IMG/VR virus record: IMGVR_UViG_3300032309_000943
Span: 1-50,088 of that record
Length of the DNA stretch: 50,088 nt
Source of the DNA: a virus
Direction: 5' to 3' (one strand)
Positions 1-50,088 of the stretch are shown one piece after another. The position numbers and the translations under genes are program-made. The notes under the pieces were generated by a model. It did not search any database, was not told the DNA's origin, and saw only the letters and a list, made by a program, of their open reading frames with translations. How positions within the stretch are numbered: position 1 is the first letter of the stretch; every line of letters begins with the position of its first letter.

Positions 1-2
1 AT

Positions 3-1154
3 GGAATTCGATTTGAACGACAATTTCGAAATAAACTTGGAAAAGATTACGGTGCTCTTACTAACAGTGGATCTAGTGCAAATCTTTTGATGATTTCTGC
101 TTTGAAATCTAAAAGATTGTATGGATTTAAACCTGGGACAAAAATTATAACCCCAGCGGCTGGATTTCCAACAACTATAAATCCGATACTCCAGAATGGA
201 TTCACACCAGTATTTGTAGATATCGAAATTGATACACTTAATCTTAATCTAGATCAAGTAGAAGAAGCCGCCAAGAATGGTGCTAAGGCTTTAGTCTTTG
301 CACATGTATTAGGTAATCCACCAAATATGGATCGCCTTATGGAGATTGTAAACAAATACAATCTTATTTTACTAGAGGACTGCTGTGATGCTCTTGGTAG
401 CAAATATGATGGTAAACTTCTAGGCTCATTTGGGCAGTTTGCATCTTGCTCATTCTATCCAGCACATCATATTACAATGGGTGAAGGTGGATTTGTCGCG
501 TGTCAGACAGAAGAACAAGAGACAGTTATTAAGAGTCTCCGCGAATGGGGCCGTGGATGCTATTGCTCTGGTAAGGGGTCATCCTGCCTTCGTAATGGAA
601 TGTGTAAGCGAAGATTCAGTGATTGGTTGCCAAGTTTTCCTGGTGTTATATTTGATCACAAGTATGTGTATGAAGAAATTGGATATAATCTAAAACCATT
701 AGAAATGCAAGCTGCTATTGGTTTGGTGCAACTGAAAAAATTGGATAAGATAATTGAAATTCGTAAGAAGAATTTTAATAGACTATACAGTATATTTTCT
801 AAGTATGAAGATATATTTCATCTGCCAAAAGCAACTGAGAAGTCTGATCCATCTTGGTTTGCATTTCCATTGACTATACGCGATGGTGTTTATATGAAGC
901 GTAATGATTTTACTATGTATCTTGAAGATTGTAAGATACAAACCCGAAATTACTTTGGTGGAAATGTTTTACTCCAGCCAGCATATGATGGTGTTTATTC
1001 TGGAGACGCAAAGAGTGATTTTCCAGTATCAACTAAAGTTACGACTGATACTTTCTTTCTTGGTACAAGTCCAGTTATAACAGATGAGCAGCTTGATTAT
1101 ATTGAAGTTAAAACTAATGAATACTTTGAAAAGTCTAGTAATGTGAGGAGTTAA
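3..1154 (+). CDS. rfbH: RfbH-like sugar 3-dehydrase, PLP-dependent (5' truncated)
   Basis: The reading frame is open from the first bases of the window, so the gene starts outside it. It belongs to the DegT/DnrJ/EryC1 PLP-enzyme fold. In the active-site segment SFYPAHHITMGEGG, a His stands where aminotransferases have the PLP-binding Lys; this is the hallmark of the RfbH/E1 subgroup, which removes the C3 hydroxyl of a nucleotide-4-keto-6-deoxyhexose. A Cys-rich stretch after GRG (CYC...C...C) fits the iron-sulfur cluster region of E1-type enzymes, and HKYVYEEIGYNLKPLEMQAA is a typical family block. It lies directly before the GDP-mannose dehydratase gene, so a GDP-linked 3,6-dideoxy sugar is a plausible product (inference). 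Family assignment is firm; the exact substrate is not known. Confidence 0.85.
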   Translation, partial: GIRFERQFRNKLGKDYGALTNSGSSANLLMISALKSKRLYGFKPGTKIITPAAGFPTTINPILQNGFTPVFVDIEIDTLNLNLDQVEEAAKNGAKALVFAHVLGNPPNMDRLMEIVNKYNLILLEDCCDALGSKYDGKLLGSFGQFASCSFYPAHHITMGEGGFVACQTEEQETVIKSLREWGRGCYCSGKGSSCLRNGMCKRRFSDWLPSFPGVIFDHKYVYEEIGYNLKPLEMQAAIGLVQLKKLDKIIEIRKKNFNRLYSIFSKYEDIFHLPKATEKSDPSWFAFPLTIRDGVYMKRNDFTMYLEDCKIQTRNYFGGNVLLQPAYDGVYSGDAKSDFPVSTKVTTDTFFLGTSPVITDEQLDYIEVKTNEYFEKSSNVRS

Positions 1155-2210
1155 ATGAAAAAAGCTTTAATTACTGGTATATCTGGGCAAGATGGATCAT
1201 ATCTTGTAGATTTTCTTCTATCTAAAGGATATGAAGTTCATGGAATAATCCGTAGATCATCATCTTTTAATACAGCAAGACTAGAACACCATATACAAAA
1301 TCCAGGAGTTTATAACAAGTCTTTCTTTTTACATTATGGCGATTTAACCGATTATACTACTATTGAAAAATTAATCAATAAACACCATCCAGACGAGATT
1401 TATAATTTAGGAGCACAGAGTCATGTTCGCGTTTCCTTTGATGCTCCAGTATATACAGGAGAAGCGGTTGGTATTGGAACTTTAAATGTACTAGAAGCCA
1501 TACGATCATATCAAACCACAACTGGAAAAAAGATAAGATATTATCAGGCTTCGTCTAGTGAGATGTTTGGAAAGGTACAGGAAGTTCCACAAAAGGAAAC
1601 AACACCATTTTATCCTAGATCACCATATGGATGTGCGAAAGTATATGCACATTATCTTACCGTTAATTACAGAGAATCATATGATATTCATGCATCTTGT
1701 GGAATACTTTTCAATCACGAAAGTCCCAGACGAGGAGAAACATTCGTGACTAGAAAGATAACAAGAGCGGTTGGTAGAATATATCAAGGTCTTCAGAAAA
1801 AACTATATCTTGGAAATTTGGATGCTCTTCGTGATTGGGGATTTGCTGGTGATTATGTCGAAGCAATGTGGATGATGCTTCAGCAGGATACTCCAGATGA
1901 TTATGTAATCGCAACGGGAAAAATGATATCTGTTAGAGAGTTTTGCCAAAAAGCTTTTGCAAGGTATAGTATGAATTACGAGGACTATGTAGAAATTGAT
2001 GAAAAATATTATAGACCAACTGAGGTTGATCAACTGTTAGGTGATTATACAAAGGCAAAACAAAAATTAGGATGGGAGCCAAAAACGGATATAGACACCT
2101 TGATCAATATGATGACAGATCACGATTTTGAACTTGGCCGAAGAGACTATATGCTGTACATTCATGATAATGGATTAAATCCAGTTGGCACATCATTTAA
2201 ACGTGTATAA
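1155..2210 (+). CDS. gmd: GDP-mannose 4,6-dehydratase
   Basis: This short-chain dehydrogenase/reductase converts GDP-D-mannose to GDP-4-keto-6-deoxy-D-mannose, the entry point to GDP-fucose, GDP-rhamnose, perosamine and colitose. The N-terminal Rossmann motif reads [10 protein letters not shown], followed by [10 protein letters not shown]. The catalytic Ser segment is SSSEMFG and the YxxxK pair sits in [12 protein letters not shown]. The C-terminal block with [11 protein letters not shown] and LGWEP is characteristic of the family. Its 351 residues match the usual full length. The ATG follows the stop of the upstream dehydrase immediately, and GAGGAG lies about 10 bases before it. With that dehydrase it makes a two-step deoxysugar route. 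It ends at a T4-type late promoter that serves the next gene. Confidence 0.95.
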
Positions 2211-2214
2211 ATAC
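2206..2214 (+). promoter_or_regulatory. T4-type late promoter
   Basis: The sequence TATAAATAC is an exact match to the T4 late promoter core. It overlaps the stop codon of the GDP-mannose dehydratase gene. Transcription starting 6 bases after the core would begin just at the AAAGG ribosome-binding site of the glycosyltransferase gene at 2232. Confidence 0.7.
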
Positions 2215-2231
2215 AATAAAAGGTTTTAATT

Positions 2232-3443
2232 ATGCATAAATTATGTCTATCAATGATTGTCAAGAATGAGTCTCATATCATACATGAGTGCCTTAATTCT
2301 ATTTGGAAAGAGATCGATTACTGGGTGATTGTAGATACTGGTTCTACCGACAATACCAAGGAGATCATAACAGATTTCTTCAAGGAAAAGGGAATCCCTG
2401 GTGAACTTCACGAAAGACCTTGGGTTTCCTTCGGACACAACCGAACCGAGGCACTTGATCTATGCAAGGGAAAAGCGCATTATGCATTCATGATCGATGC
2501 TGACGATTATCTAGTTGGCTCATTGAAGTTCAATCCAGATCACAATGTTGATGGATATATTCTCAAAATGGGAAGAGAAGACTTCTCATGGTGGCGTTCC
2601 CAAATTTTCAAATTGGAATCAAACTGGAAGTATGTCGGTGTACTTCACGAATATGCCATGTGCGACAAGCCACAGCCATTCATGGCTAAATTGGTTGGAG
2701 ATTATCGCGTCGTAGCTCGAACAGAGGGTGGTAGAAACGTCGGTGTTTCTCCAGTCGAAAAATATACTAGAGATGCCATTACTCTGGAAAAGGCATTGGA
2801 AACAGAGCCAGCAAACTCCAGATATCAATTTTATCTAGCACAATCGTACTTTGATTCCCAGCAATGGGAAAAGGCCGAAGAAGCTTACCGTAAGCGAGCC
2901 GAGATGGCTGGGTGGGAAGAGGAAGTCTATTATTCACTATACCGCGTTGCAGTCACAATGGCCATGCAAAACAAGCCATGGGAAGACATACAACAGGCAT
3001 TTTTAGACTCATTCAATTCAAGGCCAATTCGAGCCGAGCCCCTGTTTCACATAGCACAAATCTATCGAACCAAATTCAAGAAGCCAGCCCTTGCATATCT
3101 TTTTGCCAAGATGGCATCTGAGATACCATTCCCAGCAAACGACATCTTGTTCGTTCCAGACATCATCTATAAGTTTGGAATATTGGATGAGATTGCTGCT
3201 ACTGCTTATTACGCAGGACAACCAATCATTGGTCATATGGCATGTAAGAAGCTATTGACTGAAAATCGTGTACCACAGCAAGAAATTCCAAGAATCCAGG
3301 CTAATCTTGAGCAATATGAGAAGATACTTGCACAGATGCAGATGGCATACCAGCAGCAAAATGTACAGCAGTCGCAAAATATAAAATTCAATACAGACAG
3401 CAAGCCAGAAAAGAAAAAGAAGAAATTTAAAAATCGCAAGTAA
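2232..3443 (+). CDS. GT2 glycosyltransferase with C-terminal TPR-like region
   Basis: The N-terminal half is a family 2 glycosyltransferase. It starts with LCLSMIVKNE, continues with VDTGSTDNT (nucleotide-sugar binding) and has the DxD-type motif IDADD near residue 92. Residues from about 190 to 300 look like tetratricopeptide helices (YQFYLAQSYFDSQQWEKAEE and following), an arrangement common in bacterial GT2-TPR proteins acting on cell-surface or protein-linked glycans. The C-terminus is Gln-rich and then Lys-rich. The gene has its own late promoter and is followed by a strong terminator, so it is probably a single late unit. A late glycosyltransferase beside tail-fibre genes suggests modification of virion proteins, but this is inference. 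Confidence 0.85.
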   Translation: MHKLCLSMIVKNESHIIHECLNSIWKEIDYWVIVDTGSTDNTKEIITDFFKEKGIPGELHERPWVSFGHNRTEALDLCKGKAHYAFMIDADDYLVGSLKFNPDHNVDGYILKMGREDFSWWRSQIFKLESNWKYVGVLHEYAMCDKPQPFMAKLVGDYRVVARTEGGRNVGVSPVEKYTRDAITLEKALETEPANSRYQFYLAQSYFDSQQWEKAEEAYRKRAEMAGWEEEVYYSLYRVAVTMAMQNKPWEDIQQAFLDSFNSRPIRAEPLFHIAQIYRTKFKKPALAYLFAKMASEIPFPANDILFVPDIIYKFGILDEIAATAYYAGQPIIGHMACKKLLTENRVPQQEIPRIQANLEQYEKILAQMQMAYQQQNVQQSQNIKFNTDSKPEKKKKKFKNRK

Positions 3444-3447
3444 AATT

Positions 3448-3469
3448 GGCTCCGAAAGGAGCCTTTTTT
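3448..3469 (+). terminator. Rho-independent terminator
   Basis: A 6-bp GGCTCC/GGAGCC stem closed by a GAAA tetraloop is followed by six T residues, four bases after the glycosyltransferase stop codon. Confidence 0.9.
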
Positions 3470-3473
3470 ATTA

Positions 3474-3481
3474 GATAAATA
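3474..3481 (+). promoter_or_regulatory. Possible late promoter (one mismatch)
   Basis: GATAAATA differs from the late core TATAAATA at one base. It lies between a terminator and the first tail-fibre gene at 3488. Its predicted start would leave essentially no leader, so either the message is leaderless or another promoter is used. Confidence 0.4.
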
Positions 3482-3487
3482 TTGAAT

Positions 3488-4033
3488 ATGGCATTTAATT
3501 TTCCAGCAAATCCAACATCGGGTGATATCTATACCCATATGGATATCTGCTGGGTCTATAACGGATATGCATGGTACAAGATAGATAGTCTTCCATTTTA
3601 CTATCAGCAGGATCCACCCACAGTCGGAATCACTTTTGGTGCTCGTTGGATGGATTCCGACACTGGAATTGAATACATTTATGTAAATGACGGGGATAGT
3701 TTTCAGTGGGTACAGCCAACCGACGATGGAATGTCAAACGTAATTCAGATAACACATTATGTTTCTGGAGCCACATATGCTGCCACCATACTTGATTACT
3801 ACATCGGCGTCAGCCACGCTGGAATATCATCTGTCATTCTACCAGAGAATCCAGAAACTGGCAGAATGATGACTGTCAAAGACGAGTCTGGTCGTGCTGG
3901 AGATCCATACAAATATATTGTTGTTACTGGAGCCACGGCAGCTGACACCATAGATAGACAACCTTCAGCCACAATAAATATCAACAATGGCGCATTGCAA
4001 TTCATTTACAGAAACGGTTGGAGAATCATATAA
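3488..4033 (+). CDS. Virion structural / tail-fibre-associated protein
   Basis: The protein of about 181 residues opens with AFNFPANPTSGDIYT and then CWVYNGYAWYKI. This Asn-Phe-Pro...Tyr-Asn-Gly...Trp pattern is seen at the N-terminus of many phage tail-fibre proteins and recurs in the gene at 5285 (LNFPTSPVLNQLYTFNGKTW). The rest is Thr, Gly and Ile-rich beta-type sequence with no catalytic motif. The ATG at 3488 is preferred over the TTG two codons upstream. Its stop overlaps the next start (TAATG), so the two are translationally coupled. It is probably a short fibre, collar or adaptor subunit; the exact role is unknown. Confidence 0.65.
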   Translation: MAFNFPANPTSGDIYTHMDICWVYNGYAWYKIDSLPFYYQQDPPTVGITFGARWMDSDTGIEYIYVNDGDSFQWVQPTDDGMSNVIQITHYVSGATYAATILDYYIGVSHAGISSVILPENPETGRMMTVKDESGRAGDPYKYIVVTGATAADTIDRQPSATININNGALQFIYRNGWRII

Positions 4034-5259
4034 TGTCATACTTATACAATAATCAAGTTGGCTTTGTACCAACTGCTACAGACGCATTTGGTAGACTAAC
4101 CGTGGCTAACCCATTTACACTTTTTGATTCAACTCATAGATACCGAGATAATGGCTTATGGGTTATTGGTGTTACTGGGAGCGGATCTACGGCAGCATTT
4201 AATCCCAACCAAGGTCTTGTTGATCTGACAATCGGAGTCACATCTGGCAATTACGTCTATCGTGAAACTACAAAGGTATTTCCCTACCAACCAGGAAAAT
4301 CTTTGCAAATTCTTTCTTCGTTTACAATGAATTCAGCCAAATCGGGTTTAAGACAAAGAACTGGATATTTTGGATCTGCCAACGGATTTTATGTTGAACT
4401 TGATGGAAGTGATATTTATTTGGTAAAACGAAGTTCTGTCAGTGGATCAACAGTAAACACCAGAATTGCACAGTCTAATTGGAATGGGGATACATTGAAT
4501 GGAAGCGGTCAATCTGGCATCACACTTGATATTTCTAAAGCACAAATTTTATGGATGGATTTAGAATGGCTTGGAGTAGGAAGCGTTCGTATGGGATTTG
4601 TAATAGATGGAGTGTTTATCATTTGTCATACATTCCATCAAGCAAATGTTGGTGTTGGGACTTATATGACTACTGGAACATTGCCTTTAAGATACGAAAT
4701 AGAAAATACTTCTACCACGGCATCACAAAGTACAATGAAGCAAATTTGCTCAACGGTGATCTCTTTTGGTGGATACGAATTGTATGGATCTCAACAAGGC
4801 ATTAATACTCCAATTGGTACCTCTTATACCCTGACAACAAAAGAAGTTTACTATCCAGTAATTTCGTTGCGATTAAAATCTACTAGTGTTGATGCTGTTG
4901 TAATTATGACGGCACTTTCGTTGTTGGCAGATACCACTGGTGAAAAATACAATTGGCAAGTTGTGGCTAGTGCTGTTACAACTGGTGGATCTTGGATCTC
5001 TGCTGGATCCAACAGTGCTGTAGAGTATAATTTAACCGCGACCAGTGCTACAATCGGGCGAATTCTTGCGAGCGGCTTTTTTAGTTCTACTGCAAACACA
5101 GGAAACTCTGTAAACATTCTGAAAGAAGCATTATTTAAATTTCAACTTGAAAGAAATACATTTACAAATACACAATATGAATTAGTGTTACTTGTAACAG
5201 CATCTCAAAATACCAGTAAAGTTTTTGCTTCAATGGACTGGGAAGAAATTAGCAGGTAA
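4033..5259 (+). CDS. Virion structural protein, lectin-like beta-rich fold suspected
   Basis: This 408-residue protein starts at an ATG sharing a base with the upstream stop. It contains TATDAFGRLTVANPFTLFDS near the N-terminus, then long beta-rich stretches with many aromatic-Gly turns. I associate this type of sequence with structural proteins of large marine and freshwater myoviruses, but I cannot name a characterised homologue. No enzyme signature is visible. It sits in a continuous block of fibre genes (3488-14086), which supports a particle-surface role. A concanavalin-type carbohydrate-binding fold is possible but is a guess. Confidence 0.6.
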   Translation: MSYLYNNQVGFVPTATDAFGRLTVANPFTLFDSTHRYRDNGLWVIGVTGSGSTAAFNPNQGLVDLTIGVTSGNYVYRETTKVFPYQPGKSLQILSSFTMNSAKSGLRQRTGYFGSANGFYVELDGSDIYLVKRSSVSGSTVNTRIAQSNWNGDTLNGSGQSGITLDISKAQILWMDLEWLGVGSVRMGFVIDGVFIICHTFHQANVGVGTYMTTGTLPLRYEIENTSTTASQSTMKQICSTVISFGGYELYGSQQGINTPIGTSYTLTTKEVYYPVISLRLKSTSVDAVVIMTALSLLADTTGEKYNWQVVASAVTTGGSWISAGSNSAVEYNLTATSATIGRILASGFFSSTANTGNSVNILKEALFKFQLERNTFTNTQYELVLLVTASQNTSKVFASMDWEEISR

Positions 5260-5284
5260 TTCAATAAGGTGTAAATATTAAGAC

Positions 5285-6385
5285 ATGCCATTAAATTTTC
5301 CAACATCTCCTGTATTAAATCAACTATACACATTCAATGGTAAAACATGGAAGTGGGATGGTGCTGGTTGGAGAAGTTATAATGTTGCGATTCCAGCTTC
5401 CCAGGGTCCGACAGGACCAACTGGTGCTAGAGGAGCAACGGGTCCAGTTGGCAACTATGTGGAATCTTTTAATGGTGTTACAGGAATTGTTGAAGTTAGA
5501 ATTGAAAATTTAGATGTTATTACTTCTAATAGAAGCAACAATTTTCCATTAGTTTGGAACAACGATACAGAACTCCATGAATATAAATCAGTACCTACTC
5601 TTCTTGGTAATTATGTTATTTCAGTGAATGGATCTACTGGCGCAATCACAAATGTAGCCAGGACAAATACAACACAAACTTTTACTGGGACACAGAATTT
5701 TCAATCTGGAATATCTGCATATGGCGCAACATTAAGTTATTCTGTTCTTCTTGGCACTGGAACTACATTAACATATCCTGTCAAATTCAACTCTGGTACG
5801 AATCTAACGACACCAATAAGTGGATCTGTAGAATTTGATGGTAACTATTTTTACACCACAACTGCTCATGGCAGAGGCTTGGCTGCTTCGGAACATATAA
5901 GTGTGATTACAAGCGATTATCTGCTTGCAAGTTCAAGTACACCACAAAATGCATTTCCTTCCGCTGGTGATACGATACCCATATCTGCAAATACAACATA
6001 TCTATTTGATGGTGAATATGTTTTTGAAACTGGAGCGACTGCACATTCTGTAGCAATGTCGTTTTCATTTAGCACACTGGGCGCAAATCCAAGTGCTTAC
6101 TTTTCAACTGTATCCAGTACAGTCGCAGTGGGAACAGTCACTAGAAATCAAGATACATCTTTTTTCGAGAGCATAGCTGGAGGAACAATTACAACATCGT
6201 CCAGCACTTCTAGAAAATATATCACTTTCAGGGGGATGCTAATATCCACTGATTCGGGATCATTGACCCCACAAATACAGTTTACGGTGGCTCCTGGTGG
6301 TACTAATTATATCAAAGTAGGAAGTTTTATACGGTTTAAACCAATAGGTGCTAATAATATGACTTCGGTTGGAAATTGGTCGTAG
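5285..6385 (+). CDS. Tail fibre protein with short collagen-like segment
   Basis: The 366-residue protein has an NFP...FNGKTWKWDGAGW N-terminal motif, then a Gly-X-Y stretch beginning QGPTGPTGARGATGPVG around residues 40-56, which suggests a trimeric stalk. Next comes a module (about residues 58-130, including LDVITSNRSN, ELHEYKSVPTLLG and TNTTQTF) that is nearly duplicated in the protein encoded at 9627. The C-terminal half is Ser/Thr-rich beta sequence, presumably the receptor-binding or capping part. The shared module suggests recombination between fibre genes. No enzymatic motif is seen. Confidence 0.75.
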   Translation: MPLNFPTSPVLNQLYTFNGKTWKWDGAGWRSYNVAIPASQGPTGPTGARGATGPVGNYVESFNGVTGIVEVRIENLDVITSNRSNNFPLVWNNDTELHEYKSVPTLLGNYVISVNGSTGAITNVARTNTTQTFTGTQNFQSGISAYGATLSYSVLLGTGTTLTYPVKFNSGTNLTTPISGSVEFDGNYFYTTTAHGRGLAASEHISVITSDYLLASSSTPQNAFPSAGDTIPISANTTYLFDGEYVFETGATAHSVAMSFSFSTLGANPSAYFSTVSSTVAVGTVTRNQDTSFFESIAGGTITTSSSTSRKYITFRGMLISTDSGSLTPQIQFTVAPGGTNYIKVGSFIRFKPIGANNMTSVGNWS

Positions 6386-6418
6386 TTATACAAACTAAAT
6401 AAATAAAAGAGAAAAAAT

Positions 6419-6850
6419 ATGCCAGCAGCAAGATACGATATTTACGCAGAACAAGGTGCAACATTTAAACTGCATATGCAGTACGGCTATAAAGGCTCTA
6501 CTGGCATAGATCTATCTAATTATACTGGAGCCATGCAAGTTAGAAGATCAAGTAAAGATACGGGTCTTCTTTTATTTTTGAGCAATAGAGGGGTTACTGG
6601 TGGTGGGATAACTGGAGAATTTCTCATAAATGGCGGTGTAGCAGGGGTTGGGGGTATTAGTTTCAACACAGGAATTGATGGTTCTTCTGGTGTTACTGGG
6701 GGAATCATGATGCGTGTTGACTATTTCACGATGGAAAATGTCCCCACAGGAAAACATTTTTACGACATGGAAATCAAAAATACAGCGGGAGAAGTTATAC
6801 GTCTTATTGAGGGAACGTTTGAAGTTCCGAGAGAAATAACGAGATCTTAA
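6419..6850 (+). CDS. Small tail or baseplate-associated protein
   Basis: The 143-residue protein starts ARYDIYAEQGATFKLHMQY and ends with a beta-rich segment (MEIKNTAGEVIRLIEGTFEV). This pattern is widespread in small proteins beside tail-fibre genes of T4-like marine phages. It is Gly-rich in the middle and has no signal peptide or membrane segment. A spaced purine tract (AAAAGAGAAAA) lies before the ATG. Its last base overlaps the start of the next gene at 6850. It is likely structural, but no specific function can be assigned. Confidence 0.6.
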   Translation: MPAARYDIYAEQGATFKLHMQYGYKGSTGIDLSNYTGAMQVRRSSKDTGLLLFLSNRGVTGGGITGEFLINGGVAGVGGISFNTGIDGSSGVTGGIMMRVDYFTMENVPTGKHFYDMEIKNTAGEVIRLIEGTFEVPREITRS

Positions 6851-7329
6851 TGTCGCAAAACGAGAAAGTCGTACTCGTAATCAATCAAATCAGGGAATCT
6901 GAACTAAAGATATCCCAAAGTAATCTCACGACAATAAGTCCGAATGTAAATAATACTGTGGTCTTGACTGCCACTCCAGTAGGATTGCAGGGTAATATTG
7001 GTCGAATTGGACCAACTGGACCAACTGGACCACAAGGAATTCCTGGTAATTTTTTTGGCGTAGAAAGCGTTGCTGGGTGTACTGGTGCAGTTGGCCTAAC
7101 TGGAACCCAAAATCAGATAAAAATAACCAAAAATTGCCCAAGTCTGATTCTTGGTCTATCTGATAATGTCACAATACAGGGTAATCTTGACGTTCTTGGA
7201 AATATAAATATACTAGGTCAACTTAATGTTGATGGTTTGATCATAACTAAAACAGGATTTCAGGGATATACTGGAGATTCTGATTTGGAAATCATAGAAG
7301 GCGTGTATTTAGACGGCGGAGAATATTAA
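6850..7329 (+). CDS. Short fibre protein with collagen-like stretch
   Basis: The 159-residue protein has a Gly-X-Y run (IGPTGPTGPQGIPG) around residues 50-66. A stretch of short beta repeats follows (VTIQGNLDVLGNINILGQLN, residues about 115-134), resembling the beta-helical stalk of trimeric fibres. It ends YLDGGEY, and a related C-terminal GG-aromatic/valine ending (DGGTYV) closes the large fibre encoded next. It is coupled to the preceding gene by a one-base overlap. It is probably a trimeric fibre or fibre-tip protein. Confidence 0.65.
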   Translation: MSQNEKVVLVINQIRESELKISQSNLTTISPNVNNTVVLTATPVGLQGNIGRIGPTGPTGPQGIPGNFFGVESVAGCTGAVGLTGTQNQIKITKNCPSLILGLSDNVTIQGNLDVLGNINILGQLNVDGLIITKTGFQGYTGDSDLEIIEGVYLDGGEY

Positions 7330-7340
7330 GGAAATAAAAC

Positions 7341-9071
7341 ATGGCAACAATTAAAGTCAGAAGAACACTAACATCAAATCCACCAGCTGGACTAACCTTT
7401 GGTGAATTGGCATTTGTACAGGGAATCACTTCATTTTATGTAACCAACAACGTTGGAACATCCGTTCGTATTGGTGCTGAAGTTGATACCAATACTTCCC
7501 TAGGAACTAGCGATAATAAACTTCCAACTCAGAATGCAGTAAAGACATATGTTGATTCGGCAGTTGCTGCGTCTGGAATAGATCAATTTAATCAAATAGC
7601 TGTAGCTGGCCAGAATGGATTGACCGCAGACTCTGCAAGCGATATTCTGACTTTTGCTGCTGGCTCTGGTATCAACATAACCACAAATTCTGGTACTGAT
7701 ACCATAACAATTGCAAACTCTGGTGTATTGTCCTTGACAGGAACTCCAAACGAAGTCGAAGTAACAGGCAGTGGAACGCTTACTGTTGGTCTTCCAAATG
7801 ATGTTACGATCACAAACAATCTTACCGTTGGTGGAAATCTAACAATCAATGGAACAACAACTACGGTCAACAGCGATGTTACTACTGTAGATGATCCAAT
7901 GATGCTCCTTGGTACATCTGGTGGTGTTCCAATCACCGTAACCGATGGTGGAAAAGACCGTGGTATAGCCTTTACATACTTTGATGGTTCTGCTGGTAGA
8001 ACTGGTTTCTTTGGATTTGATGCAAGTGCATCTAGATTCACTTACGTTCCAGTAGCGACCATTGCTGGTGATATTGTAACATCTGGCAATGCAGGCGATG
8101 CACAATTCAAGTCACTGTATTTAACAACCGATGGCACAAATATTGGTGGATTAACACTTGCAACACTTAATGCAAGTAGAACTTATACACTTCCTGATGT
8201 TTCTGGAACAATTATTACCACTGGTGATACTGGAACAGTAACATCAACAATGATTGCAAATGATACTATTGTCAATGCTGATATTAATGCATCAGCAGGA
8301 ATCGTAGATACTAAACTTGCAACGATTTCTACAGCAGATAAAGTTTCTATATTAGCTCTTAATATCGATGGTGGAAGTGACATTGGTGCTGCAATCGCAG
8401 ATGGCGATTTGCTGATTATTGATGATGGTGGTGCTGGAACCAATAGAAAAACTGATGTAACTAGAGTTCCAACATATGTTTTTGGCAAAGTTTCCTCTGA
8501 TATTACGATTGCATCTAACGGTGTAGCGTCTATCTCTGCTGGTGTCATAGTAAATGATGATATCAATGCATCTGCTGGAATATTTGATACTAAACTTGCA
8601 ACTATTTCCACCGCAGATAAAGTTTCTATATCCGCTCTTAACATTGACGGTGGAACTGATATCGGCACTGATCTAGCAGACGCAGATCTCATAATAGTAG
8701 ATGATGGAAACTCTGGAAACAACCGTAAGGCTGCGATGAGCAGAGTATATCCTTATGTGTTTAGCAAAATTTCTGGTGATGTAACAATCAATTCTTCTGG
8801 TGTTGCCGCTATAGGTTCTGGTGTCATAGTAAATGATGATATCAGTGGAGCAGCAGCAATTTCAGATACCAAACTAGCGACAATATCAACCGCCAATAAG
8901 GTATCTCTATCTGCCATTGATCTTGACGGAGCAATAGAAACAACAACAATTGTTGGAACTGATATTCTCTTTGTTGACGACGGGGCAAATGGAAGCAACA
9001 GAAAAGTCACTGTTGATAATCTATTCGGAGCAAACAGCACTGGCATAATCGACGGCGGAACTTACGTTTAA
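7341..9071 (+). CDS. Long tail fibre with 93-residue tandem repeats
   Basis: The 576-residue protein begins ATIKVRRTLTSNPPAGLTFG, an N-terminal block shared in outline with the protein at 9627 and seen in many tail fibres. The middle carries beta-repeat sequence (TITNNLTVGGNLTINGTTTT). From about residue 313 there are three tandem copies of a 93-residue unit containing DTKLATISTADKVS, ALNIDGG, DLIIVDDG and NRK. Such DDG/NRK repeats are typical of phage fibre shafts. It ends with DGGTYV. No enzyme motif is seen. It is presumably a trimeric receptor-binding fibre whose length can change with repeat number. Confidence 0.8.
   Translation: MATIKVRRTLTSNPPAGLTFGELAFVQGITSFYVTNNVGTSVRIGAEVDTNTSLGTSDNKLPTQNAVKTYVDSAVAASGIDQFNQIAVAGQNGLTADSASDILTFAAGSGINITTNSGTDTITIANSGVLSLTGTPNEVEVTGSGTLTVGLPNDVTITNNLTVGGNLTINGTTTTVNSDVTTVDDPMMLLGTSGGVPITVTDGGKDRGIAFTYFDGSAGRTGFFGFDASASRFTYVPVATIAGDIVTSGNAGDAQFKSLYLTTDGTNIGGLTLATLNASRTYTLPDVSGTIITTGDTGTVTSTMIANDTIVNADINASAGIVDTKLATISTADKVSILALNIDGGSDIGAAIADGDLLIIDDGGAGTNRKTDVTRVPTYVFGKVSSDITIASNGVASISAGVIVNDDINASAGIFDTKLATISTADKVSISALNIDGGTDIGTDLADADLIIVDDGNSGNNRKAAMSRVYPYVFSKISGDVTINSSGVAAIGSGVIVNDDISGAAAISDTKLATISTANKVSLSAIDLDGAIETTTIVGTDILFVDDGANGSNRKVTVDNLFGANSTGIIDGGTYV
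8280..9071 (+). repeat. Tandem 279-bp coding repeat, about 2.8 copies
   Basis: Repeat units begin at 8280, 8559 and 8838, each starting with GATAT(T/C)A and separated by exactly 279 bases (93 codons). Copies 1 and 2 are closest; copy 3 is more diverged and lies at the 3' end of the gene. Confidence 0.85.
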
Positions 9072-9088
9072 TATAATGGAGGTTTATG

Positions 9089-9619
9089 ATGGAAGAAGTG
9101 AATTCGACAGATAAGATATTAGTTGCATTTCTTGAAAAAAAATGCAAGGAAATGCTATCTACTAATCTCGTATTGGAAGCAAAGTTAGTAGTTGAACAAA
9201 CAAAAAGCAAAGACATCAACCAATCAATTCAGAATGAAATAGATCAAGCCGATAATCTAAGACTAATAATAGAGAAAAAAGATCAAGATATAGCTCATTT
9301 AAATAATGAGTTTAGGGCTTGTGTTGATGATAAAAATAAAATAATTCAAGATAAAAATGAATTAAATGAAAAAGTAAATCAACTACAGAATCAGTTGAAT
9401 AGAGAGACGAGTGTCAAAGACAGTGTATTGCATGAATATAAAATGCTCAAGTCATCTTGTGATGCACAGATTGCAGAGAAGACAAATGAGATAGAATCGT
9501 TTAAACTTAAGCTTGCAGATATTCAATCATCATTGATCTATAAAGATAATGAGTTAAATGCGCTGAGGGTAGAATATGATGCTCTGAAGTCTCAAATAAA
9601 TATCAAAAAGAGCAAATGA
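9089..9619 (+). CDS. Coiled-coil protein, unknown function
   Basis: The protein of about 176 residues is almost entirely charged heptad-like helix (for example EIDQADNLRLIIEKKDQDIA and NELNEKVNQLQNQLN), so a long coiled coil is expected. Two ATG codons are adjacent at 9086 and 9089. The GGAGG at 9078-9082 is only 3 bases before the first but 6 before the second, so the second is chosen. It lies between two fibre genes that share modules. A fibre chaperone, a trimerisation partner or an elongated structural rod are all possible; nothing in the sequence decides between them. Confidence 0.6.
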   Translation: MEEVNSTDKILVAFLEKKCKEMLSTNLVLEAKLVVEQTKSKDINQSIQNEIDQADNLRLIIEKKDQDIAHLNNEFRACVDDKNKIIQDKNELNEKVNQLQNQLNRETSVKDSVLHEYKMLKSSCDAQIAEKTNEIESFKLKLADIQSSLIYKDNELNALRVEYDALKSQINIKKSK

Positions 9620-9626
9620 CTAGATT

Positions 9627-10817
9627 ATGGCAAAAATTAAGATTAAGAACTCAGTAACATCAGGGCTTGCTCCTTCTGGGTTATCTTTCGGTGAGATGGC
9701 TGTCAATATTACTGATAGAAAAATTTTCATCGGTAATGCTGTACAGGGTGTAGTTACTCTTCACGATCAAAATAATATTGTAACATCCGTCAATGGTAGA
9801 ACTGGTGCTGTTCAAGGTGTATCGGCAGCATTTGCTGGAACTGGTATCTCAGTATCAGGACAAACTGGTAATGTCACTATTACAAATACTGGTGTAGTAT
9901 CATTCAATGGAGTGACTGGTAGTGTTCTCGTTAAAATTGAAGACTTAGATGTTCTTACTTCAAATAGAATTGATAATTATGTTTTATTTTGGGACAATGA
10001 CAATGAACTCCATGAATATCAATCAGTACCCACTCTTCTTGGTAGTTATGTCACAACCGTAAATGGTGCAACTGGTGCAATTACTAATGTTGCCAAAACT
10101 AATACCACTCAGACATTTACTCAACTTCAGGATTTTAGTGCTGGTATTTCAGCATCTACAGGTACTAATGTAATTGATGTGATCGCAACAACAGATGGTT
10201 GTGGTCTTAGAATTGCTCAAGCAGCGTCTGGATCTAACGCAAGAATTGGTGGAATACAATTAGGTAGAGGTTTAAGTAATATAACAAATAGTTATATTGA
10301 AAATTATGTAGGACAACTTAACTTTTTCAATGGTATCAGTGGAACAAATGAAACTCCTGGTACTAATATGCTTCAATTATCGACCACCAACGCGATATTT
10401 GGTGTTCCAATAGCTGGAGCAACATTCAGTGGGTTGATACAATCAACTTCTGGAATATCTGCATCTGGTGGTATTACGACGGCTTCTTATGTTTACGCTG
10501 AAAGTGGATTTAGAGTTGGCTCTGGTGCAATCAATTCACAGACTGGAACAACATATACTTTACTGGCAGCAGATAACGGGGAAATTATAGTTTGGAACAC
10601 CAGTGCAGGGGCAACTCTGACCATTCCATCTGGTCTTCCTGTTGGATTTAATGCAACTTTGATTCAAACAGGAACTGCTACGATTGGCATCACTGGGTCT
10701 GGAACAACACTCAATAGTTTCGAAGGTAAATTAAGAACAGCAGGGCAACACGCTGCGGTAAGTATCATTTCCTACAGCAGCAATGTATTCAATGTTGCTG
10801 GAGGACTAACAGGATGA
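9627..10817 (+). CDS. Tail fibre protein sharing a module with the 5285 fibre
   Basis: The 396-residue protein has an N-terminal block AKIKIKNSVTSGLAPSGLSF similar in layout to the fibre at 7341. Its middle (about residues 95-175) is nearly the same as the module in the protein at 5285: LDVLTSNRIDNYVLFWDNDN, ELHEYQSVPTLLG, VNGATGAITNVAKTNTTQTF. The C-terminal part resembles beta-helical fibre tips (ATLTIPSGLPVGFNATLIQTG). It is therefore a chimera of segments found in two neighbours. It overlaps the RCC1-repeat gene by ATGA, implying coupled expression. Confidence 0.75.
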   Translation: MAKIKIKNSVTSGLAPSGLSFGEMAVNITDRKIFIGNAVQGVVTLHDQNNIVTSVNGRTGAVQGVSAAFAGTGISVSGQTGNVTITNTGVVSFNGVTGSVLVKIEDLDVLTSNRIDNYVLFWDNDNELHEYQSVPTLLGSYVTTVNGATGAITNVAKTNTTQTFTQLQDFSAGISASTGTNVIDVIATTDGCGLRIAQAASGSNARIGGIQLGRGLSNITNSYIENYVGQLNFFNGISGTNETPGTNMLQLSTTNAIFGVPIAGATFSGLIQSTSGISASGGITTASYVYAESGFRVGSGAINSQTGTTYTLLAADNGEIIVWNTSAGATLTIPSGLPVGFNATLIQTGTATIGITGSGTTLNSFEGKLRTAGQHAAVSIISYSSNVFNVAGGLTG

Positions 10818-13800
10818 TAATTCCAAGCTTCAAGGCTGGTATTCTTTCGTTTATAAGAAAAGTTGTTCAATCTATTCCACTGGGCACAAAAGGATCTCTT
10901 TATGTTTTTGGTGAAAGTCTGGAGGGATCTCTAGGATTAAGTGATAATATAAGCAGATCAATTCCCGTTCAATTAGGTACTGATACTAATTGGTCTAAAA
11001 TAAGTGGTGGAAGAAATTTTTTTCTTGCAATTAATTCTGACGGGGGGGGAAACAATAGATTATGGGCTTGGGGAAGAAATACTTCTGGCCAACTTGGTCT
11101 TGGCAATACAACCAATCGTTCATCTCCAGTTCAGATAGGAACTGATACAAATTGGGCTTCACTTGGAACAGGCGCTACTAACTCTTTTGCAATAAAATCT
11201 GGAGGAAGTATTTGGGCATGGGGAAATAACTCATATGGAAGGTTAGGTCTTAACAATACAACCAATTGTTCATCACCAGTTCAAATTGGAGCTTTAACGG
11301 ATTGGTCTACAGTAAGTAGTGGATCATATTCAACTTTGTCCATTAAAACTGATGGTTCTCTTTGGGCTTGGGGAAGAAATACTAATGGAGAGATGGGAAC
11401 TAGTAATACCACCACTAGATCATCTCCAGTTCAAGTTGGAACCGATACTAACTGGAGTAAAGTTGATATAACATTCTATCACACTGCCGCAGTTAAAACA
11501 AATGGAACTTTATGGACATGGGGAATTGGTGGAGACGGTCGTTTAGGTCATGGCAACACAACCAATCGTTCATCTCCAGTTCAAGTTGGTACTGATGCAA
11601 ATTGGGCTTCTGTTGCTACAGGATCTGCACATACTCTGGCAATTAAAACAACAGGAACTCTTTGGGCGTGGGGTGCGAATTCAGTTGGTCAATTGGGTCT
11701 TAGGGATACAACATATAGATCATCTCCAGTTCAAGTTGGTACTGATACAAATTGGTCATCTGTGGGTGCAGGACAATTTGTTACTCTTGCAACAAAAACT
11801 AATGGTACACTTTGGGCATGGGGTCGTCTTCAAGAATACGCTGGTCTTGGGATTTTATACACACTAAATATTAGTAGACCAATTCTTGCTTCAACTAGTA
11901 CCAATTGGGAATATTCTGGAATTGGGTTGAGCTCTACTAATTTTAGTATAGACAAGAATACTTCAGGAAATATTTGGGCGCAAGGCAGTAACTCATCTGG
12001 TCAATTTGGAAATTCATCAACTACTAGTAGATCATCCCCAGTTCAGATTGGAACTAGTACGGACTGGTCTGTTGTAAGATGTGGTGGTGGTTTTTCTACA
12101 GGAAGAAGATCAAATGGTACTCTTTGGTCGTGGGGGGATAATGGATTTGGACAACTGGGTCTTGGGAATACAACCAATCGTTCATCTCCAGTTCAAATAG
12201 GAACTGATACAGATTGGTCAACTAATTTTAGTTGTGGATATAATTTTTGTATTGCTATTAAAAATACTGGAACACTATGGGCATGGGGAAATGCTGCGAA
12301 CTTTTATCTAGGAAATGGTGATAATAATACTCGTAGATCATCTCCAGTTCAAATTGGAAGTGATTCAGATTGGTCTTCGGTAAGAACTGGAAATGGTCAC
12401 AGTTTAGCACTGAAAACAAATGGAACATTGTGGGGTTGGGGAAGAAATACCTACGGTCAAGTAGGAAATAATGCAAATACTCTTATTTCAAGATCTTCCC
12501 CCGTTCAACTTGGTTCTGATGCTAATTGGTCCCAGGTTAGTATAGGTCAGAGACACGCACTTGCAGTTAAATCTACGGGAGCAATGTGGGTGTGGGGCAA
12601 CTATGGCGACAGCGGTTTTGGAACAGGAAATGTTTCATCACCAATTCAAGTGGGGTCATCTACAGATTGGTCAAAGGCACAAGCAAGTCGTCAGTTTAGT
12701 ATAGCATTAAAGACAACTGGAACTCTTTGGGGGTGGGGATCTAATCTATATGGTCAGGTAGGTATTGGAAATGTTTCTACATTTAGTTCTCCCCGACAAA
12801 TAGGAACTGATACAAACTGGTCATCTAATTTTAATTGTGGATCAAGGCATACTATTGCAATTAGAACAACGGGTACTCTTTGGTCATGGGGAAGAAATAG
12901 CTACGGTCAACTTGGTCAGGGAAATACCACAAGTCGTTCATCTCCAGTTCAAATAGGAACTGATACAGATTGGGCTTCACTTGGAACTGGAAACGGTCAC
13001 AGTTTAGCACGTAAGACAACTGGAACATTGTGGGGTTGGGGCCTCAATACTTCTGGCCAACTTGGTCTTGGCAATACAACCAATCGTTCATCTCCAGTTC
13101 AGATAGGAACTGATACAGATTGGGCTTCTGTGAGTTCGGGAGGATTACACACATTAGCAATTAAAACAACAGGAACACTTTGGTCGTGGGGAGGTAATGG
13201 ATATGGTCAACTTGGTCAGGGAAATACCACAAGTCGTTCATCTCCAGTTCAGATAGGAACTGATACTAACTGGGCATTTTGTAAGGCTGGTCTTAGATCT
13301 TCTCTAGCAGTTAAAACAAATGGAACATTATGGTCATGGGGAAGAAATACTCTAGGTGAACTTGGTCTTGGTAATGCTACAAACCGCTCATCTCCAGTTC
13401 AGATAGGAACCAATACTGACTGGTTAACTACAACAGATAATATTTCTCCAAACTATAGTAGTAGTTTTGCTGTACTAAATAGCAGCAATAATATTTTTGT
13501 TTTTGGATACAATTTGCAAGGTCAATTAGGAGTATCACAAAATGCTGCTGTATCTCCAGTTCAAATAGGAAGCGATACAAACTGGTCAAGTTTTGACGCA
13601 GGAAATAATATTAGCGCAGCAGTAAAAACAACAGGAACATTATGGGCATGGGGACAAAATAGTTATGGTCAATTGGGTCTTAGGGATACAACAAATAGAT
13701 CATCTCCAGTTCAAGTTGGTACTGATACAAATTGGTCTTCCGTAAGATGTGGATATAATTTTACTGTGGGACTTAAAACAACGGGTACTCTTTGGTCGTG

Positions 13801-14086
13801 GGGTAGAAATAATACAGGTCAACTAGGTCTTAGCAATACAGGCACGAATCGTTCATCTCCAGTTCAAATAGGAACTGATACAGATTGGTCATTAATTTTT
13901 ACTAGAAGATACATTTCTAAAGCGATTAAAACAAATGGAACTCTTTGGGCTTGGGGGACTAATTCCAATGGATCAGCAATGACTTTAAATCGACATGTAT
14001 CTTCTCCAATTCAGGTAGGAACAGATTCTACATGGATAATTGTTGAAGTAGATAAATATAAGACAACTGCCGCAGTAAAGAGTTGA
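10814..14086 (+). CDS. Giant RCC1-repeat beta-propeller protein
   Basis: The 1090-residue protein has a short hydrophobic N-terminus (IIPSFKAGILSFIRKVV) followed by tandem repeats of about 50 residues. Each has the RCC1 pattern LWAWGRNTSGQLGLGNTTNR then SSPVQIGTDTNWASV. Counting the SSPVQ-like cores gives 21 repeats, enough for three seven-bladed propellers. RCC1 propellers are protein-interaction folds best known in eukaryotes and in some bacterial secreted proteins. Here the gene closes the fibre operon and is coupled by ATGA to the fibre at 9627, so an adhesin or receptor-binding role is most likely (inference). The repeats are very similar at DNA level, so copy number may vary. The length should be checked for assembly collapse. 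Confidence 0.85.
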   Translation: MIIPSFKAGILSFIRKVVQSIPLGTKGSLYVFGESLEGSLGLSDNISRSIPVQLGTDTNWSKISGGRNFFLAINSDGGGNNRLWAWGRNTSGQLGLGNTTNRSSPVQIGTDTNWASLGTGATNSFAIKSGGSIWAWGNNSYGRLGLNNTTNCSSPVQIGALTDWSTVSSGSYSTLSIKTDGSLWAWGRNTNGEMGTSNTTTRSSPVQVGTDTNWSKVDITFYHTAAVKTNGTLWTWGIGGDGRLGHGNTTNRSSPVQVGTDANWASVATGSAHTLAIKTTGTLWAWGANSVGQLGLRDTTYRSSPVQVGTDTNWSSVGAGQFVTLATKTNGTLWAWGRLQEYAGLGILYTLNISRPILASTSTNWEYSGIGLSSTNFSIDKNTSGNIWAQGSNSSGQFGNSSTTSRSSPVQIGTSTDWSVVRCGGGFSTGRRSNGTLWSWGDNGFGQLGLGNTTNRSSPVQIGTDTDWSTNFSCGYNFCIAIKNTGTLWAWGNAANFYLGNGDNNTRRSSPVQIGSDSDWSSVRTGNGHSLALKTNGTLWGWGRNTYGQVGNNANTLISRSSPVQLGSDANWSQVSIGQRHALAVKSTGAMWVWGNYGDSGFGTGNVSSPIQVGSSTDWSKAQASRQFSIALKTTGTLWGWGSNLYGQVGIGNVSTFSSPRQIGTDTNWSSNFNCGSRHTIAIRTTGTLWSWGRNSYGQLGQGNTTSRSSPVQIGTDTDWASLGTGNGHSLARKTTGTLWGWGLNTSGQLGLGNTTNRSSPVQIGTDTDWASVSSGGLHTLAIKTTGTLWSWGGNGYGQLGQGNTTSRSSPVQIGTDTNWAFCKAGLRSSLAVKTNGTLWSWGRNTLGELGLGNATNRSSPVQIGTNTDWLTTTDNISPNYSSSFAVLNSSNNIFVFGYNLQGQLGVSQNAAVSPVQIGSDTNWSSFDAGNNISAAVKTTGTLWAWGQNSYGQLGLRDTTNRSSPVQVGTDTNWSSVRCGYNFTVGLKTTGTLWSWGRNNTGQLGLSNTGTNRSSPVQIGTDTDWSLIFTRRYISKAIKTNGTLWAWGTNSNGSAMTLNRHVSSPIQVGTDSTWIIVEVDKYKTTAAVKS
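10893..14080 (+). repeat. RCC1-encoding tandem repeats, about 150 bp each, 21 copies
   Basis: Units carry near-identical blocks such as TCATCTCCAGTTCA(A/G) followed by an AACTGATAC-type block. Several adjacent units share long identical runs, which points to recent duplication or recombination inside the gene. One unit near 11880 is diverged (SRPILAS in place of SSPVQIG). Confidence 0.85.
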
Positions 14087-14126
14087 GTTAGATAAAATTA
14101 ATACAAGAAGATTTTTTTAGTTCTTA

Positions 14127-14134
14127 TATAAATA
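14127..14134 (+). promoter_or_regulatory. T4-type late promoter
   Basis: TATAAATA lies in the 99-base gap after the RCC1 gene and 52 bases before the next start codon at 14186. It is an exact match to the late core and probably drives the sulfotransferase-glycosyltransferase gene. Confidence 0.65.
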
Positions 14135-14185
14135 AATGTAGTGTGAAATTTTTAATATAAACACAATGTTAAAGGAATTAATATT

Positions 14186-15976
14186 ATGATTCATTTTTTG
14201 AGTGGTCTTCCTCGTAGTGGTTCTACTGTTCTTTCTTCTCTTCTAAATCAACATCCACATGTTCATTCAACACCTACTAGTGGTCTTATAGACATTCTTG
14301 GTTCTGTCTGTACAACTTGGGAAAATTCACCAACAACAGTTGCACAGGGAGCAGAAAAAGAAGAAGCTTATCGTATGCTTCGATCTGTGATTGAAGCAAA
14401 ATATAAGGATATAAAGAAACCAGTAATACTGGACAAGAGCAGAGGGTGGGTGAATCCTCAAATAATGGAGACGATGGCAAATGTTCTTGGTCAACAACCA
14501 AAAATCATAGCTACTGTTCGTTCAACTGCTGATTGTGCTGCATCATTTGTTCGTGTTGCAAAACCAAACGATGTATCTGAGTTCCTTCGTTCTTCTGAGT
14601 TGATTAAACACCTCAAGTCATCATATGCCGAACTAAAAAAAGGATATGATGCAGCACCAAATAATATATTATTCATTGACTATGACGATCTTATTCAGTC
14701 TCCACAGGAACAAATGAATCGAATTCATAAGTTTCTTGGACTTCATCCATTTGAATATGATTTTGGGAATATCGACACAAAAGTTGTAGCGGAAAAAGAT
14801 GATGCAGCATGGGCAATTCCGAATCTTCATACGATATCACCACGATTGGGATATCAACACAATCAAGATTCAAGAAAAATTCTAGCACAACACTTCGACA
14901 GCTACGATCAACCAAAATTCTGGAAGGGAGAGGTTCGCGACTATAAGAAAAAGAAGATCGACCATTCCGTTGCACTTTCGATGAAAGGTGAGTTTGAGGA
15001 ATCGTATAAACTTCTTTGTGAAGCACAGAAGGAGAATCCTCTATGCAACAAGATTGGCTTCAATATGGGCTGGTATGCCTTGCGCCAAGGAAGACTGCAA
15101 GAGGGAATGGGGGGTCTAGCAAGGGGACGATATGAGAATTGTTTTGGTAATCCAAAACCACCAGTTCCTACTCCATTATGGGATGGTAGGAGTATGGGCA
15201 CTATTCTATATTATCTTGAAGGTGGGATAGGCGATCAGATTCATGCTTTAAAATACATCACAGACATGAACAAACGGGGATGTGATGTTATTGTTGCTTG
15301 TTCTGCTGAATTGTTTCCGATTGTTAAATGCTGCATGGGCGTAAAGATGATTATAGAACACGCCGCTGCTGGTGGTGTATACCATGATTTTTGGGTTCCC
15401 GCCATGTCAGTTCTCATACCGTTGGGTTATGAATATAAAGATATTAATGGTTCTCCTTATATCCCAAAAACAAATAGTCCAAAAAATAAACGACCAGTAA
15501 TTGGTGTTCGTTGGCAGGGAAATCCAAAGTTCGAACATGAACAAAATCGTAGATTTCCACTGAAGCCTTTCTTTGATGCTCTAAAGAATATTGATGCTGA
15601 TTTTATTTGTTTACAGAGAGATGATGGAGAAGAAGATTGTCCAGAATTCATCAAAAAAGTTCCACTAAATAATTGGGAACAAACGAGAGATGCTATTTCT
15701 GGCTGCGATCTTGTGATAACATCATGTACTAGTGTTGCACATCTTGCAGGAGCAATGGGAGTACCAACATGGATTATAGTTCCTGTATTGAATTACTACA
15801 TATGGTCAGTTCCTGGCAACAAGACGCCTTATTATGATTCAGTAACACTTTTCAGACAGCAAAAATTTGGATGTTGGAAACAACCTATATCAGAACTAAA
15901 GAAAAATTTAGAGAATCAGTTTGGAACTGTAAAGAAATCAAAATGGAGTAAACTATGCCAAAGCATATTAGGGTAG
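14186..15976 (+). CDS. Sulfotransferase - GT9-like glycosyltransferase fusion
   Basis: The N-terminal domain (residues 1 to about 240) begins MIHFLSGLPRSGSTVLSSLL, the PAPS-binding 5'-phosphosulfate loop (PRSGST) of sulfotransferases. ILFIDYDDLI and QMNRIHKFLGL are typical later blocks. After a linker with one TPR-like unit (FNMGWYALRQGRLQEG), the C-terminal domain from about residue 325 resembles glycosyltransferase family 9 and TPR-linked glycosyltransferases: YLEGGIGDQIHALKY, GVRWQGNPKFEHEQNRRFP, and the late block CDLVITSCTSVAHLAGAMGV. GT9 enzymes usually transfer heptose, and the genes at 17742-19734 look like ADP-heptose synthesis genes. One protein may therefore glycosylate and sulfate a surface glycan or virion protein; this is inference. 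Confidence 0.8.
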   Translation: MIHFLSGLPRSGSTVLSSLLNQHPHVHSTPTSGLIDILGSVCTTWENSPTTVAQGAEKEEAYRMLRSVIEAKYKDIKKPVILDKSRGWVNPQIMETMANVLGQQPKIIATVRSTADCAASFVRVAKPNDVSEFLRSSELIKHLKSSYAELKKGYDAAPNNILFIDYDDLIQSPQEQMNRIHKFLGLHPFEYDFGNIDTKVVAEKDDAAWAIPNLHTISPRLGYQHNQDSRKILAQHFDSYDQPKFWKGEVRDYKKKKIDHSVALSMKGEFEESYKLLCEAQKENPLCNKIGFNMGWYALRQGRLQEGMGGLARGRYENCFGNPKPPVPTPLWDGRSMGTILYYLEGGIGDQIHALKYITDMNKRGCDVIVACSAELFPIVKCCMGVKMIIEHAAAGGVYHDFWVPAMSVLIPLGYEYKDINGSPYIPKTNSPKNKRPVIGVRWQGNPKFEHEQNRRFPLKPFFDALKNIDADFICLQRDDGEEDCPEFIKKVPLNNWEQTRDAISGCDLVITSCTSVAHLAGAMGVPTWIIVPVLNYYIWSVPGNKTPYYDSVTLFRQQKFGCWKQPISELKKNLENQFGTVKKSKWSKLCQSILG

Positions 15977-16362
15977 AAAACGATGAAGTAGTGGAATGTC
16001 TTGATTATCTTCCAGGGAATGCAACTGGTGATTGGAGAGATGCTATAGAAATTGAGCCTACTCTTATTGCTGGAAGGCAAATAACAGGAGCACATTCCTT
16101 TGATCTTACAAAAACTCCTGTTGAAATTGTATGGTCTGTTATAGATTTGACAATTGAAGATCGCAAATCTATGTTGCTACAACAATTGAATTCAGACTCC
16201 TATGAAATAGTACATGATGAATTAATAAAGGAGTTTCAAGGTGAGAGTTCTGACTTCGCTCTTGTGCAGGGAGCAATCTCGGCATATAGAAGCAAAAGAA
16301 CAGAAATTGAAAATCTCACAACTCACGAAGAGATAGACGCTTTTATTTCAACAAACGGATAA
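15955..16362 (+). CDS. Conserved small phage protein, possible fibre chaperone
   Basis: The 135-residue protein overlaps the end of the preceding gene by 22 bases. The N-terminus (MPKHIRVENDEVVECLDYLP) is beta-like, and the C-terminal two thirds are helical with FALVQGAISAYRSKRTEIEN. This architecture is similar to small proteins next to fibre genes that act as tail-fibre assembly chaperones, but no diagnostic motif is present, so the function stays unknown. There is no signal peptide or membrane segment. Confidence 0.45.
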   Translation: MPKHIRVENDEVVECLDYLPGNATGDWRDAIEIEPTLIAGRQITGAHSFDLTKTPVEIVWSVIDLTIEDRKSMLLQQLNSDSYEIVHDELIKEFQGESSDFALVQGAISAYRSKRTEIENLTTHEEIDAFISTNG

Positions 16363-16365
16363 AAT

Positions 16366-17745
16366 ATGAGAATCGTGTTTTCAATTATTCATAATGGACT
16401 TCATCATCTTCATCACAACACACAATACGAAAATATACTTAAATCGTGCGACAAATGGATAGTTGTCGAAGGTGCATCACGCTCAAACGGCAGTACCAAA
16501 TGGTGTAACGAGTTTCCAGATGATCTTCACCTTAATGGAGGAAGTATTGATGGAACACGGGAGTTTCTTGAATTTCTATCCAAAGAAACGGATAAGTTGA
16601 TCTATATTCCTTCGAGTGGATTTTGGCAATCCAAAGATCATCAAGTCAATAGAGCCATAGAAGAAGTTAAGAAAATCACAAATCGTTGCTGGCTATGGGA
16701 AATCGACATAGACGAGCAATGGGAATTAGAACAAATGGACGCTGCTGAAAAAGAGTTGTTTGACAGCGGTTCGAAGGCAGGATGTTTCCGCGCTCAATGC
16801 TTTATCGGAAGGAATCTTCGTGCGATAGGAGATTGGGGGGAGGCATATACCAGTGGGTATATTCGTTTATGGAAGTGGGAAGGTGAGAAGTTTATCTGCC
16901 ACGAACCACCGATCATAGAGGGGCAGATGGGCATAGAGCCAAGGATGCTCTCTCAGATATTCCGACACTACAATTACTACTTTGATAAAGATGTAATATT
17001 CAAGGATAAGTGGTATGGTGGTCACGAAAAAATTTACGAGAGATGGAAACTTATCAATTCACTTGATAAAAGATTCTTTCCAATGCACATATCAAATCTG
17101 ATATCTGGTCCGTGGGGAAGATCTAATAGTTCCATCATTTATGTTGAACCACGACATCCTAAAAAATTAGTACAAATTGGAGCAAACAAGGGTTATGATC
17201 ATGTTTTTGAAAAAGTAAAGAATCGAAAATATGAATGCTTGTTAGTGGAACCAAATCCATATTCGCTCGAACATCTGCGGGAATGCTACGCTGATTTTGA
17301 TAACTGTCATTTTGAGGAATGTGCAATATCAACATACGATGGTAAAATAGAAATGCATTTCAACGATATCGACTCTGGGGATTCATCACATAGCTCAATT
17401 TCGCTAGATCATGTTGTTAAGCATAATAACAAACTATCCAATATAACAAGTCAGAATGTTTCGTGCATGAAGCTAGAGACGTTGCTGGAAAAGTATGGAT
17501 GGCACACCAGCGAGATTGATTGGCTGTATATTGACGCAGAAGGTCATGATTGTGATATAATACTTTCAGTTGATTTCAGTAAGTTAAATATAAAGAACAT
17601 ATTCTTTGAGACGGTTCATTCTGACGGTGTTTTTACTCAGGGTAATAAACTTCAGAAGACAATCGAATACCTAAACTCATTTAATTATCTAATGAACTTT
17701 AAGCATATTACAGACGATTCGAATCTTGCTTTTACTAGATTATGA
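16366..17745 (+). CDS. Glycosyltransferase-like domain fused to FkbM methyltransferase
   Basis: The N-terminal ~260 residues resemble GT2/GT17-type glycosyltransferases (MRIVFSIIHNGLHHLHHNTQ, DKWIVVEGASRS, then a DxD-like EIDIDEQW). The C-terminal ~190 residues are an FkbM-family SAM-dependent methyltransferase: LVQIGANKGYDHVFEKVK (SAM-binding loop), CLLVEPNPYSLEHL, and IDWLYIDAEGHDCDIIL. FkbM domains O-methylate sugars, so one polypeptide may add and cap a sugar. It sits in the second sugar block and its stop overlaps the kinase start as ATGA. Start codon ATG at 16366 follows the previous stop by three bases. Confidence 0.8.
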   Translation: MRIVFSIIHNGLHHLHHNTQYENILKSCDKWIVVEGASRSNGSTKWCNEFPDDLHLNGGSIDGTREFLEFLSKETDKLIYIPSSGFWQSKDHQVNRAIEEVKKITNRCWLWEIDIDEQWELEQMDAAEKELFDSGSKAGCFRAQCFIGRNLRAIGDWGEAYTSGYIRLWKWEGEKFICHEPPIIEGQMGIEPRMLSQIFRHYNYYFDKDVIFKDKWYGGHEKIYERWKLINSLDKRFFPMHISNLISGPWGRSNSSIIYVEPRHPKKLVQIGANKGYDHVFEKVKNRKYECLLVEPNPYSLEHLRECYADFDNCHFEECAISTYDGKIEMHFNDIDSGDSSHSSISLDHVVKHNNKLSNITSQNVSCMKLETLLEKYGWHTSEIDWLYIDAEGHDCDIILSVDFSKLNIKNIFFETVHSDGVFTQGNKLQKTIEYLNSFNYLMNFKHITDDSNLAFTRL

Positions 17746-18476
17746 AAGACATTCTTGTTATTGGTGATGCTTGTCGTGATATATTCGTATATTGCGACTC
17801 GAACAGATTGTGTCCAGATGTTCCCGTTCCAGTATTAAATGTCCTAGACTCAACGGAAAATCCTGGTATGGCAAAAAATGTGCAGAGGAATATTATTTCT
17901 CTAGGCTATACTTGTGATGCTATTGTGAATAAGAATTGGTACAATGTCACCAAGACTAGATACGTTCATAAAAAAAGCAATCATACTTTTTTCCGAGTTG
18001 ATTCGGTAGAAGGCAAAGAGTCAATCAACATAAAGGAATTATCATATTCTTATAAAATCATCGTGATATCCGATTACGACAAGGGATTTATATCTGAATA
18101 TGATATTGAAACCATCTGTGCAAATCACGATACAGTGTTTTTAGATACAAAGAAAAAACTTGGATTCTGGGCAAATAATGCAAAGTATATAAAGATCAAC
18201 GATGCAGAGTTTAAAAATTCATACGATGTAATCACATCCATCCTAAAAAATAAAATAATTCATACGATGGGTAGCAATGGATGTGAATACAGAGACAAAC
18301 ATTATCCAGTGAATAAAGTGGATGTTCAGGATGTATCTGGTGCTGGTGATACTTTTTTAGCTGGATTAGTTGTTGAATATTTCAAAACAAGTGATATAAT
18401 ATCATCCATTGAATTTGCAAACAAGTGTGCATCCAATGTTGTCAAGTATCGCGGAGTATCTGTCCCACAATTATGA
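17742..18476 (+). CDS. HldE-like heptose-7-phosphate kinase (PfkB family)
   Basis: The protein opens KDILVIGDACRDIFVYCDSN and continues with NPGMAKNVQRNI, which matches the kinase domain of HldE/RfaE (D-glycero-beta-D-manno-heptose-7-phosphate kinase). The PfkB ATP-site signature DVSGAGDTFLAGL is near residue 196, with the catalytic Asp in GAGD. At 244 residues it is clearly shorter than the usual kinase domain of about 310. In most Proteobacteria the kinase is fused to a nucleotidyltransferase; here that partner is a separate ORF overlapping by ATGA. The substrate is inferred from context. Confidence 0.75.
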   Translation: MKDILVIGDACRDIFVYCDSNRLCPDVPVPVLNVLDSTENPGMAKNVQRNIISLGYTCDAIVNKNWYNVTKTRYVHKKSNHTFFRVDSVEGKESINIKELSYSYKIIVISDYDKGFISEYDIETICANHDTVFLDTKKKLGFWANNAKYIKINDAEFKNSYDVITSILKNKIIHTMGSNGCEYRDKHYPVNKVDVQDVSGAGDTFLAGLVVEYFKTSDIISSIEFANKCASNVVKYRGVSVPQL

Positions 18477-18871
18477 AGACGGTTTTCACCAATGGAGTTT
18501 TTGACATAATCCATCGGGGTCATGTGGAACTTCTTGAGTTTTGCAAGACACACGGAGACTATCTCATTGTTGCTATAGATTCCGATGATAGAGTCAAAAA
18601 GACAAAAGGAATGAGCAGGCCGATCAATACTGCGGAGGATAGGAAGAAAATACTGCTATCCTTTAGATCCGTCGATGAAGTCTTTGTATTTGATACACAC
18701 GATGAATTGAAAAACTTACATGCTTCATTGAAGCCAGATGTTGTCGTCAAGGGATCAGACTGGAGTTACGACCATATAATGAAGCACGATGGTATTTGCA
18801 GCCATTCCCAATTGATCTTGTTCAACCGCATTGGGGATTATTCCAGCACTAGAATCATAGAGCAATTATGA
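18473..18871 (+). CDS. HldE-like ADP-heptose nucleotidyltransferase
   Basis: The cytidylyltransferase-fold protein of 132 residues begins KTVFTNGVFDIIHRGHVELL, with the HxGH nucleotide-binding motif in the form HRGH. VVKGSDW and a C-terminal STRIIEQL (the STT/SxxI element) complete the family pattern. It corresponds to the C-terminal half of HldE, which transfers AMP to heptose-1-phosphate. The ATG at 18473 overlaps the kinase stop and the gene overlaps the epimerase start by four bases, so all three are probably made together. A glycerol-3-phosphate or other cytidylyltransferase activity cannot be excluded. Confidence 0.8.
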   Translation: MKTVFTNGVFDIIHRGHVELLEFCKTHGDYLIVAIDSDDRVKKTKGMSRPINTAEDRKKILLSFRSVDEVFVFDTHDELKNLHASLKPDVVVKGSDWSYDHIMKHDGICSHSQLILFNRIGDYSSTRIIEQL

Positions 18872-19734
18872 TACTGATAACTGGTTCTTCTGGATTCATA
18901 GGAAGTAGAATGCTTCTTTATCTCAATTCAATGGGAATTGAAGATATTATCCTATGTGATTTTCAAGAAAGGTCATATCGCTACAATAATAAGGCAAAAT
19001 ATTTCAAGTCTTATGATGTGCTTGATGGTGATCTGTTCAATCAGGAAATCACATCAGTTTTTCATTTTGGAGCAATATCAGATACATTGGAAACCAACAT
19101 CGATGTAATACAAAAATACAACATTGATTTTACCAAAAAGCTGTCTGATTTTTGCCGAACAAAGAAACTTCCATTGTTTTTTGCATCTACTGCTGCAATA
19201 TATGGAAATGGATCTGGTCCATTGAATCTCTATGCCATGTCCAAGTTGGTGTCAGAAAAAGACATCTCGGATCATGCTGTTTGCTTTCGGTTGTTCAATG
19301 TCTATGGTCCGAATGAATATCATAAAAGAGATATGGCATCTGTGATGTTCAAATGGTTCAACCAATTGAAGGATGGTGAAAGACTCCATATCTTCGAGAA
19401 CTCTCACACATACAATAGAGATTTTATCTACGTCGATGATGTTTGTCGAGCATTTTTCAATGCATATAGGAATCCAATTCCTGGGGTCTATGACCTGGGA
19501 TCTGGAATTCAATCGTCCTTTGATGACGTAGCAGATAAATGCATTGCTGCATTTGGCTCAGGGTCCAAGATTGAAATTGCAATGCCAGAAAAGTTGAAGA
19601 AGCAATATCAGACAAATACAATGGCTGATATCGGCAAGGCCGTGGATAATGGCTGGATAGATACTACTGAGACATTGGCTAGTGGAATAAATCATTATTA
19701 TGAGAAACTAAAAAATGAAACCAAAAATAGTTGA
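18868..19734 (+). CDS. HldD-like NAD-dependent sugar epimerase
   Basis: This extended short-chain dehydrogenase has the Rossmann motif ILITGSSGFIGSRM, VFHFGAISDT, a catalytic Ser/Thr region FASTAAIYG and the YxxxK pair in NLYAMSKLVSEK. FNVYGPNEYHKRDMASV is especially like ADP-glyceromanno-heptose 6-epimerase (HldD). With the two preceding genes it would complete the last steps of ADP-L-glycero-D-manno-heptose synthesis. The initial isomerase (GmhA) is not in this window. At 288 residues it is slightly shorter than HldD (about 310). Confidence 0.8.
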   Translation: MILITGSSGFIGSRMLLYLNSMGIEDIILCDFQERSYRYNNKAKYFKSYDVLDGDLFNQEITSVFHFGAISDTLETNIDVIQKYNIDFTKKLSDFCRTKKLPLFFASTAAIYGNGSGPLNLYAMSKLVSEKDISDHAVCFRLFNVYGPNEYHKRDMASVMFKWFNQLKDGERLHIFENSHTYNRDFIYVDDVCRAFFNAYRNPIPGVYDLGSGIQSSFDDVADKCIAAFGSGSKIEIAMPEKLKKQYQTNTMADIGKAVDNGWIDTTETLASGINHYYEKLKNETKNS

Positions 19735-20065
19735 AAAGACATGGGGTCGTGAAATTGTATTCGCAAATAACCCAAAGTATTGTGGTAAATTGCTGGTGTT
19801 TGATTGTGGAAAACATTCGAGTCTTCATTATCATCTGATCAAAGATGAAAGCTGGTATATCCAAAGCGGGAAAATCGAATTGCATTGGATTGATCCAGTA
19901 AACGCGACTAAACACATTGAGGTGATTGGTCCTGGAGAAATGATTCATCTCGCACCAGGATATCCACACCAGGTATATGCATTGGAGGACTCTGTTATTT
20001 TCGAGGCATCTACTCAGCATTTCGATGCAGATACCTACAGAATAGAACCCGCGTGTTCCAAATGA
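19715..20065 (+). CDS. Single-domain cupin, sugar-isomerase-like
   Basis: The 116-residue beta-barrel protein has a cupin motif 1 in HSSLHYHLIKDESWYIQSG and motif 2 in GEMIHLAPGYPHQVYAL, giving His-X-His, Glu and His metal ligands. The opening KTWGREIVFANN is typical of the cupin domain of mannose-6-phosphate isomerase/GMP and related small cupins. It starts inside the epimerase gene (20-base overlap) and its stop overlaps the next start by ATGA. In this operon it may supply or isomerise a sugar phosphate (inference). Confidence 0.7.
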   Translation: MKPKIVEKTWGREIVFANNPKYCGKLLVFDCGKHSSLHYHLIKDESWYIQSGKIELHWIDPVNATKHIEVIGPGEMIHLAPGYPHQVYALEDSVIFEASTQHFDADTYRIEPACSK

Positions 20066-20871
20066 GATATGCAATAGACATAGATAATACGCTTGTGAAA
20101 ACCAACGGATCTGATTATAATACCTCAGTTCCGATTCAAAGCATGATTGATCGGGTAAATAAATTGCACGATGATGGAAACACAGTGTACCTTTTCACTG
20201 CACGTGGATCCGCTTCTGGCAAAGATCATTCGCAACTTACGCATGATCAGATGAAAAGATTCGGAGTAAAGTACGATAAGATAATATTTGGAAAGCCAGA
20301 TGTCGATGTTTTTGTAGACGACAAGGCTATTTCCGCCAAAGAATGGAGTAACAGAATGGATTTAAAAATTTATAAGATGCATCAGGACACTCCTGATGTA
20401 AAATACGGAACTAAAAACTCAGCTTGTTTTGACATAGCAGCGCATTTTCACTATCAGAATTCATTTCAAGCTTTCTCTACGGATAATAAAAACATAACGA
20501 TACTGGGAAGTCAGGATGAACATGGCAAGCACTTTGTCGAGATTCCACCAGAGTGGAGAATGCTGATTCCTACTGGGCTTATCCTAGACATACCAGAGAA
20601 TCATTGTGTCAAGATATATCCACGATCTGGACTTTCCACGAAAAAAGGATTGAATTTGATTAATTCTGTTGGTATAATTGATTCCGATTATGTTCAGCAG
20701 TTGATGATACCATTGTATAATAATTCTCAGGAAAGACTGAGAATCTATTCTGGTGATCGAATTGCACAGGGGGAACTTGTGCAGCAGATGCAGGCAAACA
20801 TAACATACATCGAAGAGAGGCCAACTACAAAGACCGACCGAAGTGGTGGGTTTGGATCGACAGGAGTATAA
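20062..20871 (+). CDS. HAD-like phosphatase fused to dUTP diphosphatase
   Basis: The N-terminal ~100 residues form a small HAD-fold phosphatase: YAIDIDNTLV (nucleophile Asp motif DIDNT), VYLFTARG (motif II) and VDVFVDDKA (motif IV acidic pair). From about residue 105 a trimeric dUTPase follows: KNSACFDIAA (motif 1), YPRSGLSTKKGL (motif 2), NSVGIIDSDY (motif 3), GDRIAQ (motif 4) and a C-terminal RSGGFGSTG (motif 5). All five dUTPase motifs are present. The chosen ATG at 20062 overlaps the cupin stop. The fusion joins the sugar operon to nucleotide metabolism. The HAD substrate is unknown; similar small HADs occur in capsule operons. Confidence 0.85.
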   Translation: MRYAIDIDNTLVKTNGSDYNTSVPIQSMIDRVNKLHDDGNTVYLFTARGSASGKDHSQLTHDQMKRFGVKYDKIIFGKPDVDVFVDDKAISAKEWSNRMDLKIYKMHQDTPDVKYGTKNSACFDIAAHFHYQNSFQAFSTDNKNITILGSQDEHGKHFVEIPPEWRMLIPTGLILDIPENHCVKIYPRSGLSTKKGLNLINSVGIIDSDYVQQLMIPLYNNSQERLRIYSGDRIAQGELVQQMQANITYIEERPTTKTDRSGGFGSTGV

Positions 20872-20872
20872 C

Positions 20873-21289
20873 ATGACAAGTGACGAACTATTTAAAATAC
20901 ATGAGGAATTGTGCGACTCTGCGCTTGCACTAATGCGTCTGAAAAACCATGATTATTCTGGTAAGACTGGAACCCAACCATTCGCCAACTTCACCAGAGC
21001 AGAGGCGATGGGAATCACCACGACCGAAAAGGGAATGATGGTTCGTCTTCTCGACAAGATGAGCCGTCTTTCTTCTTTCATGGAGTCTGGAGAATTCAAG
21101 GTACAGGATGAAAAGTTACGCGATACCATCCTTGACATGATCAACTATTCGGTTCTTTTGTACGCCTACCTTGACGAAAAGAACAATAAGTCGTATACTA
21201 TGGTAGAACTGAGTAACCCCTTGCCAGAGAGTGCATACGATATGTACTCCAAGGGAGGAATTGTTCCAAATACACTAGACACTATATGA
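20873..21289 (+). CDS. DUF1599-like nucleotide-associated protein
   Basis: The 138-residue all-helical protein contains MRLKNHDYSGKTG, QPFANFTRAE, MMVRLLDKMSRLSSF and RDTILDMINYSVLLYAYL, a layout I recognise from the phage DUF1599 / nucleotide-modification-associated domain family, which is distantly like MazG-type pyrophosphatases. AGGAG stands before the ATG at 20873. Being between a dUTPase and the DNA polymerase supports a role in nucleotide handling. The biochemical activity is not established from the sequence. Confidence 0.65.
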   Translation: MTSDELFKIHEELCDSALALMRLKNHDYSGKTGTQPFANFTRAEAMGITTTEKGMMVRLLDKMSRLSSFMESGEFKVQDEKLRDTILDMINYSVLLYAYLDEKNNKSYTMVELSNPLPESAYDMYSKGGIVPNTLDTI

Positions 21290-22752
21290 AATTCTACACA
21301 CATGTATTCTACGACGGTAAAAGGATTTGCTATCGTGGAATTGATTCGAATCGACATGTAGTCGATTCATTTTCCTATGAGCCATGTCTGTTCGTTCCAT
21401 CGAACAAGGAAAGCCAATACAAGACAATCGATGGTCGCAACGTAGAGAGGATGGCGTTTGAAAACCTCTACGAGATGAGCGAATTCAAGAAGACATATGA
21501 CAGTGTATCTGGCTTTGATCTTCACGGAGATATTGGTGTGGAGTATCAATACATTGCAGAGCAACATAATGGCAATGTCGAGTATGATTTCTCTCTTCTG
21601 AGAATCATGTATATTGATATTGAGACTACATGTGAGGATGGATTTCCAGAGATTGAAAATCCCAAGGAAAAGGTCATTGCAATTACATGCATGATGAACA
21701 ATCGCAAGACTGTATTTTGCCTTGGGCAATTCACTACAGATGATCCTACAATTACTGTGAATGAGTTTGATGATGAATCGCAACTTCTTTATAGTTTTGT
21801 CAAGTATTTTAGGGACAAGCAGCCAGACATCATCACTGGTTGGAACATCCGTCTATTCGATATGCCGTATCTAATCAATCGGCTGAAGCAAATTGACATC
21901 GATCCAAGAGAATTGTCTCCATGGAATATCCTCAAGGAGAAGAAGATCGAAAAGAGCGGCAAGGAGTTTCTTGTATATGACATCGTAGGAATCTCGACCG
22001 TGGATTACTATGAACTCTACAAGACCTTTACCTATGTAAACCAAGAGTCATATCGGCTTGATCATATTGCTTGGGTGGAGCTTGGAGAGCGTAAGATTTC
22101 ATACAACGAGTATGAAAGCATCTCCGATTTCTACAAGAACAATTTTCAGAAGTTCATTGAGTACAATATCAAGGACGTACTGCTGGTTGAACGGCTTGAG
22201 CAAAAGATGAAGTTGATGGAACTTGCGGTGGCTCTTGCATATTCTGCTGGTGTAAACTTCAACGATGTATTCTCACAGGTACGAACGTGGGATGTCATCA
22301 TCTACAATCACCTGTTGAAGAAGAACATCGTGGTTCCTCCAAAGAAGATCAGTTCAAAGGATACGCAGTACGCTGGTGCATACGTGAAGGAACCGATCAA
22401 TGGGATGCATAACTGGGTAGTTTCATTCGACATTGCCAGCATGTATCCATCGTCCATCATGCAATACAATATCTCACCCGAGACATTCGTTGAGCAGATC
22501 AATGTCAGACCAACACCAAAGGACATCATATCCCCATCGGAGGAGATGAAGAACGTATTCAGTGAATGCAAGGACAATAATATTGCAATCACGGCAAATG
22601 GTGCGTGTTTCACCCACGCAAAGCATGGATTTCTTCCAGAGTTGATGGACAAGATGTTCAAGGATAGAAAGATGTTCAAAAACAAGATGATTGAATCCAA
22701 GAAGCAATTGGAAGCAGTTGAAGCGGAGTTGAAGCGGAGGGGAATCGCATGA
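21286..22752 (+). CDS. DNA polymerase family B, N-terminal part (exonuclease and motif A)
   Basis: This is the first half of a split T4 gp43-type polymerase. It carries the 3'-5' exonuclease motifs ExoI DIETT (D111, E113), ExoII GWNIRLFD (D192) and ExoIII YNIKD (Y293, D297), then polymerase motif A SFDIASMYPSS (D382). It stops at residue 488 after ELKRRGIA in the fingers region, before motif B. Motifs B and C are on a separate ORF at 27338-28453. No conserved block appears to be lost at the junction, so two subunits probably assemble into one enzyme. The stop overlaps the following methyltransferase start by ATGA, so the break is a stable gene boundary and not a sequencing error. Confidence 0.9.
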   Translation: MKFYTHVFYDGKRICYRGIDSNRHVVDSFSYEPCLFVPSNKESQYKTIDGRNVERMAFENLYEMSEFKKTYDSVSGFDLHGDIGVEYQYIAEQHNGNVEYDFSLLRIMYIDIETTCEDGFPEIENPKEKVIAITCMMNNRKTVFCLGQFTTDDPTITVNEFDDESQLLYSFVKYFRDKQPDIITGWNIRLFDMPYLINRLKQIDIDPRELSPWNILKEKKIEKSGKEFLVYDIVGISTVDYYELYKTFTYVNQESYRLDHIAWVELGERKISYNEYESISDFYKNNFQKFIEYNIKDVLLVERLEQKMKLMELAVALAYSAGVNFNDVFSQVRTWDVIIYNHLLKKNIVVPPKKISSKDTQYAGAYVKEPINGMHNWVVSFDIASMYPSSIMQYNISPETFVEQINVRPTPKDIISPSEEMKNVFSECKDNNIAITANGACFTHAKHGFLPELMDKMFKDRKMFKNKMIESKKQLEAVEAELKRRGIA

Positions 22753-23297
22753 ATGTGATCGACTATTACAAGGACTGGGAGACACAGGCAATCCTTGCTG
22801 ACCTAAACACCAAGCGAAATAATTTTACGGTGATTGCAAGCAATCTTGAAAATGATTTCAACATTGCTACACTCATTCGGAATGCAAATGCATTCATGGC
22901 GGCTGAAGTCTGGATCTACGGGCGAAAGCAATATGATCGGCGTGGCACTGTTGGAACGCACCATTACACCAACTTCAAGCATGTGAAGACCATTGATAAT
23001 ATTCACGACTCGCTCACTGAGTTGAGAGATCAGCACAATGGCAATATCAGAATTGTTGGGATGGATAATGTCGAAGGTGCTATGAATATCAATCATTATC
23101 CTTGGAGTCCATACACCCATATCGTAATGGTATTTGGGCAGGAAAAGAATGGAATTCCACAGGAACTTCTTGAATTGTGCAATGATGTTGTCTATATTCC
23201 ACAGTATGGAAGTGTTCGTAGTCTGAATGTAGGAACTGCAAGTGGAATTGCAATGTACTCTTATTGCGGCAATGTGATTGACAACCGAGATCATTGA
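22749..23297 (+). CDS. SpoU/TrmH-family RNA methyltransferase
   Basis: The 182-residue SPOUT-fold protein has the three family motifs: FNIATLIRNANAF (residues 37-49, catalytic Arg), VFGQEKNGIP (128-137, SAM site) and SVRSLNVGTASGIAMY (155-170, knot loop). Such enzymes 2'-O-methylate tRNA or rRNA; TrmH methylates G18 of tRNA. Two tRNA genes lie just downstream, which fits a tRNA target. It is the first gene of the insert that separates the polymerase halves. A sigma70-type promoter overlaps its last codons. Confidence 0.9.
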   Translation: MNVIDYYKDWETQAILADLNTKRNNFTVIASNLENDFNIATLIRNANAFMAAEVWIYGRKQYDRRGTVGTHHYTNFKHVKTIDNIHDSLTELRDQHNGNIRIVGMDNVEGAMNINHYPWSPYTHIVMVFGQEKNGIPQELLELCNDVVYIPQYGSVRSLNVGTASGIAMYSYCGNVIDNRDH

Positions 23298-23306
23298 TGC
23301 TATAAT
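23278..23306 (+). promoter_or_regulatory. Consensus sigma70-type promoter
   Basis: TTGACA and TATAAT are separated by exactly 17 bases, a perfect consensus. It begins within the last codons of the methyltransferase gene and reads into the 30-residue basic peptide gene and two tRNA genes. Confidence 0.85.
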
Positions 23307-23323
23307 GACAAAGGAGGTAATGA

Positions 23324-23416
23324 ATGTCACGACCACAAATACGAACTAAATGTCGTCGCCGCCGAAAGATCGGTAGCAAGAAGCGACGAGCACGTAAGCT
23401 TGCTTTGAAGAATTGA
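23324..23416 (+). CDS. Very basic 30-residue peptide
   Basis: The short ORF begins MSRPQIRTKCRRRRKIG, continues with SKKRRARKLALKN and stops with TGA. About half of the residues are Arg or Lys. Evidence that it is real: a perfect sigma70-type promoter ends 17 bases upstream and a full AAGGAGGT ribosome-binding site sits 6 bases before the ATG. It directly precedes tRNA-Gln. It could bind nucleic acid, mimic a small ribosomal protein (composition like bL34), or serve as a leader peptide. I do not recognise a family. Confidence 0.6.
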   Translation: MSRPQIRTKCRRRRKIGSKKRRARKLALKN

Positions 23417-23421
23417 TAAGT

Positions 23422-23492
23422 TACCCCGTGGTGAAACGGTATCACAGGAGACTTTGGATCTCTTTTTCCTAGTTCGAATCTAGGCGGGGTAG
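23422..23492 (+). tRNA. tRNA-Gln (TTG)
   Basis: Cloverleaf with acceptor TACCCCG/CGGGGTA, D stem GTGA/TCAC, anticodon stem GGAGA/TCTCT with loop CTTTGGA (anticodon TTG, reads CAA) and T arm CCTAG-TTCGAAT-CTAGG. The U1-A72 first pair is usual for bacterial tRNA-Gln. CCA is not encoded. Confidence 0.95.
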
Positions 23493-23496
23493 TTAC

Positions 23497-23569
23497 GGCG
23501 CGGTAGACCAACGGCAGAGTTAATTGACTCAAAATCAATACAGTGTGGGTTCGAGTCCCACTCGCGCTA
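23497..23569 (+). tRNA. tRNA with anticodon CAA (Leu), lacking a long variable arm
   Basis: Acceptor GGCGCGG/TCGCGCT has G-U pairs at both ends. The anticodon arm is ATTGA-CTCAAAA-TCAAT, giving anticodon CAA, and the T arm is GTGGG-TTCGAGT-CCCAC. The anticodon arm looks like that of bacterial tRNA-Leu(CAA). However, the variable region is only about 5 bases, whereas bacterial tRNA-Leu normally has a long class II arm. The D stem is weak. CCA is not encoded. Confidence 0.8.
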
Positions 23570-23600
23570 TTATGAATAGAGAACAAATGGAGGACGGTAA

Positions 23601-23786
23601 GTGAGTGACATCATTGAAAGACTTACAGAACTGTCGGATTTGATGATGAACGACAGACCGTACAATGACAGCGATTTCACGGACATTGACGAAGCCATTG
23701 ACAACATCGAACACACAGTGGTTCCCGCACCATCCGCACTTGCCCTTCTTGCGGTTGCTGGTATCATTGAAAAGCGGCGACGGTGA
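23601..23786 (+). CDS. Small protein with PEP-CTERM-like C-terminus
   Basis: The 61-residue protein starts at GTG with GGAGG eight bases upstream. The N-terminal part is acidic (SDIIERLTELSDLMMNDRPY). The last 22 residues, beginning VVPAPSALALLAVAG and ending EKRRR, have the layout of a PEP-CTERM sorting tail: Pro-rich motif, short hydrophobic helix, Arg cluster. Variants with VPAP and RRR are frequent in Planctomycetota proteins. There is no signal peptide, so it cannot be a normal sorted protein. Mimicry or a small membrane-tethered protein are possibilities. Confidence 0.55.
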   Translation: MSDIIERLTELSDLMMNDRPYNDSDFTDIDEAIDNIEHTVVPAPSALALLAVAGIIEKRRR

Positions 23787-23818
23787 ACAAAACGCTCGCT
23801 ATTTCATCTACATAAAGG

Positions 23819-24571
23819 ATGAAGCAAACTCTGTTTATCTCAGATCTCCATATAGCATCTAATAAATGCAAAGCAAAACTCTTATCCGAATTTATTAAAA
23901 AGGATGAGAGTTCTTGTATTTACTTGGTTGGTGATATTATTGATATTTGGCGTTTCAATCAGGCATTCAAGATGGATATTGAAACACAGACCCATCATGT
24001 AGATTGTATTCGTCGTCTACTCAAGAAATCTAAGCATGGAGAGGTTCATTATATTTGGGGAAATCATGACGAATTCATGAACCGATTCTCTGAGTCGAAA
24101 TCTTTCGGTGGAGTTCATCTTCATGAAAGATGTGATTATACAGCGTCTGATGGAAGAAGATATCTAGTTCTTCATGGTCATCAGTTTGATTTGATTTGTA
24201 AATATAAAATTGGAACTCTGATATCCAAGATTGGTGATGTTGGATATGAAATCCTGATAGAGATCAATGAATGGTATAACTGGATTCGCAAAAAGATGGG
24301 GTTTCGGTATTCTTCGCTTTCTAAGTATGTGAAAGTAAAGTTTAAGAAGGCTACCATGTTTATTGGAAACTTCGAAAAACATCTTTCAGAATACGCAGAG
24401 AAGCATGGATATGATGGAGTAATTTGCGGTCATATTCATGAACCAGCAGATAAGATGATTGGCAAGATTCATTATCTTAATTGTGGGTGTTGGACAGACG
24501 AGGCAAATTTAAATTATCTGATTGACAAAGGTGATGGGAGTGGTATAATTCTATGCAGATACGAAAAATGA
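23819..24571 (+). CDS. LpxH-like calcineurin-type metallophosphoesterase
   Basis: The 250-residue protein has all metal-binding motifs of the family: FISDLHI (D9, H11), VGDIID (D39), GNHDE (81-85), LHGHQFD (118-124) and GHIHEP near residue 207. The arrangement resembles UDP-2,3-diacylglucosamine hydrolase (LpxH), which makes lipid X in lipid A synthesis, and its bacterial paralogs. In the phage it might act on envelope lipid precursors or on a nucleotide; the substrate is not shown by sequence. A sigma70-type promoter lies inside its 3' end and its stop overlaps the next start (ATGA). Confidence 0.8.
   Translation: MKQTLFISDLHIASNKCKAKLLSEFIKKDESSCIYLVGDIIDIWRFNQAFKMDIETQTHHVDCIRRLLKKSKHGEVHYIWGNHDEFMNRFSESKSFGGVHLHERCDYTASDGRRYLVLHGHQFDLICKYKIGTLISKIGDVGYEILIEINEWYNWIRKKMGFRYSSLSKYVKVKFKKATMFIGNFEKHLSEYAEKHGYDGVICGHIHEPADKMIGKIHYLNCGCWTDEANLNYLIDKGDGSGIILCRYEK
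24522..24549 (+). promoter_or_regulatory. Sigma70-type promoter inside a gene end
   Basis: TTGACA and TATAAT are separated by 16 bases. It lies within the last 17 codons of the phosphoesterase gene and directs transcription into the small membrane-protein gene, HNH gene and tRNA cluster. Confidence 0.7.
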
Positions 24572-24708
24572 AATATTTTGTTGAAGCTTGTGTTATGTAT
24601 CCTTTAGTACACATTGGATTGTGTACTGGAGCATTAGCAGCAAGTTTATGTTTTTTACTGTGGGATATTTTAATTTTTATATTTAGTTTCGGGAAAAAGA
24701 AATTATGA
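24568..24708 (+). CDS. 46-residue membrane protein
   Basis: The ORF starts within the stop of the phosphoesterase gene (ATGA) and encodes KYFVEACVMYPLVHIGLC followed by a long hydrophobic stretch (about residues 12-40) and ends in GKKKL. One or two membrane segments with a positively charged C-terminus are expected. No family is recognised. Coupling to the upstream gene and a sigma70-type promoter just before it argue that it is expressed. Confidence 0.5.
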   Translation: MKYFVEACVMYPLVHIGLCTGALAASLCFLLWDILIFIFSFGKKKL

Positions 24709-24740
24709 ATGAAGAACCAGACTTGGCGTGGATCTGGGTA

Positions 24741-24748
24741 TATAAATA
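24741..24748 (+). promoter_or_regulatory. T4-type late promoter
   Basis: TATAAATA lies 18 bases before the ATG of the HNH endonuclease gene, so this gene may be expressed late independently of its neighbours. Late-promoter control of freestanding homing endonucleases is known in T4-like phages. Confidence 0.65.
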
Positions 24749-24766
24749 ATCATAGATGTTTAATCT

Positions 24767-25015
24767 ATGAAAAAAGATCTAAAGCAAGCTAAAAAAAATG
24801 CTGAATATATTGCAAAGATCAAAAAAGAAAATGGTTGTTGCAAATGTGGATTTAATACTCATTCAGCAGCATTGGAATTTCATCACTTGCAAGATAAAAA
24901 ACATAATATTTCTAGAATTGCAAGATCTGGAGTTCCACAGAATGTACTTGACGAAGAGATAAAAAAGTGTATAATACTATGCGCTAACTGCCATAGAATA
25001 GAACATTCAAAATAA
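24767..25015 (+). CDS. HNH endonuclease, freestanding
   Basis: The 82-residue protein has a zinc-ribbon HNH fold: CCKCGF (first Cys pair), LEFHHLQDKKHN (His motif) and CIILCANCHRIEH (second Cys pair plus final His). The N-terminus is Lys-rich. Small HNH proteins of this type nick or cut DNA and often behave as homing endonucleases. Its position between the two polymerase halves and beside tRNA genes is what a mobile endonuclease would give. A promoter for the tRNA cluster lies inside its 3' end. Confidence 0.85.
   Translation: MKKDLKQAKKNAEYIAKIKKENGCCKCGFNTHSAALEFHHLQDKKHNISRIARSGVPQNVLDEEIKKCIILCANCHRIEHSK
24948..24975 (+). promoter_or_regulatory. Sigma70-type promoter for the tRNA cluster
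   Basis: TTGACG and TATAAT are separated by 16 bases, inside the HNH gene, 43 bases before tRNA-Glu. It would transcribe tRNA-Glu, tRNA-Gly, the pseudoknot region and the following tRNAs. Confidence 0.65.
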
Positions 25016-25017
25016 TT

Positions 25018-25090
25018 GGTCCCATAGATTAATTGGCTAAATCCTGAGACTTTCAATTTCAAGAACGGGGTTCGAATCCCCGTGGGATCA
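25018..25090 (+). tRNA. tRNA-Glu (TTC)
   Basis: Acceptor GGTCCCA/TGGGATC, anticodon stem TGAGA/TTTCA with loop CTTTCAA (anticodon TTC, reads GAA), T arm ACGGGG-TTCGAAT-CCCCGT, discriminator A. CCA is not encoded. Confidence 0.93.
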
Positions 25091-25108
25091 TTACTTATAA
25101 AAGACTTT

Positions 25109-25179
25109 GCAGATATGATGTAGTGGCAACATAAGAGTTTTCCAAACTTTTCTCACGGGTTCGAATCCCGTTATCTGCT
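25109..25179 (+). tRNA. tRNA-Gly (TCC)
   Basis: Acceptor GCAGATA/TATCTGC with discriminator T, anticodon stem AGAGT/ACTTT with loop TTTCCAA (anticodon TCC, reads GGA) and T arm ACGGG-TTCGAAT-CCCGT. CCA is not encoded. Confidence 0.93.
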
Positions 25180-25183
25180 TTGA

Positions 25184-25232
25184 CCTCGCTGCTAGAGGCA
25201 CGGAGGGGCGCGTTAATCCGTAGAAGAACGCG
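25184..25232 (+). ncRNA. Unassigned structured RNA: hairpin plus H-type pseudoknot
   Basis: Between tRNA-Gly and the tRNA-like gene, a hairpin CCTC-(7 bases)-GAGG at 25184-25198 is followed by a compact pseudoknot. Stem 1 is ACGGA (25200-25204) with TCCGT (25217-25221). Stem 2 is CGCGTT (25209-25214, inside the stem 1 loop) with AACGCG (25227-25232). Both stems pair perfectly, with loops of 4, 2 and 5 bases. This is the layout of an H-type pseudoknot. An alternative hairpin GCGAA-ATGG-TTCGC at 25230-25243 would compete with it. It is not a tRNA and has no ORF. It might be a processing signal or part of a small RNA; function is unknown. Confidence 0.5.
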
Positions 25233-25240
25233 AAATGGTT

Positions 25241-25308
25241 CGCTTCATCGTATAAAGGATATTACCCCCGCAACACGGGGAATGTGGGTTCGAATCCCAC
25301 TGAAGTAG
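25241..25308 (+). tRNA. Aberrant tRNA-like gene (position of anticodon AAC)
   Basis: The T arm (GTGGG-TTCGAAT-CCCAC) is canonical, and the acceptor CGCTTCA/TGAAGTA has six pairs plus a C1-A72 mismatch. The anticodon stem is a very GC-rich CCCC/GGGG, but the 7-base loop reads GCAACAC, with C where the universal U33 should be. Counting by position gives anticodon AAC (Val), an A34 anticodon that is rare in bacteria. The D loop is short, with a total of 68 bases. It may be a decayed tRNA, a non-decoding tRNA-like RNA, or an unusual tRNA needing modification. Confidence 0.55.
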
Positions 25309-25319
25309 TTTAGGATATT

Positions 25320-25390
25320 GCTCTCATAGTATAATGGTATTACACCTGATTTGTAATCTTGTAATCCCAGTTCAATTCTGGGTGAGAGCT
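25320..25390 (+). tRNA. tRNA-Thr (TGT)
   Basis: Acceptor GCTCTCA/TGAGAGC with discriminator T, T arm CCCAG-TTCAATT-CTGGG and anticodon loop TTTGTAA (anticodon TGT, reads ACA). The anticodon stem CCTGA/TCTTG has two mismatched pairs, so it is weaker than usual. CCA is not encoded. Confidence 0.85.
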
Positions 25391-25392
25391 TT

Positions 25393-25689
25393 ATGACTTT
25401 AGGATTTCAAGATTTAGTTGACATTACGATAGATGCAATCTCAGATTACTCTGAATCTGCATTTAGTGCCAGTTGGTTGTCTGACATTGAAAATATCATC
25501 TATATTGCGATTGTTCAAAATGATCTCAGGGTGTTGAATTATTTCAAGCCATATCAAGTGTTTGCAATGAAGGAACTACTTGCCAGAAAATATTGGATCT
25601 ACTATGAGCATGACATTGACATGCCATGTGTAAGGCCACTTGATTATATCTTCAAGGATAAGATTGCAATTAAAAATGGATCGGACTAA
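25393..25689 (+). CDS. Unknown 98-residue protein
   Basis: The start codon is two bases after the end of tRNA-Thr, so the leader includes tRNA processing sequence. The sequence is mostly helical (LGFQDLVDITIDAISDYSES, then VLNYFKPYQVFAMKELLARK) with a C-terminal YIFKDKIAIKNGSD. No signal peptide, metal-binding or nucleotide-binding motif is visible and no family is recognised. The end overlaps the next small gene by 14 bases. Confidence 0.5.
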   Translation: MTLGFQDLVDITIDAISDYSESAFSASWLSDIENIIYIAIVQNDLRVLNYFKPYQVFAMKELLARKYWIYYEHDIDMPCVRPLDYIFKDKIAIKNGSD

Positions 25690-25861
25690 GTATCTTATTA
25701 GATACAAACTGGTATTTAGTATTTTTTTATGTCTATTATTGATCAACATAATTGTTTGGTTGTTTTTACCACCACGGCTTAGAATAACTACAAGAATACC
25801 ATTCACTGCATACTGCACAAATAGCACCGAGTATTTGTGTGAGAAAATTAATAATGTTTAA
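25676..25861 (+). CDS. Small single-pass membrane protein
   Basis: The 61-residue protein starts MDRTKYLIRYKLVFSIFLC and has one clear hydrophobic helix (about residues 12-31) after a basic N-terminus, so an N-in, C-out topology is expected. The C-terminal part has two Cys residues that could form a disulfide in the periplasm. It overlaps the genes on both sides. A role in superinfection exclusion or lysis control is possible but unsupported. Confidence 0.5.
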   Translation: MDRTKYLIRYKLVFSIFLCLLLINIIVWLFLPPRLRITTRIPFTAYCTNSTEYLCEKINNV

Positions 25862-26483
25862 TATCAATCTACCACCAATCGAATGTTTTGTGCGCGGTGA
25901 ATATCTAAGAAATATGGAAGATTCTTTTGATAAGAAATTTCCATGCGTGATTTTTGGAATGACAAGCATTCCTTCAAGAACTCCATTGTTTCATTTTTTG
26001 ATGGAAGATGGTGGTATTTGGTGGAGAATGCCGATCTCTGCATTTTCTTGGACAGAGGATGCAGTTTCTCAGGAATTAGATGAATTGGTTTTATGGGATA
26101 GTTTTTCCTATTACCCTACAGTTACTGTATTTGATATCTTCAAGAACAAAAAGATGTCATTTACTTCTAGAAGAAAAGAAAAATACACGGGAACATATCT
26201 ATTCACACTTGATTGGGCCGCTGGAGATTCAAATACTCTAGATACTGGATTTTCAGAAGCACCAGGACAGCACAAATGTGGCCATGTTCTGCGATTAGAT
26301 AATGGAAATTTCGCAATACAGCCAAATAATAGAATACTAGTACATGATCCAAGCTTTACGGTTAAGTATGGAAGCATGGTGATTGAGAGAAAATTGAATA
26401 CCAGAGTATGGTCTTCAGAGCAAAGTCCAAAGTGGATTACTGAAGATACAGACAAATATCATTATGATATAAATAATACTTGA
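25854..26483 (+). CDS. Conserved phage protein of unknown function
   Basis: The 209-residue protein starts MFNINLPPIECFVRGEYLRN and contains GIWWRMPISAFSW, DELVLWDSFSYYPTVTVFD, QHKCGHVLRLDNGNFAIQPN and KYGSMVIERKLNTRVWS. I recognise this as a conserved protein of T4-like marine phages, but I know of no experimentally defined function. It is rich in Trp and Tyr, with no membrane segment. The ATG at 25854 is preferred over one 15 bases upstream because conserved sequence begins there. Confidence 0.65.
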   Translation: MFNINLPPIECFVRGEYLRNMEDSFDKKFPCVIFGMTSIPSRTPLFHFLMEDGGIWWRMPISAFSWTEDAVSQELDELVLWDSFSYYPTVTVFDIFKNKKMSFTSRRKEKYTGTYLFTLDWAAGDSNTLDTGFSEAPGQHKCGHVLRLDNGNFAIQPNNRILVHDPSFTVKYGSMVIERKLNTRVWSSEQSPKWITEDTDKYHYDINNT

Positions 26484-26490
26484 TATCGTT

Positions 26491-26708
26491 GATCTTTGTG
26501 AACTAACCTAATGCACGGGGGTGCGAATCCCCCCGACTCCATTCGACGGGGTCGAACAGAATCGACATGGGTGTGCAAGCAATAGGGAGATATCCGAGAG
26601 GTCGTCAACAACCCTCGTTAAATGCCAAAGTTGGCAACATAAATGCCGCACCAATGCGGATGGCTGCTTGAAGCAGTGGGGGCTGGTTCTCCCGCATCTG
26701 AATGAACC
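26491..26708 (+). ncRNA. ssrA: Circularly permuted (two-piece) tmRNA
   Basis: The acceptor part comes first: T stem GGGGG-TGCGAAT-CCCCC (26517-26533), then 3' acceptor strand CGACTCC and discriminator A at 26541. Six bases later the 5' part begins with GGGGTCG (26548-26554), which pairs over all seven positions with CGACTCC, including the G3-U70 pair used by alanyl-tRNA synthetase. Helix 2 can form between GTGCA...TAGG (5' part) and CCTA...TGCAC (acceptor part). The tag frame ends GCC GCA CCA ATG CGG ATG GCT GCT TGA at 26671, encoding (A)APMRMAA, a hydrophobic Ala-Ala ending typical of tmRNA tags. The resume codon may be GCC at 26645 or further upstream in frame. The 5' edge at 26491 is approximate. 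Confidence 0.85.
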
Positions 26709-26736
26709 CAAACCCCAGTAATGGGGTTTGTTTTTT
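26709..26736 (+). terminator. Rho-independent terminator of the tmRNA
   Basis: CAAACCCC pairs with GGGGTTTG around a 6-base loop and is followed by TTTTTT. It ends the tmRNA transcript two bases before a late promoter. Confidence 0.9.
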
Positions 26737-26737
26737 G

Positions 26738-26746
26738 TATAAATAC
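26738..26746 (+). promoter_or_regulatory. T4-type late promoter
   Basis: TATAAATAC follows the tmRNA terminator directly and is 51 bases upstream of the holin-like gene at 26797. A late promoter here suits a lysis gene. Confidence 0.75.
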
Positions 26747-26796
26747 AACATGTAGTGATCGTCTAAACGTTGCTAGATTATACATGGGGACAATAA

Positions 26797-27114
26797 ATGC
26801 AAAATAACGACGATTTTCACACACATCTCTTACGGTACGGCATAGACATCGGATTTTTATTATCGGGATTTTTTGGGGCTCTATTACTATCCATAAAGAA
26901 AAGAAAGCAGAGATTATCCAAAACCATAGGATGTATTTTTGCTGGAACCATGTGTGCTAATTATATGACTCCGTTGGTTTTGAATTTTGCACCACCTGGT
27001 ATACAGGAAAAGGGCAAGTATGCCGTTGCCTTCATGATGGGATATATCGGACTGAAGGGTCTTGAATTTATTGTTGATTTTATAGTCGAGTACATCGAAT
27101 CCAAAAAACCTTGA
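26797..27114 (+). CDS. Holin-like membrane protein
   Basis: The 105-residue protein has three hydrophobic stretches: about residues 15-32 (IDIGFLLSGFFGALLLSI), 44-62 (IGCIFAGTMCANYMTPLV) and 76-97 (YAVAFMMGYIGLKGLEFI), with a basic loop KKRKQRLSK after the first. This three-helix layout with a small size is typical of phage holins, which open the inner membrane for endolysin release. It has its own late promoter. No endolysin is adjacent, and a second holin candidate lies at 39968, so the role is not certain. Confidence 0.55.
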   Translation: MQNNDDFHTHLLRYGIDIGFLLSGFFGALLLSIKKRKQRLSKTIGCIFAGTMCANYMTPLVLNFAPPGIQEKGKYAVAFMMGYIGLKGLEFIVDFIVEYIESKKP

Positions 27115-27138
27115 CTTTACAGACCAATCTGATATAAT
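27111..27138 (+). promoter_or_regulatory. Sigma70-type promoter for the second polymerase half
   Basis: TTGACT and TATAAT are separated by 16 bases and overlap the stop of the holin-like gene. It lies just before the gene at 27145, which overlaps the C-terminal polymerase gene. Confidence 0.7.
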
Positions 27139-27144
27139 TTTGGT

Positions 27145-27363
27145 ATGAAATTTGGTCTATTTTTTACAAATGCCAACAATGAAGAAGACTGGATGCGAGA
27201 ATCTAATCGCAGTATTTCTATTTGGAATTCCCAAAAAGAAGCTGACGACTGGAGAAAGAACCACACAGTCAATCCAAATAAATACGAGGTAAAGCGAGTA
27301 ACGCCTAAGATTATTGCTGAAGACCACAAGGCTTTTAATGATGAACCTTCAAGAACTAACTGA
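27145..27363 (+). CDS. Unknown 72-residue protein
   Basis: The ATG follows the TATAAT box by only 6 bases, so the transcript would have almost no leader. The protein begins KFGLFFTNANNEEDWMRESN and contains WNSQKEADDWRKNHTVNPNK. It is hydrophilic, with no known motif. Its end overlaps the start of the C-terminal polymerase gene, so its translation may help initiate that gene. Function is unknown. Confidence 0.5.
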   Translation: MKFGLFFTNANNEEDWMRESNRSISIWNSQKEADDWRKNHTVNPNKYEVKRVTPKIIAEDHKAFNDEPSRTN

Positions 27364-28453
27364 TGATGAACTTCTTAAGTATAAACACTCTCTTGAATTT
27401 GACATAGCAAAATACAATAACTTTCAATTAGTGCGTAAGATTCAATTGAATTCTGCCTACGGTGCTGTAGGCAATGAATTCTTTCGTTATTATAGTACCG
27501 AATTGGCGGAAGCAGTCACTCTGACTGGTCAGCTTATTATTCAGTACATCGCAATTCAATTGAATGAATTTATCAACGATGCTGTTGGAACCAAGAATTA
27601 CGATTATGTAGTCTACTCAGATACTGACTCTGTGTATCTAAACATGGAGCCTATCGTCAAGAAATTCTGTGCAAATAAATCCACAGAAGATAAAATCAAC
27701 TATATCGACAACTCCTGCAAGAAAATCATAACTCCGTTCATTGAGAAGCAATTCGATAAGATGGCAAAATGCATGAATGCATTTGAGTCCAGGATCAACA
27801 TGGAACGGGAAGTTATTGCAGACAAGGGAATTTGGGTAGCAAAAAAGCGATACATGCTAAATGTCTGGGATTCAGAGGGTATTCGATATTCAAAGCCCAA
27901 GCAAAAAATCATGGGCATTGAAACCAGTAGGTCTTCCACCCCAGAGATTGTGCGAAAGAAACTGAAGGAATCCATTGAAATCATTCTGAACAAGACAGAA
28001 GAAGATCTGATTGAATTTGTCTTTGACTTTAGGAAACAATTCATGGCACTTTCCCCAGAGGAGATAGCATCTCCTCGCAGTGTCAATGGACTGAACAAGT
28101 ACAAGGACAAGGATCAGATATACAAGAAGGGGACTCCAATTGCAGTGAAGGGAGCTCTTCTATACAATTATCACCTTTCAAAGAAAAATCTTACCAAGAA
28201 GTACAATAAGATTTTTGAGGGTGAGAAGATTAAATTCATCTACTTAAAGAAGCCAAATCCGATTGCAGGATTCAAGGGAGACGAATGTGTAATTGCATTC
28301 CCAAATAAAATACCAAAAGAATTTGCATTAGAGTCGTTCATCGACTATAATACCCAATTCGAAAAGACCTTCATAGATCCGCTGACGAATATCATCGATA
28401 CGATTGGCTGGAACTATGAGGAGAAAAGTACGCTAGAATCACTTTTTATATGA
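27338..28453 (+). CDS. DNA polymerase family B, C-terminal part (motifs B and C)
   Basis: This 371-residue ORF holds the rest of the T4 gp43-type polymerase: the second fingers helix [20 protein letters not shown], motif [10 protein letters not shown] (residues 34-42), motif [10 protein letters not shown] (Asp95, Asp97) and the thumb region with KKRYMLN and [13 protein letters not shown]. It has no exonuclease domain. The N-terminal part at 21286 supplies that and motif A. The junction falls in the fingers loop between motifs A and B. AAGG lies 7 bases before the ATG at 27338; an upstream ATG at 27314 is less likely. It begins a run of replication genes and has an independent early-type promoter at 27111. 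Confidence 0.9.
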
Positions 28454-28460
28454 GGTTAAC

Positions 28461-29489
28461 ATGACTGACTTTCTAAAGAATATTATCAAAACATCTGGAA
28501 ATAAATTTGCCTCCATCGTTGATGAGGGTCTGGATGGCAGTGACGTATCGGGATTCATCGATACTGGCAGTTACATGTTCAATGCCCTGCTATCTGGTTC
28601 GCTATATGGTGGAATGGCAAACAACAAGATTATTGCCATTGCAGGAGAAGCAGCCACGGGAAAGACCTATTTCACGATAGGTGTTCTTTCTAAGTTTCTC
28701 GAAGACAACAAGGATGGAGTGGTTCTGTATTTTGATACAGAACAGGCAGTGACATCCGATATGTTTAAATCTAGGGGCGTGGACTCCAATAGAGTAGCGG
28801 TATTTCCCGTTGCAACCATTGAAGAATTTAGGCATCAGGCAGTAACTATTGTTGATTCATATCTTGCAGAAGACGAGTCCAAGCGAAAGCCCATGATGAT
28901 TGTTTTGGATTCACTTGGAATGTTGTCTACATCCAAGGAAATCAATGACACGGCAGAGGGCAAGGAAACGCGAGATATGACTCGCGCACAGGTGATCAAG
29001 GCTACATTCCGAGTCCTCACTCTTAAGTTGGGCAAGGCAAAGATTCCAATGATCATGACCAACCATACTTATTCTGTCGTTGGAGCATATGTTCCAACCA
29101 CGGAGATGGGTGGTGGCACTGGACTCAAGTACGCTGCATCAACTATTGTCTATCTGAGCAAGAAGAAGGACAAGGATAGCGATGGAGATATCGTTGGTAA
29201 TATCATCAATTGCAAACTCTATAAGTCCAGGTTTACCAAGGAGAATAAGGTGGTGTCTGTGAAACTAAACTATGACACTGGCTTGGATCCATACTATGGT
29301 CTTGTCGATCTTGCACTTGAGTCTGATATCTTCACCAAGACCAGCACTAGAATCACCCTTCCTGATGGGTCGAGTGCATTCGAAAAGAACATTTATGAAA
29401 ACCCACAGAAGTATTTTACCGCCGATGTAATGGAAAAGTTGGACCAGGCAGCTAACAAGCAATTCAAGTACGGCTCAAATGAACATTGA
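28461..29489 (+). CDS. uvsX: UvsX, RecA-like recombinase
   Basis: The 342-residue RecA-fold protein carries Walker A GEAATGKT (62-69), the catalytic Glu region LYFDTEQAV (89-97) and Walker [10 protein letters not shown] (145-153). In T4, UvsX coats single-stranded DNA, drives strand invasion and starts recombination-dependent replication. The size is close to other T4-type UvsX proteins (about 340-390). It follows the C-terminal polymerase gene by 7 bases and overlaps the helicase gene by 11, as part of a replication operon. Confidence 0.93.
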
Positions 29490-30861
29490 AAAGGTAATTT
29501 TTCAAAATCTAGTAAAGAATGAAATCTATGCTAGAAAGGTTGTTCCTTTCCTCAAGAAAGAATACTTTCATGATAGGATTGACAATCTAGTATTTACTCT
29601 CATACATGAGTTCATCGTGGAGTATAACGCGCTTCCCACCAAGGAGGCGATTGTTATTTCGATGGACAAGAAAAAGACATTGCAGCAGGATGAATGTCAA
29701 AAGACATTGTCCCGCGTCGATGATATCTACGGAGATTTCGATGAGTGTTCGTTGGATTGGTTGATGGATGAGACTGAAAATTTCTGCAAGGAAAAGGCCG
29801 TCTACAACGCCATCATGAATTCAATTAACATCATCGATGGAAAGGAACAGACACCAACGACTGCAATTCCAGACATCTTGTCCAAGGCTTTGTCTGTGTC
29901 TTTTGACACGCACATCGGACACGATTACGTCGAAGACTATCAGAAGCGGTATGAATTCTACCACAAGGTGGAACAGAAGATTCCATTTGACCTTGAGGTG
30001 TTCAATGAAATCACAGCGGGTGGTATCGTTCCAAAGACCCTGTCGATAGTCATGGCGGGAACTGGTGTCGGAAAGTCTCTGTTTCTATGCCACTATGCCG
30101 CAAGTTGTCTGAAGCAACACAAGAATGTTCTATACATCACATGTGAGATGTCAGAAGAAAAGATCGCAGAGCGCATAGATGCAAATATCCTTGACATCGC
30201 CATCAAGGATATCAAGGATCTTCCATTGAACGTGTATGAAAAGAAAATCCACAATAGTTGTGGTGGATTCAAAGGCAAGTTGATCATCAAGGAATATCCA
30301 ACATCAACAGCCAATGCGAATCATTTCAGATTTCTATTGGATGAGTTGAAGTTAAAGAAGAAGTTTGTTCCAGATATCATATTCATAGATTATCTGAATA
30401 TTTGTGCTTCTTCAAGAATTAAGGGAGGTAAAGTTAATTCTTATGAATATATCAAGGCTATTGCTGAGGAGATACGCGGAATTGCAGTCGAGTATAATGT
30501 TCCTGTATTCACTGCTACCCAGACAAATCGGGAAGGATTTGCCAATACTGATCCTGATCTCACTAACACTTCAGAATCATTCGGCCTTCCGATGACTGCC
30601 GATTTCATGGTGGCATTGATCAGCACCGATGAACTCGAAGATATGAACAACATCATGGTAAAGCAACTCAAGAACAGGTATAATGAGCGATTGGGCAACA
30701 AGAAATTCCTAGTTGGCATAAATCGCGCAAAGATGAAGCTTTATGATGTTGTGTCTTCCTCTTCTACGGTCAATGCCATTTCACTAGGACCAAAGAAAAG
30801 TGGACCTGATGATTTTTTCCGAAGAAGAAAAGTCACTACTACCGATGATTGGAACATGTGA
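29479..30861 (+). CDS. Replicative DNA helicase, DnaB/gp41 type
   Basis: The 460-residue protein has an N-terminal helical domain and a RecA-like motor with Walker A AGTGVGKS (193-200), the [15 protein letters not shown] block, Walker [12 protein letters not shown] and the Gln-containing motif [10 protein letters not shown]. This is the organisation of T4 gp41, the hexameric 5'-3' fork helicase, which partners with the primase encoded next. It overlaps the upstream uvsX gene, and its stop shares a base with the primase start. Confidence 0.92.
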
Positions 30862-31874
30862 TGTCTGTCTATATCGATAAAAAGTATATCAATCTGATTT
30901 CTCCAATGCTTCCGAAGTTCAAGTGGAAGAAGGACAATCTTGCAAATTGCAGATGTCCAGTGTGTGGAGATTCCACGAAGAGTAAAGGAAAGGCTAGAGG
31001 TTACTTCTTTGTCAAGAATAATAATTTTTTTTATAAATGCCATAACTGTGGCGTTGGATTTAGTGTCTATAATTTTCTACAACATATTTCACCATCTCTA
31101 TGCAAGGAGTATTCGATGGAGAGATTTGTTAATGGTGAAAATCGCGGAAACTATCCAAAGCCTACCATTCAGACTGTCTATCCTGTTGCTAATAGCAAAC
31201 CTAAGCACTATAGTTTCCAATATCTCAGCGATCTTCCAAAGGATCATAAGGCTGTCATGTATGTTCTTGGCAGAAACATACCAGAGGATAGATGGAACGA
31301 TATCGGATATACGGAAGATGTGAGCAAACTTGCAGAGGAATTCGATGAAAAATACAATCAAAGGTTTATATCGGAAGATCGTCTTGTGGTGGTTATTCGC
31401 AATAGCAATGGTATATGCGGATTTCAATGCAGAACGTTCAACCCCAAAACAAAAAGAGGACTGAAATACTTCACATTGAAGCATGACAACGATCTTTGCT
31501 ATTATGGATTGAATTCGCTGGATGTAGACAAGAAATTCTACGTTTTGGAAGGACCGATAAATTCAATGTTCATTCCAAATAGCATAGCAACCCTGGGATC
31601 TGCTAACTTTCTTCAAGTAGACGAAAAGCTAAATGACAAGAACGCAGTATATGTGATTGATAATGAACCATATAAACTAGAAACTATCAAGTTGCTTGAT
31701 GCGTTGATACAGAAGGGAAAGACCGTATGCATCTTTCCAAGCAATGTAACGCAAAAGGATATAAACGACATGGTCATGTCTGGTTTGAATCCACAAAAGA
31801 TAATTGACGAAAACACTTACACGGGCCTTATGGCTAGAATGGTTTTTAATAAATGGAAGAAGATGAATATCTAA
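30861..31874 (+). CDS. DNA primase, gp61/DnaG type
   Basis: The 337-residue protein has an N-terminal zinc ribbon with Cys pairs at 32/35 (CPVC) and 60/63 (CHNC), used for template recognition. A TOPRIM-like domain follows, with KKFYVLEGPINSMFI (Glu motif) and NAVYVIDNEPYK (Asp-containing motif). It fits T4 gp61, which makes RNA primers with gp41. The ATG sharing a base with the helicase stop is the best start. Its end overlaps the next small gene by 22 bases. Confidence 0.88.
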   Translation: MSVYIDKKYINLISPMLPKFKWKKDNLANCRCPVCGDSTKSKGKARGYFFVKNNNFFYKCHNCGVGFSVYNFLQHISPSLCKEYSMERFVNGENRGNYPKPTIQTVYPVANSKPKHYSFQYLSDLPKDHKAVMYVLGRNIPEDRWNDIGYTEDVSKLAEEFDEKYNQRFISEDRLVVVIRNSNGICGFQCRTFNPKTKRGLKYFTLKHDNDLCYYGLNSLDVDKKFYVLEGPINSMFIPNSIATLGSANFLQVDEKLNDKNAVYVIDNEPYKLETIKLLDALIQKGKTVCIFPSNVTQKDINDMVMSGLNPQKIIDENTYTGLMARMVFNKWKKMNI

Positions 31875-32107
31875 ACGAAGATGATGATCTCAACGAAGCA
31901 GAGCAACTTTATCTGATGAAAAAATTGTTCGATTCCGTGATGGTTTTTAATTCACATTTTGCTTATTATATAAAGCAAAATAATGGAGAGTTGTTCAAGC
32001 GAGCGGTTGATTATGCCAAAACCTTTACAGAAGAGGATGTTCCTGGTATAATAATGCATTACATCGAAGAGGATACAGAAGATGACAAAGAAGATAAATC
32101 TACTTGA
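31853..32107 (+). CDS. Small acidic protein, unknown
   Basis: The 84-residue protein is strongly acidic at both ends (EEDEYLNEDDDLNEAEQ and EEDTEDDKEDKST) with a helical middle (LMKKLFDSVMVFNSHFAYYI). It overlaps the primase gene upstream and thyX downstream. Such acidic proteins in T4-like replication regions can be DNA mimics or transcription or loading factors, but no motif identifies it. A sigma70-type promoter for thyX lies within its coding sequence. Confidence 0.55.
   Translation: MEEDEYLNEDDDLNEAEQLYLMKKLFDSVMVFNSHFAYYIKQNNGELFKRAVDYAKTFTEEDVPGIIMHYIEEDTEDDKEDKST
32024..32052 (+). promoter_or_regulatory. Sigma70-type promoter for thyX and nrdJ
   Basis: TTTACA and TATAAT are separated by 17 bases, inside the acidic-protein gene, with the -10 box ending 29 bases before the thyX start codon. 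Confidence 0.6.
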
Positions 32108-32807
32108 TAAAGGACATGTCGAATACATCGACCACATGGGAGATGATTTGACTGTTGTTAATGCTGCAAGAGTCTCATTTAATAAGGAAAGCGATTGGGA
32201 AGGAGAGCAGAAGTGGACTGGTGAGATCTCTGGTAAGAAGTTGTCTGACCGAGATCAAAAACTTATCTCCTATCTTGCAAAGAATCACCATTGGACTCCA
32301 TTTGGCCACCCTCAGATTACGCTCAGGATCAAAGCCCCGATGTTCATACGAGCACAACTGGGAAAGCACCAGGTTGGTCTTGTGATGAATGAAGTTTCTC
32401 GTAGATATGTCACTGACAAGCCAGAGATCTATATTCCATTGTGGAGATTAGCACCAACAAATGGTGCAAAGCAGGGTAGTTCTGGCTTCATGGCTGTGAA
32501 TCCATATGTGACAGAGATGTATGAAAACATATGCGATGATTCTCTTGAAGTTTATGAAGATCTGCTGAAGCAAGGCGTAGCACCAGAACAGGCAAGATCT
32601 GTACTTCCACAGGGTACATATACCGAGTGGTGGTGGACTGGCTCTCTTAGTGCATTTGCGCGAGTATACGTGCAACGAATCGACCCACACGCACAGTGGG
32701 AAATACAACAATATGCAACGGCAATATCTGAAATTATATCGCCATTGTACCCAGTGTCCTGGAATGCGTTGGCCAAGACAACTAAATATGAAGCAACAAA
32801 GGAGTGA
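32082..32807 (+). CDS. thyX: FAD-dependent thymidylate synthase ThyX
   Basis: The 241-residue protein methylates dUMP to dTMP using FAD and methylene-THF. The family block appears as GKHQVGLVMNEVSRRY (94-109), a variant of the canonical RHRxxSxNExSxRY: the second conserved Arg and the Ser nucleophile region are altered to KHQVG, while NE-S-RY is kept. HHWTPFGHPQIT (substrate His region) and the C-terminal HAQWEIQQYA are also typical. The gene lies between the primase and a ribonucleotide reductase, completing a dNTP supply module with the dUTPase at 20062. Confidence 0.92.
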   Translation: MTKKINLLDKGHVEYIDHMGDDLTVVNAARVSFNKESDWEGEQKWTGEISGKKLSDRDQKLISYLAKNHHWTPFGHPQITLRIKAPMFIRAQLGKHQVGLVMNEVSRRYVTDKPEIYIPLWRLAPTNGAKQGSSGFMAVNPYVTEMYENICDDSLEVYEDLLKQGVAPEQARSVLPQGTYTEWWWTGSLSAFARVYVQRIDPHAQWEIQQYATAISEIISPLYPVSWNALAKTTKYEATKE

Positions 32808-32808
32808 T

Positions 32809-34743
32809 ATGAATAATTTACCAAGTCAGTATCAGGAATTTATCTACAAGAGTAGATATTCCCGTTGGATTGAGAATGAAACCCGTCGTGAGTCATGGCC
32901 CGAGACTGTGAAGAGATACTTTGATTTCTTCGAGAAGCATCTTCTTGAAAATCACAATTTTAAAGTTGATCCAGAGACAAGATCAAAACTGGAAAATGCA
33001 GTATTGAATCTGGAAATCATGCCTAGCATGAGAGCACTCATGACGGCTGGTGAAGCATTGCGCCGTGATAACACGGCAGGATATAATTGTTCTTATGTGG
33101 CAATAAATAATATTCGCGCATTTGATGAAATTATCTACATTTTGATGTGCGGAACTGGCGTTGGATTTAGCGTGGAGCGTCAATATGTTGAGAAACTTCC
33201 TACAATCGCTGAACAGTTCACTGATTCAGAAACCATTATTGTGGTACAGGACAGTAAAACTGGTTGGGCTAAAGCGTACCGAGAATTGGTATCCCTTCTT
33301 GTTGGAGGTCAGGTTCCAAAATGGGACTTGTCTAAGATACGTCCTGCTGGGTCTAGACTCAAAACCTTTGGTGGTAGAGCTTCTGGGCCAAGACCCCTCG
33401 ATGATCTCTTTCTCTTCACCACTGATACTTTTAGAAGAGCGGCGGGAAGAAAGCTTACTTCCATCGAATGTCACGATATTGTTTGCAAGATCGCAGAGAT
33501 TGTCGTTGTCGGAGGCGTTAGACGCTCTGCGCTTATTTCGCTGTCGAATCTCACCGACGAAAGAATGCGCGAAGCTAAAACTGGATCTTGGTGGGAACAA
33601 AATCCTCAACGAGCCTTGGCAAACAATTCGGTTGCCTTCAAAGAGAAGCCAGAAATTGGAACTTTCATGGAAGAATGGATCTCTTTGTATAAGTCAAAGA
33701 GCGGGGAAAGGGGCATCTTCAATCGGGATGCTTGCAAGAAGGCTATCTCGAAACTAGGTGATCGCAGAGATCCAAATCATGAGTGGGGAACAAATCCATG
33801 CAGCGAGATTATTCTCCGTGATAAGGAATTCTGCAATCTGACTGAGGTTGTTGTCAGACCAGAGGATACGTTTGAATCACTTCAACGCAAAATAGAACTT
33901 GCAACCATACTTGGAACATGGCAGGCATCGCTGACTCATTTCCCATATCTCTCCTCTTCTTGGGTAAAGAATTGCAAGGAAGAAGCACTTCTAGGTGTAT
34001 CGTTGACAGGCATCATGGATAACAAGATGATGCGAAATGGAAATCCCACACCAACAACTACTCTTCCAGATATTCTGACTGCATTCAAGAATGTAGCAAT
34101 CAAGACGAATAGCGAATGGGCAAATCGGATTGGAATCAATCCAGCGGCTGCTATTACTTGCATCAAGCCATCGGGAACAGTTTCTCAGTTGACCAACGCT
34201 GCGTCTGGTATTCATGCTCGACACAATGAATATTACATTCGCACCGTCCGTGCGGATCGCAAGGATCCATTGTGTCAGATGATGATTGAGATGGGATTCC
34301 CCGCCGAGCCATGTGTAATGAAGCCAGACCATACTATGGTATTTTCATTCCCAATGAAAGCAGAGGGTTCAATCACACGCAATGACATGACAGCGATTGA
34401 GCATCTTGAACTTTGGCTGACATACCAGAGACACTGGTGCGAGCATAAGCCATCCATCACAATCACGGTTCGTGAGCATGAATGGATGGAGGTTGGCGCA
34501 TGGGTGTATAAGCACTTCGATGAGATTAGCGGTATTTCATTCCTACCACATTCGGATCACAGTTACAAGCAAGCACCATACCAGGATTGTTCAAAGGAGC
34601 AGTATGAAGCACTATGTGAAAAGATGCCAAAGGATGTGGACTGGAGCCTGCTGAAAAACTACGAAAGAGAAGATTCCACCAAGGGAACTCAGACATATGC
34701 CTGCACTGGCGACAAATGTGAAATCGTAGACTTGACTACATAA
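32809..34743 (+). CDS. nrdJ: Adenosylcobalamin-dependent ribonucleotide reductase, class II monomeric
   Basis: The 644-residue protein shows the monomeric class II (RTPR) pattern: CSYVAIN with Cys94, TNPCSEI (Cys331 thiyl position, Glu333), FCNLTEV (Cys342), and a C-terminal redox pair CTGDKC (Cys632, Cys637). It would reduce ribonucleotides with a B12-derived radical, needing no separate small subunit and no oxygen. AAAGGAG lies before the ATG at 32809; a longer frame reading back into thyX is not needed. Its cofactor must come from the host or environment. It is followed by a terminator. Confidence 0.88.
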   Translation: MNNLPSQYQEFIYKSRYSRWIENETRRESWPETVKRYFDFFEKHLLENHNFKVDPETRSKLENAVLNLEIMPSMRALMTAGEALRRDNTAGYNCSYVAINNIRAFDEIIYILMCGTGVGFSVERQYVEKLPTIAEQFTDSETIIVVQDSKTGWAKAYRELVSLLVGGQVPKWDLSKIRPAGSRLKTFGGRASGPRPLDDLFLFTTDTFRRAAGRKLTSIECHDIVCKIAEIVVVGGVRRSALISLSNLTDERMREAKTGSWWEQNPQRALANNSVAFKEKPEIGTFMEEWISLYKSKSGERGIFNRDACKKAISKLGDRRDPNHEWGTNPCSEIILRDKEFCNLTEVVVRPEDTFESLQRKIELATILGTWQASLTHFPYLSSSWVKNCKEEALLGVSLTGIMDNKMMRNGNPTPTTTLPDILTAFKNVAIKTNSEWANRIGINPAAAITCIKPSGTVSQLTNAASGIHARHNEYYIRTVRADRKDPLCQMMIEMGFPAEPCVMKPDHTMVFSFPMKAEGSITRNDMTAIEHLELWLTYQRHWCEHKPSITITVREHEWMEVGAWVYKHFDEISGISFLPHSDHSYKQAPYQDCSKEQYEALCEKMPKDVDWSLLKNYEREDSTKGTQTYACTGDKCEIVDLTT

Positions 34744-34777
34744 TAATAACCCCACTTAAGATAGCATCTTAGGTCCG

Positions 34778-34806
34778 ACAACCCCCATTTCTGGGGGTTG
34801 TTTCTT
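34778..34806 (+). terminator. Rho-independent terminator after nrdJ
   Basis: ACAACCCCCA pairs with TGGGGGTTGT around TTTC and a T-rich tail follows. A second small hairpin (TAAGAT-AGC-ATCTTA) lies just upstream. Confidence 0.9.
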
Positions 34807-34810
34807 TGAA

Positions 34811-34819
34811 CATAAATAC
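34811..34819 (+). promoter_or_regulatory. T4-type late promoter, one mismatch
   Basis: CATAAATAC differs from the core at the first base. It follows the nrdJ terminator and precedes the baseplate fusion gene, switching the region from early to late expression. Confidence 0.6.
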
Positions 34820-34826
34820 TTAAATA

Positions 34827-37598
34827 ATGATAAAATTTCTGAAAGGGTTATTAGAATTAATCATGAAAATACTAAAAAACGTCTTCGTAGATTTACCAAT
34901 GTTTTTGACCAGAAATAATTTTACTGGCGATCTAAACATCAGACGGGATTCTTTGGCAATAAAGGATTCCATTAAAAATATAATTCTAACATTATTTCAC
35001 GAAAGACCATTTGATCCTGAATTCGGTACTAATGTCTTGACTGGATTGTTTGAGAATCCCAACGACTTTTCATTCTATGTTGAAAATACAATTGCTACGG
35101 GACTAGAACGATACGAGCCTCGCATCAAATTAAAAAACATAACAAGCACATTTGAAGACAGAACTTTAAGTATATTGATAGAATTCAAAATTTTAAATTA
35201 TGATGTATACGATCAGCTGTCATTTACCCTTGACAGCACCAGATATTTGAGGGTTCCACAAGCACCAGATAGAAGCATACCGTTCGAAGAGCAATTTGAT
35301 ATTGTATTTAAATATCTAATGTATAGATATGAACCAGGATGGTCTTTGTCTTCCAATTTTAATGATACTGCTGGAAAAATAGAAACCATGAAAATTCTTG
35401 GGGTATCCGCTGGCCAAAATCCATTTTTAATTGGCGGAAATACAATGGCAGCATATCAATATGTTGCTAATCCATCAACTCTTGGAGCATCTTCTGGGTG
35501 GTTTGATCCACTTACTCATCCAAGATTATATTCAAGCGCAGTTAGGTCAGCTTACTCTGTATTTGAAAGGGCTAGATCCCCCAAGCAAGCAAATCTGAAG
35601 TTTATAGATTATGTGACAAATACATATGCCCAGGATATATTTTATAATTCGGGTGGACCATCTAATACATTCTTTTGTACGGGGCAGGATTTTAGAAATT
35701 ATCCGCACGACGATTTGGATTACTATACAGATCCGAGTAATTTAAGAAAACCAGCATTATCTAAAAATTTAGATTTAAGCTTTAAAAATAAAATTCATAG
35801 AATGTTCATACATTGTCCGTATGGATTTTTTAATACAGTTATGCCAACATCAAAAAGTGGAGTTGGTGGTTGGAGATCAACTCCGTGGATGACAGATCGA
35901 TATGCGGGGGATCATTGGGCGTTTGATCAATATCTAAAAATACAACAAAATACAACTCTGCGAGATCTTCTAATATCTCCAGATACAATGTCTTCTAGAA
36001 TAAGCGCAAATGGAGATACACAATTAAATACATTATGGCGCGGAAAAACATTTGATAAAGGAACTGTTCAAATTAACTTGGATTATGCTAGACCTGGTGG
36101 ATTTACCCAAGATGTATCCGTAGGAACACCTTGGATTCAATTTCCAACTGGAATAACATGGTTAGGTGGTTGGTTTGGTTATGGAATAACCTACGATTTT
36201 AACCGCAGAACTTTAATTCAAACTGATGGCACATTGCAATCAATCATTCCTCCATTTATTAATTCTAATTTTGTTACGGGCACTCCGACGAATTATTGGG
36301 ATAGTTTTATTGGAGCTGAACGCGGTCTGTGTTTTGCCCACGGAGAAAAAATGATAAGTGATTTATCAGCAATGAGTGCAGAATGGGGAGATAAGATCGA
36401 ATTTATAGGATATATGGGAAACTTACCATACGGTCCAAATCAAGAAATAACAATACCTTGGATGTTATATAAGGATCCAAGAAAACCAGAACACGTAGAA
36501 TATTTTAACTGGAGATTGGAAGCATCTATAGAACAATGGAAGGAAGAATTTAAATCTCCACACGATGGATATCCGCATATTTTCATTGACGCTACTGCTC
36601 CAATGGAAAGAACTTATCATGTATATGGTGGTGTAAATTATACTACGTGGTCTAATGTTTATCCAGATGGAGTTAGCTTCGTTGAAAATATTCCAGTTTC
36701 TTGGTTCAAGGAAAAGAGATCGTATTTACCAGATGGGGCCAATGGACCAGATCCGTCTAAGGGATTATTTATTGGACTAGAAACATTCGGCCAGTATATG
36801 TTTAAACATGATCAATATTATGTTGATCCTACAAATAGAGAACAAAGTAGATATCTGGGAGATCCAGCACCTAGACATTTTTGTCTAGATGATGATATCG
36901 CTATGGATCTTTTTACTAGCACTTCAAACATGCTATTAGGACAAAGAAAACATGGATTTACTTATACTAATTCTATATGGGGTATGGGTGTTTGTGGATC
37001 CAGTAATCTCGGTGAAATATTATTCAATGAATCTCCAATAAATGATCAACAGGGTGGTTGGTTGCAACTTGATTCTATGCCATTCTGGAATAATACATTT
37101 ATTGTAAGAGATCCTAGTTATCCATATGCATTTGGTGCATCTCCATTGAGATGGAAATATGTACCAGGAACAACATTTGATAATTTGGGTCACGGTGTAC
37201 CATGGAATAGAGATAGAAGATATAGATTATTTTATCTATATCCAATGATATTAGCATTAAATGGAACCGTTATGGATCACTTACATTCGGGGGCAGGATA
37301 TTATTCACTACCATTTTCTATTCCACAATCTGGATGGTTTGATATAAGACTTGGAATTACATACGAAAGAGATATGGAATATAAGAGCGGACCAGTTCAT
37401 TCTAATATCCCATTCCCAAATAGAAAAACCCCAGTTACACCACCACAAAATTATTGGACTGGAATTCCAACCACATCTGAGTTTGAATTATTATATGCAT
37501 GTATGAAGGGTGGAGTAACACAGGGTCTTAATTCTCTTGGATTCAACAGCTTGTTCAACTATCTCTTTGAAAGAGGAGCAACTGGTTTTAATGTATGA
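34827..37598 (+). CDS. gp25-like baseplate wedge domain fused to a large unknown domain
   Basis: Residues about 25-140 form a gp25-type baseplate wedge domain (RRDSLAIKDSIKNIILTLFH, ERPFDPEFGTNVL). T4 gp25 is only about 130 residues; here ~780 residues follow. That part is rich in Trp, Tyr and Gly with acidic/aromatic blocks (GYPHIFIDATAPMERTYHV, FIGLETFGQYMF, HFCLDDDIAMDLF) that look like a TIM-barrel glycan hydrolase or sheath-platform domain, but no family is recognised. The end overlaps the nuclease gene by 8 bases. Start choice is open: ATG 34827 is nearly at the predicted late transcript start, so ATG 34863 is an alternative. Confidence 0.75.
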   Translation: MIKFLKGLLELIMKILKNVFVDLPMFLTRNNFTGDLNIRRDSLAIKDSIKNIILTLFHERPFDPEFGTNVLTGLFENPNDFSFYVENTIATGLERYEPRIKLKNITSTFEDRTLSILIEFKILNYDVYDQLSFTLDSTRYLRVPQAPDRSIPFEEQFDIVFKYLMYRYEPGWSLSSNFNDTAGKIETMKILGVSAGQNPFLIGGNTMAAYQYVANPSTLGASSGWFDPLTHPRLYSSAVRSAYSVFERARSPKQANLKFIDYVTNTYAQDIFYNSGGPSNTFFCTGQDFRNYPHDDLDYYTDPSNLRKPALSKNLDLSFKNKIHRMFIHCPYGFFNTVMPTSKSGVGGWRSTPWMTDRYAGDHWAFDQYLKIQQNTTLRDLLISPDTMSSRISANGDTQLNTLWRGKTFDKGTVQINLDYARPGGFTQDVSVGTPWIQFPTGITWLGGWFGYGITYDFNRRTLIQTDGTLQSIIPPFINSNFVTGTPTNYWDSFIGAERGLCFAHGEKMISDLSAMSAEWGDKIEFIGYMGNLPYGPNQEITIPWMLYKDPRKPEHVEYFNWRLEASIEQWKEEFKSPHDGYPHIFIDATAPMERTYHVYGGVNYTTWSNVYPDGVSFVENIPVSWFKEKRSYLPDGANGPDPSKGLFIGLETFGQYMFKHDQYYVDPTNREQSRYLGDPAPRHFCLDDDIAMDLFTSTSNMLLGQRKHGFTYTNSIWGMGVCGSSNLGEILFNESPINDQQGGWLQLDSMPFWNNTFIVRDPSYPYAFGASPLRWKYVPGTTFDNLGHGVPWNRDRRYRLFYLYPMILALNGTVMDHLHSGAGYYSLPFSIPQSGWFDIRLGITYERDMEYKSGPVHSNIPFPNRKTPVTPPQNYWTGIPTTSEFELLYACMKGGVTQGLNSLGFNSLFNYLFERGATGFNV

Positions 37599-37989
37599 GT
37601 ATATTATTTCAAATGTAATTAAGGTTGTTGATGGTGATACCATCGATGTGATAATTGATGTCGGGTTCAATATGTTCAGAAAGGAACGTATAAGAATAAA
37701 TCGACTGGATACTCCAGAGATGTCATCTTCAAATTTAGAAGAAAAGAAAATAGCAGTTCTTGCAAAAGAATTTGTTAATAAATGGTTAAGATCCCAGACC
37801 ACCATTCGAATCAAAACTATCAAGGATGATAAATATGGTAGGATACTTGGTGAGATTTATGGAGATGATAATATTTGTTTGAATGATTTGCTTCTAGAAA
37901 ATGGATTGGCATGGGATTATGACGGAACTTCAAAGAATAAGGATCTTTCGATCCTTTTAGAGAAAAGAAAATCAAAGGAGAAATCATGA
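37591..37989 (+). CDS. Thermonuclease (SNase-like nuclease)
   Basis: The 132-residue OB-fold nuclease shows the family signatures VVDGDTIDVIID (catalytic Asp region), RIRINRLDTPE (Arg35, Asp40, Glu43) and YGRILGEIY (second catalytic Arg). It is Ca2+-dependent in the family and cleaves DNA or RNA. There is no signal peptide, so it acts in the cell or virion. The ATG at 37591 overlaps the baseplate gene end. Its stop overlaps the next start by ATGA. Confidence 0.85.
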   Translation: MYEYIISNVIKVVDGDTIDVIIDVGFNMFRKERIRINRLDTPEMSSSNLEEKKIAVLAKEFVNKWLRSQTTIRIKTIKDDKYGRILGEIYGDDNICLNDLLLENGLAWDYDGTSKNKDLSILLEKRKSKEKS

Positions 37990-38750
37990 AAAATTTTCTA
38001 TCACTCGTCGCATCTTTGTTTATTTCTGGAATAGTTTCTGCTCAGGGAAGCCCAGACGCAAAAATAAATCTTGCAATGGTGGGACCAGAGACTGCGGTTG
38101 CTGTCGGACAGACTTTCGAAGTCCCCATCATGATGGAAGCAGCAACAGAACCACAACGGTACATTGTATCTGACATTATCTTTGGTTGGGATCACACAAA
38201 ACTTGAATTCACTGGATTGAATCATGTTGGCTCTCATCCGCTCATTTGGGTTCCACCAAGCGGAATGCCATGCCCTGCTGGATATCAGAACTGTGCAGGT
38301 ATTGGTGGAGATTATACTCTTATAAATGAAGCAATTCCACCAGCTGATGGCAACGGACTCTACTACGGATACGGTGCTCTTGGATATGTCTTCATGGTAG
38401 ACCAGCCAGTTCAGATCGTTCGTTTGCAATTCAAGGTTCTTCAACCATTCACCGAGACTGAAGTTAGAATACTTCCACAATTTGACACTATAATTCAAAA
38501 TAAAACAGTAGTCTATGGTGGAAATGTTCCAGGACTATCCGTTCTTGGAACAATAACAAATGCAGTCATTGTAGGCGCACCAGAACTTACTGGAGATTTC
38601 AACGGAGATGGAACTGTAGGTTCAGCTGACATGGCAGCTCTTCTGGGAAATTGGGGATTATCTTCATTCAATGAAAATCCATATGATCTAGACGGAGATG
38701 GGGTTGTTGGTGCTAGCGATTTAGCAATATTAGTATCAAATTGGAGTTAA
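37986..38750 (+). CDS. Secreted cohesin-like/dockerin-containing protein
   Basis: The 254-residue protein has a signal peptide (KNFLSLVASLFISGIVSAQG, cleavage after SAQ/A-Q region). Residues about 25-190 are beta-rich and cohesin-like (VAVGQTFEVPIMM, DHTKLEFTGL). The last ~55 residues carry two Ca2+-binding dockerin repeats: GDFNGDGTVGSADMAALLGN and DLDGDGVVGASDLAILVSN. This cohesin-plus-dockerin pattern with the DLDGDG...W ending is common in Planctomycetota surface proteins. In a phage it may be exported to the cell surface or be a moron gene. It is the best host hint in the window. Confidence 0.8.
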   Translation: MKNFLSLVASLFISGIVSAQGSPDAKINLAMVGPETAVAVGQTFEVPIMMEAATEPQRYIVSDIIFGWDHTKLEFTGLNHVGSHPLIWVPPSGMPCPAGYQNCAGIGGDYTLINEAIPPADGNGLYYGYGALGYVFMVDQPVQIVRLQFKVLQPFTETEVRILPQFDTIIQNKTVVYGGNVPGLSVLGTITNAVIVGAPELTGDFNGDGTVGSADMAALLGNWGLSSFNENPYDLDGDGVVGASDLAILVSNWS

Positions 38751-38751
38751 A

Positions 38752-39939
38752 ATGGATATACCAGATTTAGAAATACCAGATCTAGAGTTAGAGGATTACA
38801 AGGAACCTGATGCGATTCAGGAAGAAGTCAAGGATGAAAGCGGTGGATCCCATGTATTTGCATGGATAGGATCTGGTCAGGGTGGTGGTAGGCTGGCAAA
38901 GGCTTTTTATGACCGTGGTTACAAGAAGTGCATAGCTGTTAATACATCAAAGCAAGATTTAGCAAGATTAGACATTCCAGAAACCCAGAAAATGCTTCTC
39001 GACATCGGAGAAGAGGGAGCTGGAAAGGATATGGAAAGAGGAGCAAATGCTACACTCAAATACAAACAAGAAATCTTTGATCTCATGCGTAAGATCTACG
39101 GCACGAAAGTGGATCATATTATGGTTTGTATTGGGGCTGGTGGCGGTAGTGGAAGTGGTTCCTCTCTTGTTCTGATTGACATTGCCAAGAAGTACATGAA
39201 GTTCATAGGGCATGACAAGCCAGAGGAGCGCGTAGGAGTCGTTATGTCTCTACCAACCCGTGGAGAGGCTGCATCCCCTAAAGTCTCCTACAACGCCTAC
39301 AGAGTGCTAAAACAAATAGGTGGTCAGGCCGAGAGAAAGGAAATCTCGCCTTTGGTCATTCTGGATAATGCCAGAATCGAAAAAATGTATAAAAACTTGA
39401 CAGTAAAGGAATTCTGGGGTACTATAAACAATACAGTATCTGGACTATTCCACATATTTAATGTTCTATCGAAGCATCCATCCCCATACACATCATTCGA
39501 TCCTACGGATTATTCTACCACAATTCGTTGTGGTGGGGTAATGGTAATGGGCGTATCGAAGCTAGAACTTGCTAGTGCAGCCGCAGAAAAGAAGACAACA
39601 AACGAGACTGAAATATCAAAATCAATAAAAAGCAATATTGATAAGACGCTTTTAGCCGAAATTGATATTTCCGAGGCAACTTTTGCCGCTTGCTGTGCTG
39701 TCGGCGGTAAATCGATCATGGAAAACACACCAGGATTGATGGATAGCCTTTCCTACGGGTTTGATACTCTATCATCCCTATGTCCAAAGGCTACCCTTCA
39801 CAGAGGCATATACGAGGACGAAAAGGCATCTCTACGGCTCTACACCTTGGTGTCGGGCTTAAGAATACCACAGAGTAGGTTAGATCAATTCATGATGAAC
39901 ATGGGTGAGGGTGGATTTGACGTTAAAGGTCCGCTATAA
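38752..39939 (+). CDS. Tubulin/FtsZ-family GTPase
   Basis: The 395-residue protein follows the FtsZ/tubulin fold order: WIGSGQGGGRLAKAFYDRGY (residues 39-57, nucleotide loop T1), IAVNTSKQDLARL, IGEEGAGKDMERGANA (85-100, T3 region) and the tubulin signature CIGAGGGSGSGSS (126-138). The C-terminal half contains IDISEATFAACCAVGGKSIM and a GVEEV-like end typical of the second domain. It is preceded by an acidic N-terminal extension. It is not like PhuZ or TubZ at sequence level by eye. It lies just upstream of the holin-like gene. Possible roles are positioning DNA or capsids, or blocking host division. Activity is inferred. Confidence 0.75.
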   Translation: MDIPDLEIPDLELEDYKEPDAIQEEVKDESGGSHVFAWIGSGQGGGRLAKAFYDRGYKKCIAVNTSKQDLARLDIPETQKMLLDIGEEGAGKDMERGANATLKYKQEIFDLMRKIYGTKVDHIMVCIGAGGGSGSGSSLVLIDIAKKYMKFIGHDKPEERVGVVMSLPTRGEAASPKVSYNAYRVLKQIGGQAERKEISPLVILDNARIEKMYKNLTVKEFWGTINNTVSGLFHIFNVLSKHPSPYTSFDPTDYSTTIRCGGVMVMGVSKLELASAAAEKKTTNETEISKSIKSNIDKTLLAEIDISEATFAACCAVGGKSIMENTPGLMDSLSYGFDTLSSLCPKATLHRGIYEDEKASLRLYTLVSGLRIPQSRLDQFMMNMGEGGFDVKGPL

Positions 39940-39948
39940 TATAAATAC
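39940..39948 (+). promoter_or_regulatory. T4-type late promoter
   Basis: TATAAATAC is an exact core. The predicted start (about 39953) would place AAGGAG, the ribosome-binding site of the holin-like gene, at the very 5' end of the message. Confidence 0.75.
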
Positions 39949-39967
39949 TATAAAGGAGACAGAATAA

Positions 39968-40177
39968 ATGGAAAATAGAAATACAACAATCGCAGGAATT
40001 GGTGCAATACTAGTCGCAGTCGGAGCAGTTCTAACTGCCATGTTCGACGGCGATCCAGCCACAACTGCTGATTTTGCTTCTGCAATCGCAGCAGTAATTG
40101 CTGGTATTGGTCTTATCATGGCAAAGGATGCAAAATCACCAGCCACTCCAGCAACTCCCGCTAATCCAGGAGCATAA
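39968..40177 (+). CDS. Holin-like protein, two membrane segments
   Basis: The 69-residue protein has two hydrophobic segments (about residues 8-25, IAGIGAILVAVGAVLTAM, and 36-52, ASAIAAVIAGIGLIMA) separated by an acidic turn FDGDPATT, then a Pro/Ala-rich tail. This is the size and layout of class II holins. It has a late promoter, a GGAG site, and is followed by genes with a spanin-like layout, so a lysis function is likely. Confidence 0.65.
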   Translation: MENRNTTIAGIGAILVAVGAVLTAMFDGDPATTADFASAIAAVIAGIGLIMAKDAKSPATPATPANPGA

Positions 40178-40431
40178 TGCTTGACCGAATTATTGCACAA
40201 ATCGCGCTTGCCTTATTCAACTGGCTCGACAAGAGGATCCAAATGGGATCTGTTGCGTTCGATGCTGATGTGGATAGGGATCGGCTCAGTCGTGCTGGTC
40301 GTAGGATTGATGAGTGGCTGCGGGAACAGAACCGTATTCATTCCCGAGGACAGCCCAATCAGACTGGGACCACGGGCGAAAGTGCGAGTATACACACTCC
40401 AGAAGGGGGAATGGACTCTAAGCAGCAATGA
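40177..40431 (+). CDS. Small lysis-region protein, possible inner-membrane spanin
   Basis: The 84-residue protein opens LDRIIAQIALALFNWLDKRI, an amphipathic or weakly membrane-anchored helix, followed by a hydrophilic helix (RDRLSRAGRRIDEWLREQ) and a flexible tail. Its start overlaps the holin-like gene (TAATG). Another gene lies in a different frame within and beyond it. This layout resembles an Rz-type spanin with an embedded partner. The short anchor makes it less certain. Confidence 0.45.
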   Translation: MLDRIIAQIALALFNWLDKRIQMGSVAFDADVDRDRLSRAGRRIDEWLREQNRIHSRGQPNQTGTTGESASIHTPEGGMDSKQQ

Positions 40432-40513
40432 GGTCCATTTACCAGAAGGTTGGTACTGTGTGCCACCTTCGTTTGTGAAAGAAGATGATCCACTACCTTC
40501 TAAGGGTAAATAA
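40262..40513 (+). CDS. Lipoprotein overlapping another gene, spanin-like (Rz1/o-spanin)
   Basis: In another frame, an ORF of 83 residues starts MLMWIGIGSVVLVVGL and reaches the lipobox LMSGC|G, so Cys is predicted to be lipidated. The mature part is short and beta-rich (RVYTLQKGEWTLSSNEV, PEGWYCVPPSFV). An ATG at 40262 is chosen (another is at 40268). It overlaps the preceding gene over about 170 bases. A lipoprotein overlapping another lysis gene is the classical outer-membrane spanin arrangement, so a spanin function is likely but not proven. Confidence 0.55.
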   Translation: MLMWIGIGSVVLVVGLMSGCGNRTVFIPEDSPIRLGPRAKVRVYTLQKGEWTLSSNEVHLPEGWYCVPPSFVKEDDPLPSKGK

Positions 40514-40546
40514 AAAAAAAGGAGCCTTTCGGCTCCTTTTTCTTTT
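40512..40546. terminator. Bidirectional terminator between convergent operons
   Basis: GGAGCC-TTTC-GGCTCC is flanked by A-rich and T-rich tracts on the two sides. It ends the plus-strand lysis genes and the minus-strand gene whose stop is at 40547. The stem has the same GGCTCC sequence as the terminator at 3448. Confidence 0.9.
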
Positions 40547-41758
40547 TCATCTGGCAATCAACGGAGGCACACCGCCACGTAATGGTGGTAGGCCAGCTCT
40601 GCGTCTTAACTCATCGATGTAATCATCCCCGCTCATTCCTCTGTTTCCGAGAGATCCCTGTCGAATTTCTTCGGCATTGTCTGTTTCAGATTGTGGCAAT
40701 CTAGGTGAAGCCCATCTAGGTCCATGTTTTCTTTCCGCCGCTGCCTCTGCTTCTTTTTCGATTCTGGCATTTTCGGCATCAATTTTTTCTTTGGATAGTT
40801 GTTTCATTTTTTCTCTGATTTGATCTTCAGTCATTCCCCTTGGATTGAATCCGAGAGCTTCTTCTCTTGCCTGCATTAATTTTTCTTCTGTTTCCCATGG
40901 CATTTCTTTGCCTTGGCGTATTCTTCCGTCAGGTGTTCTTGGTAAATCTCTCATTCTACCAGCATCAATTTCTGCTTGAAGTCTTCCTTCTGCACTGTTT
41001 GGATTAATATAACCACCAGTTCTGCTGACAATTATTGGGTTTCCACCAACACCTTGACCTACGGTGAAGTTGCTGTAGTCTTTGCTATAGGTTGCCATCG
41101 GAGAAGTTTCTCTGCGAGTGGCAAGATATCCAGATCTTGCTGCTTGGTACTCATCACGCGCAGTTCCCGCCTTACCCATGGCTTTGGCTTCAGCTGCTTT
41201 TAATGCATCATATGCAGCTTTGACAGTTGGATCTGATTTTTGCTGTAACATTTGTTCTGGTGTCAATCCAGATGGTGGTTTTGGCGCAGCTTTTCTTGCA
41301 TCTTCATATTTTTTTCTGGCGGCTTGAACATCTGGATCACTCATTAGTTCTGCTTTTGCAGACTGCATTCTCTTTTTGTTAATATTAGCAGCCATGGATT
41401 GTTCTCTTCCAAGTATTGTATTACGCTTACTTGTAGACATCTGCCAAAGAGCTTTGTCTGATTGAAGAGCCTTTATTCTTTTCTCTGCTTCGTCCCCAAA
41501 GTTTTCGCCTGGTTTTGCTACCATAGCATCAAGGCGTTCAGAACCTTTATCTGCCATTTTAGGGGCTTGAAAGCTTTTGTCTACTATATTTTTTCCAAAA
41601 TCTAATAACTGATCTAGACCATATACACCAGCCCCAACTTTTGCTGCCCCGCCAACAAATGGAAGATACGGAGCAATTCTCTCCCACCAAGAAGCTTCAT
41701 TCAGTCTTTTATTAAAAATGTCGTAATATTTTTCCGTAAGTAAATCTGTGTTTGTCAT
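40547..41758 (-). CDS. Large helical structural protein, unknown
   Basis: The 403-residue protein is charged and mainly helical, with long runs of Lys, Glu, Ala and Arg (EQMLQQKSDPTVKAAYDALK and AEAAAERKHGPRWASPRLP). The N-terminus has an amphipathic stretch VGGAAKVGAGVYGLDQLLD. No enzyme motif is visible. It has its own minus-strand late promoter, so a virion, scaffold or head-associated role is plausible. It ends at the bidirectional terminator. Confidence 0.6.
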   Translation of the reverse strand: MTNTDLLTEKYYDIFNKRLNEASWWERIAPYLPFVGGAAKVGAGVYGLDQLLDFGKNIVDKSFQAPKMADKGSERLDAMVAKPGENFGDEAEKRIKALQSDKALWQMSTSKRNTILGREQSMAANINKKRMQSAKAELMSDPDVQAARKKYEDARKAAPKPPSGLTPEQMLQQKSDPTVKAAYDALKAAEAKAMGKAGTARDEYQAARSGYLATRRETSPMATYSKDYSNFTVGQGVGGNPIIVSRTGGYINPNSAEGRLQAEIDAGRMRDLPRTPDGRIRQGKEMPWETEEKLMQAREEALGFNPRGMTEDQIREKMKQLSKEKIDAENARIEKEAEAAAERKHGPRWASPRLPQSETDNAEEIRQGSLGNRGMSGDDYIDELRRRAGLPPLRGGVPPLIAR

Positions 41759-41780
41759 ATATTAATTCTCTCTTAATATA

Positions 41781-41788
41781 TATTTATA
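41781..41788 (-). promoter_or_regulatory. T4-type late promoter, minus strand
   Basis: TATAAATA on the minus strand lies 22 bases upstream of the gene starting at 41758 and abuts the start of the divergent RuvC-like gene. Confidence 0.65.
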
Positions 41789-42339
41789 TGATTATATCGG
41801 GAATTGACTATTCTTTAAATGGCCCAGCAATATGCGTTTTTAATGGAAATAATCACTTTGTTTTTGAAAAATGTGAGTTTTACTTCCTTACGCATACAAA
41901 AAAATACGCAAATACCTTTTTTAGAAACATACATGGAAGAATTTTCGATGACTACGAAGAGGAATGTGAAAGATACGATTCCATTTCGGATTGGGTGATG
42001 AAGATCATAACTGGTTGTGACCAGATAGGATTAGAGGATTACGCATACAGTGCTCAGGGTAGAATTTTCCACATTGCCGAGAACACTGGTATTTTAAAAT
42101 ATAAGTGCTATGAGGCATCGATTCCAGTCGAAGTATTTTCCCCATCCCACGTTAAAAAGATAGCAACTGGAAAGGGAAACGCCGATAAAAACCAGATGTA
42201 CGATGCCTTCATAGCCGAGACTGGAATTCCATTGCAAACGATAATCACCCCAAATAAAAAAGATGTCGGAAATCCTGTTTCCGACATCGTTGATTCTTTT
42301 TATGTCTGCAAGAGCCTTTTCAATCAGATGAAGCTTTAG
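41788..42339 (+). CDS. RuvC-like Holliday junction resolvase
   Basis: The 183-residue RNase H-fold protein has the four acidic residues of RuvC-type enzymes: Asp7 (SGIDYSLNGPA), Glu83 (GLEDYAY), Asp166 and Asp169 (NPVSDIVDSFY). It would cut branched DNA to resolve recombination intermediates before packaging, a role that T4 gp49 has with an unrelated fold. The ATG at 41788 is preferred because the RuvC fold begins there; the earlier ATG adds only a hydrophobic stub. It is divergent to the 41758 gene and its 3' end overlaps the convergent 42320 gene by 20 bases. Confidence 0.8.
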   Translation: MIISGIDYSLNGPAICVFNGNNHFVFEKCEFYFLTHTKKYANTFFRNIHGRIFDDYEEECERYDSISDWVMKIITGCDQIGLEDYAYSAQGRIFHIAENTGILKYKCYEASIPVEVFSPSHVKKIATGKGNADKNQMYDAFIAETGIPLQTIITPNKKDVGNPVSDIVDSFYVCKSLFNQMKL

Positions 42340-42868
42340 ATCCTACGCTAAAGTAAGTTGGTTTTGACTTTCTTTTCATTAGCTTCATTCTTTTCAGATG
42401 TGCTATTTGATTCACCAGTGTTTCATCTGGATTGCCCCGAGCACCATAAACCCCACCAGAAGACACTGAGTTTGCAATCATCTCCTCGTTCAATGAGATC
42501 AGTGCATCGTCTATATTGACTCCATTTTCAATCAAAAAGTCAGATATCTCATTGAAAACAACATCAGGATCAGCCCCATGATGCTTTGTTTCTTCTGTGA
42601 AGAGAACCAAAGCTGTAGTAAGATGCTTTAATTGTGCCTTTGTTGTGGGGTTTGGTATCTTTGCCAATAGCTTCTTTATATTCACAATCAATCTATCGTA
42701 AGTTGGTATTTTTCTAAAATCGGTGAGATATTTTCCATTCTTATCGATTTTACCATCCTTGAATAGTTTCATTTTATCAAAAGGAGTGATTATGTCTTTG
42801 ATGAATTTATAGATTGTAAATGAGGTTACAACTTTATTCAATTCTCTTGTTGTTGTTTTTCTTTTCAT
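42320..42868 (-). CDS. Conserved phage protein, unknown
   Basis: The 182-residue, mostly helical protein begins KRKTTTRELNKVVTSFTIYK and has NSVSSGGVYGARGNPDETLV near residue 135, a block I associate with conserved proteins of T4-like marine phages. It ends with Lys/Arg-rich HLKRMKLMKRK. It overlaps the upstream gene by 4 bases (ATGA) and the convergent RuvC-like gene at its 3' end. No function is known to me. Confidence 0.55.
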   Translation of the reverse strand: MKRKTTTRELNKVVTSFTIYKFIKDIITPFDKMKLFKDGKIDKNGKYLTDFRKIPTYDRLIVNIKKLLAKIPNPTTKAQLKHLTTALVLFTEETKHHGADPDVVFNEISDFLIENGVNIDDALISLNEEMIANSVSSGGVYGARGNPDETLVNQIAHLKRMKLMKRKSKPTYFSVGSKASSD

Positions 42869-43245
42869 TTTATTTTTCTTAGTGTATCAAGGACAATCTC
42901 ATCTACCTGTATCTCATTCAGATTTACTTCTGGTATTCCATTTGGTGGAATATAGTTTAGATAGACCATGAATGCTTTTAAACTTTGATGTAATTCTGGC
43001 GATAGCTTAAAGAATAATATTCTAACCGAGGCTTCTACACCAAACATATTCTGTAGAATTATGACATGATTTAAAATCAATCGTGTCTTTAGTATTCCAG
43101 TTTTCTTAAACTTAAACAACAATCGTTTTACATACTTGATTCTCAGCATATCCTCTTGGAATTCAATTATTCCAGTACAAAAGGGATTGCTATAGTTCTG
43201 CATAGCAAATAATAGAAAATTATTATTGTTTAGACACTCTCTCAC
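42865..43245 (-). CDS. Conserved phage protein, T4-type family
   Basis: The 126-residue helical protein starts at GTG. Its blocks RECLNNNNFLLFAMQNYSNP, RIKYVKRLLFKFKKTG and LILNHVIILQNMFGVEA recall a conserved T4-like phage protein of unknown function. An in-frame stop lies just upstream, so the GTG is the furthest possible start. The conserved block begins almost at once, which supports it. It overlaps the next gene by ATGA. Confidence 0.6.
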   Translation of the reverse strand: MRECLNNNNFLLFAMQNYSNPFCTGIIEFQEDMLRIKYVKRLLFKFKKTGILKTRLILNHVIILQNMFGVEASVRILFFKLSPELHQSLKAFMVYLNYIPPNGIPEVNLNEIQVDEIVLDTLRKIK

Positions 43246-43251
43246 AAAAGT

Positions 43252-44181
43252 TTATTTAATTTTCTTTTTTAGTCTTTGCAGCATCAATCGTCTTTTTTCT
43301 CTTCTTTGTTTTGACACATCGATACCAGAAGCCATTGCCAAGGCGTTGATTCTATCCATTGAACCTTCTCCTCGTCTTTGGCCTGGATTGGTTCCTGGTT
43401 CATCCATAGCTGTGGATGGAATCAGTTTTGCCAGACCTTTGGATACATTTTGTTTTTCACTTTCATTGAGTTCGATTCCTAGGTGTTTGGTTGATCGTTC
43501 TACAATGAAATTGACTTGTTTCTCGAATGTATCCTGGTCTAAGGAATCGTTCTGGGCTTTTTCCAATAGATTCAACACAATTGGTTTGAATATATTCTCA
43601 AAAATGTATTCGTCGTTGGCTATTGCTGCATAGACGCTTTCAGCTTGAACGCTTTGTGTTGAGCCTTGTTCTAGCTTTACATTTCTGAAGTAGTATTTTC
43701 CAGACTGAGATTTCATTAGATCGAATGTAAGGGATGAATCAGTATAATCGGTTCCACGATCAAATCCCTGCATCAGATTATTTGTTGGAGTTGTTCCAAA
43801 TTTTTGACCAAATCTGGACAGCACAAATGTGTTTGATCCTTCTTTCAGTTCTATATTCTTGTTGAAATCAAAATCAAGACCCATGTGATTGAGTTTGACC
43901 TTGACGTTGTATAGAGCTTGTCTTGGATCAAGGAATTCTCCAGCTAGGTATGCAAACACGGATGTTTGCAGCTGATCTAGCTGTTGTTGGTCCATTGATT
44001 TCTTTACCTTGAAATCTGCTTGATTTTGATGCACTGTTGCCAATGCGCCCATCGAATGCTTTGGATCGGCTATTCCTTGGTATGGTTGTGGTGCAAGTGG
44101 TGTTGGTGCAACATCTGTATCGGAGCTAAATCCGACGTACTCGCTTTGTTCAGCAAGATATTGTTTTAGGTTAAATTTCAT
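43252..44181 (-). CDS. Virion-associated protein, unknown
   Basis: The 309-residue protein starts KFNLKQYLAEQSEYVGF and has a beta-rich centre (NIELKEGSNTFVLSRFGQKF, LTFDLMKSQSGKYYFRNVK) and a very basic C-terminus (SKQRREKRRLMLQRLKKKIK). GGAGA lies before the ATG. Basic tails like this recur in all neighbours, suggesting packaging inside the head with DNA. No characterised family is recognised. Confidence 0.5.
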   Translation of the reverse strand: MKFNLKQYLAEQSEYVGFSSDTDVAPTPLAPQPYQGIADPKHSMGALATVHQNQADFKVKKSMDQQQLDQLQTSVFAYLAGEFLDPRQALYNVKVKLNHMGLDFDFNKNIELKEGSNTFVLSRFGQKFGTTPTNNLMQGFDRGTDYTDSSLTFDLMKSQSGKYYFRNVKLEQGSTQSVQAESVYAAIANDEYIFENIFKPIVLNLLEKAQNDSLDQDTFEKQVNFIVERSTKHLGIELNESEKQNVSKGLAKLIPSTAMDEPGTNPGQRRGEGSMDRINALAMASGIDVSKQRREKRRLMLQRLKKKIK

Positions 44182-44198
44182 TTGTTCTCCGTTTTTAT

Positions 44199-45002
44199 TT
44201 ATTTTCTATTTTTATCTCTTTGAGCAGCGATTTTGGATAAAGCACCTCTAACAGATTGTTTTTTCTGTTCTGGTGTCATTTTTCTACTCTTTGCTGCTTT
44301 CATTCTTGCTTTTTGTCTTTGCTTGCGGCTCTTTGCACCACCGACTGGATTTCCATGCCTTTCTCCAGCCATTATGCTTGCGATAGCATATTTAATTTCT
44401 TCGGTTGTTTTTGCCTTTCCGCGAATACGTGGTTTGGTATTTACATTTAAGGTGGATGCTATTTTACCAACATCAGCGGTTTCTTCTTTTGATGCATATC
44501 TACGACCTTCGCCGCGTCTTTTGATGATTGCACCAGTCTCCTTATGAATAAACCAAGGTGATCCGCGCTTTTTTCTTTTTAGTTTTGGCTTGATGCCTTT
44601 TTTTGCTGCGGACTTTTTGATGGCTTCCATGATGATGGATTTTTTCTCACATCCACATGAAGATTCTTCCATTGCCATCTTTTTTGTTTTTGCATAGTAA
44701 ACTTCTTCGCCCTTTTCTTGTCCATATTGGTCAATGAATGGTTTCTTTGGAATTTTTTTATGCAAGGCTTTTTCTTGCTTCATTTCAGTTTCAGTCATCT
44801 GACGCTCAAAAAGTCTTTTTAAGTTTTCCATTTTTGTGTTTTCTCCGTAATAGCACTGAACTACTTGACCTGACGCATATGCAGATGGCCATTTTTTAAC
44901 TCTGGACTTTACCTTTGCCTTGCATTCGGAGTGCTTTTTCTTGTTTTTAGGACTCCATTTTTCTAGAATTAGGTTGTTTAAAATGTTTTTTATATTTAGC
45001 AT
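44199..45002 (-). CDS. Lys/Arg-rich conserved phage protein with WPSAYASG motif
   Basis: The protein of about 267 residues opens LNIKNILNNLILEKW and has KKWPSAYASGQVVQCYYG, a motif I know from small basic proteins of marine phages. A Cys pair (CGCEKK) and long basic stretches follow. Three ATGs are close together; ATG 45002 overlaps the upstream stop with GGGG before it and is chosen. A structural or DNA-binding role is likely but unproven. Confidence 0.55.
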   Translation of the reverse strand: MLNIKNILNNLILEKWSPKNKKKHSECKAKVKSRVKKWPSAYASGQVVQCYYGENTKMENLKRLFERQMTETEMKQEKALHKKIPKKPFIDQYGQEKGEEVYYAKTKKMAMEESSCGCEKKSIIMEAIKKSAAKKGIKPKLKRKKRGSPWFIHKETGAIIKRRGEGRRYASKEETADVGKIASTLNVNTKPRIRGKAKTTEEIKYAIASIMAGERHGNPVGGAKSRKQRQKARMKAAKSRKMTPEQKKQSVRGALSKIAAQRDKNRK

Positions 45003-45676
45003 CTGCATCCCCATACTCTTAACGCTGCATTGATCTTTGACTTTGGATCTGCTGCTGTTTCTGCGCTTGTGTTTTTTCTCTTATGACCGCACATTCTCTT
45101 GCAGAATGATTTCCTGCGTTTTTTAGTTTTTACCTTGAGTTTTCCAAATCCACCAGCTTTTTTCGCTTCTCTTTTGGTTTCAACGCCAGCACGAATGCCT
45201 AGCTTTCGTGCATAGGAGACTGAAAGTCCACCCTCTGGGTGATTCTTCTGTGGATCATAACCCTTGTATGGTTTTTTTGATTTTTTCTTTCTTCTTTTCT
45301 TTTCGAGTAAAAGTCTGTCTTCCATAGTATTATAGAAAAAATCAACGGCTTCTGATAATTTCGATTCATACTTGTTGTTTTTGGTATCCCAGATTTTTCC
45401 AGAACGATGTGAGCTGAATTGTTTTCCCATTCTATGTGCCCTTTGTTTCAATCCGACTGCTTTTCTTTTTTCTGTATCGGACATTTCACCCCACGTTTGT
45501 GGAGTTTTAGATGTAACTCTGCTGGATGGTCTGCATTTTACTTTGCCTTTTCCAGTGTAAGATCCGCACTTTTCTCCAGATTGTGCGGTCCATTTCTCGC
45601 GGAACCATCTACCAAGTCCAGTATCAGAACTGGGCTTTTTTCCAATTATCTTTCTTTTCTTTTCGTTTATTAGCAT
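44996..45676 (-). CDS. Basic protein with two conserved Cys-containing phage motifs
   Basis: The 226-residue protein has an N-terminal block GLGRWFREKWTAQSGEKCG and MSDTEKRKAVGLKQRAHR, and a C-terminal block RKSFCKRMCGHKRKNTSAE with DPKSKINAALRVWGC. Both blocks are familiar from basic DUF-type proteins in T4-like marine phages. Cys residues could bind zinc. The start overlaps the upstream stop (TAATG). Function is unknown; virion association is possible. Confidence 0.6.
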   Translation of the reverse strand: MLINEKKRKIIGKKPSSDTGLGRWFREKWTAQSGEKCGSYTGKGKVKCRPSSRVTSKTPQTWGEMSDTEKRKAVGLKQRAHRMGKQFSSHRSGKIWDTKNNKYESKLSEAVDFFYNTMEDRLLLEKKRRKKKSKKPYKGYDPQKNHPEGGLSVSYARKLGIRAGVETKREAKKAGGFGKLKVKTKKRRKSFCKRMCGHKRKNTSAETAADPKSKINAALRVWGCRC

Positions 45677-47742
45677 TAGTGCTTTGCCCTATTTACTGAT
45701 CTTGGTAAGCGGTGTAGATTCCAGGAATAGTTGTGTGTTGGATTTCCATCGATATGATCTATGTCTACCTTATCGCCTTTTCTGACCAATCGTTTTCTTT
45801 CAGCGATTCTTCTATTCCTGACTCTGGCAGCTCTAGCAAGCTTTGCTTTTTTACTCGATTGAAATTTTTTATATTCTTTTTTATAGTCTCTACGTTTTGT
45901 GCTTTTTGGCTTTACGTGGAGATTGATCAATTTTTCGAGTATGGTAGAAGCTAATCCAGTGGATTCTGTAATTTGTTCCTGATCACTGACTGGAATTGGA
46001 TCCATGTGAACTGGAATCTTAAATGTCTTGCCATTGACATTGATTATGTTTTTGTCAGCAGAGAATACCGTGGATGTGACTATGAAAAAGTCTATTGGAC
46101 TTACAGTTATCTGCTCTGGCTTGATTGCAAAGATGTTCATCAAATCCATGAGTCCAGTTGCAGACTCAATTACATCTACGAATTCGCTTTCAGACACCGC
46201 AGTCTGTTCAGTCAGGTATTTCAATGGTGAATACTTAAACTTATTGTTTTCTGGTAGATAGTAGTTCAGTAAATTGCGAATGATAAACTTTTTAGGAGTG
46301 AATGCTTTTGGACATTTACCACCATATCTGATCTTGCAGGCTTCCAGCTCGACCTTTTCATCTGGACTCTCATCTATCTGAGACTTCATGTTTACAACAA
46401 ACTTTGTATTTTCGTTTATGATCTTTCTTACGAAATCAAGATTGATGTTATCCATTGCAACCGAGTATTCTTCTGGAAGAATTGCAATGATGGATTCTGC
46501 GTACGCTGGTGATTTTGGTCCAAATTTCAAATATCCGCTCAGAGCTTCGTGTAGGAAGAGCTCTTGATAAAGAATGTTTGAATTTAGTATTCTTTCTATC
46601 TTGAGATGAATGTTTTCTGCTAGTTTATCTACCAACTCTAATTTTTTCTTTACATCATCTTCGCCAAGCTGGTTGATTTTTTCTGCAAAATATGTCTTGC
46701 AGATGTTTTTTATGAACTTGATGTCTTCCCTTAGTTTTTCCAATGCATCTTTTTCTTTTTCATTGAATTGGGAAACTACGTCGATTGGATTGCCACCATT
46801 TAGAAGCATGTCAATGAATGTAATCGTAGAGTACATTATTGTTTGCGTTTCATTGTTCATCTTTCCAGATAGTATCGGAGATGGTCCAAATTTCATGGTA
46901 AATGAAGCAACCTGTTCCGATGGAACTATTCCAGCTTCAGTGCAAGCGCACATTGTTTCTGCACATTTCTTATCTTTAAGCGATTCAATTACGCACTTGT
47001 GTCTGAAAACAATGTCAGCTTTTGGTGCTGAATCGAATCCACCCATCTTTTTCCAAAACTCGCTTGTCTGGAACATTTGGTTCTTGATGATCGATGGTTC
47101 ATATTCACGAATATCTCTACCAACCATGTTCTTGAAGTAATATGCAATATCTTTTGCAATTTTCATCGATATTGCTTGGATTTCCTGCGATGAGTTGAAT
47201 TCATTCAGCTCGTCTTCAGAAACTCCCAGCTTCAGTAGATCTTTTGATTGCAAGCCACCCATCATTCCAATTGCAATCATCGGACCACTTACTACATTGT
47301 TTGCGGTAAATGGTATCTGTTGAACTGGCATTTGGGCAGACATTTGCTGCCCAGATTCTTCACCTTGGCCTCCAGCTCCACCAGCACCAGTTGCAGTCTC
47401 TGTGGTGCTTGGTTGTTCTCCCTTTACATCGCCTAGAAGTCTCTTTGATGTTTCAGTCTGGACAAATTTTGGATCTGCGACGATATCATTCAATACTGCT
47501 TGATTTAATTTATCTGGTGCAATTATTATCTCATGATACTTGGGTGTATATGATTCCTTATCAATGATTAAAATCTCACCATTCATCTTGTTTTTTACAA
47601 CTAAAATCATGGAAAGTGGATTCGACTGTTCCTGAACCCGTTCACGATCTCTCTGTCTTCTCTTTCGAAGACGAGCATTCATTCGTTCCTTTGGGTCAGA
47701 AGTCTGTTCGATTAATTGATATAATTTACTTCTATGTTTCAT
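45676..47742 (-). CDS. Large structural-type protein with C-terminal HNH-like motif
   Basis: The 688-residue protein has a charged N-terminus (KHRSKLYQLIEQTSDPKERM), a Gly/Gln/Ser-rich linker near residues 115-140, then a long helical body. The last ~70 residues are basic and end in KVDIDHIDGNPTHNYSWNLH, an HNH-like motif (DH...N...N) seen in small basic proteins of marine phages. ATG 47742 is chosen because a terminator stem lies between it and the longer upstream frame. The enzyme may be intact or the tail may only be a DNA-binding relic. No closer family is recognised. Confidence 0.6.
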   Translation of the reverse strand: MKHRSKLYQLIEQTSDPKERMNARLRKRRQRDRERVQEQSNPLSMILVVKNKMNGEILIIDKESYTPKYHEIIIAPDKLNQAVLNDIVADPKFVQTETSKRLLGDVKGEQPSTTETATGAGGAGGQGEESGQQMSAQMPVQQIPFTANNVVSGPMIAIGMMGGLQSKDLLKLGVSEDELNEFNSSQEIQAISMKIAKDIAYYFKNMVGRDIREYEPSIIKNQMFQTSEFWKKMGGFDSAPKADIVFRHKCVIESLKDKKCAETMCACTEAGIVPSEQVASFTMKFGPSPILSGKMNNETQTIMYSTITFIDMLLNGGNPIDVVSQFNEKEKDALEKLREDIKFIKNICKTYFAEKINQLGEDDVKKKLELVDKLAENIHLKIERILNSNILYQELFLHEALSGYLKFGPKSPAYAESIIAILPEEYSVAMDNINLDFVRKIINENTKFVVNMKSQIDESPDEKVELEACKIRYGGKCPKAFTPKKFIIRNLLNYYLPENNKFKYSPLKYLTEQTAVSESEFVDVIESATGLMDLMNIFAIKPEQITVSPIDFFIVTSTVFSADKNIINVNGKTFKIPVHMDPIPVSDQEQITESTGLASTILEKLINLHVKPKSTKRRDYKKEYKKFQSSKKAKLARAARVRNRRIAERKRLVRKGDKVDIDHIDGNPTHNYSWNLHRLPRSVNRAKH

Positions 47743-47755
47743 AATTTCGTTTAAA

Positions 47756-47763
47756 TATTTATA
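47756..47763 (-). promoter_or_regulatory. T4-type late promoter, minus strand
   Basis: TATAAATA on the minus strand lies 13 bases upstream of the ATG at 47742 and directly after the terminator of the previous gene. The expected leader is only about 8 bases. Confidence 0.7.
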
Positions 47764-47765
47764 AA

Positions 47766-47793
47766 AGAACAACCCCCGATCTCTCGGGGGTTG
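47766..47793 (-). terminator. Rho-independent terminator, minus strand
   Basis: CAACCCCCGA pairs with TCGGGGGTTG around a 4-base loop, followed on the minus strand by TTCTTTTAT. It ends the gene at 47803 and is back to back with the next late promoter. Confidence 0.85.
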
Positions 47794-47802
47794 GAAAATC
47801 AC

Positions 47803-48213
47803 TTATTGTTTCTTTTTCTGTGCCAATTTTTGAAGTCTGGTTGACTCTCCGCGAGCGACAGCTGGCATTATTCTCTTGATCATTCTATCGATGATAGGCT
47901 TTCTTCTCTGAATTATACCATCAATTCTTTGACGAGCAGCGTAGGACAGATCACTCCATTTACCCTTGAACAACTTTCTTCTGAATGCCGATCTGACTTC
48001 GCTATAGGCTCTTTTCTTCAGAGTTGGATTGGTTTTACGCTTCTTCTCGCGCAGTTTTCTTATGAAATTTCTGCGTCTGGCAGTTCTTCTGGCAGCTCTA
48101 GCCAATTTGATTCTGGTCTTTATGGAAGCAGATTCAAATAAAGATTGATATTCTTTACTTTCCGTAAATTCTTTTAATTGTGCTGGGTCATACCAGTTTT
48201 TATCTATGTACAT
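47803..48213 (-). CDS. Arg-rich small phage protein
   Basis: The 136-residue protein is extremely basic (KLARAARRTARRRNFIRKL, RRKPIIDRMIKRIM). Its KLARAAR block resembles the basic C-terminal region of the 688-residue protein, without the HNH motif. No fold is recognised. A DNA-condensing or virion-internal role is a reasonable guess. The start follows its late promoter very closely, so the message may be leaderless. Confidence 0.55.
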   Translation of the reverse strand: MYIDKNWYDPAQLKEFTESKEYQSLFESASIKTRIKLARAARRTARRRNFIRKLREKKRKTNPTLKKRAYSEVRSAFRRKLFKGKWSDLSYAARQRIDGIIQRRKPIIDRMIKRIMPAVARGESTRLQKLAQKKKQ

Positions 48214-48218
48214 GTCTA

Positions 48219-48226
48219 TATTTATG
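48219..48226 (-). promoter_or_regulatory. Possible late promoter, minus strand (one mismatch)
   Basis: CATAAATA on the minus strand lies 5 bases upstream of the ATG at 48213, overlapping the end of the upstream gene. Its expected start would be at or next to that ATG. Confidence 0.45.
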
Positions 48227-48569
48227 TTTGCCAGGGAATTTCACCCACAAACTTGTATTTTTTATATTGTTTTCTCTTTCCACTCATCATATCGTACATG
48301 GGGGATCGATTTAGATCATTCTTCTTGCAGAAATCATATAAATTTTCAATTATATGAATCTTACCATCTGGTCCTTCAAAGATGAATTTTCTTCGTGGAT
48401 TGACTGGTTCTATCTTTTTCCAACGATATTCTCTGCCTTCTTTTATGAATTCTCCACCAAATTGCTCAATGAATTTATTTCTAAAGAATTTGCTCTGGGA
48501 ATCGTCGTTGCACTTTACCCAAGTCTGGGAGTATCTTCTATTTACATCTTCAAATTTCAATACTATCAT
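48222..48569 (-). CDS. NUMOD-like DNA-binding protein
   Basis: The 115-residue protein has a C-terminal module (FIFEGPDGKIHIIENLYDFC, then SPMYDMMSGKRKQYKKYKFV) like the NUMOD helix-turn-helix domains that give homing endonucleases their DNA specificity. The N-terminal part (SQTWVKCNDDSQSKFFRNKF) is different, and no nuclease motif is present. It may be a remnant of an endonuclease or a regulator. GAGGTG lies before the ATG; it overlaps the preceding nuclease gene by 20 bases. Confidence 0.65.
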   Translation of the reverse strand: MIVLKFEDVNRRYSQTWVKCNDDSQSKFFRNKFIEQFGGEFIKEGREYRWKKIEPVNPRRKFIFEGPDGKIHIIENLYDFCKKNDLNRSPMYDMMSGKRKQYKKYKFVGEIPWQT

Positions 48570-49218
48570 TGCTCACCTCTTTAAATTTATCGATTGTTTT
48601 CTTCAAATCAGACACGAAATTTTTAGTTTTTTCGGAGAAAACTTGCATGGTTCCCTCTTCAGATGCAATGAATATGGAAAAATCATTTATTTTCTGACCA
48701 GTTCTATCCTGCCACATCAAGCAATATGCAGTAGCCTGTAGAAAATAATTCTGAATATCCCTTGGATCTTTTGGGCGAGTGCTTCCCTTGAAATCTATTA
48801 CTTTTATTTTACCTTCGTGTAGACCAATGCAGTCAACTCTACCAGCTAATCCAAGCTTTTTGCTCCAGAGTGGAGTTTCAAGGGCATATATTTCTTCCAA
48901 TTCATCTACCTTTGGTTTGATCAGGTAAAATAAATCTTGGGTTCTATAGTCAAGATGCTTGAGTTTTATATCCTTACCTAAGATATAGTCTTCCAATAAG
49001 GAGTGTAGATTTGTGCCTCGTTCACACACTCTATTGGACTCTTTTTTATTGTTGATTCTCCAGGATTCAAAGAAGAGTCTTTTTTCCCAACCAACAACCG
49101 TGGTTACAGAAGGAAAGATTCCATCGGGAGTTCGGTACAAACGAATATTGTTTTCTTCCGCACTCGTAATGGAGTCTTTTACTTCTACTATATTTAATTT
49201 AAATTGTTTTCTTTCCAA
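48550..49218 (-). CDS. PD-(D/E)XK family exonuclease
   Basis: The 222-residue protein shows the Cas4/RecB-type nuclease core: GTNLHSLLEDYI (His motif), AGRVDCIG (Asp of motif II), KVIDFKGSTRP (D-x-K motif III) and QATAYCLMW (motif IV Gln/Tyr). It would trim or cut DNA ends during recombination or repair. The only available start before the core is TTG at 49218, just inside the previous gene, with a weak CGGATGA site; translation may depend on coupling. Confidence 0.8.
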   Translation of the reverse strand: MERKQFKLNIVEVKDSITSAEENNIRLYRTPDGIFPSVTTVVGWEKRLFFESWRINNKKESNRVCERGTNLHSLLEDYILGKDIKLKHLDYRTQDLFYLIKPKVDELEEIYALETPLWSKKLGLAGRVDCIGLHEGKIKVIDFKGSTRPKDPRDIQNYFLQATAYCLMWQDRTGQKINDFSIFIASEEGTMQVFSEKTKNFVSDLKKTIDKFKEVSNDSIEI

Positions 49219-49537
49219 GTTTCATCCGTATCAATTCATTCACTTCTTGTTTTAGAACTTTTCCATCGCCACTTCTCATGTATTTATTTACATGAGTAGA
49301 AGCGTGTTTCTTTAGTATAGCATTTATTGATTCTCTTATCATTTTTTTATTTTCCAATTGTAATGTTGGGGAATATCCACCCGCAAATTTTTGATATGCA
49401 GTTTCAATACCTGTTGAAATGCTTTTCAACGGGCCAGTTAACTGAATCATTCTCTTGGCATATCCGTATGGATTTACAGATGGTCTTAATTTTGATAGAG
49501 CTTTAACAATCCTTGGAACTATTTTTTTAGGTTTCAT
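49199..49537 (-). CDS. Small basic protein, unknown
   Basis: The 112-residue protein starts KPKKIVPRIVKALSKLRPSV and is helical and Lys/Arg-rich throughout. It shows no known motif. It overlaps the exonuclease gene by 20 bases, and its ATG lies two bases after the stop of the repeat protein gene, indicating a minus-strand operon. A palindromic TGTAAATAAATACA lies in its coding region and may be chance. Confidence 0.5.
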   Translation of the reverse strand: MKPKKIVPRIVKALSKLRPSVNPYGYAKRMIQLTGPLKSISTGIETAYQKFAGGYSPTLQLENKKMIRESINAILKKHASTHVNKYMRSGDGKVLKQEVNELIRMKLGKKTI

Positions 49538-49539
49538 TT

Positions 49540-50088
49540 TTATCTTCCAACATCAAAAATTGGATTTCTAGATGGTCCTCTAGATCCTAAAGCTAATTTG
49601 GTTAAATACGTATCCATTGGATCTAGTATATTTCCAGAAGAGGCAGCACGCCCATCTTCCCCTGCATTAAATCCTTGCATTATATTGCTTTTTATCTTGA
49701 TTGTGAATGGATCTGATGCGTAATCAACAGGTTTTGATGGATTTGCGAGGACGTTATCACGCTCATTATCATCAGCACCAACTGGTGGTAATGGTCTATT
49801 GGGTTTTTTTGGTATTGGTTTTGGTTTTGGTTTTGGTGGAGTAACTGGTGGAGTAACTGGCGGTGTTACTGGCGGTGTTACTGGCGGTGTTACTGGCGGT
49901 GTTACTGGTGGAGTAACTGGTGGAGTAACTGGTGGAGTAACTGGCGGTGTTACTGGTGGAGTAACTGGCGGTTTTACTGGTGGAGTAACTGGCGGTGTTA
50001 CTGGCGGTGTTACTGGTGGAGTAACTGGTGGAGTAACTGGTGGAGTAACTGGCGGTGTTACTGGTGGAGTAACTGGCGGTTTTACTGG
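49540..50088 (-). CDS. PPVT-repeat protein (5' truncated by window end)
   Basis: The minus-strand frame is open from the window edge to a TAA at 49540-49542, giving at least 182 residues. The upstream part is a run of PPVT (sometimes PPVK) tetrapeptides, at least 21 copies. It changes to a Lys-Pro-rich stretch PPKPKPKPIPKKPNRPLPPV and then a folded-looking tail (VLANPSKPVDYASDPFTIKI, IMQGFNAGEDGRAAS). Such Pro-rich runs form stiff extended rods. It is likely a virion decoration or linker protein. The gene continues beyond the window. Confidence 0.7.
   Translation of the reverse strand, partial: PVKPPVTPPVTPPVTPPVTPPVTPPVTPPVTPPVTPPVKPPVTPPVTPPVTPPVTPPVTPPVTPPVTPPVTPPVTPPVTPPVTPPKPKPKPIPKKPNRPLPPVGADDNERDNVLANPSKPVDYASDPFTIKIKSNIMQGFNAGEDGRAASSGNILDPMDTYLTKLALGSRGPSRNPIFDVGR
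49835..50088 (-). repeat. 12-bp tandem coding repeat, 21 copies to the window edge
   Basis: Units seen on the plus strand are GGTGGAGTAACT, GGCGGTGTTACT and GGCGGTTTTACT in mixed order. The first two differ at four synonymous positions and encode the same PPVT; the third gives PPVK. The array continues past the end of the window. Confidence 0.95.

Follow-up and report, generated by a model that had tools for sequence, protein, structure and literature searches.

Does the window, as we call the whole 50,088-base stretch of DNA analyzed here, a virus fragment, carry a complete circularly permuted tmRNA gene, and how did the intervening segment (IVS) between its acceptor strands come to be six nucleotides long? 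ARAGORN called a permuted tmRNA (tmRNA*) with the tag AAPMRMAA at positions 26449-26762. In a search of 4227 Rfam families, RF04321 (tmRNA_permuted) matched positions 26482-26671 across the full model with 67.8 bits (E 5.2e-11), above its curated gathering threshold of 47 bits. The one-piece tmRNA model, RF00023, did not match, and the region after the tag is a terminator, with no T arm or 3′ acceptor strand. These elements are encoded before the 5′ acceptor strand instead, with the IVS in between. Both programs and the surrounding phage genes bore out the initial annotation of the locus as a phage-encoded circularly permuted tmRNA, and of the standard and permuted covariance models proposed there as a check, the permuted one alone recognized it.

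The gene sits in a 4.5-kb tRNA-rich insert that separates the halves of a split T4-like family-B DNA polymerase gene (Table 1). Besides several tRNA genes, the insert contains an HNH-endonuclease-like ORF, a SpoU-type methylase, a phage family annotated as ferredoxin and, immediately after the tmRNA, a holin-like ORF. A UvsX-like recombinase gene follows the C-terminal polymerase part, virion and baseplate genes lie nearby, and the polymerase shares ~50% identity with its counterparts in T4-like cyanophages. Between tRNA-Gly and tRNA-Thr, positions 25241-25308 gave a weak RF00005 match (32.8 bits) and no ARAGORN call; this is possibly a degenerate tRNA.

On direct reading, the acceptor stem GGGGTCG/CGACTCC is paired at 7/7 positions, including the alanine identity pair G3-U70, and TTCGAC alone separates the discriminator from the 5′ strand, both as first described. 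The helix 2 pairing was found again in the RF04321 alignment and by direct reading, and the proposed terminator is present as a hairpin followed by a T tail. For the tag, the Ala-Ala end stood, but the seven-residue sequence APMRMAA given at first is actually the eight-residue AAPMRMAA. The T loop, TGCGAAT, departs from the usual UUCRA, with G at position 55 in place of U, and CCA is not encoded.

Table 1. Coordinates of the tmRNA gene parts and split polymerase in the window, and of tRNA-like RNAs in related phage contigs
Feature	Record	Position	Strand	Basis
N-terminal part of split DNA polymerase (exonuclease and start of polymerase domain)	Window	21286..22752	+	Pfam, PHROGs
Helix 2, 5′ strand GATATC, start of acceptor piece	Window	26482..26487	+	Pairs with 26589-26594; RF04321 alignment and direct reading
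T arm GGGGG-TGCGAAT-CCCCC, 5-bp stem	Window	26517..26533	+	Direct reading, RF04321, relatives
3′ acceptor strand CGACTCC (26534-26540) and discriminator A (26541)	Window	26534..26541	+	7/7 pairs with 26548-26554
Intervening segment (IVS) TTCGAC, 6 nt	Window	26542..26547	+	Direct reading, comparison with relatives, tree
5′ acceptor strand GGGGTCG, start of mRNA piece	Window	26548..26554	+	Direct reading, RF04321, relatives
Helix 2, 3′ strand GATATC	Window	26589..26594	+	Direct reading, RF04321
Tag frame AAPMRMAA (GCC...GCT) and stop TGA	Window	26645..26671	+	ARAGORN
Intrinsic terminator: 9-bp stem CAAACCCCAGTAATGGGGTTTG, hairpin 26709-26730, then T run	Window	26709..26736	+	
C-terminal part of split DNA polymerase	Window	27314..28453	+	Pfam, PHROGs
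tRNA-like RNA in tmRNA IVS (these four and others)	L003	5365-5498		
	L004	5340-5468		
	L041	9765-9867	-	
	L061	2729-2896	-	
Stand-alone element	L222	9438-9562		
	L223	5714-5837		
	L224	1437-1564		
	L228	1711-1838		
	L231	3992-4111		
	L232	773-892		

Further related phage contigs were collected by DNA-pattern scans. Across these phages, the sequence of the acceptor stem changes (CGACTCC/GGGGTCG, CATCTCC/GGGGATG, CGGTTCC/GGGACCG, CGGCTCC/GGGGCTG) while all seven pairs and G3-U70 are kept, a conservation whose absence would have counted against the initial annotation. Thus, the tmRNA of the window is not a chance fold. The tag is conserved in relatives as AAPMRMAA, AAPMRRAA or AAQMRMAA. In L003, an HNH endonuclease ORF is inserted into the tmRNA leader (4721-5300). 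A vestige of the former T arm and acceptor persists at ~5270-5285, and another T arm, altered in sequence, lies downstream. L030 (104-235, minus strand) and L031 (2679-2810) have a permuted tmRNA with a T arm, the tRNA-like element described below and a partial 5′ acceptor strand; neither the mRNA domain nor the tag seems to be present in this version. Mosaic variants, such as that of L003 with its HNH gene and altered T arm, could suggest that the window gene is what is left of a degenerating tmRNA, from a host or a phage, without present function. This is very improbable, as the gene has its complete structure, and in relatives the acceptor changes are compensated and the tag is conserved.

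Considering the sequence, fold, homology and conserved pairing observed, as well as the tree nesting presented below, the window very probably carries a complete phage-borne two-piece tmRNA gene that would mediate tagging via host SmpB, and whose 6-nt IVS is most likely derived. A single transcript would end at the terminator, and its acceptor strands would pair into a stem closed by the loop A-UUCGAC. From established tmRNA biology, host RNase P is expected to cut before G1 (26548); trimming of the 3′ end would stop at the discriminator A, and the host would add CCA. The acceptor stem and helix 2 would hold the two pieces together. After alanine charging through G3-U70, the two-piece RNA would join host SmpB, and stalled nascent chains would be tagged with AAPMRMAA. 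The SmpB would need to be that of the host since the check for smpB proposed at the outset revealed no such gene in the 50-kb record, a result of little weight in a virus fragment. This negative, the G at position 55 of the T loop and the missing CCA count against the model. Tagging may serve the phage in its own translation or in degrading host proteins, and the recoding of tags or diversion of host trans-translation suggested at first might likewise take place.

A charged, SmpB-bound RNA might also act mainly as an inhibitor or decoy, competing with host tmRNA and sparing phage proteins from tagging. The tag-less tmRNA of phage DS6A inhibits endogenous tmRNA (PMC11915505), and the apparently tag-less versions in L030 and L031 fit this model. 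Nevertheless, the tag, the stop codon and the Ala-Ala end, none of which a pure decoy would need, are conserved in the window and in most relatives, making such a role unlikely for the window gene. For the relatives, given the tag-less variant, competition with host tmRNA may apply.

The window gene is a further well-formed phage two-piece tmRNA, of a kind that is already known. A phage copy with so short a loop had been considered unusual at first, a view that we rejected. The paper on OM43 phage Melnitz (PMC9004378) called 53 two-piece tmRNAs in genomes of phages, chiefly from marine or aquatic sources, and IVSs as short as 5-9 nt commonly occur. Scanning GTDB contigs with a sequence pattern, where the counts are lower bounds, gave at least 64 loci whose IVS is exactly 6 nt long, at least 46 of these being CTATTT, mostly in Prochlorococcus. 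Among the matches listed, there were many loci with IVSs of 5-9 nt, mostly in Prochlorococcus and Synechococcus; the IVSs of Synechococcus and Cyanobium were slightly longer than 6 nt, and the short-IVS tmRNA loci of Rhodocyclaceae had CCA encoded. A second phage lineage (L059, L062, L065) has a 5-nt IVS and a cyanobacterial-type tag core, ANNIV. We also found an unannotated permuted tmRNA with CCA encoded in a cultured phage, Caulobacter phage CcrRogue (JX100814, L202; 102546-102864, 88.2 bits). A search of phage-isolate DNA for a close relative of the window tmRNA returned short T-arm matches only.

The window gene has the part order, acceptor stem, T arm, helix 2 and tag frame of RF04321, which merges alpha, beta and cyano two-piece tmRNAs. 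Unlike the RF04321 consensus CUCCACCA, it encodes no CCA, its tag is the 8-residue AAPMRMAA, and it is phage-borne. The two-piece tmRNAs of Prochlorococcus, Synechococcus and Rhodocyclaceae similarly have IVSs of 5-9 nt, a 7-bp acceptor stem and G3-U70, but they are host genes, with tags such as ANKIVSFSRQTAPVAA and ANDERFALAA. Methylophilales phage Melnitz (MZ577097, PMC9004378) resembles the window as a marine T4-like myophage with a phage-encoded permuted tmRNA. In contrast with the window gene and its location in the split-polymerase insert, the Melnitz tmRNA has a 145-nt IVS and encodes CCA, and it was described beside a transcription coactivator gene (PMC9004378). The Melnitz tmRNA gave no match to R1, the covariance model that we built for the tRNA-like IVS RNA presented below.

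The closest relative of the window, L002, with a polymerase 99% identical to the window's, has the same 6-nt IVS, and IVSs of this length are also found in L016, L018, L025, L026, L048, L052 and L058. In L004, whose polymerase is 75% identical, the same tmRNA gene has an IVS of 129 nt between CTCCA and GGGG, which starts with TTCGAC as in the window. In the majority of the related phage tmRNAs, a structured RNA of 103-205 nt occupies the IVS. The long IVSs range from 103 to 167 nt, plus one of 205 nt. The latter is the IVS of the permuted tmRNA in L015 (438-946, minus strand), which also encloses a complete tRNA-Pro(tgg) gene beside the tRNA-like element.

We built a tree of the tmRNA body with the IVS removed. 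The 6-nt forms were nested among long-IVS forms, and all outer branches (L024/L032, L043-L070, L006/L011/L012/L015/L029) had long IVSs. Three changes of IVS state occur in the tree, at least two of them forced by supported branches, and the direction of change is read from a single small tree, built on short RNA genes of recombining phages. With filters off, R1 gave no significant match in the 50 kb of the window (best 11.7 bits, E 0.17). Since the short forms nest within the long-IVS forms, the 6-nt IVS of the window is most likely derived: an ancestor would have had a class-II-tRNA-like RNA in the IVS, and its deletion would have left TTCGAC as a scar. That the 6-nt IVS is ancestral and the structured IVSs were inserted later, perhaps several times, might be argued from the presence of TTCGAC in both short and long forms and from the general prevalence of short IVSs in marine cyanobacteria. 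The nesting of short forms inside a clade whose outer branches are all long makes this order of events improbable.

Loss of a nested RNA thus appears the best account of the window, and the surprising part of the analysis is the tRNA-like RNA of the relatives, both nested and stand-alone, rather than the window gene. When 13 versions of the IVS RNA were aligned with plain MAFFT, 97.6% of the cells of a six-helix structure were paired, and every one of the six helices showed covariation. Sixteen pairs were changed on both sides, with 38 such cells compared with a mean of 10.4 after shuffling. Covariation was as high in 0 of 500 shuffles, and the signal was abolished when the partners were slid. 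A hand count on 13 divergent members, biased towards pairing because the helices were picked by the analyst, found pairing in 362 of 368 cells, along with 68 double changes compared with 20.4 by shuffling. The same structure was recovered by RNAalifold unaided, and the minimum-energy folds of divergent members were nearly all the same five-armed cloverleaf.

The plan of the IVS RNA is that of a class II tRNA. An acceptor-like P1 is followed by two bases and a D-arm-like hairpin. The third hairpin is short, without a normal anticodon loop, and the fourth is long and variable-arm-like, with a conserved internal loop GUAAAA/ACAAA. The fifth hairpin is T-arm-like and stacked directly on P1. The canonical sequence TTCGAAT forms the last loop of the element in L224 and L228.

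We looked for this RNA among known families. Two forms searched against Rfam returned no family to E 10 other than chance-level matches, and identity with a known RNA was rejected. It is not an ordinary tRNA, as neither ARAGORN nor RF00005 made a call and the best tRNA-type score was 14.2 bits (tRNA-Sec, E 1.4). Stable RNAs C and D of T4, which come from its tRNA region and reportedly still have no known role (PMC3014915), are likewise structured non-tRNA RNAs in a phage tRNA cluster, and RNA C has a T arm. R1 found no match in T4, and neither RNA was retained as a relative. Judged from alignment and predicted pairing, the structured IVSs of the relatives are one undescribed, class-II-tRNA-like RNA family.

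In 78 pairs of type-A genes, median identity was 93.8% for the IVS compared with 81.9% for the tmRNA 3′ body and 63-66% for the flanks. A spacer that is discarded would not be expected to show the highest conservation in the gene, but here the segment expected to be lost at processing surpasses the mature RNA. Recent recombinational exchange could contribute to the high IVS identity. It cannot account for the covariation, however, which spans diverged types.

Among the first 26 loci, the element was confined to the tmRNA IVS, but wider patterns refuted this restriction. In phage tRNA clusters, stand-alone copies were found directly after tRNA-Tyr (L222, L223, L224, L228) or directly after tRNA-Arg (L231, L232, L233). 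The element also lies upstream of permuted tmRNAs in L223, L224, L227 and L229. In L221, it is located at 1308-1435, directly 5′ of a one-piece tmRNA (1431-1772; RF00023, 117.9 bits), with six bases between the element and the tmRNA 5′ strand. The spacing is nearly the same in the nested copies.

R1 recovered 8/8 known element-bearing virus records, with one copy each. A host origin of the element was rejected: its exact pattern had no match in GTDB contigs, and with strict filters, which make for weak negatives, R1 found none among 274 genomes from the class to which one alphaproteobacterial MAG belongs and none among 292 genomes of the Prochlorococcus phylum.

According to one model, gene permutation starts with a tandem duplication, after which the outer halves are lost. 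By that route, the 5′ neighbor of a tmRNA ends up in the IVS, and we infer that the L221 arrangement is the one expected before permutation. Because the element stands alone in tRNA clusters and directly 5′ of the one-piece tmRNA of L221, we propose that the permuted gene may stem from tandem duplication, in a phage, of a unit made of the tRNA-like RNA and the tmRNA, minus the outer halves. The IVS would then be a functional gene in its own right for a new class-II-tRNA-like family (~105-165 nt, five arms, non-decoding third arm) freed on tmRNA processing, and in the window the nested RNA would later have been deleted, leaving UUCGAC. We hold this scenario tentatively, at just short of an even chance. 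If the element is a true stable RNA, it would represent a new family of phage RNAs associated with translation genes, in this respect like RNAs C and D of T4, and would offer a testable route for tmRNA gene permutation. A tRNA-like fold that also occurs outside tmRNA genes is worth a separate study.

Other structured RNAs were seen in the phage contigs. The permuted tmRNAs of L223, L224, L227 and L229 have a different IVS of ~100 nt that looks structured (CTCCATTAGCCTAACCGA...TCCTAGGCT). The L221 contig also contains a Pistol ribozyme at 4010-4077 (60.6 bits). Another stand-alone tRNA-like RNA, with a GCGTAG...CTACGC acceptor, was found in L038 (9969-10063), L070 (10588-10683, minus strand) and L226 (~1888-1970); in L038 and L070, it lies between tRNA-Gly and tRNA-Tyr and matches R1 weakly (E 0.2-0.4).
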